From NCBI RefSeq assembly GCF_000196855.1, contig NC_014319.1, forward strand, positions 248,001-312,000: a stretch of 64,000 bases of DNA. The letters run 5' to 3'. The notes under the pieces are model-generated. The model saw only the letters and a list, made by a program, of their open reading frames with translations, had not been told where the DNA came from and made no database searches. Position 1 is the first letter of the stretch. Every line of letters starts with the position of its first letter. Both the position numbers and the translations under genes were made by a program. This document shows, piece after piece, positions 1 to 64,000 of the stretch. This DNA is from Leuconostoc gasicomitatum LMG 18811 (GTDB lineage Bacteria > Bacillota > Bacilli > Lactobacillales > Lactobacillaceae).

Positions 1-1
1 T

Positions 2-235
2 GGCACGCCACCAGATTTGTTAGAACCACCAACTGGCGATGCCTTTGCCTCACGTAATGAATATGCTTTAGCTATTGATTTAAAGGAAGAGCCCCCATTC
101 TTTCGGGTGAGTGATACACATTATGCAGCAACCTGGTTGCTTGATGAGCGTGCTCCCAAAGTGACGCCGCCTGAACAAATTCAAAAGCGTTGGGAAAGAT
201 GGCGAGAAATTCAAGGACAGGAGGCTCAATCATGA
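2..235 (+). CDS. oppD: Oligopeptide ABC transporter ATP-binding protein OppD, C-terminal fragment
   Basis: Only the last 77 codons lie in the window; the gene enters from the left edge. The visible part begins with the motif GTPPDLLEPPTGDAFASRN, typical of the C-terminal oligopeptide/dipeptide-transporter domain that follows the ATPase core in OppD/DppD proteins. The ATPase motifs are off the window. OppD is one of the two ATPases that energise peptide uptake at the inner face of the membrane. The stop codon overlaps the ATG of oppF by four bases (ATGA), so the two are translationally coupled. Family assignment is firm; peptide preference cannot be read from this fragment. Confidence 0.88.
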   Translation, partial: GTPPDLLEPPTGDAFASRNEYALAIDLKEEPPFFRVSDTHYAATWLLDERAPKVTPPEQIQKRWERWREIQGQEAQS

Positions 236-1170
236 CGGAAGAGACACCGAAGAAGTTAGTTGAGCTTAAAGATTTGCAACTTTATTTTAATAAAGGGAAG
301 GCTAATGAAGTTCGCGCCATTGACCATGTCACTTTTGATATTTACGAAGGTGAAATATTTGGTTTAGTTGGCGAATCAGGTTCTGGTAAGACAACAATTG
401 GTCGGACAATTTTAAAATTGCATGAACCAACTGCTGGTAAAATACTGTTTAATGGTGAAGATGTCACTCACTTGAAAGGCAAAGCATTATTAGAATTTCG
501 TAAAAATGCGCAAATGATTTTTCAAGATCCACAAGCAAGTTTAAATGGACGTATGAAAGTACGTGACATCATTGCTGAAGGTATTGATATCAATAAACTG
601 GCTAAAGATAGAACAGATCGCGATAATAAAGTACAACAATTATTAAAATTGGTTGGCTTAAATGAAGACCATGCAACGCGTTATCCACATGAATTTTCAG
701 GGGGTCAAAGGCAACGAATCGGGATTGCACGGGCATTAGCAGTCGATCCTCAATTCATTATAGCTGATGAACCCATTTCAGCGCTGGATGTTTCTATCCA
801 AGCTCAAGTTGTTAATTTAATGAAAGAGTTACAGAAGAGACATTCATTAACTTATCTCTTCATTGCCCATGATTTATCAATGGTAAAGTATATTTCTGAT
901 CGTATTGGCGTTATGCATTGGGGTAAATTATTAGAGATTGGAACGGCTGACGCTGTATACAATCATCCACTGCATCCGTATACTAAGAGTTTATTATCAG
1001 CGATTCCTGTACCAGATCCAGAAGTCGAGAGTCTCAGGCAACACGTTGAGTATGATACAACAGTTGAAACAGATGGTAAAGAACGGCATATGATTGAAGC
1101 AAATCCAGGCCATTTTGTTTTGGCAACAGATGAAGAAGTTGCTTTATATAAATTACAACAAAATAAATAA
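232..1170 (+). CDS. oppF: Oligopeptide ABC transporter ATP-binding protein OppF
   Basis: A 312-residue ABC ATPase, partner of OppD in oligopeptide import. Walker A (GESGSGKTT) is near residues 47-55, the signature FSGGQRQR near 155, and Walker B FIIADEPISALD near 180; the C-terminal peptide-transporter extension is present (HPYTKSLLSAIPVPDP). An in-frame ATG at 190 exists, but the ATG at 232 is chosen because it has an AGGAGG-like site (218-223) at proper distance and gives the usual N-terminus. It overlaps the oppD stop by four bases. A Rho-independent terminator follows at once, so this is the last gene of the opp operon. Confidence 0.93.
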   Translation: MTEETPKKLVELKDLQLYFNKGKANEVRAIDHVTFDIYEGEIFGLVGESGSGKTTIGRTILKLHEPTAGKILFNGEDVTHLKGKALLEFRKNAQMIFQDPQASLNGRMKVRDIIAEGIDINKLAKDRTDRDNKVQQLLKLVGLNEDHATRYPHEFSGGQRQRIGIARALAVDPQFIIADEPISALDVSIQAQVVNLMKELQKRHSLTYLFIAHDLSMVKYISDRIGVMHWGKLLEIGTADAVYNHPLHPYTKSLLSAIPVPDPEVESLRQHVEYDTTVETDGKERHMIEANPGHFVLATDEEVALYKLQQNK

Positions 1171-1176
1171 ATCATT

Positions 1177-1216
1177 AAAAGCTGTCATGAATTTTTACAT
1201 CTATGACAGCTTTTAT
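1177..1216 (+). terminator. Terminator after oppF
   Basis: Twelve-base arms AAAAGCTGTCAT (1177-1188) and ATGACAGCTTTT (1203-1214) form a perfect stem seven bases after the oppF stop. The T-rich 3' arm ends the opp transcript; the A-rich 5' arm would allow action in both directions. Confidence 0.85.
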
Positions 1217-1291
1217 ATTGCACAACATCATGAAATTAAAATGAAAAATGTGTATAATTAGTGTGAGTTATTAATGAGAAAGTAGGGTAAT

Positions 1292-3184
1292 ATGGTACGA
1301 TTACAAGATGATTTTTTCGAAGCAATTAATGGTGATTGGGAGAAGACAGCAGTTATTCCTAATGATAAACCACGAACAGGTGGTTTTAGCGACTTGTCTG
1401 ATGAAATTGAACAATGGTTGATGACAACGACAGCAAAATGGCAAAATGGTGATATGATACCAGAATCGCCGATTTTGAAAAATTTTGTTGCGTATCATCG
1501 TTTAACTATTGATACCAAGACACGGGATGAATTAGGGACATCACCTGTGCAACCATTGATTAAAAAGTATCAAAGCTATACCTCGTTTGCGGATTTTGCA
1601 AGTCATATTGTTGAACTAGAAAAGTCAGGGTTTCCTAATGCCTTACCGTTAGGTGTTGAACCGGATTTCAAAGATGCGCAAACAAATGTTTTATGGGCTG
1701 GGGCTTTAAGCATTCTTTTGCCAGATACAACCTACTATGAAAAGGATCATGCACAAGGCAAAATATTGTTGGCTAAGTTTCGTGAGGAACAAGAAAGTCT
1801 GTTACCACATTTTGGTTTCTCAAAATCTGAAACAACTGAATTAATTGATCAGTATCTAGCACTTGATGCACGTGCTGCCAATGTGGTGTTGAGCCAAGAA
1901 GAAAATCATGAGTACGCTAAGTTATACCATCCATATGACTGGCAGCAATTTACCAATTTGGCACCAGAATTACCACTCAATGATATTCTAACTGAACTAA
2001 TTGGACAAAAACCAGATAAAATTATTGTACCAGAAGAACGTTTTTGGGCTGCAGCTGATCAATTTTATTCAGAAAAAGCTTGGCCATTATTGAAGGCGTA
2101 TCTCATTGTAACGGTCGCTAATCAATTTACCAGTTATTTATCTGACGAATTGCGTGTGCTAGGTGGTCAATATCAACGTGAATTGACCGGATTGCCAGAA
2201 GCCATGGCTTCTCAAAAGGCGGCTGTATATCTGGCCGCACAGCCATTTAACCAAGCAATTGGCGTTTATTATGCACAAGATAATTTTTCACCAGCAGCTA
2301 AAATAGATGTTGAACATAAAGTGGCAACAATGATTGATGTTTTCAAACAACGTTTGCAATCTAATCAGTGGCTGGATGATGCAACACGTCAAAAAGCCAT
2401 TATCAAACTTAATACAATCGTACCTCACATTGGCTATCCAGAGAAACTGCCAGAGCGTTTGTACAAAAAAATAGTGCACCCTGGCATGACTTTATTTGAC
2501 ACAGCGACACAATTTAGACAAATTGAAATTGCACATACATGGGCACAGTGGCATCAACCAGTTGACCGTAGCGAATGGCATATGCCAGCACATTTAGTCA
2601 ATGCGTATTATGATCCACAACAAAATCAAATTGTTTTTCCAGCGGCTATTTTACAAGCACCATTTTACAGTTTGAAACAATCATCATCAGCTAACTATGG
2701 TGGTATCGGCGCGGTGATTGCACATGAAATTTCTCATGCATTTGATACGAACGGGGCATCATTTGATGAATATGGTAGTTTAAATAATTGGTGGACAACG
2801 GCTGATTTTTCAGCGTTTAAATTGCGTACAGATAAAATCGTCAAACAATTCGATGGTCTAGATTCATATGGTGCCAAAGTGAATGGCAAGCTAACTGTAT
2901 CTGAAAATGTTGCGGATTTGGGTGGCTTAGCTGCAGCATTAGCAGCTGCTAAATTAGATTCAGATTTCTCGGCAACAGCCTTTTTTGAGAGTTGGGCAAC
3001 AATTTGGCGTATGAAAGCACGTCCAGAATATATGCGTTTATTGGCTGCGTCTGACCCCCATGGGCCAGCAGCACTACGTGTTAATGTACAAGTGAAAAAT
3101 TTTGATGAATTCTTTGATGCATTTGATGTGAGACCTGATGACAAAATGTGGCTAGCTTCAAATGATCGCGTGCAGATTTGGTAA
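1292..3184 (+). CDS. pepO: M13-family zinc endopeptidase PepO
   Basis: A 630-residue neprilysin-like metallopeptidase of the length usual for lactic PepO. The zinc site is visible as HEISH (His478, Glu479, His482) and as ENVADLGG (Glu538 third ligand, Asp542). There is no signal peptide, so it acts in the cytoplasm and cuts oligopeptides brought in by Opp transporters; the neighbouring oppDF genes fit that role. The C-terminus NDRVQIW matches the conserved end of the family. A TATAAT box at 1253-1258 precedes the gene, and AAAGTAGGG lies just before the ATG. Monocistronic by its position after the opp terminator. Confidence 0.95.
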   Translation: MVRLQDDFFEAINGDWEKTAVIPNDKPRTGGFSDLSDEIEQWLMTTTAKWQNGDMIPESPILKNFVAYHRLTIDTKTRDELGTSPVQPLIKKYQSYTSFADFASHIVELEKSGFPNALPLGVEPDFKDAQTNVLWAGALSILLPDTTYYEKDHAQGKILLAKFREEQESLLPHFGFSKSETTELIDQYLALDARAANVVLSQEENHEYAKLYHPYDWQQFTNLAPELPLNDILTELIGQKPDKIIVPEERFWAAADQFYSEKAWPLLKAYLIVTVANQFTSYLSDELRVLGGQYQRELTGLPEAMASQKAAVYLAAQPFNQAIGVYYAQDNFSPAAKIDVEHKVATMIDVFKQRLQSNQWLDDATRQKAIIKLNTIVPHIGYPEKLPERLYKKIVHPGMTLFDTATQFRQIEIAHTWAQWHQPVDRSEWHMPAHLVNAYYDPQQNQIVFPAAILQAPFYSLKQSSSANYGGIGAVIAHEISHAFDTNGASFDEYGSLNNWWTTADFSAFKLRTDKIVKQFDGLDSYGAKVNGKLTVSENVADLGGLAAALAAAKLDSDFSATAFFESWATIWRMKARPEYMRLLAASDPHGPAALRVNVQVKNFDEFFDAFDVRPDDKMWLASNDRVQIW

Positions 3185-3304
3185 GGCCATTTGCTATAGG
3201 TCATATAATTTTGAATGATTTTGTCCATAAAAATCAGTAGATTCATTGTTATAGTCCTATATCGTGTATAATAGTAGTTTATTATACTTTTTAGGGGAAA
3301 AAGA

Positions 3305-5041
3305 ATGCGTTGGATAAAAAAAATAACTTGGTGGCAATTACTGCTTATATTCTTAATTTTGGCCATTGCAAGCATGGGACCACAAATTGTTAAACAGACA
3401 ATGTATATGAATTCATGGGATGTGCCTTTTCACTTATCTCGGATGTATGAATTAACGAAGGGGTTCGAGAACGGAAAATGGCTACCTGACATTTCAGCAT
3501 ACACCTTTGGTCAAAATGGTTATGGCGTGAATTTATTTTATGGCTATTCCTTCACATATCTCGTAGCATTGATTTATTTTTGGACACATCAGGCGATAAC
3601 CGCTGTACTTGCTGGGTATATCATATTATTAACTACTGCTATGGGGTTAAACTATTATGCTGGGTCATTATTTTTCACGGGTGGTCGTTCAAAGTTAAAG
3701 TCTTTTGCTTTTAGTACATTATATGTACTAGCACCTGTCACATTTGGTCAAATAAAGGTACGAGGATTGCCTGGCGAACTTATTGGTATTTTACTATTTC
3801 CAGCTGTATTAGCTGCCTTTTACGCCATCATGTTTACGGCGCGGAAAAGTTGGGTTTTTGCCAGTATCGTAAGTACAATAACCGTGACTAATCATGTGTT
3901 GTCTGCACTTTTACTTCTCATTGTGCTGACAATAATGTTTATTGTATTTTTGTATAAAAAACAAGCGACAACAGGGAAATTATGGCAGTTAGTTAAAGCT
4001 GGTATACTAACACTGTTACTGTCTGCTTTTTATGTTATGCCGTTTATTCAACAGATTTTATCAGACAAAATTGCCGGCGCGAACGTTTTTTTTCAGGCAA
4101 CCAGTGTTTGGGATTCGATTTCATCGTCAATTAGTAATCAAGCAACGTTAAATTGGACCGCAATACCTGTTGGTGTTTTTGTATTCGTGATGAGCATTGT
4201 GGTTGTATTAGGGTTATTATACACGCGATCATTTTCTAATCACGTTCAGATAATTGGTGGTTGGTTAGCAATTAGCCTGATTGCAATTTTTTACACACCA
4301 ATAGAAATTTTAACTAAAACACCATTGCATGTCTTTCAAATGATGGGACGTTTTTATCCAATTATTATGTTGTTAGGACTGTTGTTTGTTATTGAGGGAC
4401 TGGAAAAATTTAGTGAGATAGGCCTATTAAAACAGAAAACTGTTGGTTGGTTATTTGTGACAGGGATTGTATTGGCGATATTTAGCGCTTGGAAAATGCA
4501 AGTAACAACTTATTATAATGGCGGTTCAGCAAATATTGCTAATTATCAAGTTGGCAAAAAGCAATTACCAAAAACAGTTTCTAATGCTGATTTTGACTAC
4601 CAAATTCAGCATTATTATCAATTGCCTTTGGGTAGTAAAGATTATTTAGGGCAAGGACGTGTTAAATTTGTCAACAATTATCAAGTAGGAAGTTGGGGAG
4701 ATAATAGAGATGCCAAACGCATTTACATTGACGGGAAACTAAGTTCTTTGCAATTGACACATAAGGGCTATGTCTTTACAGTGGCGAATGTGCCGACATC
4801 AGCTAAGCAAGTGCTGTTACCGATGACAAATTATAAGGGTTGGCAAGTTATTGGGGCTAATAATAAAATATTGCCTATAACAACGATTAAAGGCAAAATG
4901 GCAGTTGATCCGAAAGGAAACCGTACACTTCACCTCACATATCATAAAACATTGCTCCATCGTGTCGCTATTATGGTATCCGCAATCAGTGTTGTTGTAT
5001 TGTTAGTTGTCGGATTGATGACATACTTTAAAAGACGTTAA
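3305..5041 (+). CDS. Large polytopic membrane protein of unknown function
   Basis: A 578-residue protein with a hydrophobic N-terminal segment (residues 10-30), a run of transmembrane helices over residues 80-400, a soluble stretch near residues 410-550 and a last helix close to the C-terminus ending in YFKRR. The early lumenal-type loop (NSWDVPFHLSRMYEL) and overall layout resemble GT-C/YfhO-like membrane proteins, which suggests a lipid-linked sugar transferase or related role, but I see no diagnostic motif and do not assign an activity. A TATAAT at 3267-3272 and AGGGGAAA before the ATG support independent expression. Confidence is high that it is a gene, low on function. Confidence 0.8.
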   Translation: MRWIKKITWWQLLLIFLILAIASMGPQIVKQTMYMNSWDVPFHLSRMYELTKGFENGKWLPDISAYTFGQNGYGVNLFYGYSFTYLVALIYFWTHQAITAVLAGYIILLTTAMGLNYYAGSLFFTGGRSKLKSFAFSTLYVLAPVTFGQIKVRGLPGELIGILLFPAVLAAFYAIMFTARKSWVFASIVSTITVTNHVLSALLLLIVLTIMFIVFLYKKQATTGKLWQLVKAGILTLLLSAFYVMPFIQQILSDKIAGANVFFQATSVWDSISSSISNQATLNWTAIPVGVFVFVMSIVVVLGLLYTRSFSNHVQIIGGWLAISLIAIFYTPIEILTKTPLHVFQMMGRFYPIIMLLGLLFVIEGLEKFSEIGLLKQKTVGWLFVTGIVLAIFSAWKMQVTTYYNGGSANIANYQVGKKQLPKTVSNADFDYQIQHYYQLPLGSKDYLGQGRVKFVNNYQVGSWGDNRDAKRIYIDGKLSSLQLTHKGYVFTVANVPTSAKQVLLPMTNYKGWQVIGANNKILPITTIKGKMAVDPKGNRTLHLTYHKTLLHRVAIMVSAISVVVLLVVGLMTYFKRR

Positions 5042-5091
5042 CAAAAAAATTTAGACCGTTTTAAAAAGTACTGCATTTAATGAGATACTTA

Positions 5092-5129
5092 AACAAAATA
5101 AATGTTCAATGCGCTGTGTTTATTTTGTT
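5092..5129 (+). terminator. AT-rich hairpin after the membrane-protein gene
   Basis: Eleven-base arms AACAAAATAAA (5092-5102) and TTTATTTTGTT (5119-5129) with a 16-base loop. It lies between the membrane gene and the tRNA pair. It has no long T run, so terminator function is plausible and not certain. Confidence 0.5.
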
Positions 5130-5216
5130 GTATCAATCTTGTGGTGCTTTTTTATGTTTTTTATAGTCTTTTTGTCGATGTAATCTGATAGAATGAATAT
5201 AAAATTTCGAAAATGC

Positions 5217-5245
5217 TTGCTAACTCTTGAGAAATTTGGTATTAT
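5217..5245 (+). promoter_or_regulatory. Promoter of the tRNA-Tyr/tRNA-Gln unit
   Basis: TTGCTA (5217-5222), 17-base spacer, TATTAT (5240-5245). A start near 5252 would place the first tRNA base about 14 bases downstream. Confidence 0.6.
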
Positions 5246-5265
5246 TATATAGTTGTTTGAGATAT

Positions 5266-5348
5266 GGGAGTGTAGCGAAGTCTGGCTAAACGCGACGGAC
5301 TGTAACTCCGTTCCTTCGGGTTCGTAGGTTCGAATCCTACCGCTCCCA
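5266..5348 (+). tRNA. tRNA-Tyr (GTA)
   Basis: An 83-base class II tRNA with a long variable arm. The acceptor arms GGGAGTG and CGCTCCC pair fully (one G-U), the anticodon loop reads CTGTAAC with anticodon GTA, and the T arm GTAGGTTCGAATCCTAC is canonical. The 3' CCA is not encoded. It is followed 39 bases later by tRNA-Gln and is probably co-transcribed with it. Confidence 0.97.
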
Positions 5349-5387
5349 TAGCCGATTTAATAGTTAACGGCTAAAAAGATTAACTAT

Positions 5388-5459
5388 TGCCCCTTCGCCA
5401 AGTGGTAAGGCAGTGGTTTTTGGTACCGCTATGCGCTGGTTCGAATCCAGCAGGGGCAA
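5388..5459 (+). tRNA. tRNA-Gln (TTG)
   Basis: A 72-base tRNA. Acceptor arms TGCCCCT and AGGGGCA pair; the anticodon stem GTGGT/ACCGC holds the loop TTTTGGT with anticodon TTG; the T arm CTGGTTCGAATCCAG is canonical. CCA is not encoded. A strong terminator follows. Confidence 0.97.
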
Positions 5460-5467
5460 TATAAATT

Positions 5468-5498
5468 AAAAAGAAATCCAATTTGGATTTCTTTTTTT
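5468..5498 (+). terminator. Terminator of the tRNA unit
   Basis: AAAAAGAAATCC (5468-5479) pairs with GGATTTCTTTTT around a five-base loop and runs into seven Ts. Confidence 0.88.
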
Positions 5499-5587
5499 GT
5501 ATGATATATTTGTGATCAAAAGATTGCTCTGAAAAGAGATGACATAAGCGTTTGACATGCTTAGTCTAAGCATCTTATTGACAAAAA

Positions 5588-5974
5588 TTAATCCGACGCC
5601 GCAAATGCTTTCCGAACATAAAGTGGTAAATTTTCATACACAAGTTTATAGGAATGCGTAATCATTTTTTCAATTTCTTGATCTGATAATTCTGATGTTG
5701 AGAGTTTTATTGTGTTCCAATGTTTTTTATTTGCATAATAACCTGCAGTAATATCAGAATATATCTCACGAAGCGCAACATTAGACTCTGGATCACCTTT
5801 TAGTGTAATAATCGATGTTTCAGATGCAGTAGGAGACAGCAATCCAAACATTTTCCCAGATAGATCAAAATAAATTATTTTCCAATCATCACGAAAATAT
5901 GCTTTGGCATGGGCTAAACTATTTCCAAAGTCTTGAAAGTGTTTTATCCGTTTAGTGACTGTTTGATTAACCAT
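5588..5974 (-). CDS. MmcQ/YjbR family protein
   Basis: A 128-residue protein with the YjbR fold signature: KAYFRDDWKIIYFDLSGKMFGLLSP in the N-terminal half and GYYANKKHWNTI followed by a C-terminal helix (residues 90-125). This family has a cyclised CyaY-like fold and was annotated as DNA-binding; its cellular role is not established. The reverse-strand ATG is preceded by AAAGGACA, and a reverse TATAAT lies at 6008-6013. It converges with the tRNA unit and is divergent from the SUF region. Function is inferred from family only. Confidence 0.85.
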   Translation of the reverse strand: MVNQTVTKRIKHFQDFGNSLAHAKAYFRDDWKIIYFDLSGKMFGLLSPTASETSIITLKGDPESNVALREIYSDITAGYYANKKHWNTIKLSTSELSDQEIEKMITHSYKLVYENLPLYVRKAFAASD

Positions 5975-6284
5975 AAGTGAGTGTCCTTTGACCGCTAGTT
6001 TATGTTTATTATATCAAATTAAAAAATGAATAAATGTTGAAAATTTAAAATCTAGGCCAGCAAAAATAGTGTCATTTATCATCACCATTCAGTTTTATAG
6101 TTCTGAGTATGCTACTAATAAAAGTAGGTAAATCATAATAGAAAAAGTGTTCAAAAATAATAAAATTGTTAATTAATTTGACCAGAATCATAAGGTATTA
6201 TAACAAGTTTTAGAATGCGATAAAACATTTTGGCAATGGATGAATCTCAAAAATGATCAATTTAATTAAAAGTGCTAAAAAAAT
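5975..6284. other. Intergenic region between yjbR and the SUF leader promoter
   Basis: AT-rich DNA holding the reverse promoter region of the YjbR gene (TATAAT on the minus strand at 6008-6013). A weak forward TTGACC (6178-6183) is followed by TATAAC (6199-6204) at a 15-base spacing. No protein gene or RNA gene is supported here. Confidence 0.5.
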
Positions 6285-6313
6285 TTGACATAATAATGTT
6301 TTTCTATTAGAAT
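6285..6313 (+). promoter_or_regulatory. Promoter of the SUF leader
   Basis: TTGACA (6285-6290), exactly 17 bases, TAGAAT (6308-6313). Transcription should begin near 6320, about 30 bases ahead of the leader-peptide ATG and about 240 bases ahead of the regulator gene. No convincing promoter lies between the last hairpin (ends 6523) and the regulator, so this is the likely start of the SUF transcript. Confidence 0.7.
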
Positions 6314-6348
6314 CAATATATATCATATAAAAAATAGAAGAAAATAAA

Positions 6349-6411
6349 ATGAAAATAACAATAAAAAAATCAAATAATTTTGCCATCGTTAACCTACTGC
6401 TCATCTGTTGA
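6349..6411 (+). CDS. Putative leader peptide of the SUF operon (20 residues)
   Basis: A 20-codon ORF whose tail reads AIVNLLLIC followed by TGA; six of its last nine residues are Ile, Val or Leu, and the last is Cys. Codons Leu16-Leu17 lie inside the 5' arm of the first hairpin, as in amino-acid attenuators. The ribosome site is weak (AGAAG about eight bases upstream of the ATG). It sits about 30 bases after a good promoter and ahead of three hairpins with alternative pairings. This is a prediction from sequence; no homologous leader was looked up. The minus-strand ORF over the same bases has no comparable support. Confidence 0.6.
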   Translation: MKITIKKSNNFAIVNLLLIC

Positions 6412-6526
6412 TTAGTAGGCTAATTTTTGTGACTGTCTACTAAAATTTTTCAATTTAGTGGACAGTTGGTAATGTAGTTAAAAAGTGCAGACCAACTGTG
6501 AAAACAGTTGGTCTGCACTTTTTAAA
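6389..6526 (+). promoter_or_regulatory. Putative transcription attenuator of the SUF operon
   Basis: Three hairpins in series: 6389-6398 with 6414-6423 (one mismatch), 6432-6444 with 6454-6466 (13 pairs), and 6480-6499 with 6504-6523 (20 perfect pairs, GAAA loop, T run). Alternative pairs also exist: 6412-6420 with 6435-6443 (nine pairs, one G-U) and 6462-6470 with 6491-6499 (nine pairs). A ribosome stalled on the Leu codons of the leader would cover segment 1, favour 2:3 and 4:5, and so break the final terminator. This is the classical leader-peptide attenuator logic, inferred from pairing alone. Confidence 0.62.
6480..6526 (+). terminator. Perfect 20-bp terminator hairpin ahead of the SUF regulator
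   Basis: Perfect 20-base arms at 6480-6499 and 6504-6523 around a GAAA tetraloop; the 3' arm ends in five Ts. It stands 34 bases before the regulator ATG, so expression of the regulator and suf genes needs read-through or antitermination unless an unseen promoter exists in that gap. Confidence 0.8.
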
Positions 6527-6557
6527 TAGAAAAATATAAGCTATTAAAGAGGTCAAA

Positions 6558-7400
6558 ATGATTAATGTAGAAAAATTTATTCATACACGCAAACGTTTGA
6601 AAATGTCACAAATGTCACTTTGCATCAATATTTGCACGCAGGCTACTTTGTCTAAATTTGAAAAACATAGACAAGTGCCAGCGGTTGATATTATGATCTT
6701 ACTATGTGAACGCTTAGGATTAACGCTCAACGATATTTTTCCAATTCATGTGACACTAAAAACAACATCTAATGAACAGGTTCTAGCACTTGCCATGAAA
6801 GCGCTGTTTTATCAAAATCTAGTAAAATATCATCAGCTGATGACACAAGTTGACATCGATAACCTACTGGATTCAGAGCAAAGCACTTATCAATTGTTAC
6901 AATATTTTTCATTAGTTTTTTTTCAGAAAAATGATGTAAAAGCAACAAAATTACTCAAAAAAATTGATGTTTCACAATTTAGTCAACTACAACAATTATT
7001 ATTTTATGCGATAACTATCCATTATTATTACCAACAAGGCTTTTTTAATGAAGCAGAAAAAATATTTGATGATGTCTGGCGGCATCAGAAAAACCTAATG
7101 GTAGCAGATAGATCGGGTTTTCAAGCAGCAATAATCTATTTATTAGCACAGTATCAAATGTCGCTTAAAAACTATAAATATGCTATGATGTTGGCAACTT
7201 ATGGAATTAATTTCACAAATGATAGTGATAGCACTTATTTTTTAGAAAATTTATTTTGGTTACTGATAGAAGCTGGCGACATATGGCATAATCAACATTT
7301 TATTGTCAATGAAATGATTAATAATGTCCGTATGATTGCAAAATTTCATAAAAATGAAAGTATGCTGAATAAAATTAATCAGCGAAAAAAGGATATATAA
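6558..7400 (+). CDS. XRE-type regulator with TPR-like C-terminal domain, first gene of the SUF operon
   Basis: A 280-residue protein. Residues 5-60 form an XRE helix-turn-helix (RKRLKMSQMSL...TLSKFEKHRQVP), and the remainder is helical and tetratricopeptide-like, the arrangement of Rgg/PlcR-type regulators. Its only three cysteines (22, 26, 50) all fall in the DNA-binding domain; Cys26 and Cys50 are at sites where this family often has Cys, so metal or redox sensing is only a possibility. The stop codon is one base before the sufC ATG, so it is almost surely co-transcribed and probably regulates the suf genes. The ribosome site is AAGAGGT. The ligand is unknown. Confidence 0.85.
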   Translation: MINVEKFIHTRKRLKMSQMSLCINICTQATLSKFEKHRQVPAVDIMILLCERLGLTLNDIFPIHVTLKTTSNEQVLALAMKALFYQNLVKYHQLMTQVDIDNLLDSEQSTYQLLQYFSLVFFQKNDVKATKLLKKIDVSQFSQLQQLLFYAITIHYYYQQGFFNEAEKIFDDVWRHQKNLMVADRSGFQAAIIYLLAQYQMSLKNYKYAMMLATYGINFTNDSDSTYFLENLFWLLIEAGDIWHNQHFIVNEMINNVRMIAKFHKNESMLNKINQRKKDI

Positions 7401-7401
7401 T

Positions 7402-8202
7402 ATGACAACATTAAAAGTAGATAATTTACATGTTTCGGTGGCAGGTAAAGAAATTTTAAAAGGCCTTGATTTAATTGTTAATACAGGTGAAATACATGCA
7501 ATTATGGGTCCCAATGGTACCGGAAAATCAACGTTATCGCAAACAATTATGGGACATCCCGCATACCAAGTGACCCAAGGCAATATTTACATTGACGGTC
7601 AAAATTTAGCTGAAATGTCAGTTGACGCACGCGCACGCGCGGGATTATTTTTGGCTATGCAGTACCCCTCAGAAATTCAAGGTGTCACTAATACTGAATT
7701 TATGCGTGCGGCAATTAATGCGCGACGCCCTGAAGATGATCAAATTAGTGTGATGTCATTTATTGAAAAGCTAGATGAAAAACGTGAATTTTTGGCTATG
7801 ACTGAAGAAATGGCGGAACGTTATCTAAATGAGGGATTTTCTGGTGGCGAAAAAAAGCGAAATGAAATTTTACAGATGATGATGATTCAACCACAAATTG
7901 CTATTTTGGATGAAATTGATTCTGGATTAGATATTGATGCCTTAAAAGTTGTTTCACGTGGTGTTAATAGTATGCGTTCTAATGAATTCGGGGCACTGAT
8001 GATTACACACTATCAACGTTTGCTTGACTACATTGTACCTGATTTTGTTCATGTGATGATGGACGGTAAAATTGTAAAAACAGGCGATGCCAACTTAGCC
8101 AAAAAATTGGAGGCTGAGGGGTACGCAGGATTGCGAGATGAACTTGGTTTGGATGTTCACCTGACAGACGAAGAAACAAATTCGTATTTTGTGGAGGGTT
8201 AA
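7402..8202 (+). CDS. sufC: Fe-S cluster assembly ATPase SufC
   Basis: A 266-residue ABC-type ATPase of the SufBCD scaffold. Walker A is GPNGTGKST (residues 37-45), the signature is the SufC-specific FSGGEKKRNEILQM, and Walker B is IAILDEIDSGLDIDALK. SufC hydrolyses ATP to drive Fe-S assembly on the SufB-SufD heterodimer in the cytoplasm. It follows the regulator stop by one base and is followed by sufD after one base, giving the order CDSUB usual in Gram-positive SUF operons. N-terminal sequence and length are standard. Confidence 0.97.
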   Translation: MTTLKVDNLHVSVAGKEILKGLDLIVNTGEIHAIMGPNGTGKSTLSQTIMGHPAYQVTQGNIYIDGQNLAEMSVDARARAGLFLAMQYPSEIQGVTNTEFMRAAINARRPEDDQISVMSFIEKLDEKREFLAMTEEMAERYLNEGFSGGEKKRNEILQMMMIQPQIAILDEIDSGLDIDALKVVSRGVNSMRSNEFGALMITHYQRLLDYIVPDFVHVMMDGKIVKTGDANLAKKLEAEGYAGLRDELGLDVHLTDEETNSYFVEG

Positions 8203-8203
8203 T

Positions 8204-9388
8204 ATGGTTGATAATATTGCAATAGCATCTCTACCATTGCCAGAGTTCGCTAAAGTTCGATATAGTGGTTGGCAACTTGATGAGCTGACACCGGCTACAG
8301 AAAATACTAAAACAACTTACTTTCTGAAGAATACTATCAGTGGCATCGAAGTGAGTGGGCAATCCACTACGTATCAACATTTGTCGGAAAATATGATAGC
8401 ACAAGGTGTCATTGTAATGGGCATGAAACAAGCACAGATGGTGTATGGGCCCTTAGTTAATAAACTCATTGGAAGTGTTATTTCAAAACGCGCTGATCGT
8501 TTATCTGCTCAAAACTATGAACAATTTAATACTGGTATATTTGTATATATTCCAGACCAAGTAAAATTTGATGATGTTTTGCATCTCGCATTGAATCATT
8601 TGGCTATGTCAGGTCAAGATTTTGTGGCTCGAATTTTTGTTTGTGTTGGCGCGCATGCGAAAGTTACTATTCTGCAAGAAATGCATACGATTGGTTCTGA
8701 AAAAACAAAGGCCTCTGTGGTAATAGAAGTACTGGCTAATGTTGGTGCACAAGTGACTTACGCTAATATTGATTCTTTAGGGGAACAGACAACTGCATTC
8801 ATTAACCGAGAGGTTCTAGTTAAAGACCATGCTACTGTTGATTGGCAAAATGCGGAATTTAATGATGGCAATGTCGTGATGCGAGTAGCTAGTCAACTAA
8901 ATGGTGAAGGCGCCACATCGCATGCTAATGTCATTGGATTAACGATAAAAAAACAAACGCAAGGCCTAGTTACAACTGTTCTAAATAAAGGCCGACATAC
9001 TGTTGGCCATATTTTTCAACGTGGTGTAATTTTAAATCGCTCAACATTGGTGTTTAATGGTATTGGTCAAATAATTAAAGGCGCCAAGGGATCAGATGCG
9101 CAACAAGAATCACGCGTATTGATGTTATCTCGTCGAGCGAGAGGGGATGCTAATCCGTTATTGCTTATTGATGAAAATGATGTCACAGCAGGGCATGCTG
9201 CTTCTGTGGGCCGTGTGGATGACGAGCAAATGTATTATTTAATGAGTCGTGGCATTAGTGAACGCGTGGCTCGTAAGTTAGTTATTCGTGGCTTTATGGG
9301 AGAGGTTTTAATGAAAATGCCGACTCGGGCAGCCCAACAAAAAGTGATGTCAGAAATAGAAAGAAAGTTACAATATGAAGACGATTAG
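8204..9388 (+). CDS. sufD: Fe-S cluster assembly protein SufD
   Basis: A 394-residue beta-helix protein that pairs with SufB and SufC. The C-terminal half holds the family pattern (HTVGHIFQRGVILNRS, LLIDENDVTAGHAASVGRVDDEQMYYLMSRGI), including the histidine in the AGHAAS motif. An upstream in-frame ATG at 8189 is inside sufC; the start at 8204 is chosen because GGAGGG lies nine bases upstream. The 3' end overlaps the sufS start by 14 bases, indicating coupled translation. Confidence 0.95.
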   Translation: MVDNIAIASLPLPEFAKVRYSGWQLDELTPATENTKTTYFLKNTISGIEVSGQSTTYQHLSENMIAQGVIVMGMKQAQMVYGPLVNKLIGSVISKRADRLSAQNYEQFNTGIFVYIPDQVKFDDVLHLALNHLAMSGQDFVARIFVCVGAHAKVTILQEMHTIGSEKTKASVVIEVLANVGAQVTYANIDSLGEQTTAFINREVLVKDHATVDWQNAEFNDGNVVMRVASQLNGEGATSHANVIGLTIKKQTQGLVTTVLNKGRHTVGHIFQRGVILNRSTLVFNGIGQIIKGAKGSDAQQESRVLMLSRRARGDANPLLLIDENDVTAGHAASVGRVDDEQMYYLMSRGISERVARKLVIRGFMGEVLMKMPTRAAQQKVMSEIERKLQYEDD

Positions 9389-10610
9389 ATCTGATTTTCC
9401 GATTTTAAATCAAAAAATTAATGGTCAACAAATGATTTATTTGGATAGTGCAGCGACGTCACAAAAACCACAAGTTATGATGGATGCCTTGGTTGATTAT
9501 TATCAAAATAATAATTCTAATGTGCATCGTGGTATTTACGAACTCTCACAACGTGCAACTGAGCAATATGAACAAGTTCGTGATAAAGTACAAATGTTTA
9601 TTCATGCAAAAAAAAGAACTGAAATTTTATTTACGCGCGGGACAACTGAATCATTGAATTGGTTGGCAAGCACATATGGTGTTGATCAACTCAAACCAGG
9701 TGATGAAATCCTGTTATCATATATGGAACACCATTCAAATATCGTACCATGGCAACAACTAGCACAACGTGTTGGAGCTAGGTTGAAATACATTACCCTC
9801 AATAATGATGGCACGTTAAATTTAACTGATGCTAAACAAAAAATGACTAACAAAACTAAAATAGTTACCCTGACACATGTTTCTAATGTTTTAGGTGTTG
9901 TTAATCCTATTAAATTGCTCGCCCAAATGGCTCATGAACATGGCGCTATTATGATTGTAGATGGTGCACAATCAGTGCCCCATATGGCAGTCGATGTACA
10001 AGATATGGCTGTTGATTTTTTGGTTTTTTCAGGACATAAAATGTTGGGGCCAACAGGCATTGGTGTCTTATACGGTAAAAGTGAACTACTAGAAAAAATG
10101 ACCCCAGCACAATATGGTGGTGAAATGATTGAACGCGTAAATTTACAGGAAGCCACGTTTCAACCAATACCTTGGCGTTTTGAAGCGGGGACACCAAATA
10201 TTGCCGGTGCTATTGGACTAGGTGCAGCTATTGATTATTTAACTCATATTGGTATGGCTGACGTGACAAAACATGAACATGAATTAGTAGGTTATGCACT
10301 ATCACAACTGACTAAGATGCCGAGAATTACAATTTATGGGCCACAAAATAGCGAGCATCATACAGGTGTGATTGCGTTTAATATGGCTGGCGTGCACGCT
10401 CATGATTTAGCAACAGCGCTGGATCAATTAGGCATAGAAGTACGAGCAGGGCATCATTGTGCGCAGCCTCTTATGAATTACTTAGGTGTTGCAGCAACAG
10501 TGCGTGTGAGTTTCTATCTGTACAATACGCGTGAAGAAATTGACCGATTGATAGATGCGCTTAAAAAAATTAAGGAGTATTTTAACCGTGAGTTTGCACA
10601 ATTTAGATAA
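9375..10610 (+). CDS. sufS: Cysteine desulfurase SufS
   Basis: A 411-residue PLP enzyme that takes sulfur from cysteine to give alanine and an enzyme persulfide. The PLP lysine is Lys222 in SGHKMLGPTG, and the catalytic cysteine is Cys362 in RAGHHCAQPLM, the group II desulfurase pattern (RxGHHCA). The N-terminus (RSDFPILNQKINGQQMIYLDSAATSQKP) is typical. It overlaps sufD by 14 bases and overlaps the start of sufU. Sulfur is expected to pass to SufU encoded next. Confidence 0.97.
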   Translation: MKTIRSDFPILNQKINGQQMIYLDSAATSQKPQVMMDALVDYYQNNNSNVHRGIYELSQRATEQYEQVRDKVQMFIHAKKRTEILFTRGTTESLNWLASTYGVDQLKPGDEILLSYMEHHSNIVPWQQLAQRVGARLKYITLNNDGTLNLTDAKQKMTNKTKIVTLTHVSNVLGVVNPIKLLAQMAHEHGAIMIVDGAQSVPHMAVDVQDMAVDFLVFSGHKMLGPTGIGVLYGKSELLEKMTPAQYGGEMIERVNLQEATFQPIPWRFEAGTPNIAGAIGLGAAIDYLTHIGMADVTKHEHELVGYALSQLTKMPRITIYGPQNSEHHTGVIAFNMAGVHAHDLATALDQLGIEVRAGHHCAQPLMNYLGVAATVRVSFYLYNTREEIDRLIDALKKIKEYFNREFAQFR

Positions 10611-11049
10611 TTTATATCGCCAAACAATCATGTCATATGCGCAGTATCCGCATCATTTTCGACCAATGTTGGGACAAGAAACGTATCATATACAAAAATA
10701 TAATCCAACTTGTGGCGATATAATTGATTTGGCGTTTGATATTGTCGATGATAAAGTAACTGATATTCATTTTTATGGTGATGGTTGTGTGATATCGAAA
10801 GCATCAGCATCTATGATGAGTGATTTGGTATCTGGGAAAACGCGCGCACAAGCCACATTTTTAGTGACAGAATTTTCTAAAATGATGCGTGGTGAGGCAG
10901 CCGATGTTAAGTCTCTTGGTGAACCGCAAATTTTAGCTGGTGTGACAAAGTTTCCAGCGCGTATCAAATGTGCAACACTAGCATGGCATGCTTTAGATGA
11001 ATTATTAGTCATAAAAGATGACAGGAGGTGCGATGATGGAAATAGATAG
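10588..11049 (+). CDS. sufU: Sulfur-transfer protein SufU
   Basis: A 153-residue zinc-containing sulfurtransferase that accepts persulfide from SufS. The three conserved cysteines are Cys42 (NPTCGD), Cys67 (GDGCVIS) and Cys128 (RIKCATLAW), and Asp44 completes the zinc site. The GTG at 10588 is taken as start because TAAGGAG lies about ten bases upstream; a longer frame from 10555 would lie inside sufS with no ribosome site. It overlaps sufS by 23 bases and sufB by 14. Confidence 0.94.
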
Positions 11050-12466
11050 ACAAGAAGCGATTGATAAAACGCGTGCAGCGATTGCAGTTGATAAAGCTAA
11101 AGCGTTAGGTTTTCAAGATGATTATAAGGCAGTATTTTCGACAGGTAAAGGATTAGACGAGGGCATTATTCGTCAAATATCTGCTAAGAAAAACGAGCCA
11201 GAATGGATGCTAAATTATCGGTTACAAGCGTATCAAACATATCTTAATATGCCAATGCATAGTTGGGGACCAGATTTGAGTGACATTCGGTTTGAAGATA
11301 TTTATTATTATAATAAACCAACAAACGATAAGTATCGTGATTGGAATGATGTGCCAATTGAACTAAAAGAAACATTTGAAAGATTAGGTGTACCCGAAGC
11401 AGAACGAAAATGGTTGGCTGGATCTTCCGCACAGTATGAATCAGAAGTGGTGTATCATCGTATGAAAGATGAATTTGCTAAAACAGGGATTATTTTTACT
11501 GATACAGATACGGCAGTGCAAGAGTATCCAGAATTGATGAAAGAATATTTTGGCTCTTTGGTGAAACCAACCAATAATAAACTAGCTGCTTTAAATGCAG
11601 CGGTTTGGTCTGGTGGCACATTTATTTATGTTCCAAAGGGCGTGCACGTTAATACGCCGATTCAATCCTATTTTCGAATAAATACAGAAAATGAAGGACA
11701 ATTTGAACGCACGCTGATTATTGTTGATGAGGGTGCACATGTTGACTATGTTGAAGGTTGCTCAGCACCAATGTATTCTGGAGATGCTTTACATGCTGCC
11801 GTTGTTGAAGTTATTGTCAAAAAAGATGGTTATTGCCGGTACACAACGATCCAAAATTGGTCAAATAATGTGTATTCGTTGGAAACAAAGCGTGCATCTG
11901 CTCATGAAAATGCGACCATGGAGTGGGTCGATGGTAATTTCGGATCGAAAACGACGATGAAATATCCATCAGTTTATTTGAATGGTGAGGGCGCAAAGGG
12001 CACTATGTTGTCAATTGCGGTTGCTGGAGAAGGTGTTAATTTGGATTCTGGTGCACAAATGATCCATAATGCTAAAAATACGTCATCATCTATCATTTCA
12101 AAATCAATTGCCCACGATGGTGGGAAAACAGATTATCGTGGGACGGTCAAGTTTGGCCGTGAATCTGATGGGTCATTTGCCCATGTCGAATGTGACACAA
12201 TTCTGGTTGATGATCAATCATCAGCAGACACAATTCCCTACAACACAATTTTAAACGGCAATGTATCAATGGAACACGAAGCAAAAGTTTCACGTGTTTC
12301 TGAAGAACAACTATATTATTTGATGACACGTGGTATTTCTGCAGAAAAAGCCACAGAAATGATTATCATGGGATTTATTGAACCTTTCACAAAAGAATTA
12401 CCAATGGAATATGCCGTGGAATTAAATCGCTTAATGAAATTTGAAATGATTGGATCGGTGGGGTAA
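11036..12466 (+). CDS. sufB: Fe-S cluster assembly protein SufB
   Basis: About 476 residues, the scaffold subunit on which clusters form. Conserved blocks are visible: [14 protein letters not shown] near residue 42, [38 protein letters not shown] and the C-terminal [25 protein letters not shown] codons occur at 11033 and 11036; AGGAGG at 11023-11028 favours 11036 by spacing, though either could be used. The gene overlaps sufU and is followed after two bases by the DUF59 gene. Confidence 0.96.
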
Positions 12467-12468
12467 AT

Positions 12469-12774
12469 ATGCCAGAAAAAATAGAGAATGACATTATGGC
12501 TATTTTAGAGACAGTGATTGATCCAGAATTAAGAATTGATATTGTTAATCTAGGATTAATTAACTGTGTTGATATCAATGATACTGGTGATGTGATAATA
12601 AATATGACACTGACTACAATGGGTTGTCCGTTAAGTAGTGTGCTAGAAGAAATGATTGATGCAGCATTAACTATCTTACCAGAAGTTAAAACAACCAAAG
12701 TAGTGCTCACATGGGAACCGGCTTGGAAAATTGATAGAATGTCTAGATACGCCAAAATGGCATTAGGGTTATAA
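12469..12774 (+). CDS. DUF59/MIP18-family metal-sulfur cluster assembly factor (SufT-like)
   Basis: A 101-residue protein of the DUF59 family: ETVIDPELRIDIVNLGLI near the N-terminus and TMGCPLSSVLEEMI with the conserved cysteine (Cys53), then VVLTWEPAWKIDRMS. Related proteins (SufT, PaaD-like, yeast Cia2) aid maturation of Fe-S enzymes. It starts two bases after the sufB stop and closes the SUF operon. No clear terminator follows, so some read-through into the leu leader is possible. Confidence 0.9.
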   Translation: MPEKIENDIMAILETVIDPELRIDIVNLGLINCVDINDTGDVIINMTLTTMGCPLSSVLEEMIDAALTILPEVKTTKVVLTWEPAWKIDRMSRYAKMALGL

Positions 12775-12818
12775 AAGTATCTTAATTATATAAAATAGGA
12801 ATAAAAATAAACTTTTGT

Positions 12819-12847
12819 TTGACGCTGAACTTGTCATTAGTTATGAT
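12819..12847 (+). promoter_or_regulatory. Promoter of the leu leader and leuABCD
   Basis: TTGACG (12819-12824), a 17-base spacer and TATGAT (12842-12847). A start near 12854 would leave about 25 bases before the leader-peptide ATG. Confidence 0.75.
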
Positions 12848-12878
12848 TATCATATTAAATCAAAAGGAAATCTTTCAC

Positions 12879-12962
12879 ATGAGAAATCAGGCTTCAGTAC
12901 AAATGAATAAAACAAATTCAGCCCTTCTCCTCAACTTGCTCAGACAAACCCTAGCAAGTTGA
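12879..12962 (+). CDS. Leucine leader peptide (27 residues)
   Basis: A 27-codon ORF with an AAGGAAA ribosome site. Its tail reads ALLLNLLRQTLAS: six Leu codons in ten (CTT CTC CTC, TTG CTC, CTA). The Leu codons overlap the 5' arm of the first of three hairpins that precede leuA. Leader-peptide attenuation of leu operons is known in enterobacteria and has been described in lactococci. A ribosome stalled for charged tRNA-Leu would change the pairing of the RNA downstream. Confidence 0.88.
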   Translation: MRNQASVQMNKTNSALLLNLLRQTLAS

Positions 12963-13065
12963 GCTTTTAAGCTGGCTGTTAGGTATTTACCTAATGGCTA
13001 GTGAATTAAAGGATGTGCATGCATAATCCCGGACTAGTCAATCTGACTAGTCCGGGATTTTTAAT
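12930..13065 (+). promoter_or_regulatory. Leucine transcription attenuator with terminator
   Basis: Hairpin 1: 12930-12940 with 12953-12963 (11 pairs). Hairpin 2: 12971-12984 with 12989-13002 (14 pairs, several G-U). Hairpin 3, the terminator: 13025-13040 with 13044-13059 followed by Ts. Competing pairs are 12950-12955 with 12978-12983 and 12995-13002 with 13033-13040 (eight pairs, one G-U), the latter able to break the terminator. The leuA ribosome site AGGAGG follows directly. Confidence 0.85.
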
Positions 13066-13079
13066 TTCAGGAGGAAATT

Positions 13080-14252
13080 ATGACAAATAAAGTAACTTTT
13101 TATGATACAACAATGCGTGATGGTGAACAAACGATTGGCGTCAACTTTTCAGTTGAAGAAAAAATTGCTATAGCAAAGGGTTTGGATGACTATGGCGTAT
13201 CAGCAATTGAAGCGGGATTTCCTGCAGCTTCTCAGAAAGATTTTGAAGCAGTGAAAAGTATTGCAGAAGTTGTGAACAAAGCAAAAGTTGTAGGTTTGGC
13301 ACGATTGGTTAGAAATGACATTAATGCGGTAATTGAAGCAACAAAGGGTGCAAAACATCCAATGATTCATGTGTTTATTGCTACATCACCGATTCATCGT
13401 GAATTCAAGCTGCATTTGACCAAAGAAGAAATTTTAGACAAAATCAAAGCAGATGTCGCTTTTACTAAGCAATATATTCAAGACATTGTGTTCTCACCTG
13501 AGGATGCGACACGCACTGAACCTGATTTTTTGGTCGCAAGTGTGCAAACAGCTATTGATGCTGGTGCAACAATGATTAATATTCCAGACACTGTTGGTTA
13601 TGATACGCCAGAAGAATACGGTGAAGTTTTTGAAAATTTGCGTCGAAATATTGTTGGTTTTGACACTGTTGGTTGGTCAACACATACGCATAACGATTTG
13701 GGAATGGCTACGGCAAATGCCTTGGCAGGCATTGCGCATGGTGCAACGGAAATTCAAGGCACAATTAACGGAATCGGCGAACGTGCTGGTAACGTTGACA
13801 TGATTGAAGCAGCAGCGGCTATATATGTTCGTCATGAGAAATTCAATGTTGAAACAGATATTGTCTTGTCACATTCAAAGGCCATTTCCGATATTGTTGC
13901 ACGCGCAACACAGATGCCAGTTGCCAGTAATAAACCAATTATGGGACGAAATGCGTTTGCTCATGAATCTGGTATTCATCAAGATGGGTACTTAAAAAAT
14001 CCAGAAACATATGAAATTTTGAAGCCGGGAATGGTTGGTGCAACGGCATCCCTGCCTTTGGGTAAACTATCAGGCTCACATGCAGTTATGTCAAAACTAA
14101 ATAGTCTAGGATATGATGTGACACGTGATGATATGAAAAATATTTTTCCGATTTTTAAATCAGTTGCAGAAGAGTCGAATTTGGTTACGAATGAACAATT
14201 AAAAATCATTATGCAAGTTGTTGAAGAAAAAGAAATGGTGAGTTATCAATGA
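13080..14252 (+). CDS. leuA: 2-isopropylmalate synthase, short form without C-terminal regulatory domain
   Basis: Condenses acetyl-CoA with 2-ketoisovalerate, the first step of leucine synthesis. The TIM-barrel catalytic domain is complete: DTTMRDGEQT at residues 9-18, the metal motif HTHNDLGMA, and NGIGERAGN, then the linker subdomain with GRNAFAHESGIHQDG. At 390 residues it lacks the roughly 120-residue C-terminal domain that binds leucine in most LeuA proteins of about 510 residues. The ORF ends cleanly and overlaps leuB by four bases, so this is not an obvious frameshift. Homocitrate synthase is an alternative family member, but the leu context decides. Confidence 0.93.
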   Translation: MTNKVTFYDTTMRDGEQTIGVNFSVEEKIAIAKGLDDYGVSAIEAGFPAASQKDFEAVKSIAEVVNKAKVVGLARLVRNDINAVIEATKGAKHPMIHVFIATSPIHREFKLHLTKEEILDKIKADVAFTKQYIQDIVFSPEDATRTEPDFLVASVQTAIDAGATMINIPDTVGYDTPEEYGEVFENLRRNIVGFDTVGWSTHTHNDLGMATANALAGIAHGATEIQGTINGIGERAGNVDMIEAAAAIYVRHEKFNVETDIVLSHSKAISDIVARATQMPVASNKPIMGRNAFAHESGIHQDGYLKNPETYEILKPGMVGATASLPLGKLSGSHAVMSKLNSLGYDVTRDDMKNIFPIFKSVAEESNLVTNEQLKIIMQVVEEKEMVSYQ

Positions 14253-15325
14253 TGACATCAGTAAAAAAAATAGTTGTATTAAGAGGCGACTATATCGGTC
14301 CTGAAATCATGACGGCCGGTTTAGCAGTCTTAGAGGCAGCGACAAGGAATGAAGCATTTGCATATAAACTCATAGACGCACCTTTTGGTGGGGATGGTAT
14401 TGATCGTGCGGGAGATCCATTACCACAGTCAACTATTAATATTGCAAAACAAGCTGATGCGGTGTTACTTAGTGCTATTGGTGGACCTAAATGGGATAAC
14501 ATGTCACGTCGTCCGGAACAGGGACTACTAGAAATCAGATCACAACTTAATTTATTTGCTAATATACGACCAACAAAAGTGACATCAGCACAAATTGATC
14601 GGTCACCATTAAAACCAGAATATGTTAAAAATACGGATTTTGTAATTGTTCGTGAATTGACTTCAGGCGCCTATTTTGGAAAACCACGCAAGCTTGAAGA
14701 ACATCAAGCTATTGATACGATTTATTACAATGAAGAAGAAGTGACGCGAATTATGCATCAAGGCTTTAAAATGGCTCAAAAGCGGAAGAAACATGTCACC
14801 ATTGTGGACAAATCAAACGTATTAGCTACGTCAAAATTCTGGCGAAAAATTGCAAATGAAGTGGGCAAAAATTATCCAGATGTTGCAATTGATTACTATT
14901 ATGTTGACGCAATGACAATGGCTATTATGTCAAAACCTGCAATATTCGATGTTGTGATTATGCCTAATTTGTTTGGGGATATTTTAAGTGATGAAGCAGC
15001 ACAAATCACAGGTTCAATCGGTCAAATACCTTCTATGTCAATTGGCGAAAACGGTCCTAATTTGTATGAACCAATTCATGGCTCAGCACCAGACATTGCG
15101 GGTCAAGGCATAGCGAATCCAATTTCAATGGTAAATACAATAGCTATGATGTTGACAGAAAGTTTTGATGAAAAAAGCATTGCAGATAAAATGACTGCAG
15201 CAGTGAATTATATTATTGAAAATCACTATGTAACACCAGATATGGGTGGCGTGATGACGACCAATGAAGTCACACAAAAAATGGTTGATTACATAAAAAA
15301 ACATGAACTGGCGGCCACAAAATGA
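14249..15325 (+). CDS. leuB: 3-isopropylmalate dehydrogenase
   Basis: A 358-residue NAD-dependent decarboxylating dehydrogenase, third enzyme of leucine synthesis. The N-terminal motif reads [11 protein letters not shown], slightly off the usual PGDGIGPE. The substrate and metal site [19 protein letters not shown] and the NAD-site motif [18 protein letters not shown] are intact. ATG codons at 14249 and 14252 are both possible; the first overlaps the leuA stop (ATGA). The stop overlaps leuC by four bases. Confidence 0.95.
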
Positions 15326-16704
15326 GCAAAACGTTATTTGATAAAATTTGGGAAAAACATGTCATTACAGGGGAGATTGGTGAAGCGCAACTGATATATG
15401 TGGATTTACATTTAATACATGAGGTCACCTCACCTCAGCCTTTTGATGGATTAAGAAATACGAATCGCCGTGTGAGACGACCAGATCTGACTTTTGCAAC
15501 GATGGATCATAACGTCTCAACGAAAGATATATTTAATGTACAAGATCACATGTCACGATTACAGATGGATACGTTAGTTAAAAATACAAAAGAATTTGGT
15601 GTGCCATTGGCATCAATTGGGGATGATAAGCAGGGGATTGTCCATGTTGTGGGACCAGAAAGAGGGCTGACACAACCTGCTAAATTGATTGTTTGTGGTG
15701 ATTCACATACGGCAACTCATGGTGCGTTTGGCGCAATTGCCTTTGGCATTGGTACTTCTGAAGTTGAACATGTATTAGCAACTCAAACGATTTGGCAAGT
15801 TAAACCAAAGACAATGGGAATCAAAGTCACTGGAAAATTGCTCAAAAATACTTATGCAAAAGACATTATTATGGGTATCATTGCTAAATATGGGGTGTCA
15901 TTTGGGGTCGGTTATGCGATTGAATTTTACGGAGAAACTGTTGAGAACCTTTCAATGGAGGCCCGTATGACGATGTGTAATATGTCAATTGAAGCTGGTT
16001 CAAGAACTGGTATGGTGCAACCAGATCAAACGACATTTGATTACATTGAAGGCCGTGAACAAGCACCAAAAGACTTTGAAGCTGCTAAAAATTATTGGTT
16101 ACAATTCTACACAGATGATGAAAGTGATTTTGATGAGACGCTAACTTTTGACGTATCAAATTTGAAACCGATGGTAACATGGGGAACAAATCCAGGCATG
16201 GCAACACCTGTTGATCAATCGTTACCAGCAATCAAAGATGATAATGATGCCAATGCCAATGCCTATGAATATATTGGATTGCATCCCCATATGAAGGCAA
16301 CTGACATTAATTTGGATTACATCTTCATCGGTTCCTGTACGAATAGTCGTTACGAAGATCTAGAAATTGCTGCAAACATGATGAAAGGGCATCACTTAGC
16401 GCCTAATGTTACCGCTTGGATAGTGCCCGGCAGTCGGGCAATTCGAAATCGAGCAATTAAATCGGGAATTGCCAAAATATTTGAAGACGCAGGGTGTGAG
16501 TGGCGTGAACCAGGATGTTCAGCATGCTTAGCTATGAATCCAGATAAAATTCCAGCGGGAAAGCATGTTGCTTCAACATCAAACAGGAATTTCATTGGCC
16601 GGCAAGGTGCAGGGTCCAGAACACACTTAGCCTCTCCAGCTATGGTTGCTGCAGCAGGCATAGCTGGCTATTTCGTTGATATTACAGTAGATGAATTTGT
16701 ATAG
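15322..16704 (+). CDS. leuC: 3-isopropylmalate dehydratase large subunit
   Basis: A 460-residue aconitase-family protein that with LeuD isomerises 2- to 3-isopropylmalate. The [4Fe-4S] ligands are Cys339 ([13 protein letters not shown]), Cys399 and Cys402 ([13 protein letters not shown]). Other landmarks are HNVST and [13 protein letters not shown]. This enzyme depends on Fe-S assembly, and the SUF operon lies just upstream. It overlaps leuB by four bases and is followed after 12 bases by leuD. Confidence 0.96.
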
Positions 16705-16716
16705 GGGAATAATAGT

Positions 16717-17301
16717 ATGGAAGCTTTTGTAAGAGAGACAGGTCGGGCGGTTGTTATTCCAAATGATAACATCAATACTGACATTATCTTGCCTAAACAA
16801 TTTTTAAAAAATATTTTAAAAACAGGATTTGGGAAAGATTTATTTTACGATTGGCGTTACAATGCCGACGGTTCGTTGAATGAAGCATTTGAACTGAATA
16901 AGCCAGAGCATAAGTGTGCCTCAATTCTAGTTACAGGAAATGATTTTGGATCCGGATCATCACGAGAACATGCGGTATGGGCGTTGACAGATTATGGTTT
17001 TAGAGCAGTAATTGGCGGCGGATTTTCAGATATCTTTTACATGAATGCAACCAAAAACGGCTTGTTACCAATTGTTTTACCAGAAGAAAATCGTCGAATA
17101 TTACGTAGCATTCAGGCCGATGAATATATTCAAATTGATTTGCCTAAGCAAACTGTAACTTATAACGATGATATTTTCCATTTTAATATCAATTCACAAT
17201 GGAAAGAAAAATTTATTAATGGTGAAGATGATATTGATAATACGATGAAGTATGAAAAATTAATTACTGCCTTTGAAAAGCAACGGTCAATTTTTTTATA
17301 G
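16717..17301 (+). CDS. leuD: 3-isopropylmalate dehydratase small subunit
   Basis: A 194-residue swivel-domain subunit with [12 protein letters not shown] near the N-terminus and the substrate loop [13 protein letters not shown]. It pairs with LeuC. AGGGGAA stands about nine bases before the ATG. It is the last leu gene, giving the order leuABCD; no distinct terminator is seen after it. Confidence 0.96.
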
Positions 17302-17391
17302 GTAGTAGTTAATGAAACAAGCAATGAGTATGTACTAACGTATAAATATAACTAAAGAAAAAGCAAAATTTAAAAAGGATGGTATTTTACA

Positions 17392-18180
17392 ATGACAGAA
17401 GCAACAACGACAAAGATTCACTGGAATGGCGGCATTCAAAGCGAGGCCATTAGCATTTTGAAAGAAGACGGCGGCATGATTGTTAGCCCAACTAAAGTTG
17501 GTTATATTATCATGACTTCAGATGACAAAGGTTTGGAACGTAAATTTGCAGCTAAAAATCGTAAACGCAACAAGCCCGGTGTGGTGTTATGTGGTTCAAT
17601 AGAACAAGTAAAAGAATTAGCTCAGATGACACCGGAAATTGAACAGATGTATCAGAAACATTGGGATGAGGATATCTTGTTAGGTTGCATCTTGCCATGG
17701 AAAGAAGAGGCTAAAAGTAAGCTACCAAATGATGGGACAAAAGATTTAATGATGGATAAACGCGAAACCAGTTGCTTTGTTATCAAATTTGGCACACCAA
17801 GTGAAAACATTGCCAAAGAAATGTGGGGAAAATATGGCAAGTTCTCATTTGCTAGTTCGGCTAATCCTTCTGGTAAGGGAAATCGAGGTGTGGTTGCTGG
17901 TATTGGTGATCAAATTGAAAATGCTGCTGATCTAATCATTGAAGCAAATGACTACGTAGCATCAATTCAATCTGATAAGAATTCGGATACACGCTATGAT
18001 CAAGGCGTGATGGTGTCAATGGTTGATGAATCAGGTCAGCTCATTCCAGAACAGAATGGTATTGTTGGTGTGCAACCAGCACCAATCTTGATTCGAAAGG
18101 GATTAGATGTTGATAAAATCATGAAAATCATGAGTGACATTTTCCCATCATGGGACTATCGACACGGATTTTACTACTGA
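17392..18180 (+). CDS. Sua5/YciO/YrdC-family protein
   Basis: A 262-residue protein with the YrdC-like fold: GGMIVSPTKVGYIIMTSDDKGLERKFAAKNR in the N-terminal half and FSFASSANPSGKGNRGVVAGI in the middle. Related enzymes make threonylcarbamoyl-AMP for the t6A modification of ANN-decoding tRNAs. It is divergent from canonical YwlC/Sua5 (longer middle segment, no second Sua5 domain), so it may be an accessory paralog and not the essential enzyme. It has AAAGGATGG upstream of the ATG and lies 90 bases after leuD, with possible read-through from the leu operon. Confidence 0.75.
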   Translation: MTEATTTKIHWNGGIQSEAISILKEDGGMIVSPTKVGYIIMTSDDKGLERKFAAKNRKRNKPGVVLCGSIEQVKELAQMTPEIEQMYQKHWDEDILLGCILPWKEEAKSKLPNDGTKDLMMDKRETSCFVIKFGTPSENIAKEMWGKYGKFSFASSANPSGKGNRGVVAGIGDQIENAADLIIEANDYVASIQSDKNSDTRYDQGVMVSMVDESGQLIPEQNGIVGVQPAPILIRKGLDVDKIMKIMSDIFPSWDYRHGFYY

Positions 18181-18261
18181 TTCAAAAGTTAAAATTCTCT
18201 CGTAAGACTGATATAGTCAACAGTAACAATCAGTTCAATTATTAAAGCTTGGAAAATTTTT

Positions 18262-18341
18262 TTGACGATATTTTATGATCTAAAAAAGATGTAAAAGGAC
18301 ATTTTTTGTACGTTAAGGACATGTTTTGTTCAAAAAATGTC
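18262..18341 (+). promoter_or_regulatory. Promoter and repeat cluster upstream of the Ni/Co transporter gene
   Basis: TTGACG at 18262-18267 is a candidate -35. Downstream are a direct repeat (AAGGACAT-TTTTTGT and AAGGACAT-GTTTTGT, 21 bases apart) and a perfect 11-base inverted repeat, GACATTTTTTG (18298-18308) and CAAAAAATGTC (18331-18341). These could be a repressor operator or an RNA hairpin. The regulator is unknown. Confidence 0.4.
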
Positions 18342-18394
18342 TATCACGTCACGAACATGATAATCTACTATTAGACAATACGAGGAGAAAATTT

Positions 18395-19447
18395 ATGATG
18401 TTGATGACAAAAAAACACGCGACAATTCAGGCCGATGCTTTACGCTATGGGAGCGTTATTCTGATTTTTTTAATAGCTGGCATACTTTTATTGCTGACTC
18501 GTGCAGCACAGTATCCTGAAATGATTGCGATGGCTTATTTGTCGTTTACAATGGGTTTACATCATGCGTTTGACGTTGATCATATTGCAGCTATTGATAA
18601 TATGACACGTAAAATGCTTAATGATGGTAAAAATACAAGGGGTGTGGGTTTCAGTTTTTCATTTGGACATTCAATGGTTGTGGTGTTAATGGCCTTGTTA
18701 ACGGTAGTATTTGTTGAATGGGCTAAGGATACTATGCCCGTTTTTGAGCAAATCGGTGGGGCCATCGGTACGTTGATTGCAGGAATTATGTTACTCATAT
18801 TGGCTAGTGTTAATAGTGTTATTTTACATGATATCTGGTTGAAATTTAAGCAGATGAGCCATCAACATCCCGAACACATTGAAATTGATAAACAGATAGT
18901 GACATCTAAAATCTATCGCTTATTTTTAAAATTATTAGGAATGATTAAACATAATTGGCAAGTAGCTTTTGTTGGCTTTTTATTTGGCTTGGGATTTGAT
19001 ACGGCAACACAAATTGCAGTGTTGGCAACATCGGCTACCGCAGCAAATGCAGGTGTACCGTGGTATGCAACAATGGCTTTTCCGTTGTTATTTACTGCTG
19101 GTATGTGTTTAATGGATACGGTAGACGGCTTTTTTATGAGTACCACCTATAATTGGGTATTTTCATCACCCTATCGTAAAGTTTATTATAATTTAACGAT
19201 TACCGGCATTTCTATATTAGCAGCTGGCTTTATTGGCTTTATTGATTTGGTGCAGTCATTTAGCGCTATGTTTGATTGGCACAATGTATTGACACACTGG
19301 GTAGCAGCTTTAGACTTTAATAAAATGGGGTTAATCTTGGTCATGATGTTTGTAGTGACTTGGATAATTGCTATCACATTTTGGCACATTTTTAAATTAG
19401 CTGATAAAGAGGATGTGGGCATCATAACTGAAAATCGGGGCAAATAA
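18395..19447 (+). CDS. Nickel/cobalt permease of the NiCoT family
   Basis: A 350-residue polytopic membrane protein with the NiCoT signature HAFDVDHIAAIDN in the second helix (HX4DH), FGHSMVVV, GFDTATQIAVLA and LFTAGMCLMDTVDG, all expected metal-path motifs. It takes up Ni2+ or Co2+ as a secondary transporter; sequence alone does not tell which. A longer frame begins at 18326, but GAGGAG at 18382-18387 supports ATG 18395. No nickel enzyme is encoded in the window. Confidence 0.92.
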   Translation: MMLMTKKHATIQADALRYGSVILIFLIAGILLLLTRAAQYPEMIAMAYLSFTMGLHHAFDVDHIAAIDNMTRKMLNDGKNTRGVGFSFSFGHSMVVVLMALLTVVFVEWAKDTMPVFEQIGGAIGTLIAGIMLLILASVNSVILHDIWLKFKQMSHQHPEHIEIDKQIVTSKIYRLFLKLLGMIKHNWQVAFVGFLFGLGFDTATQIAVLATSATAANAGVPWYATMAFPLLFTAGMCLMDTVDGFFMSTTYNWVFSSPYRKVYYNLTITGISILAAGFIGFIDLVQSFSAMFDWHNVLTHWVAALDFNKMGLILVMMFVVTWIIAITFWHIFKLADKEDVGIITENRGK

Positions 19448-19546
19448 TGACGCGAAGTATTGTTAGCAATTAATTGGCATGAGCGCGCATAAAATTTTTG
19501 AATGTTAGAAGCACGGATAGGCGATTTGATGTCGTAAACTATATTT

Positions 19547-19558
19547 TGTATGAATACA
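19547..19558. promoter_or_regulatory. Candidate AraR operator upstream of araR
   Basis: Inverted repeat TGTAT-GA-ATACA inside TTTTGTATGAATACAT, similar in form to AraR boxes of Bacillus (ATTTGTAC-GTACAAAT). It lies 106 bases before araR and may serve autoregulation. This is inferred from similarity. Confidence 0.35.
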
Positions 19559-19663
19559 TGAGAATATGTTAAGATGAAAGTGTCTTGAAAAATATACAAA
19601 ATAAATGATGGGTTTTGTGCGGATAATTGTTAGAAATGACAGTTCTGCACGAATAATGTTACT

Positions 19664-20743
19664 ATGGCAAATAAATATGAAATTATTAAAAAAAGTATTC
19701 TAGATAAAATATTGCGTGGTACGTATCAAAAAGATCAACAATTGCCTACTGAAAGTGACATGATGTCTGACTTTTCAGTAAGTCGATATACAGTGCGCCG
19801 TGCTATTTCTGACTTGGAAAATGAAAAATTTGTTTACCGGGTACAAGGTGGCGGCTCTTTTGTAGCCGATTGGTCGGTTACAAAAAAATTTGAAGATGCG
19901 CCAAAAGTCATTGGTATTTTATCTACACATGTGGCATCATATATTTTCCCAGCTATTATTGATGGTGCAGATCAAGTTTTATCTGAAAATGGATTTTCTC
20001 TCGTTTTAGCTAATACACATAACGATCCCGTGCGAGAACGTACAGCACTCACAAATCTTATGGGTCAAAATTTAGGTGGATTAATCATAGAGCCAACTCA
20101 AAGTGCATTAGACACAACTAATATTGATCTGTATCAAAAACTTGACCAAATGAATATTCCGATGGTATTTATCAACGCGGCCTATAACAATTTTGAGGGG
20201 ACCAAACTAGTTAGTGATGACAAGTTAGCTTTTGACCGCGCGACAAATTATCTGATTAAAAGAGGACATAAAAAAATTGTCGGTGTTTTTCAGGTTTCTG
20301 ATAGTCAAGGTGTTCATCGTATGGCGGGTTATCTAAAAGCCTATCAAGATCATCCCAATATTTTACCGTACTGTACCCCAATTATGTACAAGTCTGATGA
20401 AGTAAACGATGCTTTACGTGCTATTAGTGAGTTATTAGCAAAGAAACCTGAGCAAAGACCAACCGCAATTATTGCTTACAATGATCAATTAGCGATAAGA
20501 ACAATTGATTTAATACATGATGTTGGGTTAAAAGTGCCAGAAGATATATCTGTGATAGGCTTTGATGATTTCCAATTGTCACAGTATCTGTCTCCAAGAC
20601 TTACGACCATGACGCATGCAAAGGAAGATATGGGGAAAGATGCGGCCCAATTGTTGTTGCAAAAAATAAAACATCATAAAACTAATTCTGTCGTGTACAG
20701 CTCTAAATTAATAGAACGAGAGTCTGTAAGAGATATAGGCTAA
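19664..20743 (+). CDS. araR: Arabinose operon repressor AraR
   Basis: A 359-residue chimera typical of AraR. Residues 1-75 are a GntR winged helix (PTESDMMSDFSVSRYTVRRAISDLE), and residues 80-355 a LacI/periplasmic-binding-like effector domain (VIGILSTHVASYIFPAIIDGADQVL, TAIIAYNDQLAIRTID, SVIGFDDFQLSQYLSPRLTTM). It is expected to release its operators on binding L-arabinose. It stands 2.3 kb before araA. No Shine-Dalgarno is visible upstream of the ATG, although the N-terminus NKYEIIKKSILDKI fits the family, so the start is probably right and translation may be weak or leaderless. Confidence 0.93.
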   Translation: MANKYEIIKKSILDKILRGTYQKDQQLPTESDMMSDFSVSRYTVRRAISDLENEKFVYRVQGGGSFVADWSVTKKFEDAPKVIGILSTHVASYIFPAIIDGADQVLSENGFSLVLANTHNDPVRERTALTNLMGQNLGGLIIEPTQSALDTTNIDLYQKLDQMNIPMVFINAAYNNFEGTKLVSDDKLAFDRATNYLIKRGHKKIVGVFQVSDSQGVHRMAGYLKAYQDHPNILPYCTPIMYKSDEVNDALRAISELLAKKPEQRPTAIIAYNDQLAIRTIDLIHDVGLKVPEDISVIGFDDFQLSQYLSPRLTTMTHAKEDMGKDAAQLLLQKIKHHKTNSVVYSSKLIERESVRDIG

Positions 20744-20826
20744 TTTTTTGACAGATGAAGTAATTTTAAAACGGTTACGATGACTATACGAAGTCTTATT
20801 CATAAATAATGATGCGGGAGGTTGGC

Positions 20827-21555
20827 ATGATGTCTGAATTCAACAATGGCTTAAGTTGTTTAGTTGATGGTGCGAGTAAAAGTATTACAGAAGGTGTTTT
20901 ATTACAGGAACTGGATTTAGATTTGCAAAATACCATTTATCATGATTATCCTAATAGCACAGAGAATGATTTTATTTGTTTAGATCATTTGCTTAAATAT
21001 CGTTTAGCTAAGATTGATAAAATGATAGTACTGAAGCATAGAGAAAGTATGCATGTTAATAACAGGTTAACGCATATATTAACAGATAAAAATTTCAAAA
21101 TTGTCAATGTCAATAAGCATCAAAAGGAATCCTACACTTTTGGCCAAAAAGTTGCGGATAAAGTTGCACATTTTGGTGGTAGCTGGCGGTTTATCATTAT
21201 ATCTATTTGTGCAATGGTTGTGTGGATTACCATTAATGTTTTTCATTTGTTTAACATGCATTTTGATTCGTATCCATTTATATTATTAAACCTGTTTTTG
21301 AGTATGGTTGCTGCGCTACAAGCACCATTAATATTGATGAGTCAAAATAGATCATCAGATTATGATCGTTTGCATGCGGATAATGATTTTCATATTAATT
21401 TAAAAACAGAAGAAGAGATGCGCGTTTTGCATGCAAAAATTGATCGTATTATCCAAAAGGATAATCCTGATTTATTTGAAGTTCAAAAATTGCAAACAAA
21501 AATGCTAGGTGAATTACAGCAACAAATGAGTGCGTTGGCGCGGAAAAATAAGTGA
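20827..21555 (+). CDS. DUF1003 membrane protein
   Basis: A 242-residue protein. Residues 100-185 match DUF1003: GQKVADKVAHFGGSWRFIIISICAMVVWITINV, a second helix FILLNLFLSMVAALQAPLILMSQNR, then DYDRLHADNDFHINLKTEEEMRVLHAKIDRI, and a charged coiled-coil-like C-terminus. Two transmembrane helices place it in the membrane; the function is unknown in the family. GGGAGG supports ATG 20827 (or 20830). It is separated from araR by about 80 bases and ends at a bidirectional terminator shared with fba. Confidence 0.85.
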   Translation: MMSEFNNGLSCLVDGASKSITEGVLLQELDLDLQNTIYHDYPNSTENDFICLDHLLKYRLAKIDKMIVLKHRESMHVNNRLTHILTDKNFKIVNVNKHQKESYTFGQKVADKVAHFGGSWRFIIISICAMVVWITINVFHLFNMHFDSYPFILLNLFLSMVAALQAPLILMSQNRSSDYDRLHADNDFHINLKTEEEMRVLHAKIDRIIQKDNPDLFEVQKLQTKMLGELQQQMSALARKNK

Positions 21556-21570
21556 TATACACCGCTAAAT

Positions 21571-21618
21571 AAAAAAACAGTTGTGTTTAGGTCTATTCCT
21601 AAATACAACTGTTTTTTT
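21571..21618. terminator. Bidirectional terminator between DUF1003 gene and fba
   Basis: A 21-base stem (21571-21591 with 21598-21618, one G-U) flanked by seven As and seven Ts, between two convergent genes. Confidence 0.92.
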
Positions 21619-21628
21619 GATAGCGTTA

Positions 21629-22516
21629 TTAGTATGTTGCTTTTCCTATGCTACCAAATATGGACATACGCTCAGTTAATGATTTTTCTATCGCTACGAC
21701 ACCAGGGGCCAGAAATTTTCGAGGATCGTAATTTTTTCCTTGCAAGTCCTGCCCTGATAAAACAAAGTCGCGCACTGCCTGATGAAATGCTAATTGTGCC
21801 TCAGTGTTAACGTTAATCTTAGCGACACCTAAAGCAATAGCTTTCAGAATTTGGTCATCAGGTACACCGGAACCACCATGTAAAACAATAGGGACATTGT
21901 ATCCCGCAACATCGTTAACAGCAGCTGTTAATTTTTGCAAATGGCCAAGGTTTAGGCCTTGCCAATTATCTGGATAGGCACCATGGATGTTGCCAATACC
22001 AGCGGCTAAAAAGTCGATTTTAGTGTTCACCATAGCAATTGCGTCGGCAATTGGTGCAATTTCACCGTTACCGATAATACCGTCTTCTTCACCACCAATG
22101 CTACCAATTTCTGCTTCGACTGAGATACCTTTTTCATGCGCAATTTGCACAATTTCACGCGTTCGAGCTAAATTTTCGTTTAGTGGTAAATGAGAGCCAT
22201 CAAACATAATGGATGTGAATCCAGCGTCAATGGCTGCTAGAGATGCATCATAGTCACCGTGATCGAGGTGAATAGCAATTGGAACTGATACATCGAGTGC
22301 GTCGTCTAGATCTTGAATTAAATGAGCCACTGTTTTGTAACCACCCATATACTTAATGGCGCCCATAGAAGCTGCTACAAATGTCGGCGCTTTTTGAGTG
22401 GCAGCCATATGCAAAATAGCTTTAGTCCATTCCAGATTGTTAGTGTTAAAGGCGCCTACTGCGTAATGGTTAGTCCGCGCCTGTTGAATAATTTCTTTTC
22501 CTGAAACGATTGTCAT
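21629..22516 (-). CDS. fba: Class II fructose-bisphosphate aldolase
   Basis: A 295-residue zinc-dependent aldolase: the metal motif HLDHGDYDAS near residue 83, SIMFDGSHLPLNEN, EAEIGSIGGEEDG and VLHGGSGVPDDQI. It cleaves or forms fructose-1,6-bisphosphate; tagatose-bisphosphate aldolase is a close relative and cannot be fully excluded. AAGGATGG precedes the reverse ATG. In an organism using phosphoketolase the likely role is gluconeogenic or in triose balance. It is divergent from the ara operon and shares the intergenic region that carries two cre sites. Confidence 0.93.
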   Translation of the reverse strand: MTIVSGKEIIQQARTNHYAVGAFNTNNLEWTKAILHMAATQKAPTFVAASMGAIKYMGGYKTVAHLIQDLDDALDVSVPIAIHLDHGDYDASLAAIDAGFTSIMFDGSHLPLNENLARTREIVQIAHEKGISVEAEIGSIGGEEDGIIGNGEIAPIADAIAMVNTKIDFLAAGIGNIHGAYPDNWQGLNLGHLQKLTAAVNDVAGYNVPIVLHGGSGVPDDQILKAIALGVAKINVNTEAQLAFHQAVRDFVLSGQDLQGKNYDPRKFLAPGVVAIEKSLTERMSIFGSIGKATY

Positions 22517-22725
22517 TTAGTGATACCATCCTTTTTTGTTAGTTTAATGCTTTAATCAAAAAGACACCAGATGACTATACCAATTTTAAATTGACAGTTT
22601 TTTAGTAGTTAGTTCATGCTGATAGCTTCATATAGAAGGTTATAGGAACAAAGCACATTAATATCTTACCTATATATAGAAGATATAGGCATAATAATAG
22701 TGATGACTAAGTAGCGCAATCTCTA

Positions 22726-22739
22726 TGTAAGCGTTTACT
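22726..22739. promoter_or_regulatory. cre site (CcpA), distal
   Basis: TGTAAGCGTTTACT matches the catabolite-responsive element consensus TGWAARCGYTWNCW at every position. It lies about 210 bases upstream of fba and 290 upstream of araA. Confidence 0.75.
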
Positions 22740-22887
22740 TTTTGAGTATACGTGAAATTATACAACTTTAAAATTTAAAAAGCAACATCTTTTATAATGT
22801 GTACCAATTAAAGTGTTTTACTATAATCACGAGAAGATAATTGCATAGGAAGATTAAATTTAATTCATCAGATAAAATAAAATATAT

Positions 22888-22935
22888 TTGACTTATACGT
22901 ATAAATATTGTAAACTTTGTTTGTAAGCGTTTACA
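22888..22935 (+). promoter_or_regulatory. araA promoter with AraR-like operator and cre roadblock
   Basis: TTGACT (22888-22893), 17 bases, TAAACT (22911-22916). The spacer holds the perfect palindrome TTATACGTATAA (22893-22904), close to the AraR core TTGTACGTACAA. Immediately downstream, at the expected start site, is TGTAAGCGTTTACA (22922-22935), a perfect cre. The layout predicts repression by AraR without arabinose and by CcpA when a preferred sugar is present. Confidence 0.75.
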
Positions 22936-23012
22936 ACGAACTTATTAATTCTAGATAAATGTAATTTTGCTGTACATGATTATAAATAATCCAGTAAAAA
23001 GAGGAATTTAAA

Positions 23013-24437
23013 GTGGCTGATATAAAAGATTATAAGTTTTGGTTTGTGACAGGATCTCAATTTTTGTACGGACCAGAGGTATTGACACAAGTCGAAGAAG
23101 ACTCAAAAAAACTGATTAACAAATTAAATGAATCAGGTAAATTACCTTATCCGATTGAATTTAAGACGGTCGGTGTCACTGCTGAAAACATTACAAAAAC
23201 AATGATGGAAGCAAACTATGATGATTCTGTGGCCGGTATTATTACTTGGGCGCACACATTTTCGCCAGCAAAAAATTGGATTCGTGGTACGCAACTATTA
23301 AATAAACCCCTTATGCATTTAGCAACACAAATGTTGAATACGATTCCTTATGACACAATTGACTTTGATTATATGAATTTAAACCAATCTGCTCATGGCG
23401 ATCGTGAATATGCATTTATTAATGCCCGCTTACGTTTGAACAACAAAATTATTTTTGGGCACTGGGCCGATGATGATATTCAAACGCAAATTGGTAAATG
23501 GATGGATGTCGCTGTTGCCTACAATGAGAGTTTTAAAATTAAAATCGTTACATTTGCGGATAAAATGCGTAACGTGGCGGTGACAGATGGTGATAAAATT
23601 GAAGCACAAATCAAGTTGGGCTGGACAGTAGATTATTGGGGTGTAGGTGACTTAGTTGCTTATGTCAATGCCGTCAATGATGATGATATTGATCAGCTAT
23701 ATGAAGACTTACAATCGAAATATGATTTTATTGAAGGAAAAAATACGCCTGAAAAATTTGAGCACAATGTTAAATATCAGTTACGTGAATATATTGCGCT
23801 TAAAAAGTTTATGACTGACAAAGGTTATTCAGGATTTACGACTAACTTTGAAGACTTGGTTGGCTTGGAACAATTGCCTGGTTTGGCTGTTCAACTGTTG
23901 ATGGCTGATGGTTATGGATTTGCCGGTGAGGGTGATTGGAAAACAGCAGCCCTAACACGTTTGCTAAAAATTGTTTCTCATAACCAGGCAACAGCCTTTA
24001 TGGAAGACTACACACTAGATCTGCGTAAGGGGCATGAAGCAATTTTGGGATCACATATGTTAGAGGTTGATCCAACAATTGCCTCAGATAAGCCACGTAT
24101 TGAAGTGCATCCACTAGATATTGGTGGTAAAGAAGATCCTGCACGTTTGGTATTTACTGGACGCCCAGGTGATGCGATTGATGTCACGTTAGCTGACTTT
24201 GGCGATGAATTTAAATTGATTAGTTATGAAGTTACCGGTAATAAACCTGAATCTGAAACTCCATTTTTGCCTGTTGCTAAGCAACTTTGGACACCAAAAT
24301 CAGGGCTTAAAGCTGGTGCAGAAGGCTGGTTAACAGTTGGTGGTGGCCATCATACAACGTTGAGTTTTGCAGTGGATACTGAACAATTGACTGATTTAGC
24401 GAAGTTATTTGATCTGACATTCGTAGATATTAAGTAA
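23013..24437 (+). CDS. araA: L-arabinose isomerase
   Basis: A 474-residue enzyme converting L-arabinose to L-ribulose. The N-terminus [17 protein letters not shown], the block [16 protein letters not shown] with a metal-binding Glu, [11 protein letters not shown] and the C-terminal [12 protein letters not shown] with His ligands are all conserved. The start is GTG, supported by AAAAAGAGGAA and by the family N-terminus. First gene of the ara operon, followed by a permease after 10 bases. Confidence 0.97.
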
Positions 24438-24447
24438 TGGTGTAAAC

Positions 24448-25827
24448 ATGGAAAATAGAGCTACAAAAAAAATAGGAAGTGCTTTCATTTATTTCTTCGG
24501 TGCTTTTGGTGGCATTTTATTTGGTTATGACATCGGCGTTATGACAGGTGCTTTGCCGTTTTTACAAAGAGATTGGCATTTAACTGATGCTGGTACAATT
24601 GGTTGGATAACATCAACACTCATGTTAGGAGCAATTGTTGGTGGCGCATTGGCAGGTCAATTATCTGATAAATTAGGCCGTCGTCGCATGATTCTTGCAT
24701 CATCATTTGTATTTGCCATTGGTGCCATAATGGCAGGATTTTCGCCAAATAATGGTGTTGCTTGGTTGTTGTGTGCACGTGTGTTACTTGGTTTGGCAGT
24801 AGGAGCCGCTTCGGCTTTAGTACCATCCTATATGTCTGAAATGGCTCCTGCTAAAACGCGTGGTCGCTTATCAGGATTAAACCAGCTGATGATTGTGTCT
24901 GGTATGCTTTTATCCTATATTGTTGACTATTTATTGCAAGGATTACCTCACACAATTGCGTGGCGCCTAATGTTAGGGTTAGCAGCAGTGCCCGCCATTA
25001 TACTCTTCTTTGGTGTTTTACGGTTACCTGAATCACCTCGATTTTTGGTCAAAACTAATAAATTAAAAGAAGCACGTCAAGTTTTAACTTATATTCGTCC
25101 AGATAGAGAAGTTGATCCAGAATTAAAGGATATTCAAAAAACTGTCGCGCTTGAAGCAGGTGCTCAAAAAAATATTACCTTGGGAACGTTGTTTTCAAGT
25201 AAGTATCGTTATCTTGTAACAGCTGGGATTGGTGTAGCAGCTTTTCAACAGTTTATGGGAGCAAACGCTATCTTCTACTATATTCCTTTGATTGTTGAAA
25301 GAGCCAGTGGACAAGCGGCTTCTAGCGCACTATTGTGGCCTATTATTCAAGGTGTCATTCTTGTTCTTGGTGCACTACTTTACATTGTCATCGCGGATAG
25401 ATTCAAGCGTCGTACATTGCTGATGCTTGGGGGAACAATTATGGCATTGTCCTTCTTGATGCCTGCTGCGTTAAATGCACTTCTTGGTGCAGATAAGTTT
25501 CCACCTATGTTGATAGTTGTGTTCTTATCTATATTTGTGGCGTTTTATTCATTTACTTGGGCACCACTTACTTGGGTATTAGTAGGAGAAGTATTTCCGT
25601 TAGCTATTCGCGGACGTGCTAGTGGTTTAGCGTCATCATTTAACTGGCTTGGATCATTTGCTGTAGGTCTTTTGTTTCCAATTATGACTGCGGCAATGCC
25701 ACAAGCATCAGTATTTGCAATTTTTGGTGTTATCTCAATCATTGCCGTGCTCTTTATTAAATTTGCCGTACCAGAAACCTACGGTAAAACACTTGAAGAA
25801 ATTGAGGCACAAGGGACAAACCATTAA
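24448..25827 (+). CDS. Sugar:proton symporter, MFS sugar-porter family (arabinose permease)
   Basis: A 459-residue, twelve-helix MFS protein with sugar-porter motifs: GGILFGYDIGVMTGALPF in helix 1, SDKLGRRRM after helix 2, PESPRFLV before the central loop, and PETYGKTLEEIE at the C-terminal end. Its place between araA and araB makes L-arabinose the likely substrate (AraE/AraP type); specificity is inferred from context. A hairpin terminator lies after it, within the operon. Confidence 0.92.
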   Translation: MENRATKKIGSAFIYFFGAFGGILFGYDIGVMTGALPFLQRDWHLTDAGTIGWITSTLMLGAIVGGALAGQLSDKLGRRRMILASSFVFAIGAIMAGFSPNNGVAWLLCARVLLGLAVGAASALVPSYMSEMAPAKTRGRLSGLNQLMIVSGMLLSYIVDYLLQGLPHTIAWRLMLGLAAVPAIILFFGVLRLPESPRFLVKTNKLKEARQVLTYIRPDREVDPELKDIQKTVALEAGAQKNITLGTLFSSKYRYLVTAGIGVAAFQQFMGANAIFYYIPLIVERASGQAASSALLWPIIQGVILVLGALLYIVIADRFKRRTLLMLGGTIMALSFLMPAALNALLGADKFPPMLIVVFLSIFVAFYSFTWAPLTWVLVGEVFPLAIRGRASGLASSFNWLGSFAVGLLFPIMTAAMPQASVFAIFGVISIIAVLFIKFAVPETYGKTLEEIEAQGTNH

Positions 25828-25865
25828 AGCACGATAAAATTCAAATGGTTTATCTGAATCAAAAC

Positions 25866-25906
25866 AAAAACGCTAGTCAGATGAACACGAACTGATTAGC
25901 GTTTTT
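25866..25906 (+). terminator. Intra-operon hairpin between the arabinose permease gene and araB
   Basis: AAAAACGCTAGTCAG (25866-25880) pairs with CTGATTAGCGTTTTT (25892-25906), one G-U, loop of 11. The T run lies in the 3' arm and only a few bases separate it from the araB ribosome site, so it may cut araBD expression relative to araA and the permease. Confidence 0.75.
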
Positions 25907-25923
25907 CACTTAGGAGAATGTTT

Positions 25924-27546
25924 ATGATGACACATGAAGAAACAATGCAAGCAATTAAAGCAGGCAACATTGCCTTGGGCGTGGAATTTGGATCGACCAC
26001 GGTTAAAGCTGTATTAACAACAGAAGACTTTAAAACAATTGCTTCAGGTAGTTACGAATGGGACAATAATTTTCAAGATGGGCTTTGGACTTATGCGGTT
26101 GCTGACATTTGGCTAGGTCTACAGACGGCATATGCCAATTTACAAAAGCAAATTCATGATAACTACAGCGTGGCAATAACCAGCATTAAAACAATGGGAT
26201 TTTCTGCTATGATGCATGGTTATTTGGCATTTGACAAAAATAATCAATTATTAGTACCTTTTCGGACTTGGCGTAACGCCATTACGGGTGAATCTGCTTC
26301 AGAATTAACCAAATTATTTAATTTTAATATTCCGCAACGTTGGAGTGTTGCACATCTTTATCAAGCCATTTTAAATCAAGAAACACATGTTAAAAATATT
26401 GATTTTTTGACCACATTAGCTGGGTACGTACATTGGCAGTTAACAGATGAGAAGGTAATTGGTATTGGTGATGCATCTGGTATGTTTCCGATTGATGAAA
26501 AAACGGGAGCTTATAATCAGTTAATGCTGGATCAATTTAATTCACTTAAATCAGTTCAACAATACAATTGGCAAATAGACAATATTTTACCAAAACCATT
26601 AAAAGCTGGTGGCAATGCAGGTCACCTGACAGAAAAAGGCGCAAAGCTATTAGATCCAACGGGTCACTTAACAGCTGGGGCAATTATTGCGCCTCCTGAA
26701 GGGGATGCCGGGACTGGTATGGTAGCCACCAACAGTGTCAAAAAGAGGACAGGTAATATTTCGGTTGGCACTTCAATTTTTTCAATGATTGTTTTGGAAA
26801 AAAATCTTGAACATGTTTACAGTAATATTGACATTGTCACAACACCCACCGGATTACCTGTAGCAATGGTACATGCTAACAATTCTGCATCCGATTTAAA
26901 TGCATGGTCGAAACTTTTTGCGCAATTTGCAAAGTTAATTGGTTGTGACATTTCAACAAGTCAACTCTATCAAACATTGTTTGATGCTGCATTAAATGAT
27001 GCTGAACCGGATGCAGGTGGACTTTCTGGCTATGGGTATTATTCAGGAGAAAATATTACTGCCATTCCTGAGGGGAGACCATTACTTGTTAGGCAACCTG
27101 ACTCTAATTTCACAATTGGTAATTTGATGCGTATGCATTTGTTTACAGCTTTTGGTGCAATTAAGATTGGTATGCGTATATTAGAAGATGAACAAGTACT
27201 GACTGATAATATTGTGGCACAAGGTGGCGTATTTAAAACACCCATTGTTGCTCAAAAGTTGTTATCTGCAGCCTTAAATACCGACATTACTGTGATGAAA
27301 ACTGCAGGTGAAGGTGGCCCTTGGGGCATGGCAATTTTGTCACTATATGTTGCAAATAAACGTACTGATGAAACATTAGATGACTTTTTAAGTCAAGTTG
27401 TTTTCGCTAATGAAAAATCTGAAACTTTATCACCAGATCCAATTGATGTTGCTGGATTTGAGTCATTTATGACACGATATGTTGCTGGATTAGATATTGA
27501 ATTGGCGGCTATTAAAACATTGCCATCACAAAAAAGAAAGGAATAA
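25924..27546 (+). CDS. araB: L-ribulokinase
   Basis: About 540 residues, FGGY-family sugar kinase that phosphorylates L-ribulose. Seen are LGVEFGSTTVKAVLTTED (phosphate loop), TMGFSAMMHGYLAFD, PPEGDAGTGMVATNSV with the catalytic Asp, and VAQGGVFKTP...AGEGGPWGMA in the ATP site. ATG codons occur at 25918, 25924 and 25927; TAGGAG at 25911-25916 fits 25924 best. It follows a partial terminator and precedes araD by five bases. Confidence 0.95.
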   Translation: MMTHEETMQAIKAGNIALGVEFGSTTVKAVLTTEDFKTIASGSYEWDNNFQDGLWTYAVADIWLGLQTAYANLQKQIHDNYSVAITSIKTMGFSAMMHGYLAFDKNNQLLVPFRTWRNAITGESASELTKLFNFNIPQRWSVAHLYQAILNQETHVKNIDFLTTLAGYVHWQLTDEKVIGIGDASGMFPIDEKTGAYNQLMLDQFNSLKSVQQYNWQIDNILPKPLKAGGNAGHLTEKGAKLLDPTGHLTAGAIIAPPEGDAGTGMVATNSVKKRTGNISVGTSIFSMIVLEKNLEHVYSNIDIVTTPTGLPVAMVHANNSASDLNAWSKLFAQFAKLIGCDISTSQLYQTLFDAALNDAEPDAGGLSGYGYYSGENITAIPEGRPLLVRQPDSNFTIGNLMRMHLFTAFGAIKIGMRILEDEQVLTDNIVAQGGVFKTPIVAQKLLSAALNTDITVMKTAGEGGPWGMAILSLYVANKRTDETLDDFLSQVVFANEKSETLSPDPIDVAGFESFMTRYVAGLDIELAAIKTLPSQKRKE

Positions 27547-27551
27547 ATGTT

Positions 27552-28256
27552 ATGCTAGAAAATTTAAAGAAAATAGTTTATGAAGCTAATATGGCCTTGC
27601 CAGCCAATAATTTGGTGACACTCACATGGGGCAATGTCTCACAAATTGACCGTGAGAAGGGTTTGTTTGTCATCAAGCCAAGTGGTGTAGATTATAAAAC
27701 GCTCCGGCCTGAAGATATGGTTGTGGTTGATTTAGATGGTCACGTTGTTGAAGGTGATATGAATCCGTCAAGTGATACGCCAACGCACGCTTTTTTGTAT
27801 CGACACTGGCATGATTTAGGTGGCATTGTGCATACACATTCAAAATGGGCAGTAGCATTTGCACAAGCGGGTATTCCAGTTCCAGCCGCAGGTACCACAC
27901 ATGCTGACACGTTTTATGGCGATGTACCGGTAGCCGATCGATTGACACAGGCTGAAGTTACGGATGACTATGAATTGAATACAGGAAAATCAATCGTTCG
28001 GGTATTTGAACGAGAAAACCTAGATCCAATGGCAATTCCAGGCGTGTTAACTAATGATCATGGTCCCTTCACATGGGGAAAAGATGCCATGGATGCTGTA
28101 CACAATGCGATTGTTTTAGATGTTGTAGCAGACATGGATTATCACACGATGCAACTTAATCCAGCACAAGATATTCATGTGCCACAGTATTTATTAGACA
28201 AACATTATTATCGTAAACATGGTGTTAATGCTTATTATGGGCAGAGTAAAGACTAA
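27552..28256 (+). CDS. araD: L-ribulose-5-phosphate 4-epimerase
   Basis: A 234-residue class II aldolase-fold epimerase giving D-xylulose-5-phosphate, the substrate of the phosphoketolase at 56112. Metal ligands are visible in GGIVHTHSKWAVAFAQ (two His) and AAGTTHADTFYGDVP; the substrate region is NNLVTLTWGNVS and PSGVDYKTLRPEDMVVV. It closes the ara operon, before a strong terminator. Confidence 0.96.
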   Translation: MLENLKKIVYEANMALPANNLVTLTWGNVSQIDREKGLFVIKPSGVDYKTLRPEDMVVVDLDGHVVEGDMNPSSDTPTHAFLYRHWHDLGGIVHTHSKWAVAFAQAGIPVPAAGTTHADTFYGDVPVADRLTQAEVTDDYELNTGKSIVRVFERENLDPMAIPGVLTNDHGPFTWGKDAMDAVHNAIVLDVVADMDYHTMQLNPAQDIHVPQYLLDKHYYRKHGVNAYYGQSKD

Positions 28257-28315
28257 AATTAAAAATATTTGAGTCAGTTATTTTGTAAATTGATTATGAT
28301 ATATGTTTTCATTTA

Positions 28316-28359
28316 AAAACCAACATACCTTCTTTGAAGTGAAGATATGTTGGTTTTTT
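28316..28359 (+). terminator. Terminator after araD
   Basis: AAAAACCAACATA (28316-28328) pairs with TATGTTGGTTTTT (28346-28358), with further pairing inside (CTTC/GAAG), and ends in six Ts. The A-rich 5' side could also serve convergent aspA. Confidence 0.88.
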
Positions 28360-28404
28360 GTGAAAAATGATGAAAGACAGTTCTATGGTTTGTGACGAGA
28401 TCCT

Positions 28405-29829
28405 TTACTGTGTTGGTGCATGTAAAACTAACCCGTGTTCAGGTGTTCTTGCGTTAATGACGATATCTTCAATTTTGAATATATGAGTCAATTGATCAGG
28501 TGTAAAGCATGATTTTTTCTCGGCAAGTTGACGCAATGACTTACCTGTTCTGATAGATTCTTTGGCCAACTTTGCGGCCTCTTGATAACCGATAATTGGG
28601 GTCATGGCAGTAGCGAAGCTAACAGATAAATCAATATCCTGTGCAAGTCGTGATTTGTTACTTGTGATGCCATCAATTGCGTTTAGTCGTAAGGTAGTCA
28701 TTGCTGATGTCAGATGCTCAATACCTGCAAATAACGAGCGGAATATAATTGGTTCAAAAGCGTTGAGTTCTAATTGTCCAGCTTCTGCAGCTGCGGTAAT
28801 TGTTGCGTCAAAGCCAAACATTTCAAAAGCGACTTGGTTCACAACTTCTGGAATGACTGGGTTAACTTTGCCAGGCATAATTGATGAGCCAGCTTGTTTT
28901 GCCGGTAAATTGATTTCAAGAAGGCCAGATCGCGGTCCGGAGCTTAGTAAACGTAGGTCATTGGAAATTTTTGAAAGACTCATGGCTAGTGTTTTTAAAG
29001 TACCAGATAAAGCGACCAAGCCATCAAGATTTTGTGTGGCATCAAACAGATCGTGAGCTTGTGTTAATGGTAATTTGGTGATACCTGCAAGGTTTGGCAC
29101 AATATGCACTTGATAATGGTAGCTCACATTAATGCCTGAACCGATTGCTGAACCACCTAAGTTCAACATGTAAAGTGCGTCGCGTGCGGTCTTGATACGT
29201 AAATCATCTCGTAGTAACGGTTTTAACCAAGCGTGAAAACTGTTACCTAAAGTCATTGGGACGGCATCTTGCAATTGTGTACGACCCATTTTATAGGTCG
29301 TTGAGAATTCATCAGCCTTGTTGCCTAAAGCATCAATTAAATTTTGTAGTTCCAAAAGCAGTGGATCGAGTAAACGTAATAAAGCTATTTTTCCAGCACT
29401 AGGATAGGTATCATTGGTACTTTGAGCCATGTTAACATCGTCATTTGGATTAATATAAGCATAATCACCGCGCGCACGACCAGTTTGTTCCAAGGCGACA
29501 TTAGCAATGACTTCATTAACATTCATGTTAGCTGATGTACCGGCGCCACCTTGAATATCACTGATTGGAAACATCGATAAATCAATTGGATTATTGAGGA
29601 GTGTTTTAGTGGCACTGACGATATGTTTGGCTACAGACCGGTCAAGATTACCAGAGGTAGCATTAGTTTTTGCAGCCGCTTGCTTTATTTCTAAAAAAGC
29701 ACGAATCAATTCAGGATGTGTTGGTTGTGAAGAGATGGGAAAATTATGTAATGCACGTTGTGTATGAATACCATAATAAGCTGTCTTTGGGATGTTGAGT
29801 TGGCCGAGTGAATCAGATTCAGTGCGCAT
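28405..29829 (-). CDS. aspA: Aspartate ammonia-lyase
   Basis: A 474-residue fumarase/aspartase-superfamily enzyme converting aspartate to fumarate and ammonia. The superfamily signature GSSIMPGKVNPVIPE, the GRTQLQDAVPMTLG block and NVNEVIAN are intact and match AspA more closely than fumarase C. AAGGAG precedes the reverse ATG. The product fumarate could feed malate or succinate metabolism. A short ATGTCA-N7-TGACAT inverted repeat (29895-29913) lies upstream and may be regulatory. No co-transcribed partner is obvious. Confidence 0.92.
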   Translation of the reverse strand: MRTESDSLGQLNIPKTAYYGIHTQRALHNFPISSQPTHPELIRAFLEIKQAAAKTNATSGNLDRSVAKHIVSATKTLLNNPIDLSMFPISDIQGGAGTSANMNVNEVIANVALEQTGRARGDYAYINPNDDVNMAQSTNDTYPSAGKIALLRLLDPLLLELQNLIDALGNKADEFSTTYKMGRTQLQDAVPMTLGNSFHAWLKPLLRDDLRIKTARDALYMLNLGGSAIGSGINVSYHYQVHIVPNLAGITKLPLTQAHDLFDATQNLDGLVALSGTLKTLAMSLSKISNDLRLLSSGPRSGLLEINLPAKQAGSSIMPGKVNPVIPEVVNQVAFEMFGFDATITAAAEAGQLELNAFEPIIFRSLFAGIEHLTSAMTTLRLNAIDGITSNKSRLAQDIDLSVSFATAMTPIIGYQEAAKLAKESIRTGKSLRQLAEKKSCFTPDQLTHIFKIEDIVINARTPEHGLVLHAPTQ

Positions 29830-29981
29830 GAGGATCTCCTTAGTAAATTCCTATAGGACTATTTTATCTCTTTTATCAACTATACCAATTAAATATGTCA
29901 CCTATATTGACATGCGTTTTTTCTTTGTGAATAAAGCGTTTAAACAATAAATTTATGCATGTATGAGTTAAAACCAAATTA

Positions 29982-30008
29982 AAACAGCACATGCATGATG
30001 TGCTGTTT
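29982..30008 (-). terminator. Terminator after rpiA
   Basis: AAACAGCACAT (29982-29992) and ATGTGCTGTTT (29998-30008) form a perfect stem with a five-base loop. Read on the minus strand it follows rpiA and runs into a T-rich stretch. Confidence 0.8.
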
Positions 30009-30012
30009 ACTA

Positions 30013-30696
30013 TTATTTTACTGACACAACTTTGGCTGTATGGTCGTCTTCGCCAATAACAACACGATTGACAACATCTGTAAACAATCCGTGTTCGACA
30101 ACACCAACCATTCTAATTAGCTCATCGCCAAGTTCGCGAGGATTTTCAATGATTGGTAGGTGCAAATCGATTAAAAAGTTTGCTGAGTCGGTGCGTACAG
30201 GATTACCATTTTGATCTAATCGCCATGACGGATGAAATCCGTCAGCTTGAAAACGTTTAAATAATTGATTTGATCCGTAGGGAATAACTTCCACTGGTAA
30301 ATATTGATTTAATTTTGAGACGCGTTTTGTTGCATCGACGACCCAAATATTTTCACGTGAATTGAAAGCCACAATCTTTTCCCAAAGCAAAGCAGCACCG
30401 CCGCCTTTAATCGCTGAAAAATCATCCGCAATTTGATCAGCACCATCAATGGTGAGGTCAATTTTGTCAACATCATCAACATTATACATGGGGATACCTA
30501 ATTGGGCAGCATGGCGGCGTGTTCTTTCAGAAGTTGCTACGCCAACAATCTTTAAGTTTTCCTGGGCTACACGCTCTCCGAGAGAATCAATGACGTGGGC
30601 TATTGTTGACCCAGATCCGATACCTACAACCATATCATTTTGAACAAACTCAGTGGCACGGCGACCAGCAATAATTTTTTGTAAATCTGTACTCAT
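30013..30696 (-). CDS. rpiA: Ribose-5-phosphate isomerase A
   Basis: A 227-residue enzyme that interconverts ribose-5-phosphate and ribulose-5-phosphate. Motifs: VVGIGSGSTIAHVID (phosphate binding), LTIDGADQI with the catalytic Asp, and AIKGGGAALLWEKI with the catalytic Lys. It is translationally coupled to the GNAT gene upstream on the minus strand (ATGA overlap). It supplies ribose-5-phosphate for prs and links to the phosphoketolase route. Confidence 0.96.
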   Translation of the reverse strand: MSTDLQKIIAGRRATEFVQNDMVVGIGSGSTIAHVIDSLGERVAQENLKIVGVATSERTRRHAAQLGIPMYNVDDVDKIDLTIDGADQIADDFSAIKGGGAALLWEKIVAFNSRENIWVVDATKRVSKLNQYLPVEVIPYGSNQLFKRFQADGFHPSWRLDQNGNPVRTDSANFLIDLHLPIIENPRELGDELIRMVGVVEHGLFTDVVNRVVIGEDDHTAKVVSVK

Positions 30697-30974
30697 GGTT
30701 TATACTCAATTTTCTGATATTTAGCTGGATTATTTGCAAAAGCTTTTTGGACGTAAGGACAAACGGCTTTAATTGATATGTGTTTATCATGTGCTTCAGC
30801 AACTACGGTATCAAGTAATTTTGCGGCAATACCTTGCCCACGTAAAGAAGGGTCAACGTTTGTGGCATTAATAGCATATGTTTGCCCATTATTGATGGTT
30901 GTGTAAGTGATTTCAGCCACTGTTTTGTCATTTTGTTGTAAAAAATAACGTCCAGGTTCATGTTGAAAGTCCAT
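30693..30974 (-). CDS. GNAT-family N-acetyltransferase (YjdJ-type)
   Basis: A 93-residue small acetyltransferase: INATNVDPSLRGQGIAAKLLDTVVAEAHDK contains the acetyl-CoA loop (RGQGIA), followed by AVCPYVQKAF. This is the minimal GNAT form seen in YjdJ/Gtt1-like proteins; the substrate is unknown. A longer frame extends to 31013, but GGAGAAA just before the ATG at 30974 supports the shorter start. Its stop overlaps the rpiA start by four bases. Confidence 0.85.
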   Translation of the reverse strand: MDFQHEPGRYFLQQNDKTVAEITYTTINNGQTYAINATNVDPSLRGQGIAAKLLDTVVAEAHDKHISIKAVCPYVQKAFANNPAKYQKIEYKP

Positions 30975-31245
30975 AATTTTTCTCCATTCTGTTTTCAATG
31001 CGTAAGATAGCAAGGTAGTTGTTTCTTTAATTATACCGCATGACTTGGGGCAATTGTGTTGTTAATTTCCAATGTATGAATTTTGAAGTAGCGCATTTTA
31101 AAAACAGGGATTATGTATGAATTCATGTCAGCTAAATGGTGTCTTAAAGATCATTATCACGATTGAATCAATGATATCTAGTCCTAGTACAGCTATTGAT
31201 GTATCAGTTAGCTACTTTGAGTGAAAACACTTAACATAACAAAAA

Positions 31246-32052
31246 TTATCTATTATTTGATGAATTAGGGATCTTAGCGTATGCTAGTGCCAAACCATAA
31301 ATGATGCCTTCAATAAATGTAATGAAGAAGCTGACTGGCCAGTTGGTTATGTAGCTGAGATAGAGACCCATCCATGTCCCAAATAAAGCAAATACGAACG
31401 ACAAAAGCATCATGCTATGAACCGAATGAGCTAAGTATTTAGCGGAGGATGCAGGAATAGTCAATAAAGAAAAAATAAGTAAAGAGCCAACAATTTGTGC
31501 AGTCACGCTGACGGTACAAGCGACTAAAATTAAAAAAAGAGATGAGATCCAAGCAGTATTTTTTGCATTATATTGAGCACCGATGGTATCAAAAGAAATA
31601 TATTTAAGTTTTCGAAACATGATGCCCGTAATACATAAAATAGTTGCAATTAAAAGGAGTAATTCAGTCACATTTGCGCGGCTTATTCCCACAATACTAC
31701 CAAATAAAATATTGGTTGCATAGCTTGACTGCTTGTTTGATAGTGACAAGAAAAGGACGCCAAGACCTATAAAAATAGCCGAAAAAACACTCACTGATGA
31801 TTCTCGTTGGTTCATATTTCGACCCGTCAATGATACAAAAATTGAGCTAGTAATTGTAAATAATAACATGCCAGTTATTGGTGAAATACCTGCAAATATC
31901 GCGAAACTGGCGCCTGAAAAACTTATTTCAGAAAGTGTATGTGTATAAAATGCAGTTTTTCGAGCAACTACAAATACGCCCATGATTGCGCAGATAATAG
32001 AAATAAAAAAACTGGCAATAAACGCATATTGCATAAATGAATAGGTAAACAT
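31246..32052 (-). CDS. Metal ABC transporter permease (Zn/Mn family)
   Basis: A 268-residue membrane protein of the ABC-3 (ZnuB/MtsC/TroC) family with about eight helices. Typical segments are GVFVVARKTAFYTHTLSEISFSGAS near the N-terminus, FDTIGAQYNAKN in the cytoplasmic coupling region, and VGSLLIFSLLTIPASSAKYLAHS. It forms the channel with the ATPase and binding protein encoded upstream on the minus strand. Whether the metal is Zn2+ or Mn2+ cannot be fixed from this subunit. Confidence 0.92.
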   Translation of the reverse strand: MFTYSFMQYAFIASFFISIICAIMGVFVVARKTAFYTHTLSEISFSGASFAIFAGISPITGMLLFTITSSIFVSLTGRNMNQRESSVSVFSAIFIGLGVLFLSLSNKQSSYATNILFGSIVGISRANVTELLLLIATILCITGIMFRKLKYISFDTIGAQYNAKNTAWISSLFLILVACTVSVTAQIVGSLLIFSLLTIPASSAKYLAHSVHSMMLLSFVFALFGTWMGLYLSYITNWPVSFFITFIEGIIYGLALAYAKIPNSSNNR

Positions 32053-32070
32053 ACTGATCTTTCCTCTCTG

Positions 32071-32730
32071 CTACCGTAGTTTAGTCATGACACCATGACG
32101 ATTGCTGATATGTAACTCAACGTCACCAAATAACTTAACTAGTTCGGGATCGTGAGTGATAAATATGACGGCAATATTCTCCTGATTAATAATCGTCTTG
32201 ACTAAATGTAATAAATTGATTCTTGATTCACGATCTAAGTTGGATGTGCTTTCATCTAATATGAGTAGTTTTGGGTGAGCTATAAGTGCCTGAGCCAAGT
32301 AAGCACGTTGCTTTTCGCCGCCAGAAGCTTCCCCAAGTGGTCGATTTTTGATGGCAGTCAGATTGACTAAAGATAGAATTTTGCTTAATTTTTCTTTTTC
32401 AAGAGCGGTTAACCAAGGGCGCCACTGTTTGATCAAATTCAGTGTGACAAAATTTTGAATACTCAATGGATAGTCATCATCAATATTTCTAAACTGTGGG
32501 ATGACTTGAATCGCTTCAAAAGATGTATTGAAATTAATGTGTGATTGGTGTTCTTGTGTAGATTTAGCAGCTTTTAACAGATGATTTATTAAAGTTGTTT
32601 TACCAACCCCGTTGTCACCGGTGATACACAGTAGTGTATTGGTATAAATAGTAAAAGAAAGCCTCTCAATTAGTGGCTTTCCCGCAACTTGAATATTTAA
32701 TTCTGCTACTTCTAAAATTTTACTTAACAT
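32071..32730 (-). CDS. Metal ABC transporter ATP-binding protein
   Basis: A 219-residue ABC ATPase. Walker A GDNGVGKTT (residues 38-46), signature ASGGEKQRAYLAQAL and Walker B LLILDESTSNLD are present. It lies between the binding protein (four bases) and the permease (18 bases) of a Zn/Mn importer, all in one operon on the minus strand. Confidence 0.93.
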   Translation of the reverse strand: MLSKILEVAELNIQVAGKPLIERLSFTIYTNTLLCITGDNGVGKTTLINHLLKAAKSTQEHQSHINFNTSFEAIQVIPQFRNIDDDYPLSIQNFVTLNLIKQWRPWLTALEKEKLSKILSLVNLTAIKNRPLGEASGGEKQRAYLAQALIAHPKLLILDESTSNLDRESRINLLHLVKTIINQENIAVIFITHDPELVKLFGDVELHISNRHGVMTKLR

Positions 32731-32734
32731 AGTA

Positions 32735-33655
32735 TCACTTTTCTGTTTGTTGGATTTTTTCTAATTGATTGTACTGTGAAATCATCCATTGCTCGTATGT
32801 TTTACCTTTGGGCATTGTTTCAGTTACTTTCAAGACAGGAACTGAATATTTGTTTGCTAGTGTCACTAATTCAGTCACAGTTTTGTCTGTCGCTTGTGTG
32901 TTTTGTACGAAAAACGATATTTTTTTACTTTTAATATCATCTTGCATAGTTTTGATATCTTTTGGTGAGGGATCAGTACCATCTTCGACGGATTTTGCGA
33001 AATGCGTGTTATTTTCCGTATAACCAAGTTCCTCTAAAGCGTAATCAAATACAGGTTCACTAACATCTACAGTTTTATTGTCTGAATTTTTCTTTAAAGC
33101 GGTGATTTTAGTTTGAATAGGTTGTAATTGTGCAATGTACTTTTCAGCATTCGCTTTGAACTCTGATTTGTGCTTTGGATCTATTTTGGAAAATTTAGTT
33201 GCTAAGTAATTTACAAGTTTCGGCATTGTTTGACTTTGATACCACAAATGAGGGTTATCGCCGTCCTTTTTACCTAAGACATCTTCGCCAACTCGAACTG
33301 ATTTCACATTAGCGTTTTTGGCTAACTTAGTCATCCAAGAATCATAGCCAATGCCGTTATAAACGACTAAATTGGCATTGGCTACCTCTTTGGCTATTTT
33401 GGCACTTGGTTCATAGTCATGTGGATCAATGTTTGGGTTTGTGATAACGGATTGTACGCTACCGTAATTTCCCAAAACTTTTTGAGCAGCTTCACCGTAA
33501 AAATCAACAGACGACACAACCTTGATGCCCTTATCACTGTTTGCACTGCTTGTTTGACTATGATGCGTGCCAATAAATATAAGGACAATTGCTGCTAATA
33601 TAACAATGACTATAGTGCCTATTGTATAACGACGTTTCATGTTTTTTATTCCCAT
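32735..33655 (-). CDS. Metal-binding protein of the Zn/Mn ABC transporter, apparently not a lipoprotein
   Basis: A 306-residue ZnuA/PsaA-family (cluster A-I) binding protein. Metal-site histidines are seen in NIDPHDYEPSAK and DNPHLWYQSQTMPK; the third region reads VSEPVFDYALEELGY, without the His usual in classical ZnuA. The N-terminus MKRRYTIGTIVIVILAAIVLIFIG is a hydrophobic anchor without a lipobox cysteine, so the protein is probably held by an uncleaved or ordinary signal segment. Starts at 33655 (MGIKN) and 33640 (MKRR) are both possible. It is the first gene of the operon after a 135-base leader. Confidence 0.9.
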   Translation of the reverse strand: MGIKNMKRRYTIGTIVIVILAAIVLIFIGTHHSQTSSANSDKGIKVVSSVDFYGEAAQKVLGNYGSVQSVITNPNIDPHDYEPSAKIAKEVANANLVVYNGIGYDSWMTKLAKNANVKSVRVGEDVLGKKDGDNPHLWYQSQTMPKLVNYLATKFSKIDPKHKSEFKANAEKYIAQLQPIQTKITALKKNSDNKTVDVSEPVFDYALEELGYTENNTHFAKSVEDGTDPSPKDIKTMQDDIKSKKISFFVQNTQATDKTVTELVTLANKYSVPVLKVTETMPKGKTYEQWMISQYNQLEKIQQTEK

Positions 33656-33696
33656 CTTTCTTCATTGAACTTAAGCGTTTTTAACAATCAAATAAC

Positions 33697-33735
33697 TTAG
33701 GGACCTATAATGTTGTGTTTATTTTCTATGTTCAT
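33697..33735 (-). CDS. Putative 12-residue leader ORF ahead of the metal transporter operon
   Basis: Minus-strand ORF MNIENKHNIIGP with an excellent ribosome site (AAGGAG, seven bases before the ATG), inside the roughly 135-base untranslated leader of the transporter mRNA. It ends 41 bases before the binding-protein ATG and is out of frame with it. The Gly-Pro just before the stop could slow termination. No terminator hairpin was seen between it and the gene. Coding status is inferred only from the ribosome site and position. Confidence 0.45.
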   Translation of the reverse strand: MNIENKHNIIGP

Positions 33736-33794
33736 GTTTTTACTCCTTCTTGTTTGATGAGCCAGTCGTCGTTTTCTGGAACAAACTAATACTT

Positions 33795-33823
33795 ATTATA
33801 GTAATCATTATCATTAATGTCAA
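33795..33823 (-). promoter_or_regulatory. Consensus promoter with Fur-family box for the metal transporter operon
   Basis: On the minus strand TTGACA (33823-33818), 17 bases, TATAAT (33800-33795), a full consensus. The spacer carries TGATAATGATTACTA (33813-33799), a 7-1-7 element with 12 of 14 arm positions matching TGATAAT-N-ATTATCA, the form bound by Fur/Zur/PerR proteins. It predicts repression when metal is sufficient. Confidence 0.75.
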
Positions 33824-33941
33824 CAATGAGTAGCGATTACTTTTAATGAGTTATCAAACTTAAAATTATTAAATATATTAGAAATGACTAGTTTAAAATA
33901 TGTTTATTCAAAATCATCTTAAAAATAATCGTATTTTACCG

Positions 33942-34008
33942 TATAATAGTAAAGAAACATCAACTAATAATGGAGGAAACGTATGGCGTGTGTAACTATA
34001 TAGTTACA
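33942..34008 (+). promoter_or_regulatory. dut promoter region with mini-ORF and 18-bp palindrome
   Basis: TATAAT (33942-33947) predicts a start near 33954. Downstream, GGAGG (33973-33977) is followed by ATG GCG TGT GTA ACT ATA TAG (33983-34003), a six-codon ORF. Its end overlaps a perfect 18-base palindrome, TGTAACTATATAGTTACA (33991-34008). This could be an operator downstream of the start, an RNA hairpin, or both. Confidence 0.5.
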
Positions 34009-34026
34009 TCGTTGTACTTTAATAAT

Positions 34027-34566
34027 ATGCGTGGATTTGAAATTGTTTCAACGAAAGCCAATGATGGCCTTAATTTACCAAAACGCAGCACACAAGCGGC
34101 AGCTGGATATGACTTCGAAGCTTCAGAAGATATTATCATTCCTAGTGCTTTAAGTAATCAATTTTTTAAGGGATTGAGCATTTTGTCATTAGGCAAATTA
34201 AAGGGTGTGCGTGATAATGCAGATCTCCAAAATATACTAAAGCCAATTTTAATACCTACTGGTATCAAGGCTTACATGGCCGATGGTGAGTATTTGCAAC
34301 TTGTTTCGCGTTCAAGTGGGCCAATTAAAAAACGTATTATGATGCCCAATGGTGTCGGCATTGTGGATGCAGATTATTATAATAATTCTTCAAATGAAGG
34401 CGAGATTTTCTTCCAATTCATTAATTTTGGCATTAATGATGTTAAAATAAAAAAAGGCGAACGGATTGGACAAGGGATTTTCTTACCATATTTATTGGCA
34501 GATGGGGATGATAAAGTCGCCAAGGCTTCACGTCAAGGTGGTTTTGGGTCGACTGGACAAAACTAA
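34027..34566 (+). CDS. dut: Deoxyuridine 5'-triphosphate nucleotidohydrolase (dUTPase)
   Basis: About 179 residues; hydrolyses dUTP to dUMP and pyrophosphate. Trimeric dUTPase motifs are present: AAGYDFEA (I), RSSGPIKKRIMMPNGVGIVDADYY (II-III), KKGERIGQGIFLPY (IV) and RQGGFGSTGQ (V, C-terminal lid). A segment of about 35 residues between motifs I and II is longer than in the classical enzyme. The start is uncertain: MRGFEIV at 34027 gives the usual N-terminus but has no ribosome site; an in-frame ATG at 33970 would add 19 residues. Confidence 0.88.
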   Translation: MRGFEIVSTKANDGLNLPKRSTQAAAGYDFEASEDIIIPSALSNQFFKGLSILSLGKLKGVRDNADLQNILKPILIPTGIKAYMADGEYLQLVSRSSGPIKKRIMMPNGVGIVDADYYNNSSNEGEIFFQFINFGINDVKIKKGERIGQGIFLPYLLADGDDKVAKASRQGGFGSTGQN

Positions 34567-34663
34567 TCAGTTACCAGCATACCGTATTGTTATCGCAAAC
34601 GGCGTTAGAAAAACTATCAACTTAAACAACGCAGTTAGTTAATATGGACAAAGGAGAATAACC

Positions 34664-36031
34664 ATCGCCAAAGTAAAAACACAATTTATTTGTTCCAACT
34701 GTGGCTTCACATCAGCGCGTTATCTCGGGCGGTGTTCAAACTGCGGTGAATGGGGCACGCTTGTTGAAGAAAAAATTGCGCCTGAAGTAAATGATCGTAA
34801 AAGTCGTGTGAGTCTTGATGGACGTGCGGCAAAAGTAGAAAAAATTAATGAAATTACTTCTGAAGAGACACCACGTGTGGCAACTAATTTAAAAGAGCTC
34901 AATCGTGTATTAGGTGGCGGTGTTGTTCCTGGGTCAATGGTATTAATTGGTGGTGATCCGGGTATTGGAAAATCAACACTTTTGTTGCAAGTTTCTGGAC
35001 AATTGGCACATGAGGGACGTGTTTTGTACGTTACCGGTGAAGAATCTGCGACACAAGTCAAGTTACGTGCCGATCGTTTGGGTGTTGGCAATGATGAATT
35101 TTATTTGTATCCAGAAACTGATATGACAGCCATTAAAAAACAAATTGATGAATTACAACCGGATTTTGTGGTGATTGATTCCGTTCAAACCATGCAAGAA
35201 CCAGATGTGACATCAGCAATAGGATCAGTATCACAAATTCGAGAGGTCACTGCTGATCTCTTACAAATTGCCAAAACAAATAATATATCTATCTTCATTG
35301 TTGGTCATGTTACCAAAGATGGCGCGATTGCAGGGCCTAAAATTTTGGAACATATGGTCGATACAGTACTTTATTTTGAAGGTGATAGTAATTATAAATA
35401 TCGTATCCTACGTGCGGTAAAAAATCGATTCGGTGCAACCAATGAGTTGGGTATTTTTGAAATGCGTGATGGTGGTTTAATTGAAGTGGCTAATCCTTCG
35501 GAAATCTTCTTAGAAGAGCGTTTAACTGGAGCAACAGGTTCAGCAATTGTTGTCGCACTTGAAGGATCGAGACCAATCTTGGTGGAATTGCAAGCTTTGG
35601 TCACACCAACAGTGTTTGGCAATGCACAACGGACCGCCTCAGGATTAGATCGAAGCCGTGTGTCATTGATTATGGCAGTGTTAGAAAAACGAGCCAACCT
35701 GTTGTTACAGAATCAGGATGCTTATTTGAAAGCAGCAGGCGGTGTCAAGTTGGATGAACCAGCGATTGATTTGGCTATTGCAGTAGCGATAGCTAGCTCA
35801 TACCACGATAAAGAATCTCGGCCGAGTGATGTTTTTGTCGGTGAAATAGGGCTAACGGGCGAAGTGCGTAGTGTTGCTGATATTGAAGGACGATTAAAAG
35901 AAGCGCGTAAACTTGGCTTTAAACGGGCAATTGTTCCTAAGAACAATTTGAATGGTATCGTGTTTCCAGATGGTATACAAGTTATTGGTGTAACGACATT
36001 GAGTGAGGCTTTAAAATTAGCTTTGGATTAA
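34664..36031 (+). CDS. radA: DNA repair ATPase RadA with apparent ATC start codon
   Basis: A 455-residue RadA, the usual length, aiding branch migration in recombination. The zinc finger CSNCGF...CSNCGEW sits at residues 10-27, Walker [12 protein letters not shown] near 107, the RadA motif KNRFG near 250, and a Lon-like C-terminal domain closes it. The expected N-terminus MAKVKTQF is encoded as ATC GCC AAA GTA, with AAGGAG seven bases before the ATC. An in-frame stop at 34640-34642 leaves no ATG, GTG or TTG before the zinc finger. The next GTG at 34808 would remove the finger. Confidence 0.9.
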
Positions 36032-36174
36032 ATTCAAATTAGTGAGGGAAATGAGTAGCTGAGAATTTTTGGTGGCGCCTATTATATTAATTAACGAAAC
36101 AAAGAAATGTGACTGACCATCTGGTTACTAAACCAACTACTTAGAAATTATTTCAACAAAAATAATTATCAAAC

Positions 36175-36216
36175 AAAAAAGCTAACTACCGCTGTTTATT
36201 CGATAATTAGCTTTTT
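36175..36216. terminator. Bidirectional terminator between radA and the YhgE gene
   Basis: AAAAAAGCTAA (36175-36185) pairs with TTAGCTTTTT (36207-36216), between convergent genes. Confidence 0.8.
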
Positions 36217-36265
36217 AAGTGTCAATTATGTCGCATTTAATTTTTTTCTGGTGTTTCTTTGTAAC

Positions 36266-37504
36266 TTAGGCAGGCTTAATGATGGCAGATTTGTTTTTCT
36301 GACAGGCGACAATAATCAGATGAAGTGCTACTGCAACAAGTCCAATTGTCAAAAGTTTCAGCAATAATATTTGCGTATGATTACCACCATAGAGAATGTT
36401 AAAATCAGATTGAATCGTGTAGAAACTAGGCGAGATATAGCTCATTATTTTAAAGAATTTCGGTAGCAAGCACTGTGGAATCATTCCAGCGCCTGAAATA
36501 ACTTGTACAAGCATGAATGGCATATTGATCATGATGCCGAGCTGACCTAAAATCAAGGAAAAAATTAAGTTAATGTTTAATGCGCTAAATAGTTCAATGC
36601 TATGTGTTAGCCAAAGTTGCCAGTAAATGTTAGTATTGAAATTCAACATATATTTACTTAAACCAATGATTACTAGTGGGGCAAATACTGATAGTACCCC
36701 GATTGTTATTTCAGTATATAGATAGGCACGCCAGCGACCAATTAAGGGTGAAAATGATTTATAACTTGTCACTATTAACATTGCAGCGATCATTGAGCCA
36801 ATATAAAATGATAATGTTAGAAAAAAGGGTGCCATACTGTGATGCATACCTGAGGGTACTTGATTGACTTTAATAATATGATAGTCATATGTCTTAGCAA
36901 TGTTCTGATATGTTTTTTTAATTTGCTGTGTTGCATCATTTTTTGTCGTAGTGGCTTGTTTTAAAATGATGTCTCGTTGCTTAGGATTAGCTGCGATAGC
37001 TGTTGTGACCTGTTTTTGTAATTGGTTAAGTTCAGCTATTGTTAAAATACTTTGACCTTGCTTTAACAAGACGCTTTTTTGAATTTGGCTACCCAGAGCC
37101 TTGGATGCACTTTCCATGGTTGTTGTAACAGTAGTTGGATTAGAGTAATTAATGTAGAACTTAAGGGTAGCAGTACTGCTATGGGTGATATCTTTAATGT
37201 CGTCATTGAAATTTTTTGGGACATTAATAATTAAATAAACTTTACGATCTTGTAGCTGATTTTTTGCTTCAGTAAATGTAAGATTTGTTTTAATATGTTT
37301 GAATGGTAACTTATTTTTGAGCTGATTTGCTAAGGGGCGACTTGCATTATCTTGATTGACGATAGCGACGGGTAGCTGGTTAATTTTGCTCGGAATAGCT
37401 TTATACCCAGAAAAATAAACACCGACCATGAGTAGGCCATAGAACAATATAATAATGAGTGACCCGACGACACCCTTACTCTGTAAAAATTTTTTAAAAT
37501 ACAT
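36266..37504 (-). CDS. YhgE/Pip-type ABC-2 family membrane protein
   Basis: A 412-residue membrane protein. A first helix (residues 12-32) is followed by a large extracytoplasmic domain (about 35-215) with LPVAIVNQDNASRPLANQLKNKLP and YLIINVPKNFNDDI, then five or six helices in the C-terminal half: the layout of YhgE/Pip and ABC-2 type efflux permeases. Such proteins export drugs, lipids or secreted proteins, sometimes without their own ATPase. AAGGAG precedes the reverse ATG. It is divergent from a TetR gene across a large inverted repeat, suggesting repression by that regulator. Confidence 0.85.
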   Translation of the reverse strand: MYFKKFLQSKGVVGSLIIILFYGLLMVGVYFSGYKAIPSKINQLPVAIVNQDNASRPLANQLKNKLPFKHIKTNLTFTEAKNQLQDRKVYLIINVPKNFNDDIKDITHSSTATLKFYINYSNPTTVTTTMESASKALGSQIQKSVLLKQGQSILTIAELNQLQKQVTTAIAANPKQRDIILKQATTTKNDATQQIKKTYQNIAKTYDYHIIKVNQVPSGMHHSMAPFFLTLSFYIGSMIAAMLIVTSYKSFSPLIGRWRAYLYTEITIGVLSVFAPLVIIGLSKYMLNFNTNIYWQLWLTHSIELFSALNINLIFSLILGQLGIMINMPFMLVQVISGAGMIPQCLLPKFFKIMSYISPSFYTIQSDFNILYGGNHTQILLLKLLTIGLVAVALHLIIVACQKNKSAIIKPA

Positions 37505-37542
37505 GGTGTGTCTCCTTTTGTTTTATGAACATAGCTTAGCAT

Positions 37543-37584
37543 AACTATTAAATGCATGCAAGTGGTTGCATGCATTTAATAGTT
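37543..37584. promoter_or_regulatory. 42-bp inverted repeat, probable TetR operator
   Basis: Perfect 19-base arms (37543-37561 and 37566-37584) around GTGG, in the 141-base gap between the divergent YhgE and TetR genes. The inner part TGCATGCAA-GTGG-TTGCATGCA is itself rich in dyads. Size, symmetry and place fit an operator for the TetR protein controlling both genes. Confidence 0.75.
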
Positions 37585-37645
37585 GGTGATGTGCACCTGC
37601 TATCGGAACAATATTATGTTAATATAGCTAGAAAGAGGTGTCGAT

Positions 37646-38233
37646 ATGTCCAAGGAAAATGAAGATTCGAACTATGAACTAATTTTAAATGCTTTTATTT
37701 CTCTGCTTATTCGTGTTGGTTATCAGGCGACAACAATTAATAAAATAGCTGAAACAGCTAATGTTAATCCAAGTACCGTTTTTAGAAAATTCAAAGATAA
37801 AGAGGGTCTGTTGAATGTAGTGATTGATCGGCACTTACAAGATTTATCAACTATTTTTGATGATTTTACTGCCACGGGGAATATTGAAAATGATTTGGTA
37901 ACCATGTCAAAAATATATCAAGAGTTTCAAATCAGTCACCAACAAATTGTCGTTGTTGGTTTTCAAGAATCATTTAAAAGACCAGATATTGCAAAAGCTG
38001 TGGAAGATATACCAATTAAGTTTAGAGCTATTTTGTTGGCCTATTTTGATGACATGAAGCGTCAAGAAAAAATAGCATCAACAATTGATACAGACTCTGC
38101 CACAATGAATTTTGTGCTATTAAATTTTGGTTATTTTATATCAACTATCCGGTTTAACAATCCAAAGTTAGTGGTGACATCTAATGACTTTTATAATAAA
38201 CAAATTCGGTTTTTTGCTAAAAGTTTGCAATAG
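37646..38233 (+). CDS. TetR-family transcriptional regulator
   Basis: A 195-residue repressor-type protein. The N-terminal helix-turn-helix is at residues 27-47 (ATTINKIAETANVNPSTVFRKFKDKEGLL), followed by an all-helical ligand domain without recognised motifs. AAGAGGTG precedes the ATG. Divergence from the YhgE-type exporter gene indicates control of that exporter and of itself. Inducer unknown. Confidence 0.92.
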   Translation: MSKENEDSNYELILNAFISLLIRVGYQATTINKIAETANVNPSTVFRKFKDKEGLLNVVIDRHLQDLSTIFDDFTATGNIENDLVTMSKIYQEFQISHQQIVVVGFQESFKRPDIAKAVEDIPIKFRAILLAYFDDMKRQEKIASTIDTDSATMNFVLLNFGYFISTIRFNNPKLVVTSNDFYNKQIRFFAKSLQ

Positions 38234-38333
38234 CATTGTTTCAACTGTGTGTATTGGAAATTAGACTAATGAATGTTGTATACTAGTACCTAGACGAAAC
38301 ATGACAAAACAACATTTAGGAGAACGACATAAC

Positions 38334-39830
38334 ATGACTGAAGAAATTCGTGTGCGCTATGCACCATCACCAACGGGCCACTTACATATTGGTAATGCGC
38401 GTACAGCAATTTTTAATTGGCTTTTTGCGCGCCATTATAATGGCAAGTTTATTATCCGTATTGAAGATACCGATACAGCGCGTAATATTGCGGACGGTGA
38501 AAAATCGCAATTAGATAATTTAGCTTGGCTTGGGTTAGATTGGGATGAATCGCCAGAAAATCCTGGTGAGTATGGCCCTTATCGTCAATCAGAACGTAAT
38601 GAACAAGGCTTATACCAACCATTTATTGACGAATTATTGGCTAAGGGACTGGCTTATAAGTCATATAAAACAACGGAAACAATTGCAGCTGAGCGTGAAG
38701 CACAACAAGCAGCGAAGCAAGCACCGCATTATGTTTACGAGTATGAAGGGCTAACGTCTGAAGAACGTGAAGCCAAATATGCTGAATTTGAAGCGCAGGG
38801 ATTGAAAGCTGTCGTTCGTTTCCGTGTCCCTGAAGAAAAAGTTTACGCATGGGATGATATTGTTAAAGGTCATATTGAAATTGGCGCCAAAGAAGTTGGT
38901 GGTGATTGGGTTATTCAAAAAACTGATGGCATGCCAACTTACAATTTTGCAGTGGTTGTGGATGATCATTTGATGAAGATCTCTCACGTATTACGTGGCG
39001 ATGATCATGTATCAAACACACCAAAACAAATTATGATTTTTGAAGCCTTAGGTTGGAATGTGCCAAAGTTTGGTCATATGGCATTGATTATTAACGGTGA
39101 AACAGGTAAAAAGTTATCAAAGCGTGATGAGAATCTGTTGCAATTCGTAGAACAATATCACGAATTGGGTTATCAACCACAAGCAATGGTCAACTTTATT
39201 GGTTTACTTGGTTGGTCGCCAAAGGGTGAAGACGAGATTTTTTCACTTGAATCATTTAAACAAATGTTTGACGAAACACGTTTGTCAAAGGCTAATGCTA
39301 AATTTGACCAAAAGAAGTTGGAATGGATTAACAACCAGTGGATGCGTCGTGATTTAGATCAAGTGATGCCACAATTAATTCAAGAATTAGTCAACGCTAA
39401 TTTAGTTTCCGAGGCTGACGCAGAAACCAAAAAAGATTGGCTTGCTGAGGTCATCAAAGTAGCTGGTGTGGAAGGCATTTCTTACACACGCGAAGTTGTT
39501 GCGTTAGTGCGTCAACCATTCTTTGAATTAGGAGACATGACTGATGAGATGGTTGATTACTTGACGTCAGATGATGGCCGCAAAGTATTTTCTGCCTGGG
39601 AATCAGCTTATACAGCGTTACCGGAATCAGCAACTGCAGAAGATTATATGAATACTATTCGTTCGATTCAAAATACACTTGAAATCAAGGGCCGGAATTT
39701 ATGGAACCCAATTCGTATTGCGACAACGCATGAAATTCAAGGTCCTAACCTACCAGAAATGTTAGTTGTTATGGATAAGAAAACAATTTTAAGTACAATG
39801 GCTGATATTAAAGCGACATATTTGAATTAA
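38334..39830 (+). CDS. gltX: Glutamate-tRNA ligase
   Basis: A 498-residue class I synthetase. The HIGH-type motif is APSPTGHLHIGNARTA (residues 9-24), the KMSKS-type motif KKLSKRD; RIEDTDTARN and the C-terminal anticodon-binding helical region are present. Lactic bacteria usually use this enzyme to charge both tRNA-Glu and tRNA-Gln, the latter corrected by GatCAB. A longer frame starts at 38301, but AGGAGA supports ATG 38334. A terminator follows. Confidence 0.97.
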   Translation: MTEEIRVRYAPSPTGHLHIGNARTAIFNWLFARHYNGKFIIRIEDTDTARNIADGEKSQLDNLAWLGLDWDESPENPGEYGPYRQSERNEQGLYQPFIDELLAKGLAYKSYKTTETIAAEREAQQAAKQAPHYVYEYEGLTSEEREAKYAEFEAQGLKAVVRFRVPEEKVYAWDDIVKGHIEIGAKEVGGDWVIQKTDGMPTYNFAVVVDDHLMKISHVLRGDDHVSNTPKQIMIFEALGWNVPKFGHMALIINGETGKKLSKRDENLLQFVEQYHELGYQPQAMVNFIGLLGWSPKGEDEIFSLESFKQMFDETRLSKANAKFDQKKLEWINNQWMRRDLDQVMPQLIQELVNANLVSEADAETKKDWLAEVIKVAGVEGISYTREVVALVRQPFFELGDMTDEMVDYLTSDDGRKVFSAWESAYTALPESATAEDYMNTIRSIQNTLEIKGRNLWNPIRIATTHEIQGPNLPEMLVVMDKKTILSTMADIKATYLN

Positions 39831-39844
39831 GTAGTGACACAATT

Positions 39845-39897
39845 AAGTACTATCTCATGATCGTTTATATTAGACGCTAATGGAGATGGTACTTTTT
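39845..39897 (+). terminator. Terminator after gltX
   Basis: AAGTACTATCTC (39845-39856) pairs with GAGATGGTACTT (39883-39894), one G-U, followed by Ts. Confidence 0.8.
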
Positions 39898-39982
39898 ATG
39901 TTAAGCAAAGTTTACGACATGACTAGTAGTTTGCAATATAATAAGGTTATAAATCTAAAAATGATGTAGAAAGCGTGATAAA

Positions 39983-40885
39983 ATGTATGCCATTGAAATG
40001 ATTGATTATGGGGATGTTGATGTATTGGTTGCAACGAAAACAGCTGTGCAGCCGATTATCAAACCAACTCAAGTTTTAGTTAAACAGCACGCAACAGCAA
40101 TTGATCCTTATGATGTGAAATTTAGACAAGGATTAATGGGTCAAGAAAAGACAGTACCTTTAATTCCAGGGTCATCTGTGGCTGGTGAAATAATTGCACT
40201 AGGCGAAGAAGTCACTGGTTTTACTATTGGAGATCGAGTAGCTGCTTCACCACATTTGAATAGTTATGCTGAATTTGTCGCTTTAGGTCGCAAAACTGTG
40301 GCTAAAATACCAGATAATGTGAGTTATGCACAGGCAGCAGCTTTAGCATTGGGTGCACAAACAGGTTATCAAATAATCACTGAAGACTTGAATGTCCAGG
40401 CAGACGAGTCTGTATTAATATTAGGGGGTGCTGGTTCAGTTGGTTTGACTGCGTTACAAATGGCTAAATTACGTGGGGTAAATGAGATTTTCACGACAGC
40501 GGTTGGTGAAGGTATCAGCTTCCTAAAACAATTTGATTCGAATTTACATGTGATTGATGCACGTGCAGATCAATTGGTTAAAATAATACCAGAAGGTGTT
40601 GATGTCATTTTGGATACAATAGGTCATGATACGCTTAAACAGGCGTTGTCTGTATTAAAGCCAACAGGCCGTTTAGTGTCACTTGTTGGAGATGATAGTG
40701 ATGTACGCGTTACACATGGTTACTTAAAATCAAATGGGGAACAATTAAGAGATCTCCTTCAGTTGGTATCAGAGGATAAGATCAAGGTAATTATTTCAGA
40801 CATTAAGCCGTTTAATGTTGAAAATTTGAAGACATTTCAAACTCTAAAACATGTAATAGGCAAATTAGTGTTAACTTTTGAATAA
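39983..40885 (+). CDS. Zinc-independent MDR-family oxidoreductase (quinone oxidoreductase-like)
   Basis: A 300-residue medium-chain dehydrogenase/reductase. The N-terminal GroES-like domain (VKQHATAIDPYDVKFRQGLMG, PGSSVAGEIIALGEEVTGFTIGDRV) lacks the structural-zinc cysteines, and the Rossmann motif LILGGAGSVGLTALQMAK near residue 145 points to NADPH use. Likely activity is reduction of quinones or enones; the substrate is unknown. Flanked by terminators, so monocistronic. Confidence 0.9.
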   Translation: MYAIEMIDYGDVDVLVATKTAVQPIIKPTQVLVKQHATAIDPYDVKFRQGLMGQEKTVPLIPGSSVAGEIIALGEEVTGFTIGDRVAASPHLNSYAEFVALGRKTVAKIPDNVSYAQAAALALGAQTGYQIITEDLNVQADESVLILGGAGSVGLTALQMAKLRGVNEIFTTAVGEGISFLKQFDSNLHVIDARADQLVKIIPEGVDVILDTIGHDTLKQALSVLKPTGRLVSLVGDDSDVRVTHGYLKSNGEQLRDLLQLVSEDKIKVIISDIKPFNVENLKTFQTLKHVIGKLVLTFE

Positions 40886-40894
40886 TGTGTTGGT

Positions 40895-40920
40895 AGTACG
40901 TGATGTGTCACGTACTTTTA
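40895..40920 (+). terminator. Terminator after the quinone oxidoreductase gene
   Basis: AGTACGTGA (40895-40903), TGTG loop, TCACGTACT (40908-40916), then TTT-A-TTTT. Confidence 0.8.
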
Positions 40921-40963
40921 TTTTGTCAGTGAAAGTGAATCAAATCACTTTCGCTGACAAAAT
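40920..40963. repeat. Large inverted repeat with Rex-like core upstream of the alcohol dehydrogenase gene
   Basis: Nineteen-base arms (40920-40938 and 40945-40963, one T-G pair) around ATCAAA. The centre AAGTGA-ATCAAA-TCACTT resembles the Rex box TTGTGA-N6-TCACAA. It lies just upstream of the adh promoter and right after another hairpin. It may be a Rex operator, a bidirectional terminator, or both. Confidence 0.55.
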
Positions 40964-40986
40964 AAATAATAAAAAGAGCTGTAATC

Positions 40987-41015
40987 TTTACAAATAATAA
41001 AAAAGCGCGTACAAT
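40987..41015 (+). promoter_or_regulatory. Promoter of the alcohol dehydrogenase gene
   Basis: TTTACA (40987-40992), 17 bases, TACAAT (41010-41015). Confidence 0.7.
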
Positions 41016-41055
41016 TAATTTGTAAATTAGTTCACATGGAAAAAGGGGTATTATT

Positions 41056-42111
41056 ATGAAAGCAGCAGTTGTACGTGAAACACCAAATGGATACGTTGAT
41101 TTAATTGATGATTGGACACCAAGGCCATTAACATTTGGTGAAGCTTTAGTAGATATGGAATATGTTGGTTTGTGCCACACAGACTTGCATGTTGCCGGTG
41201 CTGATTTTGGCAATCCAAATGAAATAGGTCAACGAAATGGTCAGTTCCGTCGTGTTATTGGTCATGAAGGTGTTGGACGTGTATCAAAGCTTGCGGAAGG
41301 TGCGGGCGATTACTTGAAAATTGGTGATCGTGTGTCAGTTGCTTGGTTCTATGACGCTTGTGGTGTATGCGATTATTGTGTTTCAGGGAATGAAACATTT
41401 TGCCGTAAAGTCCGTAACTCAGGTTATACAGTTGATGGTGCAATGTCACAACAGACTGTTGTCAATGCAAAGTATGCTGTTAAAGTACCAGAAGGATTAG
41501 ATCCAGTTGAAGCCACATCAATTACGTGTGCAGGTGTGACTATGTATAAGTCACTTAAAGTTGGTGAAACAAAGCCTGGACAATGGGTTTCCGTTCATGG
41601 TGCTGGTGGTTTAGGCAATCTAGCTGTGCAGTATGCTCATAATGTTTTCGGTGCACATGTTGCTGTTATTGATGGCAATGATGACAAGCTTGCTGCTGCC
41701 AAGGCAAACGGTGCTGAGGTTTTGATTAATCGTAAGAAAGTAGCCGATGTTGCTGCTGAAGTGCAAAAGGCAACAGGTGGTGTTCATAACGCACAAGTAA
41801 CGGCCGTTAATGCAGCAGCATTTGACCAAGCTGTCAGCTCATTACGCCCAATGGGTAAATTGGTCGCAGTTGCCTTACCACAAGGTGATATGGCTCTAAA
41901 CATTGCAAAAACTGTATTAGATGGTATCGAAGTCCGTGGTTCATTGGTTGGTACACGTGCAGATTTGAAGGAAGCCTTTCAATTTGGTGCCGAAGGTAAA
42001 GTTAAGCCCATTGTAGAAAAAGTTAACTTTAACGATATGAACGAAGTAATTGATGAGATGAAAGCCGGAAGTATTACAGGTCGTAAAGTATTTGATTTAA
42101 CAGCACTATAA
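41056..42111 (+). CDS. Zinc-dependent alcohol dehydrogenase
   Basis: A 351-residue AdhP/AdhA-type MDR enzyme. The catalytic zinc site is seen in [11 protein letters not shown] and IGHEGVGRV; the structural-zinc cysteines in [15 protein letters not shown]; and the NAD motif in [15 protein letters not shown]. It reduces acetaldehyde to ethanol, reoxidising NADH formed in the phosphoketolase pathway. AAAGGGG precedes the ATG, and a Rex-like element lies upstream. A terminator follows at once. Confidence 0.95.
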
Positions 42112-42119
42112 TGTTAATG

Positions 42120-42154
42120 AATGTTCAGAGCGGTAGTTGTTCTGGACGTTTTTT
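42120..42154 (+). terminator. Terminator after the alcohol dehydrogenase gene
   Basis: AATGTTCAGA (42120-42129) pairs with TCTGGACGTT (42141-42150), two G-U pairs, followed by Ts. Confidence 0.75.
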
Positions 42155-42256
42155 GTTAGATAAATAATAGTAAAACTAGTTGTGGTCATAGCGGTTAGGT
42201 CGTGCTTGTGTTAAAATTGGGTAACAGATGTATTGGAGGAAATGTATAAAAGATTG

Positions 42257-42285
42257 TTGACATATTAGTTAACAGCAGGTATACA
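42257..42285 (+). promoter_or_regulatory. Promoter giving a nearly leaderless mRNA
   Basis: TTGACA (42257-42262), 17 bases, TATACA (42280-42285). The predicted start (about 42291-42293) is only 3-5 bases before the ATG at 42296. Confidence 0.65.
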
Positions 42286-42295
42286 CTGACAGATC

Positions 42296-42838
42296 ATGCC
42301 ATATTTTACACAACAACTTTTTAATGGACAACGCGATCGCATTTTACGTGTTGTTGATGAGGCTAACGAAGGACAGGAAACGGCTGGATTCATTCATATT
42401 TTTGATGAGCGGCGTGTATTCGATTTTGATTATGCATTAGAATTGACTGATGGTAACATCACACAGGAAGCTTTCGATGAAGAAGGCGAAGCTAACAATA
42501 CATTTAGTGTCAATTTTATGCCTTTGACTCAGAGTGATCAGGAAGAGGTTCCTAATGAAGTTTTTGAAGCATGGTCAGCATTAATTGGCCGCGATTATGC
42601 TTTGATGCCTCATGTACATATTAATATGTACCAGCAACCTTTGAAGCAAGAAATTGAACAGATTGATAAAGACTCATTTGAAGAACGTTTGCTAGAACTA
42701 GTCACGCGTATTTTAGGATCTTCAGTGGTTGGCTTTGAAGAAAAGGCTTTGACGTTATTTCCAAGCTATCTTGTTCAGGAACAACAAGAAATTCAAACGC
42801 AACAAGGACCTTCAACACAAATTATCTTACCAGACTGA
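42296..42838 (+). CDS. Hypothetical acidic protein
   Basis: A 180-residue protein I do not recognise. It is soluble and acidic, with no membrane segment or signal peptide. Residues 25-50 (EGQETAGFIHIFDERRVFDFDYALEL) look like a beta-rich segment; the C-terminal end is rich in Gln (VQEQQEIQTQQGPSTQIILPD). No ribosome site precedes the ATG, but a good promoter ends 10 bases before it, so the mRNA may be leaderless. It stands alone between adh and the T-box unit. Confidence 0.75.
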   Translation: MPYFTQQLFNGQRDRILRVVDEANEGQETAGFIHIFDERRVFDFDYALELTDGNITQEAFDEEGEANNTFSVNFMPLTQSDQEEVPNEVFEAWSALIGRDYALMPHVHINMYQQPLKQEIEQIDKDSFEERLLELVTRILGSSVVGFEEKALTLFPSYLVQEQQEIQTQQGPSTQIILPD

Positions 42839-42879
42839 TAAAAATAATAAATAAATTGACAAAAATTAAGAATTGACTT

Positions 42880-43142
42880 AAACTTATCATATCTTAATAA
42901 ATCAATGAAGCGAAGAGTAGGCATTACGTGTCAAAGAAGCGAGTCGGAATAGTGAGAGCCGATATGTCATAAAATGTTGAATATGAGCGTGGAGATGACA
43001 AGTAGTGTCAGCTATTTGTCCGGTTAGTACCGTTATCACTATAAGGATTATTAACCAAAGCTTAGGTAGTTAATAGTTAAATTTGGGTGGTACCACGTTT
43101 ATTGCGTCCCAGTTAATCATTATGATTAACTGGGACTTTTTT
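42880..43142 (+). promoter_or_regulatory. T-box riboswitch leader, probably Met-specific, with terminator
   Basis: The conserved T-box sequence GGGTGGTACCACG (43085-43097) pairs into an antiterminator; the terminator GTCCCAGTTAATCA/TGATTAACTGGGAC (43106-43119, 43123-43136) ends in six Ts. Upstream is stem I with its AGTGAGA-type apical motif (about 42950). The likely specifier is ATG at 42983-42985 in GAATATGAGC, which reads Met. A promoter with TTGACA at 42856-42861 precedes it. T-boxes sense uncharged tRNA; low Met-tRNA charging would switch on the ECF genes downstream. Confidence 0.88.
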
Positions 43143-43323
43143 ATTAACTTAAAATTGGAAACAATTATGCCCATGATTGTTAAAGATATGTTGGTAAAAT
43201 AAAGAATCATGATGAATAACCATCTCGCGTTACAAGTTGATCATGTTTTGATGTTTAACCAAATTAGATAGTGTTGTTAACCAAAGAAAGCTTAATTTAG
43301 CTTTAGAAAAAGGAGTACAATAA

Positions 43324-43890
43324 ATGAATACTAAGAAAAAATCTGAGGGCTTTTCAGTCCGTTCCGTTGTGGCAACAGGTATTGGGGCAGCAGTCTTCTT
43401 TGTGCTAATGAAATTTATTGCCATTCCAACAGGTGTACCAAACACCACTATTAATGTGGCAGAAGGTTGGTTGGCTTTAATTGCTGGCTTGTTTGGTCCA
43501 GTAGTTGGTTTGTTAGTTGGCTTTATTGGTCATACACTAAATGATGCTGTCACTTATGGATCACCTTGGTGGTCTTGGGTAATTGCTGATGGTATTTTTG
43601 GCTTTTTACTTGGTCTCGGGAAAAAATATTTAGCCTTGGAATATGGTAACTTATCAAACAAAAAATTAATACAATTTAATATTTGGCAAGTAGTTTCGAA
43701 TATTATTGCGTGGTTCATTATCGCACCAATCGGTGATATTTTGATTTACAAAGAGGCTGCGCAAAAAGTCTTTCTACAAGGCGCTGTTACAGCAGTAGTG
43801 AATTCATTGTCTGTTGCGATTATCGGATCATTGCTTTTGGTGGCCTATGTTAAATCACGACCAAAGAAAAATAGTTTACGAAACGAATAA
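43324..43890 (+). CDS. ECF transporter substrate-binding S component, UPF0397 family
   Basis: A 188-residue membrane protein with five or six helices. The UPF0397 pattern is clear: [27 protein letters not shown] near residue 15, [34 protein letters not shown] in the middle, and a Lys-rich C-terminus. The S component captures the substrate and docks on the shared energy-coupling module. The Met-type T-box upstream fits earlier comparative-genomic proposals of methionine-related ECF transporters in Lactobacillales; the substrate is inferred, not shown. Confidence 0.9.
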
Positions 43891-43943
43891 TGATTACTAA
43901 GCAAGCAAATGCTTGCGTACATAAATAAATTCAAGGGAATATT

Positions 43944-45629
43944 ATGCCAGCACCAATAATTGATTTTCAACATGTTACATTTAAATATCATGCACAGGCT
44001 GAACCAACACTTCACGATGTGAGTTTCCAAATTTATCCAGGAGAAAAAGTACTCATTGCTGGCGCATCTGGTTCTGGAAAAACGACGCTTCTTCGTTTGC
44101 TTAATGGGCTCATTCCACAGGCTTATGCTGGTGATATTACGGGTAAGTTAACGTTAAATGGTGAAAATATTATTGAACAAACGCTCTTTGATTTGTCTTT
44201 GCAAGCGGGGACAGTATTGCAAGATTCCGATGCTCAGTTTGTCGGGTTGACAGTGGCAGAAGATATTGCTTTTGCGCTTGAAAACGACAATCAGCCCGTG
44301 TCTCATATTAAGGCAGAGGTGAGTAAGTGGGCCAATCGATTTGGTTTGGGAGAACGTTTAGGTTTAGCACCGCAAGCACTTTCCGGTGGTCAAAAGCAAC
44401 GCACAGCGATGGCGGGTGTTTTGGTTGATGATGGTAAATTGTTGTTGTTTGATGAACCCTTGGCAAGTTTAGATCCAGCTGCTGGTGTGGTCGCAATGGA
44501 AATGATTGACAAGTTACAAACGGAGCGTGAGTTAACCGTTGTCATCATAGAACATCGCATTGAAGAAGTACTTAGCGCACATGTTGATCGTGTGATTGTT
44601 ATGGCAGATGGTCGAATTGTAGCCAATGGCACCCCGACAGAAATGATTCAATCGGGTATCTTGCCAGAAAATGGCTTAGATGAGCCTTTATATGTTAAAT
44701 TATTGCGTCGTGCAAATGTTGACGTTGCGTCCCTAGCAAATGTGGCAGATGTTCAGCGGGTCGTTGTAGATGAAAATAAGTTGGCTATTGAGAAACTGAA
44801 GATACCGGTAAAAAAAGGATTACATCACACGCCAAAGTTAGTGATTAAAAATATCGATTTCAGTTATGATAAAAATCAGCAGTTATTTAAACAATTTAAC
44901 ACGGTTATTCATCAAGGTGAAGTTTTGGGTATTGTTGGTAAAAATGGGTCAGGAAAAACAACATTATCGCATTTATTGACAGGATTTTTGATGCCTGATG
45001 CAGGTGATATTTTATTAGATGGCGAATCAGTCTTACAACAATCAATTAAAGAACGTGCAGATAATATCGGCTACGTACTTCAGAATCCAAACCATATGAT
45101 AACTAAGGCAACTGTTTTTGAGGAAGTAGCTAGTGGATTAATATTACGCCATGTACCAACTGACGATGTCGAAGCACGTACACGTGCTGTTCTAAAATTA
45201 ATTGACCTTGATAATATGCGGCATTGGCCAATATCGGCGCTTAGTTTTGGTCAAAAAAAGCGTCTAACAATTGCTGCTGTGTTAGTATTAGCACCTCAAA
45301 TTTTAATTTTAGATGAACCAACTGCTGGACAAGATGCGACACATACAGGAGATCTATTAAATTTCTTAGCGACAATTAATCAGCAAGAAAAAACAACGAT
45401 TGTCATCATTACACACGACATGCATTTATTAGCTAATTTTGTAGAACGTGCCTTGGTAGTTGTTGATGGTCAGTTGTTGGCAGATACGACACCTGCTGAG
45501 CTACTAGCAAATGAAAAGTTAGTAACGGCAGCTAGCTTGCGCACAACAAGTATTTATCAATTAGCGAATCGGTTGGGTATTTCAAATCCCGAAGAGTTAA
45601 ATGCGGCGATTGTCCATGGACAAGTGTAG
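43944..45629 (+). CDS. ECF transporter ATPase with two fused ABC domains
   Basis: A 561-residue tandem ABC ATPase. Module 1: Walker A GASGSGKTT (about residue 41), signature LSGGQKQRTAMAGVLV, Walker B LLLFDEPLASLD. Module 2: Walker A GKNGSGKTT (about 335), signature LSFGQKKRLTIAAVLV, Walker B ILILDEPTAGQD. The fused form replaces the separate EcfA and EcfA' pair. AAGGGAA precedes the ATG. It is in one operon with the S and T components. Confidence 0.94.
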   Translation: MPAPIIDFQHVTFKYHAQAEPTLHDVSFQIYPGEKVLIAGASGSGKTTLLRLLNGLIPQAYAGDITGKLTLNGENIIEQTLFDLSLQAGTVLQDSDAQFVGLTVAEDIAFALENDNQPVSHIKAEVSKWANRFGLGERLGLAPQALSGGQKQRTAMAGVLVDDGKLLLFDEPLASLDPAAGVVAMEMIDKLQTERELTVVIIEHRIEEVLSAHVDRVIVMADGRIVANGTPTEMIQSGILPENGLDEPLYVKLLRRANVDVASLANVADVQRVVVDENKLAIEKLKIPVKKGLHHTPKLVIKNIDFSYDKNQQLFKQFNTVIHQGEVLGIVGKNGSGKTTLSHLLTGFLMPDAGDILLDGESVLQQSIKERADNIGYVLQNPNHMITKATVFEEVASGLILRHVPTDDVEARTRAVLKLIDLDNMRHWPISALSFGQKKRLTIAAVLVLAPQILILDEPTAGQDATHTGDLLNFLATINQQEKTTIVIITHDMHLLANFVERALVVVDGQLLADTTPAELLANEKLVTAASLRTTSIYQLANRLGISNPEELNAAIVHGQV

Positions 45630-45653
45630 TTTGAATATTTTGGAAGGAAAAAC

Positions 45654-45725
45654 GTGCTGACTAATGTGTGTGAATATTTTATTGACACAAAAATGATATT
45701 TTTTTGGCATAATGACTATGAATAA
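45654..45725 (+). CDS. Possible 23-codon coupling ORF before the ECF T-component gene
   Basis: GTG at 45654 has the strong site GGAAGG eight bases upstream and opens a 23-codon ORF ending at 45725, so its stop overlaps the T-component start (ATG 45712/45718), which has no ribosome site of its own. Translational coupling is a reasonable reading; the peptide itself may have no function. Confidence 0.35.
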   Translation: MLTNVCEYFIDTKMIFFWHNDYE

Positions 45726-46548
45726 TTTATTTGGATACAAAGAACGGGATACTTGGCTTAATCACACAACTGGTACAGCAAAACTAGTTGGTTTTTTGGC
45801 AATAAGTACAATGGGCATGATTTCTTATGATACACGTTTCCTGTTAGCACTAGGCATTTTAGCGATTATTTTAATGAAAATGGCGCAAATAAAATATCAT
45901 GAATATGCACTTATGTTGAAATTGGTACTTTTCTTTGCAGTGATCAACTTAGTGATGGTGACTGTGCTTGCGCCACAATATGGCGCGCAGTTGTATGGCA
46001 CGCATCATGCTTTGTTTGGTAGTGGTTATTGGACAATTACAGAAGAGCAAGTGTTTTATGAATTTAACTTGTTGTTAAAGTATTTATTCTCACTGCCGTT
46101 GGCAATTATTTTGCTGTTCACGACCAATCCAAGTGAGTTTGCTGCAGGTTTGAATAAAATTGGTGTACCTTATAAAATAGCCTATTCTTTTGCCATTACC
46201 TTGCGCTATATTCCTGATGTTCAAAGTGACTATCACACAATTAGCTTGGCGCAACAAGCACGTGGGTATGAAATATCTAAAAAAGAGTCACTATTAGCAA
46301 GATCAAAGGGTGCTGTACAAATTATTATACCTTTGATATTTACAAGTTTGGATCGCATTGAAACAATTAGTCAGGCCATGGAACTACGGCGTTTTGGTAG
46401 AGGGAAAAAACGATCTTGGTACCAAGAACAAGCCTTTTCAAAACGTGATATGCTAGTTTTTATTGGTTCAATTGTCGTTATTGTTACTGGTATAGGACTT
46501 TTAATCAGCAATGGTGGTCGTTTATATAATCCATTTCAGAATAGGTAA
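45718..46548 (+). CDS. ECF transporter transmembrane T component
   Basis: A 276-residue EcfT/CbiQ-family protein with about five helices. The coupling helices that contact the ATPases are recognisable in AQQARGYEISKK (the conserved ARG signature) and AMELRRFGRGKKR (second ARG-like motif). It links the fused ATPase with the UPF0397 S component. ATG codons at 45712 and 45718 are candidates. It is the last of the three transporter genes, with pepV close behind. Confidence 0.92.
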   Translation: MNNLFGYKERDTWLNHTTGTAKLVGFLAISTMGMISYDTRFLLALGILAIILMKMAQIKYHEYALMLKLVLFFAVINLVMVTVLAPQYGAQLYGTHHALFGSGYWTITEEQVFYEFNLLLKYLFSLPLAIILLFTTNPSEFAAGLNKIGVPYKIAYSFAITLRYIPDVQSDYHTISLAQQARGYEISKKESLLARSKGAVQIIIPLIFTSLDRIETISQAMELRRFGRGKKRSWYQEQAFSKRDMLVFIGSIVVIVTGIGLLISNGGRLYNPFQNR

Positions 46549-46562
46549 GATTGGTTAATTAT

Positions 46563-48008
46563 ATGCAAAAAACAGCACGGGAGTGGCAAGAAGAAGCAAA
46601 AAAGTACCAACCATCATTGCAACAAGATTTGTTGCAATTTTTGGCGATTCCGTCAGTTTTAGATACAACAACAGCGACGTTTCAACAGCCATTTGGAATT
46701 GGTATCGAGACTGCGCTGCAATTTTTGTTCGATTTAGCGACTCGTGACGGTTTTACAGTAACCCGTGTGGCTGATAACATGGTCGTTGTCGTTGATTATG
46801 GACCAAATGATGCGGATGAGACGGTTGGCGTTTTGTCACATGTGGACGTTGTCCCAGGTAACGCGTCTGCTTGGCGAATGACCCTACCGTTTAGTCCCAA
46901 AATTGTTGGTAATCGTCTTTATGGACGCGGCACACATGATATGAAAGCTGACTTAATTGCCAGTTATTATGCTTTACTACAATTAAAGAACAATGGTTTT
47001 TTACCAAAACGCAGTATCCGTTTGATATTTGGTAGTGATGAAGAATCTGATTGGCGTGATATGAAGACGTATTTGGCACAAGTTGGGGAACCAACGTTGG
47101 GATTCTCGCCAGACGGGGCATTTCCAGTAGTACCAGGGGAAAAAGGTGTCCAAACAATTACAATTAAATTTCAGGGGGAGACACGCCTCGATTCTGACTG
47201 GCAGTTACTTAAGTTTGAGGCTGGTGAACGAGATAATGTTGTGCCTGGTGTCGCAAAAGCGATAGTTAGTTTGCCAAATAATTTTGACATCAATCAATTT
47301 TTAGCCATCTATGAACAGTATCTAACACAAACACCTTTAATCACCGGTATTGGTCAGTACGATGATGGCCACATTTTATTGACTTTGTATGGGAAAGCAG
47401 TACACGGGGCCTATCCAGAGGATGGGTTAAACGCAGGAACGTATTTGGCACATTTTTTGAACCGATTTGCATTTGAAGGACAAGCACACGCTTTTTTAGA
47501 ATTTTTGGGTGATGATAATCATCAGAATGTGTTTGGTGAAAAAGTGGGTCTTGTATTTCATGATGCTATTATGGGCGATCTCACGATGAATATCGGTAAA
47601 ATGACTTATCGACAAGCACAACCTAGTCAGATACGAATTCAATTTCGTTTTCCAATTGGTATAACTGAAACAGCGATTTTAACACAAGTTCAGCGACATA
47701 TTGGTGATCTCAATGCTAAAATTTTCAAGGAAACGCAATTTGGTAATCAACCACATATGGTTAATCTTGATGATCCGATTGTACAAACGCTAGAATCAGT
47801 TTATGCGCAGCACACAAACACGGCAAAAACTTATAAAATATCAAATGGTGGTTCGTATGCACGCCTGTTAAAACGTGGTGTTGCATTCGGGGGGCAATTT
47901 CCAAATGTGGAAGTGATGAGCCATCAACCAGATGAGTATGTATTGTTAGAAAATATACCCAGAGCGCAAGCTATATTTGCTCAGGCATTATATGAATTGT
48001 CAAAATAA
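46563..48008 (+). CDS. pepV: Dipeptidase PepV (M20 family)
   Basis: About 480 residues. A cocatalytic zinc carboxypeptidase fold: GVLSHVDVVPG (His and catalytic Asp), YGRGTHDMKADL (bridging Asp), GSDEESDWRDM (general-base Glu and ligand), FSPDGAFPVVPGEKG, and GGSYARLL near the end. PepV cleaves dipeptides from imported peptides, matching pepO and opp in the same window. The TTG at 46551 is possible, but ATG 46563 gives the better N-terminus. It follows the ECF operon by about 14 bases and may be co-transcribed. Confidence 0.93.
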   Translation: MQKTAREWQEEAKKYQPSLQQDLLQFLAIPSVLDTTTATFQQPFGIGIETALQFLFDLATRDGFTVTRVADNMVVVVDYGPNDADETVGVLSHVDVVPGNASAWRMTLPFSPKIVGNRLYGRGTHDMKADLIASYYALLQLKNNGFLPKRSIRLIFGSDEESDWRDMKTYLAQVGEPTLGFSPDGAFPVVPGEKGVQTITIKFQGETRLDSDWQLLKFEAGERDNVVPGVAKAIVSLPNNFDINQFLAIYEQYLTQTPLITGIGQYDDGHILLTLYGKAVHGAYPEDGLNAGTYLAHFLNRFAFEGQAHAFLEFLGDDNHQNVFGEKVGLVFHDAIMGDLTMNIGKMTYRQAQPSQIRIQFRFPIGITETAILTQVQRHIGDLNAKIFKETQFGNQPHMVNLDDPIVQTLESVYAQHTNTAKTYKISNGGSYARLLKRGVAFGGQFPNVEVMSHQPDEYVLLENIPRAQAIFAQALYELSK

Positions 48009-48057
48009 GTGAGATTTTTTGGAATAAAATCAACGCTACAGCAATTAGGGAGAAAAA

Positions 48058-48363
48058 ATGCAGTTACCAGAATTTAGAAAAGCGTTAGAACAAGCATTAT
48101 CCACACAAATTGTTGATAATGTCTTAATGAAAGCCTACGTTTTTCAAGAAACAAAAAACAATGCGCGCAAAGAACGGGCACAATACGGCACTGTGAAATT
48201 GGAACGTAATGCCGATGCCATGTGGGAAAATATTGTAGCCAATTTGCTTGTCAGTATGCAGGGCAAAAAAGATGAGGCTATTTTAAAGCAATTAGAAGAT
48301 TCTGATTTCATTGATACGATTACGGATATGCTAGAAGAAGTTGAATTTAACAATGAATCATAA
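48058..48363 (+). CDS. Small hypothetical protein
   Basis: A 101-residue, mainly helical soluble protein with a good ribosome site (AGGGAGAAAA). It has a basic centre (QETKNNARKERAQYGTVKLERNADAMW) and an acidic C-terminus. I do not recognise a domain. It stands between pepV and the rpsF operon, about 50 bases from pepV, perhaps in the same transcript. Confidence 0.7.
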   Translation: MQLPEFRKALEQALSTQIVDNVLMKAYVFQETKNNARKERAQYGTVKLERNADAMWENIVANLLVSMQGKKDEAILKQLEDSDFIDTITDMLEEVEFNNES

Positions 48364-48482
48364 GCGCTAAGAAGTTTTTTCACGTATCATTTGTTGACCA
48401 GATGGAAAATTCTGCGAAACACTTGAAATGTTAGGTCGTTTTGTAGTATCATTAATAATTGTGAGTATACAAAAGTATATCC

Positions 48483-48512
48483 ACTCCTTGCAGCCAAGGC
48501 TGCCGGAGACCA
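48483..48512 (+). promoter_or_regulatory. Ribosomal protein S6 leader RNA
   Basis: The hairpin CTCC-TT-GCAGCC-AA-GGCTGC-CG-GAG with the unpaired CCG bulge matches the known autoregulatory element bound by S6 or S6:S18 upstream of rpsF in many bacteria. It ends a few bases before the rpsF ribosome site. Confidence 0.8.
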
Positions 48513-48529
48513 AAAGGAGGAAATAAAAC

Positions 48530-48826
48530 ATGGCTACATCATACGAAATGACTTATATCGTTCGTCCTGACTTAGAATCAGATGCAAAGAAAGCGCTTGT
48601 TGAGCGTTTTGACAGCATCTTGACTGATAACGGTGCAACAATTACAAAGTCAGCTGACTGGGCAACTCGTCGATTTGCATATGAAATTGCTGGATACCGC
48701 GAAGGCGTTTACCACATTATCAATTTCACTGCAGAAGACGATGCTGCTATCAACGAATTTGATCGTTTGGCTAAGATTTCGCAAGATATCTTACGTCACA
48801 TGATTATTAAGCGCGACGCAGAATAA
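48530..48826 (+). CDS. rpsF: 30S ribosomal protein S6
   Basis: A 98-residue ribosomal protein with the typical start [15 protein letters not shown] and the core [24 protein letters not shown]. Ribosome site AAAGGAGG. First gene of the rpsF-ssb-rpsR operon; controlled by the S6 leader just upstream. Confidence 0.98.
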
Positions 48827-48859
48827 TTCTGAAATTCCACTGGTGAAGGAGCTTTTATT

Positions 48860-49402
48860 ATGATTAATCGAGTAGTATTGATTGGGCGATTGACCCGTGA
48901 TGTGGAATTACGCTATACCCAATCGGGTACGGCTGTCGGTACGTTTAGTTTGGCGGTTAACCGCCAGTTTACTAATCAAGCTGGTGAACGTGAAGCTGAC
49001 TTTATTAATGCCGTTATTTGGCGTAAAGCAGCTGAAAATTTTGCAAACTTTACTGGAAAAGGCGCTTTAGTTGCCGTTGAAGGTCGTTTGCAGACAAGAA
49101 ATTATGAAAACAACCAAGGACAACGTGTTTACGTTACTGAAGTTGTTGTTGATAATTTTTCATTACTTGAATCACGTGCTGAAAGTGATAAGCGACGTGC
49201 CCAAAATGGCACGTCGGAACCATCTAATAATGGTGGTGGCTTCAGTGCACCAAGTGATAACTCATTTAGTGGTGTTGATCCATTTGCTAGTGCGAACCAA
49301 AATTCAAACACGCAATCAACTGCAACGAATGAAGCAGCTAACCCATTTGCGGCTAGTGGCAAAACAGAAATTGATATATCAGATGATGATCTACCATTTT
49401 AA
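48860..49402 (+). CDS. ssb: Single-stranded DNA-binding protein
   Basis: A 180-residue SSB. The OB fold covers residues 1-110 ([67 protein letters not shown]), followed by a Gly/Ser/Asn-rich linker and the acidic tip ISDDDLPF that recruits partner proteins. It lies between rpsF and rpsR as in most Firmicutes. Confidence 0.98.
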
Positions 49403-49439
49403 AAATATAAATAAAACGATATGAAAGGAGCTTTTAATC

Positions 49440-49724
49440 ATGCCAGAACAAAACTCTCGTCCACAAAACTCAGAACGTCCACAACGCTCACGTCGCCCAC
49501 AAGGCGGTCCACGTCGTCGTCGTAAGGTTGACTTCATTGCAGCTAACCATATTGAGCATATTGACTATAAAAACACAGAATTGTTGGAACGCTTTATCTC
49601 AGAACGTGGTAAGATTTTGCCACGCCGTGTTACAGGCACTTCAGCAAAAAATCAACGTAAAGTTACGATCGCTATCAAGCGTGCTCGTATTATGGCTTTA
49701 TTGCCATTCGTTACAGAAGATTAA
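49440..49724 (+). CDS. rpsR: 30S ribosomal protein S18
   Basis: A 94-residue S18 with a basic, Arg/Pro-rich extension (residues 1-28), then [54 protein letters not shown]. It binds S6 on the small subunit and may act in the S6 leader feedback. A terminator follows. Confidence 0.97.
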
Positions 49725-49737
49725 TATTATTGTCTTC

Positions 49738-49766
49738 AAAAACTCAGGTAACTACCTGAGTTTTTT
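49738..49766 (+). terminator. Terminator after rpsR
   Basis: AAAAACTCAGG (49738-49748) pairs with CCTGAGTTTTT (49755-49765), followed by another T. Confidence 0.9.
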
Positions 49767-49869
49767 GTTTATTTAGAAAAACTTCAATTGTGGTAAAATA
49801 GAACGTATGATACATTGTTAAGTGGCGACACTAAAATGTTAATGATATATAAAGACACTGAGGTTACTT

Positions 49870-51900
49870 GTGAAAAAACTATTTAATTTTAAAACATTAC
49901 CTATTTTTTTTCAAAATTCAAAATTAGGCACGGTGACATTATTGTTACTTTTCGTGAGTGTCATGAGTGGTATTTTTGCATTGATGAATAATTTGGTATT
50001 TGGTTTAATTTGGGTTATTGTTGTTGTTGTTGGTCTGGTTTATTCGACACAAGCGTTAAAAGAAGTTAATGAAAACGCACAGGAATATCTTTCTGGTTTG
50101 GGTTATCGTATTTCTCGTAGTGAACAGGAAGCATTGATTCGTATGCCTATAGGTATTATTTTACTAAATGATACTGAAAAAATTGATTGGATCAATCCTT
50201 ATATGCAAGCATATCTGGATAAGCGTGATGTTTTAGGTATGACTCTTGCTGACTTGGATCAAAGTTTAGCTACTGATGTTAAAAACTATTCGGATGCGAA
50301 AGAAACGAATACAATTACATGGCAAAATAAACAATTTTCACTTTATGTACAGCAGAATTTACGTGTTATTTACATGATGGACATTAGTGAATATGCTGCT
50401 ATTGCAACTGAATATGAAGATCATCAATTGTTTAGTGGTTTAATTTCAGTGGATAATTATGAAGAAGTTACTGAAGGTATGGGTGAATCGGAAACGTCAA
50501 CATTACGTACTTATGTCACTGGTGCTTTGGGTGATTGGGCAGCAAAACATCATATTTATTTACGACGTTTGAATACGCTCCATTATGTCATGTTTGGTTA
50601 TCAAACATCATTGTCGGCCGCTGAAAAAGATAAATTTTCAATTTTGAAGGCCATTCGTGAAGCAACAGCGCAACAGAATTCCCCCGTAACATTGTCCATG
50701 GGAATTGCTTATGGGGAGCAAGACATCATTAGTCTAGCTAAAATGGCGCAAACTAATTTAGATCTGGCCTTAGGACGTGGTGGTGATCAAGTCGTTGTCA
50801 ATTCCAATCAGACAGCTGCACGTTTTTACGGTGGCGCAACGAACCCAATGGAAAAGCGGACACGGGTGCGGGCAAGGATGATTTCTCAAACCGTTGCTGA
50901 GTTAATGGAACAATCTGATAATGTTATGATTGTTGGACATGCAACACCAGATTTGGATGCTATTGGTGCAGGCCTTGGTATTTGGCGTATGGCACAAACT
51001 AAAAATAAAGCTGCATTTTTAATTATCGACGAAAAAACAGTTTATAGTGATATCACATCACTTTTGGCAGAAATTCGTAAAAATCCGCCAGATATTGTAG
51101 CACCAGGATCAAACATTAATGATTCCATTGTTGACGAGTCGCGTGCCTTAAAGTTGGTAAGAGACAATACGTTACTAATTTTGGTTGATCATGCAAGCGC
51201 AGCTATTACAAGTGCACCACATTTGTTGGAAAAAATGGCGAATCGGGTTGTTGCTATTGATCATCATCGTTTGGCTGAAAAGGGATTGGCTGAAAAACCT
51301 TTGTTAAGTTATGTTGAACCGTATGCTTCGTCAACATCTGAATTAGTTGTTGAAATGTTACAATATCAAGATCAAAGTCATGCGCCCATAACTAAATTAG
51401 AGGCTACTGCGATGCTTGGTGGTATTCAAATTGATACAAAAAACTTCACCTTGCGAACAGGGACGAGAACATTTGATGCTGCGAGCTACTTACGTGCGAA
51501 TGGTGCAGATAGTAATTTGATTCAATCCTTTATGAAGGAAAAGTTTACAGACTTTAAGGCAAGAACTCACCTCATTAATTTAGCAGTGATCCATACAGGT
51601 AGTGCTATTGTGACAGGTGAAAATAATATGACTTATTCTGGTCTGATTACAGCGCAAGCTGCTGATGAACTTTTGCAAATAAGTGGTGTGGAAGCGTCAT
51701 ATGTCATTACAAAACGTGTAGATGGTCGAGTAGGTATTTCGGCACGTTCCACAGGTCAACACAATGTGCAACGTGTTATGGAATCTATGGGTGGTGGTGG
51801 ACACTTGTCTAACGCCGCGACACAAATTTCAGACATGACTACAGAAGAAGTAACAGAACAATTGCAGCATATTTTAACAGAAAATATTGAGGAACAATAG
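49870..51900 (+). CDS. gdpP: Cyclic-di-AMP phosphodiesterase GdpP
   Basis: A 676-residue membrane enzyme that hydrolyses c-di-AMP. Two N-terminal helices (residues 18-60) are followed by a degenerate PAS domain, a GGDEF-like domain, and the DHH/DHHA1 catalytic unit (VGHATPDLDAIGAGLGIW near 356, LVDHAS, AIDHHRLAE, and GGGGHLSNAATQ near the end). The start is GTG with GAGG upstream. The order rpsR-gdpP-rplI-dnaB is the standard Firmicutes arrangement. It helps set potassium and cell-wall homeostasis. Confidence 0.96.
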   Translation: MKKLFNFKTLPIFFQNSKLGTVTLLLLFVSVMSGIFALMNNLVFGLIWVIVVVVGLVYSTQALKEVNENAQEYLSGLGYRISRSEQEALIRMPIGIILLNDTEKIDWINPYMQAYLDKRDVLGMTLADLDQSLATDVKNYSDAKETNTITWQNKQFSLYVQQNLRVIYMMDISEYAAIATEYEDHQLFSGLISVDNYEEVTEGMGESETSTLRTYVTGALGDWAAKHHIYLRRLNTLHYVMFGYQTSLSAAEKDKFSILKAIREATAQQNSPVTLSMGIAYGEQDIISLAKMAQTNLDLALGRGGDQVVVNSNQTAARFYGGATNPMEKRTRVRARMISQTVAELMEQSDNVMIVGHATPDLDAIGAGLGIWRMAQTKNKAAFLIIDEKTVYSDITSLLAEIRKNPPDIVAPGSNINDSIVDESRALKLVRDNTLLILVDHASAAITSAPHLLEKMANRVVAIDHHRLAEKGLAEKPLLSYVEPYASSTSELVVEMLQYQDQSHAPITKLEATAMLGGIQIDTKNFTLRTGTRTFDAASYLRANGADSNLIQSFMKEKFTDFKARTHLINLAVIHTGSAIVTGENNMTYSGLITAQAADELLQISGVEASYVITKRVDGRVGISARSTGQHNVQRVMESMGGGGHLSNAATQISDMTTEEVTEQLQHILTENIEEQ

Positions 51901-51966
51901 TTTATTTAATAGGTTAAGTTTGCAAATGTATTGATGTTGACTGAAATAAATTTGGAGGATAAGTAT

Positions 51967-52419
51967 ATGAAAGTTGTATTTTTAGAAGATGTTAAGGGCC
52001 GTGGTAAGAAAGGCGAAATTAAAGAAGTACCTGATGGTTACGCGAATAATTTTTTGATTAAAAATAAAAAAGCGGAACCGGCTACGGGAAAGAATTTAGG
52101 CGCTGTGAAAGGGCGCCAAAAAGCCGAAGATAAAGCTGCAGCAGAATCACTAGCTGAGGCACAAACACTAAAATCAAAAATTGAAGATGAAAAGTTTGTT
52201 GTTGAATTAAAAGGTAAATCAGGCACTGATGGCCGTTTATTTGGTGCAGTATCAACAAAACAAATTGTGACAGCATTGGCAGATCAAAAACAGCTCAAAG
52301 TAGATAAGCGAAAACTAGTATTAAATCAACCTATTCACTCGCTAGGATATACAGATGTACCGCTAAAATTGCACCGTGAAGTGACAGCAAACTTACGTGT
52401 TCACGTCAGTGAGGGGTAA
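51967..52419 (+). CDS. rplI: 50S ribosomal protein L9
   Basis: A 150-residue L9: [36 protein letters not shown] forms the N-terminal RNA-binding domain, then the long connecting helix and the C-terminal domain ending in [13 protein letters not shown] longer frame at 51931 exists, but GGAGG directly before ATG 51967 fixes the start. Two bases separate its stop from dnaB. Confidence 0.97.
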
Positions 52420-52421
52420 AT

Positions 52422-53888
52422 ATGGACAATCCGGGCTCATACGAATATAGGCAAGTACCACAAGATGTTGATGCGGAACGTGCGGTGCTCGGTGCTATTT
52501 TTTTCGATGTTAAGTCAGACAATGCCATGGTTGAGGCGAACGCAATTATAGAATCGGATGATTTTTATAGACAAGCGAACCAAACCATTTTTAAAGCTAT
52601 GCAACAATTAATTGATGAACAGCGGCCAATTGATATGTTGACATTGCAAGACAAGTTAAATAGCATGCAACAACTTGATAATGTTGGTGGCATGGCGTAT
52701 TTAGCAGAAATATCTGAATCATCTGCTTCTTCTGCCAACCTTAAACATTATGCTAACATTGTGCGTGAAAAAGCGATCTTGCGTCGTATGATTGATACAT
52801 TAACAAGAAGTATGTCATTAGCATACGATGCGTCAGAACCAAGTGAAGATATTTTAGATGCACTTAATCGTAACTTAGACGGCCTAGCTGAAAATCGTGG
52901 GGATGACGATTTTCAAAAAATCAAAGATGTTTTGCAAGAATTTCAAGCTAATTTAGATAATGCCGTTGAAAATGATAACGATGTGGTTGGATTAGCAACG
53001 GGTTATCCAGAACTTGATAAACTAACACATGGCTTTAGAGAAGATCAGATGGTTGTGCTTGGCGCTCGGCCTGCTGTTGGTAAAACGGCATTTGTTTTGA
53101 ATATTGCAAAAAATGTTGCTAAATCTGAACAAGTACCGGTAGTCGTGTTTAGTTTAGAAATGGGCGCTGTAGACTTGGTGACGCGTTTAGTAGCTGCGGA
53201 AGGTGCCATTGATTCTAACCATTTAACAACAGGTAAAATGACACAAGAAGATTGGCAATCATTGACGTTGGCAATGCAATCTTTAGCTAATATGCAAATT
53301 TATCTTGACGATACACCGGGTATTAAAATTAATCAAATTAGTGCCAAATTACGTAAATTGGAAAAAGATATCGTTAATGATATGACATCAGATCAACGCG
53401 TTAATAATCCACATCCAATAGGCATGGTTATTATTGATTATCTTGGTTTGATTGAATCTAATAACAAAGAAAGTCGGCAACAGGCCGTTTCGGAAGTTTC
53501 ACGATCAATTAAAAAGCTTGCAAAAGAATTACATACACCTATTTTGGCTTTAGCACAGTTGAGTCGTGGCGTTGAACAGCGAACCGATAAACGACCAGTG
53601 TTGTCTGATTTACGTGAGTCTGGTTCAATTGAACAAGATGCTGATATCGTTGCCTTCTTATATCGAGATGATTATTATCGTAATGAGGGTGGCGAAGATG
53701 AAGGTAACAGTGATCCGAGAGATGAAGAAGAAGCTGTACCCATTGAAATAATTTTAGAAAAAAACCGTGCGGGAGCACGTGGTACAGCAACGTTAATGTT
53801 TAATAAACCAACATTTAAATTTAGTCCAATGGCACCATTGTTTCGAGATGATCCTAATGCTGGACCTAATGGCAGTACTGGCTGGTAA
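52422..53888 (+). CDS. dnaB: Replicative DNA helicase DnaB
   Basis: A 488-residue hexameric helicase (DnaC in Bacillus naming). The N-terminal primase-interaction domain begins with VPQDVDAERAVLGAIFFD; the RecA-like motor has Walker A GARPAVGKTAF (about residue 215), Walker B MVIIDYLGLI and LRESGSIEQDADIVAFLYRDDYY, and the arginine finger region EKNRAGARGT. Standard length and neighbours. A terminator follows. Confidence 0.97.
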   Translation: MDNPGSYEYRQVPQDVDAERAVLGAIFFDVKSDNAMVEANAIIESDDFYRQANQTIFKAMQQLIDEQRPIDMLTLQDKLNSMQQLDNVGGMAYLAEISESSASSANLKHYANIVREKAILRRMIDTLTRSMSLAYDASEPSEDILDALNRNLDGLAENRGDDDFQKIKDVLQEFQANLDNAVENDNDVVGLATGYPELDKLTHGFREDQMVVLGARPAVGKTAFVLNIAKNVAKSEQVPVVVFSLEMGAVDLVTRLVAAEGAIDSNHLTTGKMTQEDWQSLTLAMQSLANMQIYLDDTPGIKINQISAKLRKLEKDIVNDMTSDQRVNNPHPIGMVIIDYLGLIESNNKESRQQAVSEVSRSIKKLAKELHTPILALAQLSRGVEQRTDKRPVLSDLRESGSIEQDADIVAFLYRDDYYRNEGGEDEGNSDPRDEEEAVPIEIILEKNRAGARGTATLMFNKPTFKFSPMAPLFRDDPNAGPNGSTGW

Positions 53889-53890
53889 TA

Positions 53891-53919
53891 AAAAAAGTGA
53901 GATATTTTCTCACTTTTTT
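53891..53919 (+). terminator. Terminator after dnaB
   Basis: AAAAAAGTGAGA (53891-53902) pairs with TCTCACTTTTTT (53908-53919), loop of five. It may also serve the convergent gene on the minus strand. Confidence 0.9.
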
Positions 53920-53940
53920 TGTATCGTAGTCAATAGTATA

Positions 53941-54489
53941 TTAAAAAAGAATAGGTATATTTTTGATTGCAAATTCAATTGCTGAAACTATAATAATGCT
54001 GATGAGATAGAAAGGCACACCGTACCAAAAATTGAGCCAGTCAGCTTTAGAAAGATTGAATCCTAAAATAAAACTGGGTAGAAAAAACATGATACCAAAA
54101 ATGGACCAAAATGAGTCATAAGTCAATTGAGTTAGAATGAAAAAAATAATGGTCAAAACAAATATAGGTGCTAAACCTATAAAAACGTTACCTAAACGTT
54201 GATAAAAGCTTTGAGTATTATAGGTATGGTTAACATAACCCAAGACACCATCATCAGTTATTTGCCATAATTTAAAGTGAGTAATTTTATGGTGAAAAAT
54301 CAGGGCAACGAGTAAATGACTTAATTCATGAATAACGACGCCCCAAAAGCCAATAATTGCAACCAACTTATAAGAGGTGTGACGTATTGCTAAATTTGTG
54401 AAGAATGAAGATACTAGACTCATCAGGTAGGCGCTCATAACAGGGACAATAAACCACCAGATGATATGAGAAATTAAAATATTAATCAT
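53941..54489 (-). CDS. Membrane protein with HExxH motif, metalloprotease-like
   Basis: A 182-residue, four- to five-helix membrane protein. The motif VIHELSHLLVALIFHHKITHFKL (HELSH at about residues 54-58) lies within a hydrophobic segment, as in site-2-protease/M50-like intramembrane proteases. A second conserved Asp motif of classical M50 enzymes is not clear; NLSKADWLNFWYG near the C-terminus is a candidate. Substrate and function are unknown. The start overlaps the ybaK stop by eight bases, so the two are coupled. Confidence 0.75.
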   Translation of the reverse strand: MINILISHIIWWFIVPVMSAYLMSLVSSFFTNLAIRHTSYKLVAIIGFWGVVIHELSHLLVALIFHHKITHFKLWQITDDGVLGYVNHTYNTQSFYQRLGNVFIGLAPIFVLTIIFFILTQLTYDSFWSIFGIMFFLPSFILGFNLSKADWLNFWYGVPFYLISIIIVSAIEFAIKNIPILF

Positions 54490-54982
54490 GTTCTAATAAG
54501 TCTACAAAAGGTGCATTGATTAATTCTGCAATGTCATTTGGGTTAATTTTATCTGAACGATCGAGTTCACCGCCACTAACTAAAAAGTACTCAGCGTTCT
54601 TAGCCGTGGTGTCAATATAGATCGGAAAGTGCTTATTCTGCCAGATACCTATTGGATTGTTAGCACCATGAACATAACCAGTTGTTTTTTGTAGATCTTT
54701 AAGTGATAACATGGTTACTTTTTTATTACCAGATACTGCGGCTAGTTTTTTCATTGATAAATGTTTTGTAATTGGCAAAACTGCTATTAGCGGACCAGTT
54801 CTATCACCTGAAGCGGCCAAAGTTTTGTAAATATCATCGTGTTTGACATTGTAAGTGTTGAGTATTGTGTCGCGTTCTTTTTCAGACTTATCCAAAATAT
54901 TGAGTGTTAATGGTTCATAAGTCACGCCATGTTTATCCATTATTTGTTCGGGAAGTGTTTTTTTTATTTTTTTCTTTGCCAT
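54482..54982 (-). CDS. ybaK: YbaK/EbsC-type aminoacyl-tRNA deacylase
   Basis: A 166-residue protein of the YbaK/ProX editing-domain family: DIYKTLAASGDRTGPLIAVLPITKHLSMKKLAAVSGNKKV in the core and TGYVHGANNPIGIW with the conserved GxxxP/Gly loop. It removes mischarged Cys from tRNA-Pro. The Lys in IYKTL corresponds to the catalytic Lys. It is the first gene of a two-gene minus-strand unit with the membrane metalloprotease-like gene. Confidence 0.9.
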   Translation of the reverse strand: MAKKKIKKTLPEQIMDKHGVTYEPLTLNILDKSEKERDTILNTYNVKHDDIYKTLAASGDRTGPLIAVLPITKHLSMKKLAAVSGNKKVTMLSLKDLQKTTGYVHGANNPIGIWQNKHFPIYIDTTAKNAEYFLVSGGELDRSDKINPNDIAELINAPFVDLLEHD

Positions 54983-55003
54983 AATAATGCTATTTTACCA
55001 TAA

Positions 55004-55018
55004 ATTGGCACCACCAAT
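55004..55018. promoter_or_regulatory. ATTGG-CCAAT inverted repeat upstream of the GntR gene
   Basis: ATTGG-CACCA-CCAAT followed by ATAT. A near-identical element, ATTGG-ACCGCA-CCAAT-AT, occurs upstream of the phosphoketolase gene at 55942-55957. Possible shared operator. Confidence 0.4.
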
Positions 55019-55023
55019 ATAAT

Positions 55024-55051
55024 TACTGGTCAGACCAGTATATGGTATACT
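55024..55051 (+). promoter_or_regulatory. Palindromic operator and extended -10 promoter of the GntR gene
   Basis: TACTGGTC-A-GACCAGTA (55024-55040) is a perfect 8-1-8 palindrome, close in form to operators of HutC/NagR-type GntR proteins (ACTGGTCTAGACCAGT-like). It abuts the extended -10 TGGTATACT (55043-55051). The predicted start, about 55058, falls at the gene's ATG. Autoregulation is likely. Confidence 0.7.
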
Positions 55052-55058
55052 ATTTTAC

Positions 55059-55790
55059 ATGATGTCAGAAGCAATTTATGTAACCGTGCAAGCGGATTTA
55101 AAACAAAAAATTTACCAAGGTGAATTTCCAAATCTAAAATTACCAGATGAACGTTCATTGGCTGAGCAATATGGTGTATCGCGCTCATCCATTAAGCGTG
55201 CGCTGAATGTTTTGGTACAACAAGGGGTTATTTTTAAAAAACGTGGCAGTGGCACATTTGTCAATCCACTTTATTTGAAGAATAATGCTATTTTTCAACA
55301 TGAAGGTTCAAATCTCGGAGTAACGGATTCTTTTCGTGTGGATGGACAAGCACCAAGTATTGAATTGCTCGACTTTCAAGTTGTAGCCGCGACACCGGAG
55401 CAACAACAAGCATTATTTTTAAATGATGGCGATTTTGTTTATGAAATCAAGCGATTACGTCGATTAGCAGGTGAACCATTTATGATTGAACGTGGTTATG
55501 TACCAATTGCCGTTGTGCCAGGTTTGAATAGAGAAATTGTTTCAGGATCAGTGTATGAGTACATTGAAAAAACTAAACATCGCACAGTAACAAAATCATT
55601 CATGACAATTATGGCTGAACCATCAACCTCGGAAGATCGAGAACTACTGGAACTTAAAGTGAATGAACCGGTAGGGATTATGGAAGGCATTTTCTTCATG
55701 GATGATGGCACGCCCTTAGAGTTTTCTACTATGCGTTTGCATTATAAATATTTACGCTATAATGCGTTTGTTAGCCTTGATGCTGAATAA
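55059..55790 (+). CDS. GntR-family (HutC subfamily) transcriptional regulator
   Basis: A 243-residue regulator. Residues 5-70 are the winged helix (LPDERSLAEQYGVSRSSIKRALNVLVQQGVIFKKRGSGTFV), and residues 85-240 a UTRA ligand domain (GDFVYEIKRLRRLAGEPFMIERGYVP, GIMEGIFFMDDGTPLEFSTMRLHYKYLRY). Ligands in this subfamily are often sugar phosphates or amino acids; here unknown. No ribosome site precedes the ATG, which coincides with the predicted transcription start. It lies just upstream of the phosphoketolase gene and is a candidate regulator of it. Confidence 0.92.
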   Translation: MMSEAIYVTVQADLKQKIYQGEFPNLKLPDERSLAEQYGVSRSSIKRALNVLVQQGVIFKKRGSGTFVNPLYLKNNAIFQHEGSNLGVTDSFRVDGQAPSIELLDFQVVAATPEQQQALFLNDGDFVYEIKRLRRLAGEPFMIERGYVPIAVVPGLNREIVSGSVYEYIEKTKHRTVTKSFMTIMAEPSTSEDRELLELKVNEPVGIMEGIFFMDDGTPLEFSTMRLHYKYLRYNAFVSLDAE

Positions 55791-55817
55791 AAATTATAAC
55801 CTGCAAGAGTTAATCTT

Positions 55818-55847
55818 TTAAGGCGTGGCGAGAGCCATGTCTTTTTT
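55818..55847 (+). terminator. Terminator after the GntR gene
   Basis: AAGGCGTGGC (55820-55829), GAGA loop, GCCATGTCTT (55834-55843), followed by Ts. Confidence 0.8.
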
Positions 55848-55941
55848 ATGTGTTAGATTTTTGATCTCATTTTTTGGAGTCACTAGGACTAGGACAAACT
55901 TGGATATTTTTTAATAGTATAAATAATAAGATTACGTTATA

Positions 55942-55957
55942 ATTGGACCGCACCAAT
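55942..55957. promoter_or_regulatory. ATTGG-CCAAT inverted repeat upstream of the phosphoketolase gene
   Basis: ATTGG-ACCGCA-CCAAT, overlapping the end of a TATAAT at 55938-55943. Similar to the element at 55004-55018 before the GntR gene. Confidence 0.4.
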
Positions 55958-56013
55958 ATTTATATATAACCAACCAAAAATAAAACAAGCCGCAACCAAT
56001 ACAAGCTTTTTAC

Positions 56014-56042
56014 TTGAACAAAAAATGATAATCAGTTATACT
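56014..56042 (+). promoter_or_regulatory. Promoter of the phosphoketolase gene
   Basis: TTGAAC (56014-56019), 17 bases, TATACT (56037-56042); start near 56049, giving a leader of about 60 bases with AAGGAG before the ATG. Confidence 0.75.
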
Positions 56043-56111
56043 TGAAGAGTAAATGACGGAGAAAAGTTCGCGGTTTACGATTCTCTCAAAAAATAAGGAG
56101 TATTAAATCTC

Positions 56112-58565
56112 ATGGTAGATTTTAATTCAAAAGAGTACTTAGGACTCGTTGATAAGTGGTGGCGTGCTACCAACTATTTGTCAGCAGGGATGATCTTCTT
56201 GAAGAGCAACCCTTTGTTCTCAGTTACTAACACACCAATTGAAGCAGAAGACGTTAAAGTTAAGCCAATTGGTCACTGGGGAACAATTTCAGGACAAACA
56301 TTCTTGTATGCTCATGCAAATCGTTTGATCAACAAGTATGATTTGAACATGTTCTATATTGGTGGTCCAGGTCATGGTGGCCAAGTGATGGTTACTAACG
56401 CCTATTTGGACGGTGAATATACTGAAGATTACCCTGAAATCACACAAGATTTAGAAGGTATGAGTCGCTTGTTCAAACGTTTCTCATTCCCTGGTGGAAT
56501 CGGATCGCACATGACAGCTCAAACACCTGGTTCATTGCACGAAGGTGGCGAATTAGGTTATTCATTATCACACGCATTCGGTGCAGTTTTGGATAATCCA
56601 AAACAAATCGCATTTGCTGTTGTTGGTGATGGAGAAGCTGAAACTGGTCCATCAATGACTTCATGGCACTCAACAAAGTTCTTATCAGCTAAGAACGATG
56701 GTGCTGTATTGCCAATTTTGGATTTGAACGGATTTAAAATATCAAACCCTACTATTTTTTCACGTATGAGTCATGAAGAAATTACAAAGTTCTTTGAAGG
56801 CTTAGGATATTCACCACGCTTCATTGAAAATGATGATATTCATGATTATGCAGCATATCACGAATTAGCTGCTAATGTCTTTGACCAAGCTATTGAAGAT
56901 ATACAAGCTATCCAAAAAGATGCGCGTGAAAATGGTAAGTATGAAGATGGTACAATCCCAGCATGGCCTGTAATTATTGCACGCTTGCCAAAGGGTTGGG
57001 GTGGACCAACGCATGATCAAAAGGGTAACCCAATTGAAAATTCATTCCGTGCACATCAAGTACCATTGAGTTTGGAACAAAATGACTTGTCAACATTGAA
57101 GCAATTCGAAGACTGGATGAACTCATATAAGCCTGAAGAGTTGTTCAATGCTGATGGTTCACTAAAGGATGAGTTGAAGGCTATCGCGCCTAAGGGCGAC
57201 AAGCGTATGTCTGCTAACCCTATCGCTAATGGTGGCCGTGCACGCGGTGCTAAGGCACAAGATTTGACTTTGCCTGACTGGCGTCAATTCACCAACGAAA
57301 TTACTAACGAAAACCGTGGACATGAGTTTGCAGCAGTGACTCAAAACATGGATATGACAACACTTTCAAACTATTTGGAAGAAGTTATGAAGTTAAATCC
57401 AACTTCATTCCGTGTCTTTGGTCCTGATGAAACAATGTCAAACCGTTTGTGGAGCCTCTTTAACACAACTAACCGTCAATGGATGGAAGAAGTTAAGGAA
57501 CCAAACGATCAATATGTTGGTCCTGAAGGTCGTATTATTGATTCGCAATTGTCAGAACACCAAGCAGAAGGTTGGTTAGAAGGTTATACACTAACTGGTC
57601 GTGTTGGTATCTTTGCTTCATACGAATCATTCTTGCGTGTTGTGGACACTATGATTACACAACACTTCAAGTGGTTGCGTCACGCGTCAGAACAATCATG
57701 GCGTAATGATTATCCATCATTGAACTTGATTGCAACATCAACTGCATTCCAACAAGATCATAATGGTTATACACACCAAGATCCAGGTATGTTAACACAT
57801 TTGGCTGAAAAGAAGTCTAACTTCATTCGCGAATACTTGCCAGCCGATGGTAACTCATTGTTGGCTGTTCAAGATCGTGCGTTCTCAGAACGTCATAAAG
57901 TTAACTTGATCATTGCTTCAAAGCAACCACGTCAACAATGGTTTACTGCTGATGAAGCTGATGTATTGGCCAACGAAGGTTTGAAGATCATTGATTGGGC
58001 TTCTACTGCACCTTCTGGTGATGTTGATATTACATTTGCATCTGCTGGTACAGAACCAACAATCGAAACATTAGCTGCTTTGTGGTTGATTAACCAAGCT
58101 TTCCCAGAAGTTAAGTTCCGCTATGTTAACGTTGTTGAATTGCTACGTTTGCAAAAGAAGTCAGAACCTAACATGAACGATGAGCGTGAATTGTCAGCTG
58201 AAGAGTTCAACAAGTACTTCCAAGCTGATAAGCCAGTTATCTTTGGCTTCCATGCTTATGAAAACTTAGTAGAATCATTCTTCTTCGAACGTAAGTTCAA
58301 GGGTGATGTTTATGTTCATGGTTATCGTGAAGACGGTGATATCACGACAACTTATGACATGCGTGTGTATTCACAATTGGATCGTTTCCATCAAGCTAAA
58401 GAAGCTGCCGAAATTTTGTCAGCTAACGGTGCGATTAATCAAGCAGCCGCTGATACTTTCATTGCTAAGATGGATGAAACATTGGCAAAGCACTTCGAAG
58501 TTACTCGTAACGAAGGTCGCGATATTGCAGAATTTACTGATTGGAACTGGTCAGCTTTGAAGTAA
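56112..58565 (+). CDS. xpkA: Xylulose-5-phosphate phosphoketolase
   Basis: An 817-residue thiamine-diphosphate enzyme that splits xylulose-5-phosphate (and perhaps fructose-6-phosphate) into acetyl phosphate and a triose or tetrose phosphate; the key step of heterolactic fermentation. Landmarks: [62 protein letters not shown], the ThDP motif [11 protein letters not shown], and the C-terminal [17 protein letters not shown]. It shows the strongly biased codon use of a highly expressed gene (TTG Leu, AAG Lys, AAC Asn after its first part) relative to neighbours. Confidence 0.98.
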
Positions 58566-58616
58566 TTTAATGCTAATTAGTTATTAATCATTGTATGAAT
58601 TCATGTATTAGTAAAT

Positions 58617-58650
58617 AAAGCGGACTAAGCATTTGCTTAGTTCGCTTTTT
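58617..58650 (+). terminator. Terminator after the phosphoketolase gene
   Basis: AAAGCGGACTAAGC (58617-58630), ATTT loop, GCTTAGTTCGCTTT (58635-58648), one G-T pair, followed by Ts. Confidence 0.88.
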
Positions 58651-58688
58651 ATGTCCTTAAGCTTAATACTGTGAAAGGAGTAAGAAAT

Positions 58689-59216
58689 TTGCTGAATAAG
58701 GATAAGCGGGCCGATAAATTAGGAGAATTATGGGATATTTATGACGAAAAAAATGAATTAACAGGCCGTACACATCATCGAGGAGAAAAATTAAACGTTG
58801 GTGATTATCATCTAGTAGTTAATGCTTTAATCTTTAATATACAAGGAAATGTATTGCTACAACAGCGCTCGTTTCAAAAAATAACTGATCCAGGTATGTG
58901 GACAATAGCAACGGGAGGATCGGCATTAACCGGTGAAACAAGTGAATCGGCAGTGATTCGTGAGTTACATGAAGAATTAAACCTAATTGTGACGAAGAAC
59001 CAACTTCAATTTTTAAAGAAGTGTCGGTATGTTGTATGTATTGATGAATCTTTAGATAATATGACACGTCAAATATCTGAAGTAGAAGCGATAAAATGGG
59101 CAACACTATCTGAAGTCTTTCAAATAAGTCGTAGTAATGATTTTAATGATGATCATATCCTTATTCAAGCAAAAACAAAATTGCTTGATACTGACAACGG
59201 CCAGTTTTATACTTGA
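58689..59216 (+). CDS. NUDIX hydrolase
   Basis: About 175 residues. The NUDIX box is GGSALTGETSESAVIRELHEELNL (GX5EX7REXXEE form with Ala for the usual Gly-Lys) in a protein that begins ELWDIYDEKNELTGRTHHRGE, the pattern of IPP-isomerase-like or YfcD-type NUDIX proteins. The substrate is not known. The start is taken as TTG 58689 because AAAGGAG lies eight bases upstream; an in-frame GTG at 58671 has none. Confidence 0.85.
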   Translation: MLNKDKRADKLGELWDIYDEKNELTGRTHHRGEKLNVGDYHLVVNALIFNIQGNVLLQQRSFQKITDPGMWTIATGGSALTGETSESAVIRELHEELNLIVTKNQLQFLKKCRYVVCIDESLDNMTRQISEVEAIKWATLSEVFQISRSNDFNDDHILIQAKTKLLDTDNGQFYT

Positions 59217-59397
59217 TATTTTAAAACATGTATAAATATTATGTTTTGAAATCGTGTTCTTTGTTATAATATAATTATGTTCTGTAATAAGTTAGATGTC
59301 ATAGGTAATTAATTTTGTAGTGAAGGGAAATATAATTGTCCATCAAGTTTATTTTTTAAAATAAACACAAATGACATTATAAAAGATACGTTAAATT

Positions 59398-60216
59398 ATG
59401 TCGAAAATTAAAATTGTTTCTATTGATATTGATGGTACATTGCTCAATGATCAACGAGAAATAACATCAGAAGTAAAATCGAGTATCCAACAAGCCTTAG
59501 CAAATGATGTTAAAATAGTTATTACAACAGGTCGACCCTTACCAGGTGTTCGTGACATTTTATCAGAATTAGGTATTGAAGGTAATAACCAATATGTCAT
59601 TACTTATAATGGCGGGCTTGTGCAAACAGCAAGCGGTGAAAAAACTTTGTTTCGTCAGCCTTTATCAGTAAAGGAATTTCAAAAGATTAACGCATTTATG
59701 TTGATTCAAAACACTTATGTGCAAGTTGAAACACAAGATGCAGCTTATACGACGAATCACAGAATTCATCATTGGGCCAGCTTTGAAAATAGTTTGGTGA
59801 ATTTACCACTATTTGTTTTAGACACTGAATCGGCTTTAGAGAAAGTTGAATTCATTAAAGCTATTGCCAATGCTGAAAGTGATGAACTAGATACAATTCA
59901 AGCTATAGTACCTGCTGATATAGCCGATAATGTTAACGTTATTCGTTCTACGGCTAATAATTTAGAGTTTATTGACCGCCATGCATCCAAAGGTCATGCG
60001 TTACTAGCATTGGCTGAGAAATTAGGTATTGAACAAGCTGAGACAATGGCCATTGGTGATCAGGCTAATGATTATTCGATGATTGAGCAAGCTGGCATTG
60101 GTGTAGCCATGGGCAATGCCATTGCAGATATCAAACATATTGCAAATGCGCAAACAGCAACAAATAATGAATCAGGTGTCGCACAAGCAATTGAGAAATT
60201 TGTCTTAAGCAAGTAA
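59398..60216 (+). CDS. Cof-type HAD-superfamily phosphatase
   Basis: A 272-residue HAD hydrolase with a type IIB cap. Motif I VSIDIDGTLLN (nucleophile Asp), motif II TTGRPLPG, motif III Lys in HASKGHALLALAEK, motif IV IGDQANDYSMIEQAGIGVAMGNA. Such enzymes dephosphorylate sugar phosphates, flavin or PLP-type substrates; specificity unknown. The ribosome site is poor. An AT-rich hairpin (60212-60234) separates it from tpx. Confidence 0.92.
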   Translation: MSKIKIVSIDIDGTLLNDQREITSEVKSSIQQALANDVKIVITTGRPLPGVRDILSELGIEGNNQYVITYNGGLVQTASGEKTLFRQPLSVKEFQKINAFMLIQNTYVQVETQDAAYTTNHRIHHWASFENSLVNLPLFVLDTESALEKVEFIKAIANAESDELDTIQAIVPADIADNVNVIRSTANNLEFIDRHASKGHALLALAEKLGIEQAETMAIGDQANDYSMIEQAGIGVAMGNAIADIKHIANAQTATNNESGVAQAIEKFVLSK

Positions 60217-60273
60217 ATAAATAGTTTATTTACTATGAATAATGATGTTATTAAAAAATGCGGAGGTCGCAAA

Positions 60274-60771
60274 ATGAATGTATTATTATCTGGAGAAGTG
60301 ACAGAATTAGTTGGTGAACCATTAAAAATTGGTGACACATTGCCACACTTTAAGTTAGAAGATGAAAATGGTGATAAGGTTAAGACGGCTGATTTAGTTG
60401 GGAAGTTAACTTTAATCTCTGTTGTACCTGATTTAAATACAGGCACTTGTTCATTACAAACACGTCACTTTAATCAAGCCGTTGGTCAATTTCAAGATGT
60501 GCAATTCTTAACAGTTTCAACAAATTCGGTTTCAGAGCAACGTGACTGGTGTGCAGCGGAAGGGGTACACAATTTGCGTATGTTGTCAGATGAGCAAGAG
60601 TCATTTGGCTATGCCACAAAGCTCTACATTCCTTCTCAAGGTTTTGACACACGTTCAGTTTATATTATAGATGCGCAAGGTGTTGTGCGGTATGCACAAA
60701 TTGTACCAGAAGTGTCAGAGGAACCAGATTATGATGACGCATTAAAAGCGTTGCAAACACTCTCAGCTTAA
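60274..60771 (+). CDS. tpx: Thiol peroxidase
   Basis: A 165-residue atypical 2-Cys peroxiredoxin. Peroxidatic Cys59 in PDLNTGTCSLQTRHFN and resolving Cys93 in QRDWCAAEG are both present; SVYIIDAQGVVRY closes the core. It reduces peroxides using thioredoxin, relevant to a peroxide-generating lactic bacterium. GGAGGT fixes ATG 60274 over the in-frame ATG at 60235. Confidence 0.95.
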   Translation: MNVLLSGEVTELVGEPLKIGDTLPHFKLEDENGDKVKTADLVGKLTLISVVPDLNTGTCSLQTRHFNQAVGQFQDVQFLTVSTNSVSEQRDWCAAEGVHNLRMLSDEQESFGYATKLYIPSQGFDTRSVYIIDAQGVVRYAQIVPEVSEEPDYDDALKALQTLSA

Positions 60772-60856
60772 GTGCTTATTGGTTATTTGAAATTTCAAAA
60801 AAATATGAATGCTTTTAAAATGAACTTGGATGAACATAAAATGCTTGGAGCCAGAC

Positions 60857-61837
60857 ATGCCAGAACCTAAATTGAAACTTTTTTCTTTAAGCTCAAATGA
60901 GCCACTTGCAAAAAAAATTGCTGAATCAGTTGGCGTACCATTGAGTGAGATATCTGTGAAGCGATTTGCGGATGGTGAAGTACAGATTAACATTGAAGAA
61001 AGCATTCGTGGTGATAATGTTTTCGTTATTCAATCGACTTCTGCGCCAGTTAATGATAATCTGATGGAACTGTTGATTATGATTGATGCTTTACGTCGTG
61101 CGTCTGCTAATCAAATTAATGTTGTGTTGCCATATTACGGTTATGCGCGTCAAGATCGCAAGGCGCGTTCACGCGAGCCAATTACTGCAAAGCTTGTAGC
61201 GAATATGTTAGAACGTGCAGGGACAACGCGAGTCTTAGCTTTAGATTTACATGCTGCACAAATACAAGGATTCTTTGATATTCCAATGGATCATTTGCAG
61301 GCAGCGCCGTTGTTAGCTGATTATTTAATTGAATCAGGTATTGCTGATAAACAAAATGCTGTAATTGTTTCTCCTGATCATGGTGGTATGACGCGTGCAC
61401 GTAATCTGAACAATATGCTAGCGTTGGAATCTCCAGTTGCTGTTATTGATAAGCGCCGTCCAAAGCCCAATGTAGCTGAAATTGGTAGTATTGTTGGTGA
61501 TGTACAGGGTAAAACAGCAATTATGATTGATGACATGATTGATACAGCCGGTACAATTACGCAAGGGGCACAATTAATTATGGCACATGGTGCTAAAGAA
61601 GTTTATGTCGTTGCTTCACATGCCGTCTTTTCTGGGCCAGCTATTGAGCGTCTACAAAATTCTGTTTTCACAAAAGTTATTTTAACTGATTCTATTGATT
61701 TGCCAGATGAGAAAAAGTTTGACAAATTAGAGATTGTATCCGTTGGTGAGTTGATTGGCGAAGCGATTCGTCGCGTGAATAATAATGAAGCAATTTCATC
61801 ATTATTTAAAAATCGTTTTCATCGTCGATCACATTAA
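60857..61837 (+). CDS. prs: Ribose-phosphate pyrophosphokinase
   Basis: A 326-residue PRPP synthetase. Motifs: [33 protein letters not shown] (ATP flexible loop), [14 protein letters not shown] (divalent metal), VVSPDHGG-type loop [12 protein letters not shown], and the PRPP loop [12 protein letters not shown]. It makes PRPP from ribose-5-phosphate for nucleotides, His and Trp. TTGGAG before ATG 60857 supports this start over 60830. A terminator follows. Confidence 0.97.
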
Positions 61838-61873
61838 TCATGAATGTGTTAGTAAGTTAATAAGGTTTCATAT

Positions 61874-61898
61874 AAAACTGATTAAATTCAGTTTTTTT
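61874..61898 (+). terminator. Terminator after prs
   Basis: AAAACTGA (61874-61881), six-base loop, TCAGTTTT followed by Ts. Confidence 0.78.
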
Positions 61899-61978
61899 GT
61901 GTTAAATATTACAGAATGGTAAAAAAATGATATACTTAGAGATAGACAAACTAGTAGAAACATATGAGGAGAACGTCC

Positions 61979-62686
61979 ATGAGTAAAATTTTGGTTGTGG
62001 ATGATGAGAAACCAATCTCAGATATCATTAAATTTAATTTAACCAAAGAAGGATACGAAGTGGTAACAGCAGCTGATGGTCAGGAAGCGTTGACAGTGTT
62101 CAATGAAGAAAAGCCTGACCTTGTTTTGCTTGACCAAATGTTGCCTGAGATTGATGGTGTTGAAGTGTTGCGCCAAATTCGTTCAAAATCAGAAACACCT
62201 GTTATTATGGTAACAGCTAAAGATTCTGAAATTGACAAAGTACTAGGTTTAGAAATGGGTGCTGACGACTATGTCACAAAACCATTCTCAAATCGTGAAT
62301 TAGTTGCACGTGTCAAAGCTAATTTACGTAGCCGTAAAGCGGTTGCACAACATATTGATGAGTCTGTTGTGAATACCGACGACATCGAGCTAGGCGATTT
62401 GACAATACATCCGCAAGCATATATGGTGTCAAAGGCTGGACAAGATATTGAATTAACACATCGAGAATTCGAACTGCTTTATTATTTAGCACAACACATT
62501 AGTCAAGTGATGACACGTGAACATTTGTTGCAACAAGTTTGGGGCTATGACTATTTTGGAGATGTCCGAACGGTAGATGTTACTGTGCGTCGCTTGCGTG
62601 AAAAAATTGAAGATAATCCAAGTCATCCTAATTGGTTGGCAACGCGTCGTGGGGTAGGATATTATTTGCGTCCTGACGCAGAGTAA
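61979..62686 (+). CDS. walR: Response regulator WalR (VicR/YycF)
   Basis: A 235-residue OmpR-family regulator. Receiver domain: acidic pocket DD (residues 8-9), phosphoacceptor Asp52 in [13 protein letters not shown], Lys in VTKPF. The C-terminal winged helix holds [50 protein letters not shown]. The near-invariant WalR sequence and the following WalK-like kinase give the assignment. It controls cell-wall turnover genes. GAGGAG precedes ATG 61979; TATACT at 61931-61936 is a likely -10. Confidence 0.96.
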
Positions 62687-62763
62687 GTAAATGTCTTCAT
62701 TACCGGTAAAGCAAACATTTTTTACTTATTAGTACAACAAAGATACTTTCTCTGTTATACGCC

Positions 62764-62795
62764 AAGGAGACAGACGCTAGGCGTCAGCAATTATG
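62764..62795 (+). promoter_or_regulatory. walK ribosome-binding region with hairpin in the spacer
   Basis: AAGGAG (62764-62769) is 23 bases before the walK ATG, too far for normal use. Between them a perfect hairpin GACGC-TAG-GCGTC (62773-62785) would, when folded, leave an effective spacing of ten bases. An in-frame TAG at 62778-62780 excludes an earlier start. Confidence 0.55.
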
Positions 62796-64000
62796 AACAT
62801 TAAGACTAACTTTTTTAAATCTATACGTTTTCGCATCACACTTGTTTTTGTGTTGTTAATGATTATCGCACTCGAACTGTTGGGTGCGTTTTTTGTACGT
62901 CAAATAGAACAACAAAATTTAGCGACTTTTCAACAACAAATGACCTTACCAAAATATGTGACAGATCAAATTACGACTGCATTGAGAAATAGGGACGTTG
63001 ATGCTGGGAACCATGCAATTCAAGATGTGTTAATTGGGTTAAATAACACTAACCTTCAAGAAGCACAGGTAATCGATAAAACAGGTACAATTCGTGGTAC
63101 TTTATCAGTTTCTGGACAACAAACAATCGGTCAAAAAACAACTGATTTGAATGCCCAAAGAGCTGTTGCGGGAGAACAATCTTTTTTAACATCACGCACA
63201 ATCAGTGAAGGTGGTGAGCGAAAAGAACTCATGACGACAACTCTTGGCGTCACAACAGGGCGTGTGCGAGATATAATTGGCGTCGTTGTTGTTAAAGCTA
63301 GCTTGTTACCTGTATATCGCAACGTTAACAGTGTGATGCGCCTATTTGTCATTGCTAGCTTAGTAGCTTTATTTGTCAGTATCGCATTAGCATTATTTCT
63401 TGCGCGTACATTAACACGGCCAATTGCCCAAATTGATGAACAAACGACTAAAATTGCTGGTGGCGATTATTCAATGGTTAATCATATCTATGGCTCTGAT
63501 GAATTAGGACACTTAGCACAATCGGTAAACGAATTATCAACACGTGTTGAAGAATCAACAGAAACAGTCAACGCTGAGCGAAACCGATTAGATTCTGTTT
63601 TGACTCATATGGCCGATGGTGTTTTAGCGGCTAATCGTCGTGGTGAAATTACCATTATCAATCAAGCGGCAGCAAACTTTGTTGGTGTTGATCGTGAAGC
63701 AGCTATTGGCCAAAATGTGATTGATTTGTTACGTTTACAAGGCAAACGAACATTACGTGATATGTTAGAAAATCTTGATGATTTTCGAGTTGATTTATCA
63801 GATGATAGTACTGATATTTTATTGCAAGCTTATGTATCGCTAATTAAGCGACAATCAGGATTTATTTCTGGTTTGGTAGTGGTCTTACATAATATTACTG
63901 AACAGCAACGCATTGATTCTGAACGGCGCATGTTTGTGTCAAATGTATCACATGAATTAAGAACACCATTAACTTCAGTGCGATCGTATGTCGATGCTTT
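62793..64000 (+). CDS. walK: Sensor histidine kinase WalK (VicK/YycG), 5' part
   Basis: The first 402 codons; the gene runs off the right edge. A first helix (residues 11-30), an extracytoplasmic sensor domain (about 31-180), a second helix (about 181-205), a HAMP domain beginning ARTLTRPIAQIDEQT, a PAS domain (DSVLTHMADGVLAANRRGEITIINQAA), and the start of the kinase core with the phosphoacceptor His in FVSNVSHELRTPLTSVRSY. It senses the state of wall synthesis and phosphorylates WalR. The presence of a large outer domain is like Bacillus WalK and unlike streptococcal VicK. Confidence 0.95.
   Translation, partial: MNIKTNFFKSIRFRITLVFVLLMIIALELLGAFFVRQIEQQNLATFQQQMTLPKYVTDQITTALRNRDVDAGNHAIQDVLIGLNNTNLQEAQVIDKTGTIRGTLSVSGQQTIGQKTTDLNAQRAVAGEQSFLTSRTISEGGERKELMTTTLGVTTGRVRDIIGVVVVKASLLPVYRNVNSVMRLFVIASLVALFVSIALALFLARTLTRPIAQIDEQTTKIAGGDYSMVNHIYGSDELGHLAQSVNELSTRVEESTETVNAERNRLDSVLTHMADGVLAANRRGEITIINQAAANFVGVDREAAIGQNVIDLLRLQGKRTLRDMLENLDDFRVDLSDDSTDILLQAYVSLIKRQSGFISGLVVVLHNITEQQRIDSERRMFVSNVSHELRTPLTSVRSYVDA

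Follow-up and report, generated by a model that had tools for sequence, protein, structure and literature searches.

Iron, oxygen and the demand for clusters normally govern iron-sulfur cluster assembly via SufR, IscR or Fur, and operons under such control carry the same genes as the SUF operon of Leuconostoc gasicomitatum LMG 18811. Those operons answer to Fe-S- or iron-sensing repressors, whereas the DNA in front of the Leuconostoc operon raises the question of whether amino acid supply could be the signal, read through a leader peptide. The window analysed here is the whole stretch of 64,000 nucleotides on contig NC_014319.1 (positions 248,001 to 312,000), from a genome close to those of L. 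gelidum and L. inhae. The leader comprises the following elements.

6285..6313, + strand: sigma-70 type promoter, TTGACA-17-TAGAAT (promoter scan)
6349..6411, + strand: leader ORF of 20 codons, MKITIKKSNNFAIVNLLLIC, with Leu codons CTA CTG CTC at 6394-6402
6393..6398, + strand: segment 1 (CCTACT), partner of segment 2 and largely within the Leu codons
6412..6420, + strand: segment 2 (TTAGTAGGC), partner of segment 1 or 3
6432..6444, + strand: segment 3, partner of segment 2 (via 6435-6443) or 4
6454..6470, + strand: segment 4, partner of segment 3 (via 6454-6466) or 5 (via 6462-6470)
6480..6523, + strand: segments 5 and 6, an intrinsic terminator of 20 perfect pairs with a GAAA loop (folding; strong covariation)

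An earlier note on this DNA had described much of this arrangement, and its description was reproduced exactly. The promoter lies exactly where it was placed, with 11 of 12 matches and the best score in the region, and the 20-codon ORF, which ends in TGA at 6409-6411, has Leu at codons 16 and 17 as claimed and likewise at codon 18. The six segments can pair as 1:2, 3:4 and 5:6 or as 2:3 and 4:5, in agreement with the note base for base, including the nine pairs each of 2:3 and 4:5 and the perfect 20-bp terminator. The two halves of the terminator (6480-6499 and 6504-6523) include a U-tract and are located 5' of the first structural gene; a simple terminator scan of the window did not report this hairpin, probably because the U-tract sits within the stem. 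The leader as a whole folds far more stably than its dinucleotide shuffles (z = -9.05 and -9.8).

Behind the leader are the regulator gene and sufCDSUB, as had been stated, and the operon also includes a sufT-like gene. On its 3' side are leuABCD and genes for a YciO-like protein and a NicO transporter.

6558..7400, + strand: RRNPP (PlcR/Rgg-like) HTH regulator, which opens the operon (HTH_3 in 14 of 15 orthologues; best PDB match PlcR)
7402..8202, + strand: sufC (TIGR01978)
8204..9388, + strand: sufD (TIGR01981)
9375..10610, + strand: sufS (TIGR01979)
10630..11049, + strand: sufU (TIGR01994)
11036..12466, + strand: sufB (TIGR01980)
12469..12774, + strand: sufT-like MIP18/DUF59 protein (PF01883; TIGR02945 below cut-off)
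12879..13062, + strand: second Leu attenuator, 5' of leuA (ORF and terminator; in 16 of 16 syntenic loci)
13080..17301, + strand: leuABCD (profile matches; LeuCD is a 4Fe-4S enzyme)

The sufC gene starts one base past the regulator stop codon in the window, implying co-transcription. The leuA leader, a classic Leu leader absent from the note, has its ORF, MRNQASVQMNKTNSALLLNLLRQTLAS, at 12879-12962 and its terminator at about 13026-13062. In the regulator and its orthologues Cys26 and Cys50 are invariant, and these residues might act as thiol or cluster-state sensors.

The leader is very probably a Leu-sensing, ribosome-mediated transcription attenuator of the regulator-sufCDSUB-sufT operon, a reading based on anatomy, conservation, codon selection, covariation, synteny and co-occurrence. 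Transcription would start just past 6313, and a ribosome would translate the 20-codon leader. As long as charged tRNA-Leu suffices, the ribosome would reach the stop codon (6409) and cover segment 2, allowing 3:4 to pair, which would leave segment 5 free to form the 5:6 terminator and end transcription near 6523. When Leu is short, the ribosome would stall on 6394-6402 with segment 2 exposed, such that 2:3 and then 4:5 could form, 5:6 would be precluded and RNA polymerase would continue into SUF; read-through upon Leu starvation is thus predicted. In the event of no translation, 1:2, 3:4 and 5:6 would form, making the default state off. SUF would in this way be made alongside its neighbour leuABCD, whose LeuCD product needs a 4Fe-4S cluster.

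Of the 19 Leuconostoc genomes searched, 17 bear SUF, and every one of these 17 has the leader anatomy 5' of the operon; 16 of them contributed to the leader alignment. The promoter with its 17-nt spacer precedes the leader ORF in 16/16 aligned genomes, and the order regulator-sufCDSUB-sufT, leu leader, leuABCD is kept in each of the 16 complete loci. A chance origin of the layout can be ruled out, as the same arrangement stands before the same operon in these relatives. Frame 0 of the leader is open in all 16 sequences, compared with none for frame 1 and two for frame 2; the frameshifted leader ORFs that the note had suggested looking for in relatives do not occur.

The note had left the sensed amino acid as a choice among Leu, Ile, Val and Cys, and the codons largely settle this in favour of Leu. 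In most of the 16 leaders two critical Leu codons precede the segment-2 core by 21 and 18 nt, the four outliers having distances of 18/15 (two genomes), 20/14 and 17/14; relative to this core the leader stop codon falls at 9 to -1 nt. Such spacing would provide the geometry needed for a stall that leaves segment 2 free and a release that covers it. The two critical codons have CT at bases 1-2 in nearly all aligned leaders, all four nucleotides occur at their third bases (columns 51 and 54), and in 6 of the 16 leaders this variation abolishes pair 51:71 of helix 1:2, which argues for selection on Leu coding and not on pairing alone. Within the last ten codons, Leu accounts for 51 of 160 residues and 49 of these 51 codons are CUN, as compared with 28% CUN among the Leu codons of the window genes, although the relatedness of the genomes means that the leaders do not count as independent observations. 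A particular choice of synonymous codons is expected of sensitive attenuators (PMC1183508).

The same ten codons include 31 Ile and 11 Val residues of 160, and since Ile is well above its 7% background, a broader branched-chain signal, in which Ile or Val would also be sensed through the Ile/Val-rich run around the Leu codons, stands as a rival. This appears quite unlikely, as the positions of Ile and Val differ between leaders (INLLLR, SARLLMKD, NLLIS), the stalling zone of some leaders has hardly any of either, and IlvD is absent from 13 of the 19 genomes. The expected conservation of Leu/Ile/Val-rich codons holds for Leu, which is common to 16/16 leaders at a nearly fixed distance, but not for Ile and Val. 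Leu is preferred as the signal because its codons alone are shared by all leaders and because leuABCD, with a Leu attenuator of its own, is directly downstream.

In the terminator conformation, 88% of alignment cells are paired and 13 pairs have changes on both sides among the SUF leaders. For 2:3 and 4:5 together, 93.7-93.9% of cells are paired, with only three double-change cells within the SUF leaders alone. As this was too thin to judge covariation, the alignment was enlarged with paralogous NicO leaders plus one from Fructobacillus, and it then has 11 double-change cells in 2:3 and 4:5; neither these double changes nor the covariation score was reached by any of 500 shuffles. Covariation in these pairings, which the note had proposed as a check, is therefore present, though only once paralogous leaders are included. 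Base 92 in segment 3 co-changes both with base 75 in 2:3 (C-G, U-G, U-A) and with base 123 in 3:4 (G-C, A-U), as expected if both exclusive pairings matter. Taken together, conservation, Leu codons and covariation support the trp/leu-type logic that the note had read in the leader.

A more ordinary explanation is a constitutive premature terminator with a chance ORF, or another RNA regulator such as a T-box, riboswitch or protein-dependent antiterminator. The ribosome sites, weak in some leaders, would fit it: Shine-Dalgarno pairing of the leader ORF averages -4.0 kcal/mol, being good in several relatives and weak in the source genome, as the note had judged, and at -2.5 kcal/mol in the gelidum group it is comparable to that of random ATGs. 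Rfam searches of the leader at gathering and permissive scores, however, found no T-box, no Leu leader (RF00512) and no other known leader, the best weak matches being chance-like. Moreover, the ORF frame, the Leu codons and the mutually exclusive pairs are all conserved, making this explanation highly improbable.

No clean two-state switch emerged when the leaders were folded at equilibrium with the ribosome masked. In the stalled state, 3:4 was favoured in most species, with a mean P(2:3) of 0.24-0.32, and saddle-barrier estimates were therefore used, which are approximate as to path. With only segments 1-3 transcribed, P(2:3) was 0.68-1.0 in 15 of 16 leaders, and the estimated barriers from 2:3 to 3:4 were about 7-17 kcal/mol; in one genome (G006) P(2:3) was 0 both here and in masked equilibrium. 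Because equilibrium favours 3:4, the switch must be kinetic, and we infer a folding order that protects 2:3. Attenuators of the trp type normally work under kinetic control.

Comparison beyond the syntenic loci bears on what the attenuator serves. The L. fallax genome includes the regulator and SUF, and neither a LeuC match nor the SUF leader was found in it. In sister genera SUF adjoins leu and a leader is present 5' of leuA, but no SUF leader was found and no regulator precedes sufC either. Fructobacillus (G089, L058) has a degenerate leader at the head of the regulator and a lone sufT-like gene, away from the SUF-leu locus. Given L. fallax and the sister genera, the SUF leader seems to go with leucine synthesis and with the form of the operon that begins with the regulator. 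The leader could instead mainly serve the RRNPP regulator gene, with SUF carried along or transcribed from an internal promoter of its own and Leu control of Fe-S assembly indirect or minor; that the leader travels with the regulator, including to the Fructobacillus locus, and that sister genera have neither before sufC, would be accounted for. We consider this fairly unlikely, as the regulator and sufC are a single base apart in the window, their order is kept in 16/16 loci, the L. fallax regulator stays with SUF where the leader is absent, and similar leaders precede NicO without any regulator.

SufB and LeuC are both present in 17 and both absent in two of the 19 genus genomes. IlvD, found in six of them, was rejected as the linked cluster client in the source genome, where the gene is absent, and radical-SAM matches are single and weak; LeuCD is for these reasons probably a main client. 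In Staphylococcus aureus, SufT loss lowers LeuCD activity (PMC4982691). Across the family, SufB occurs in 298 of 398 genomes and LeuC in 98 of 398, a one-sided co-occurrence indicating that outside Leuconostoc SUF is no leucine-only system.

The NicO (nickel/cobalt-type) transporter gene at 18326-19447 of the window, 3' of leuABCD, is present in exactly those 17 genomes with SUF and LeuC, and in eight relatives it is preceded by a SUF-type Leu leader (e.g. MNKTIKKMNYSLLYLLLS). NicO may supply metal for LeuCD. A tandem repeat, AAAGGACATTTTTTGT..TAAGGACATGTTTTGTTC, found 5' of NicO at about 18295-18332 and also before NicO in several relatives, resembles a binding site for a protein. Two copies of NicO occur in G014 (L160 2854-3021 and L226): one, beside ilvD, follows an intact SUF-type leader, and the leader of the other has decayed and shows no clear ORF.

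Further leader peptides were seen elsewhere. Another Leu attenuator (MIKAFYKQVNSALLLNLLLI) precedes a PTS_EIIC_2-like membrane protein, a candidate leucine transporter, at G000:C1:1302274-1302454, and this type (L158, L162-L164, L145-L149) also occurs in G010 and G011 (no LeuC) and in L. fallax. Ile-rich leader peptides (e.g. MTNSTFKLNTIITRVIIII, MRNFSGTTTQIIISIIIIK) with hairpins lie 5' of transporter-like genes in other Lactobacillaceae (L151, L153-L155, L157), and L152 has a leader peptide rich in Cys (MMKSEMQIECCMPCCSKNNMIICVSANCNYFSPTFA) together with a terminator, a possible Cys attenuator.

The closest known systems share the plan of the SUF leader and differ in target. The leuL attenuator of Salmonella and E. 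coli (RF00512) likewise combines a short ORF, in which rare CUN Leu codons follow one another, with mutually exclusive hairpins and a terminator before the structural genes, but it controls leuABCD, and its sequence is unrelated, giving no Rfam match. The S. aureus ilv-leu operon has a Leu-rich attenuator with a reporter that responds to Leu (PMC5794164); this is also a Gram-positive, Leu-sensing leader peptide with a terminator/antiterminator choice, yet it governs branched-chain amino acid synthesis itself and not SUF. The neighbouring leuA attenuator (12879-13062) shares the Leu-rich leader (SALLLNLLRQTLAS), the hairpin plan and the same 16 loci, but controls leuABCD and differs in sequence, scoring 24.5 bits with the SUF-leader model. 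No earlier report of a leader-peptide attenuator for SUF was found in the open-access PMC literature searched; as far as those papers show, the mechanism is known and the Fe-S assembly operon as its target is new.

Leuconostoc SUF might now be dedicated mainly to leucine synthesis, with the separate Leu attenuators on SUF, leuABCD and, in several species, NicO forming one leucine regulon of metal uptake, assembly and client, a tentative proposal for which we stop just short of even confidence. The genome set permits the presence and absence of the switch to be compared with that of LeuC. If the SUF attenuator operates as proposed, the cell would sense the demand of one client pathway by way of tRNA-Leu charging, and Leuconostoc would offer a simple, testable case of cofactor assembly wired to the end product of its client.
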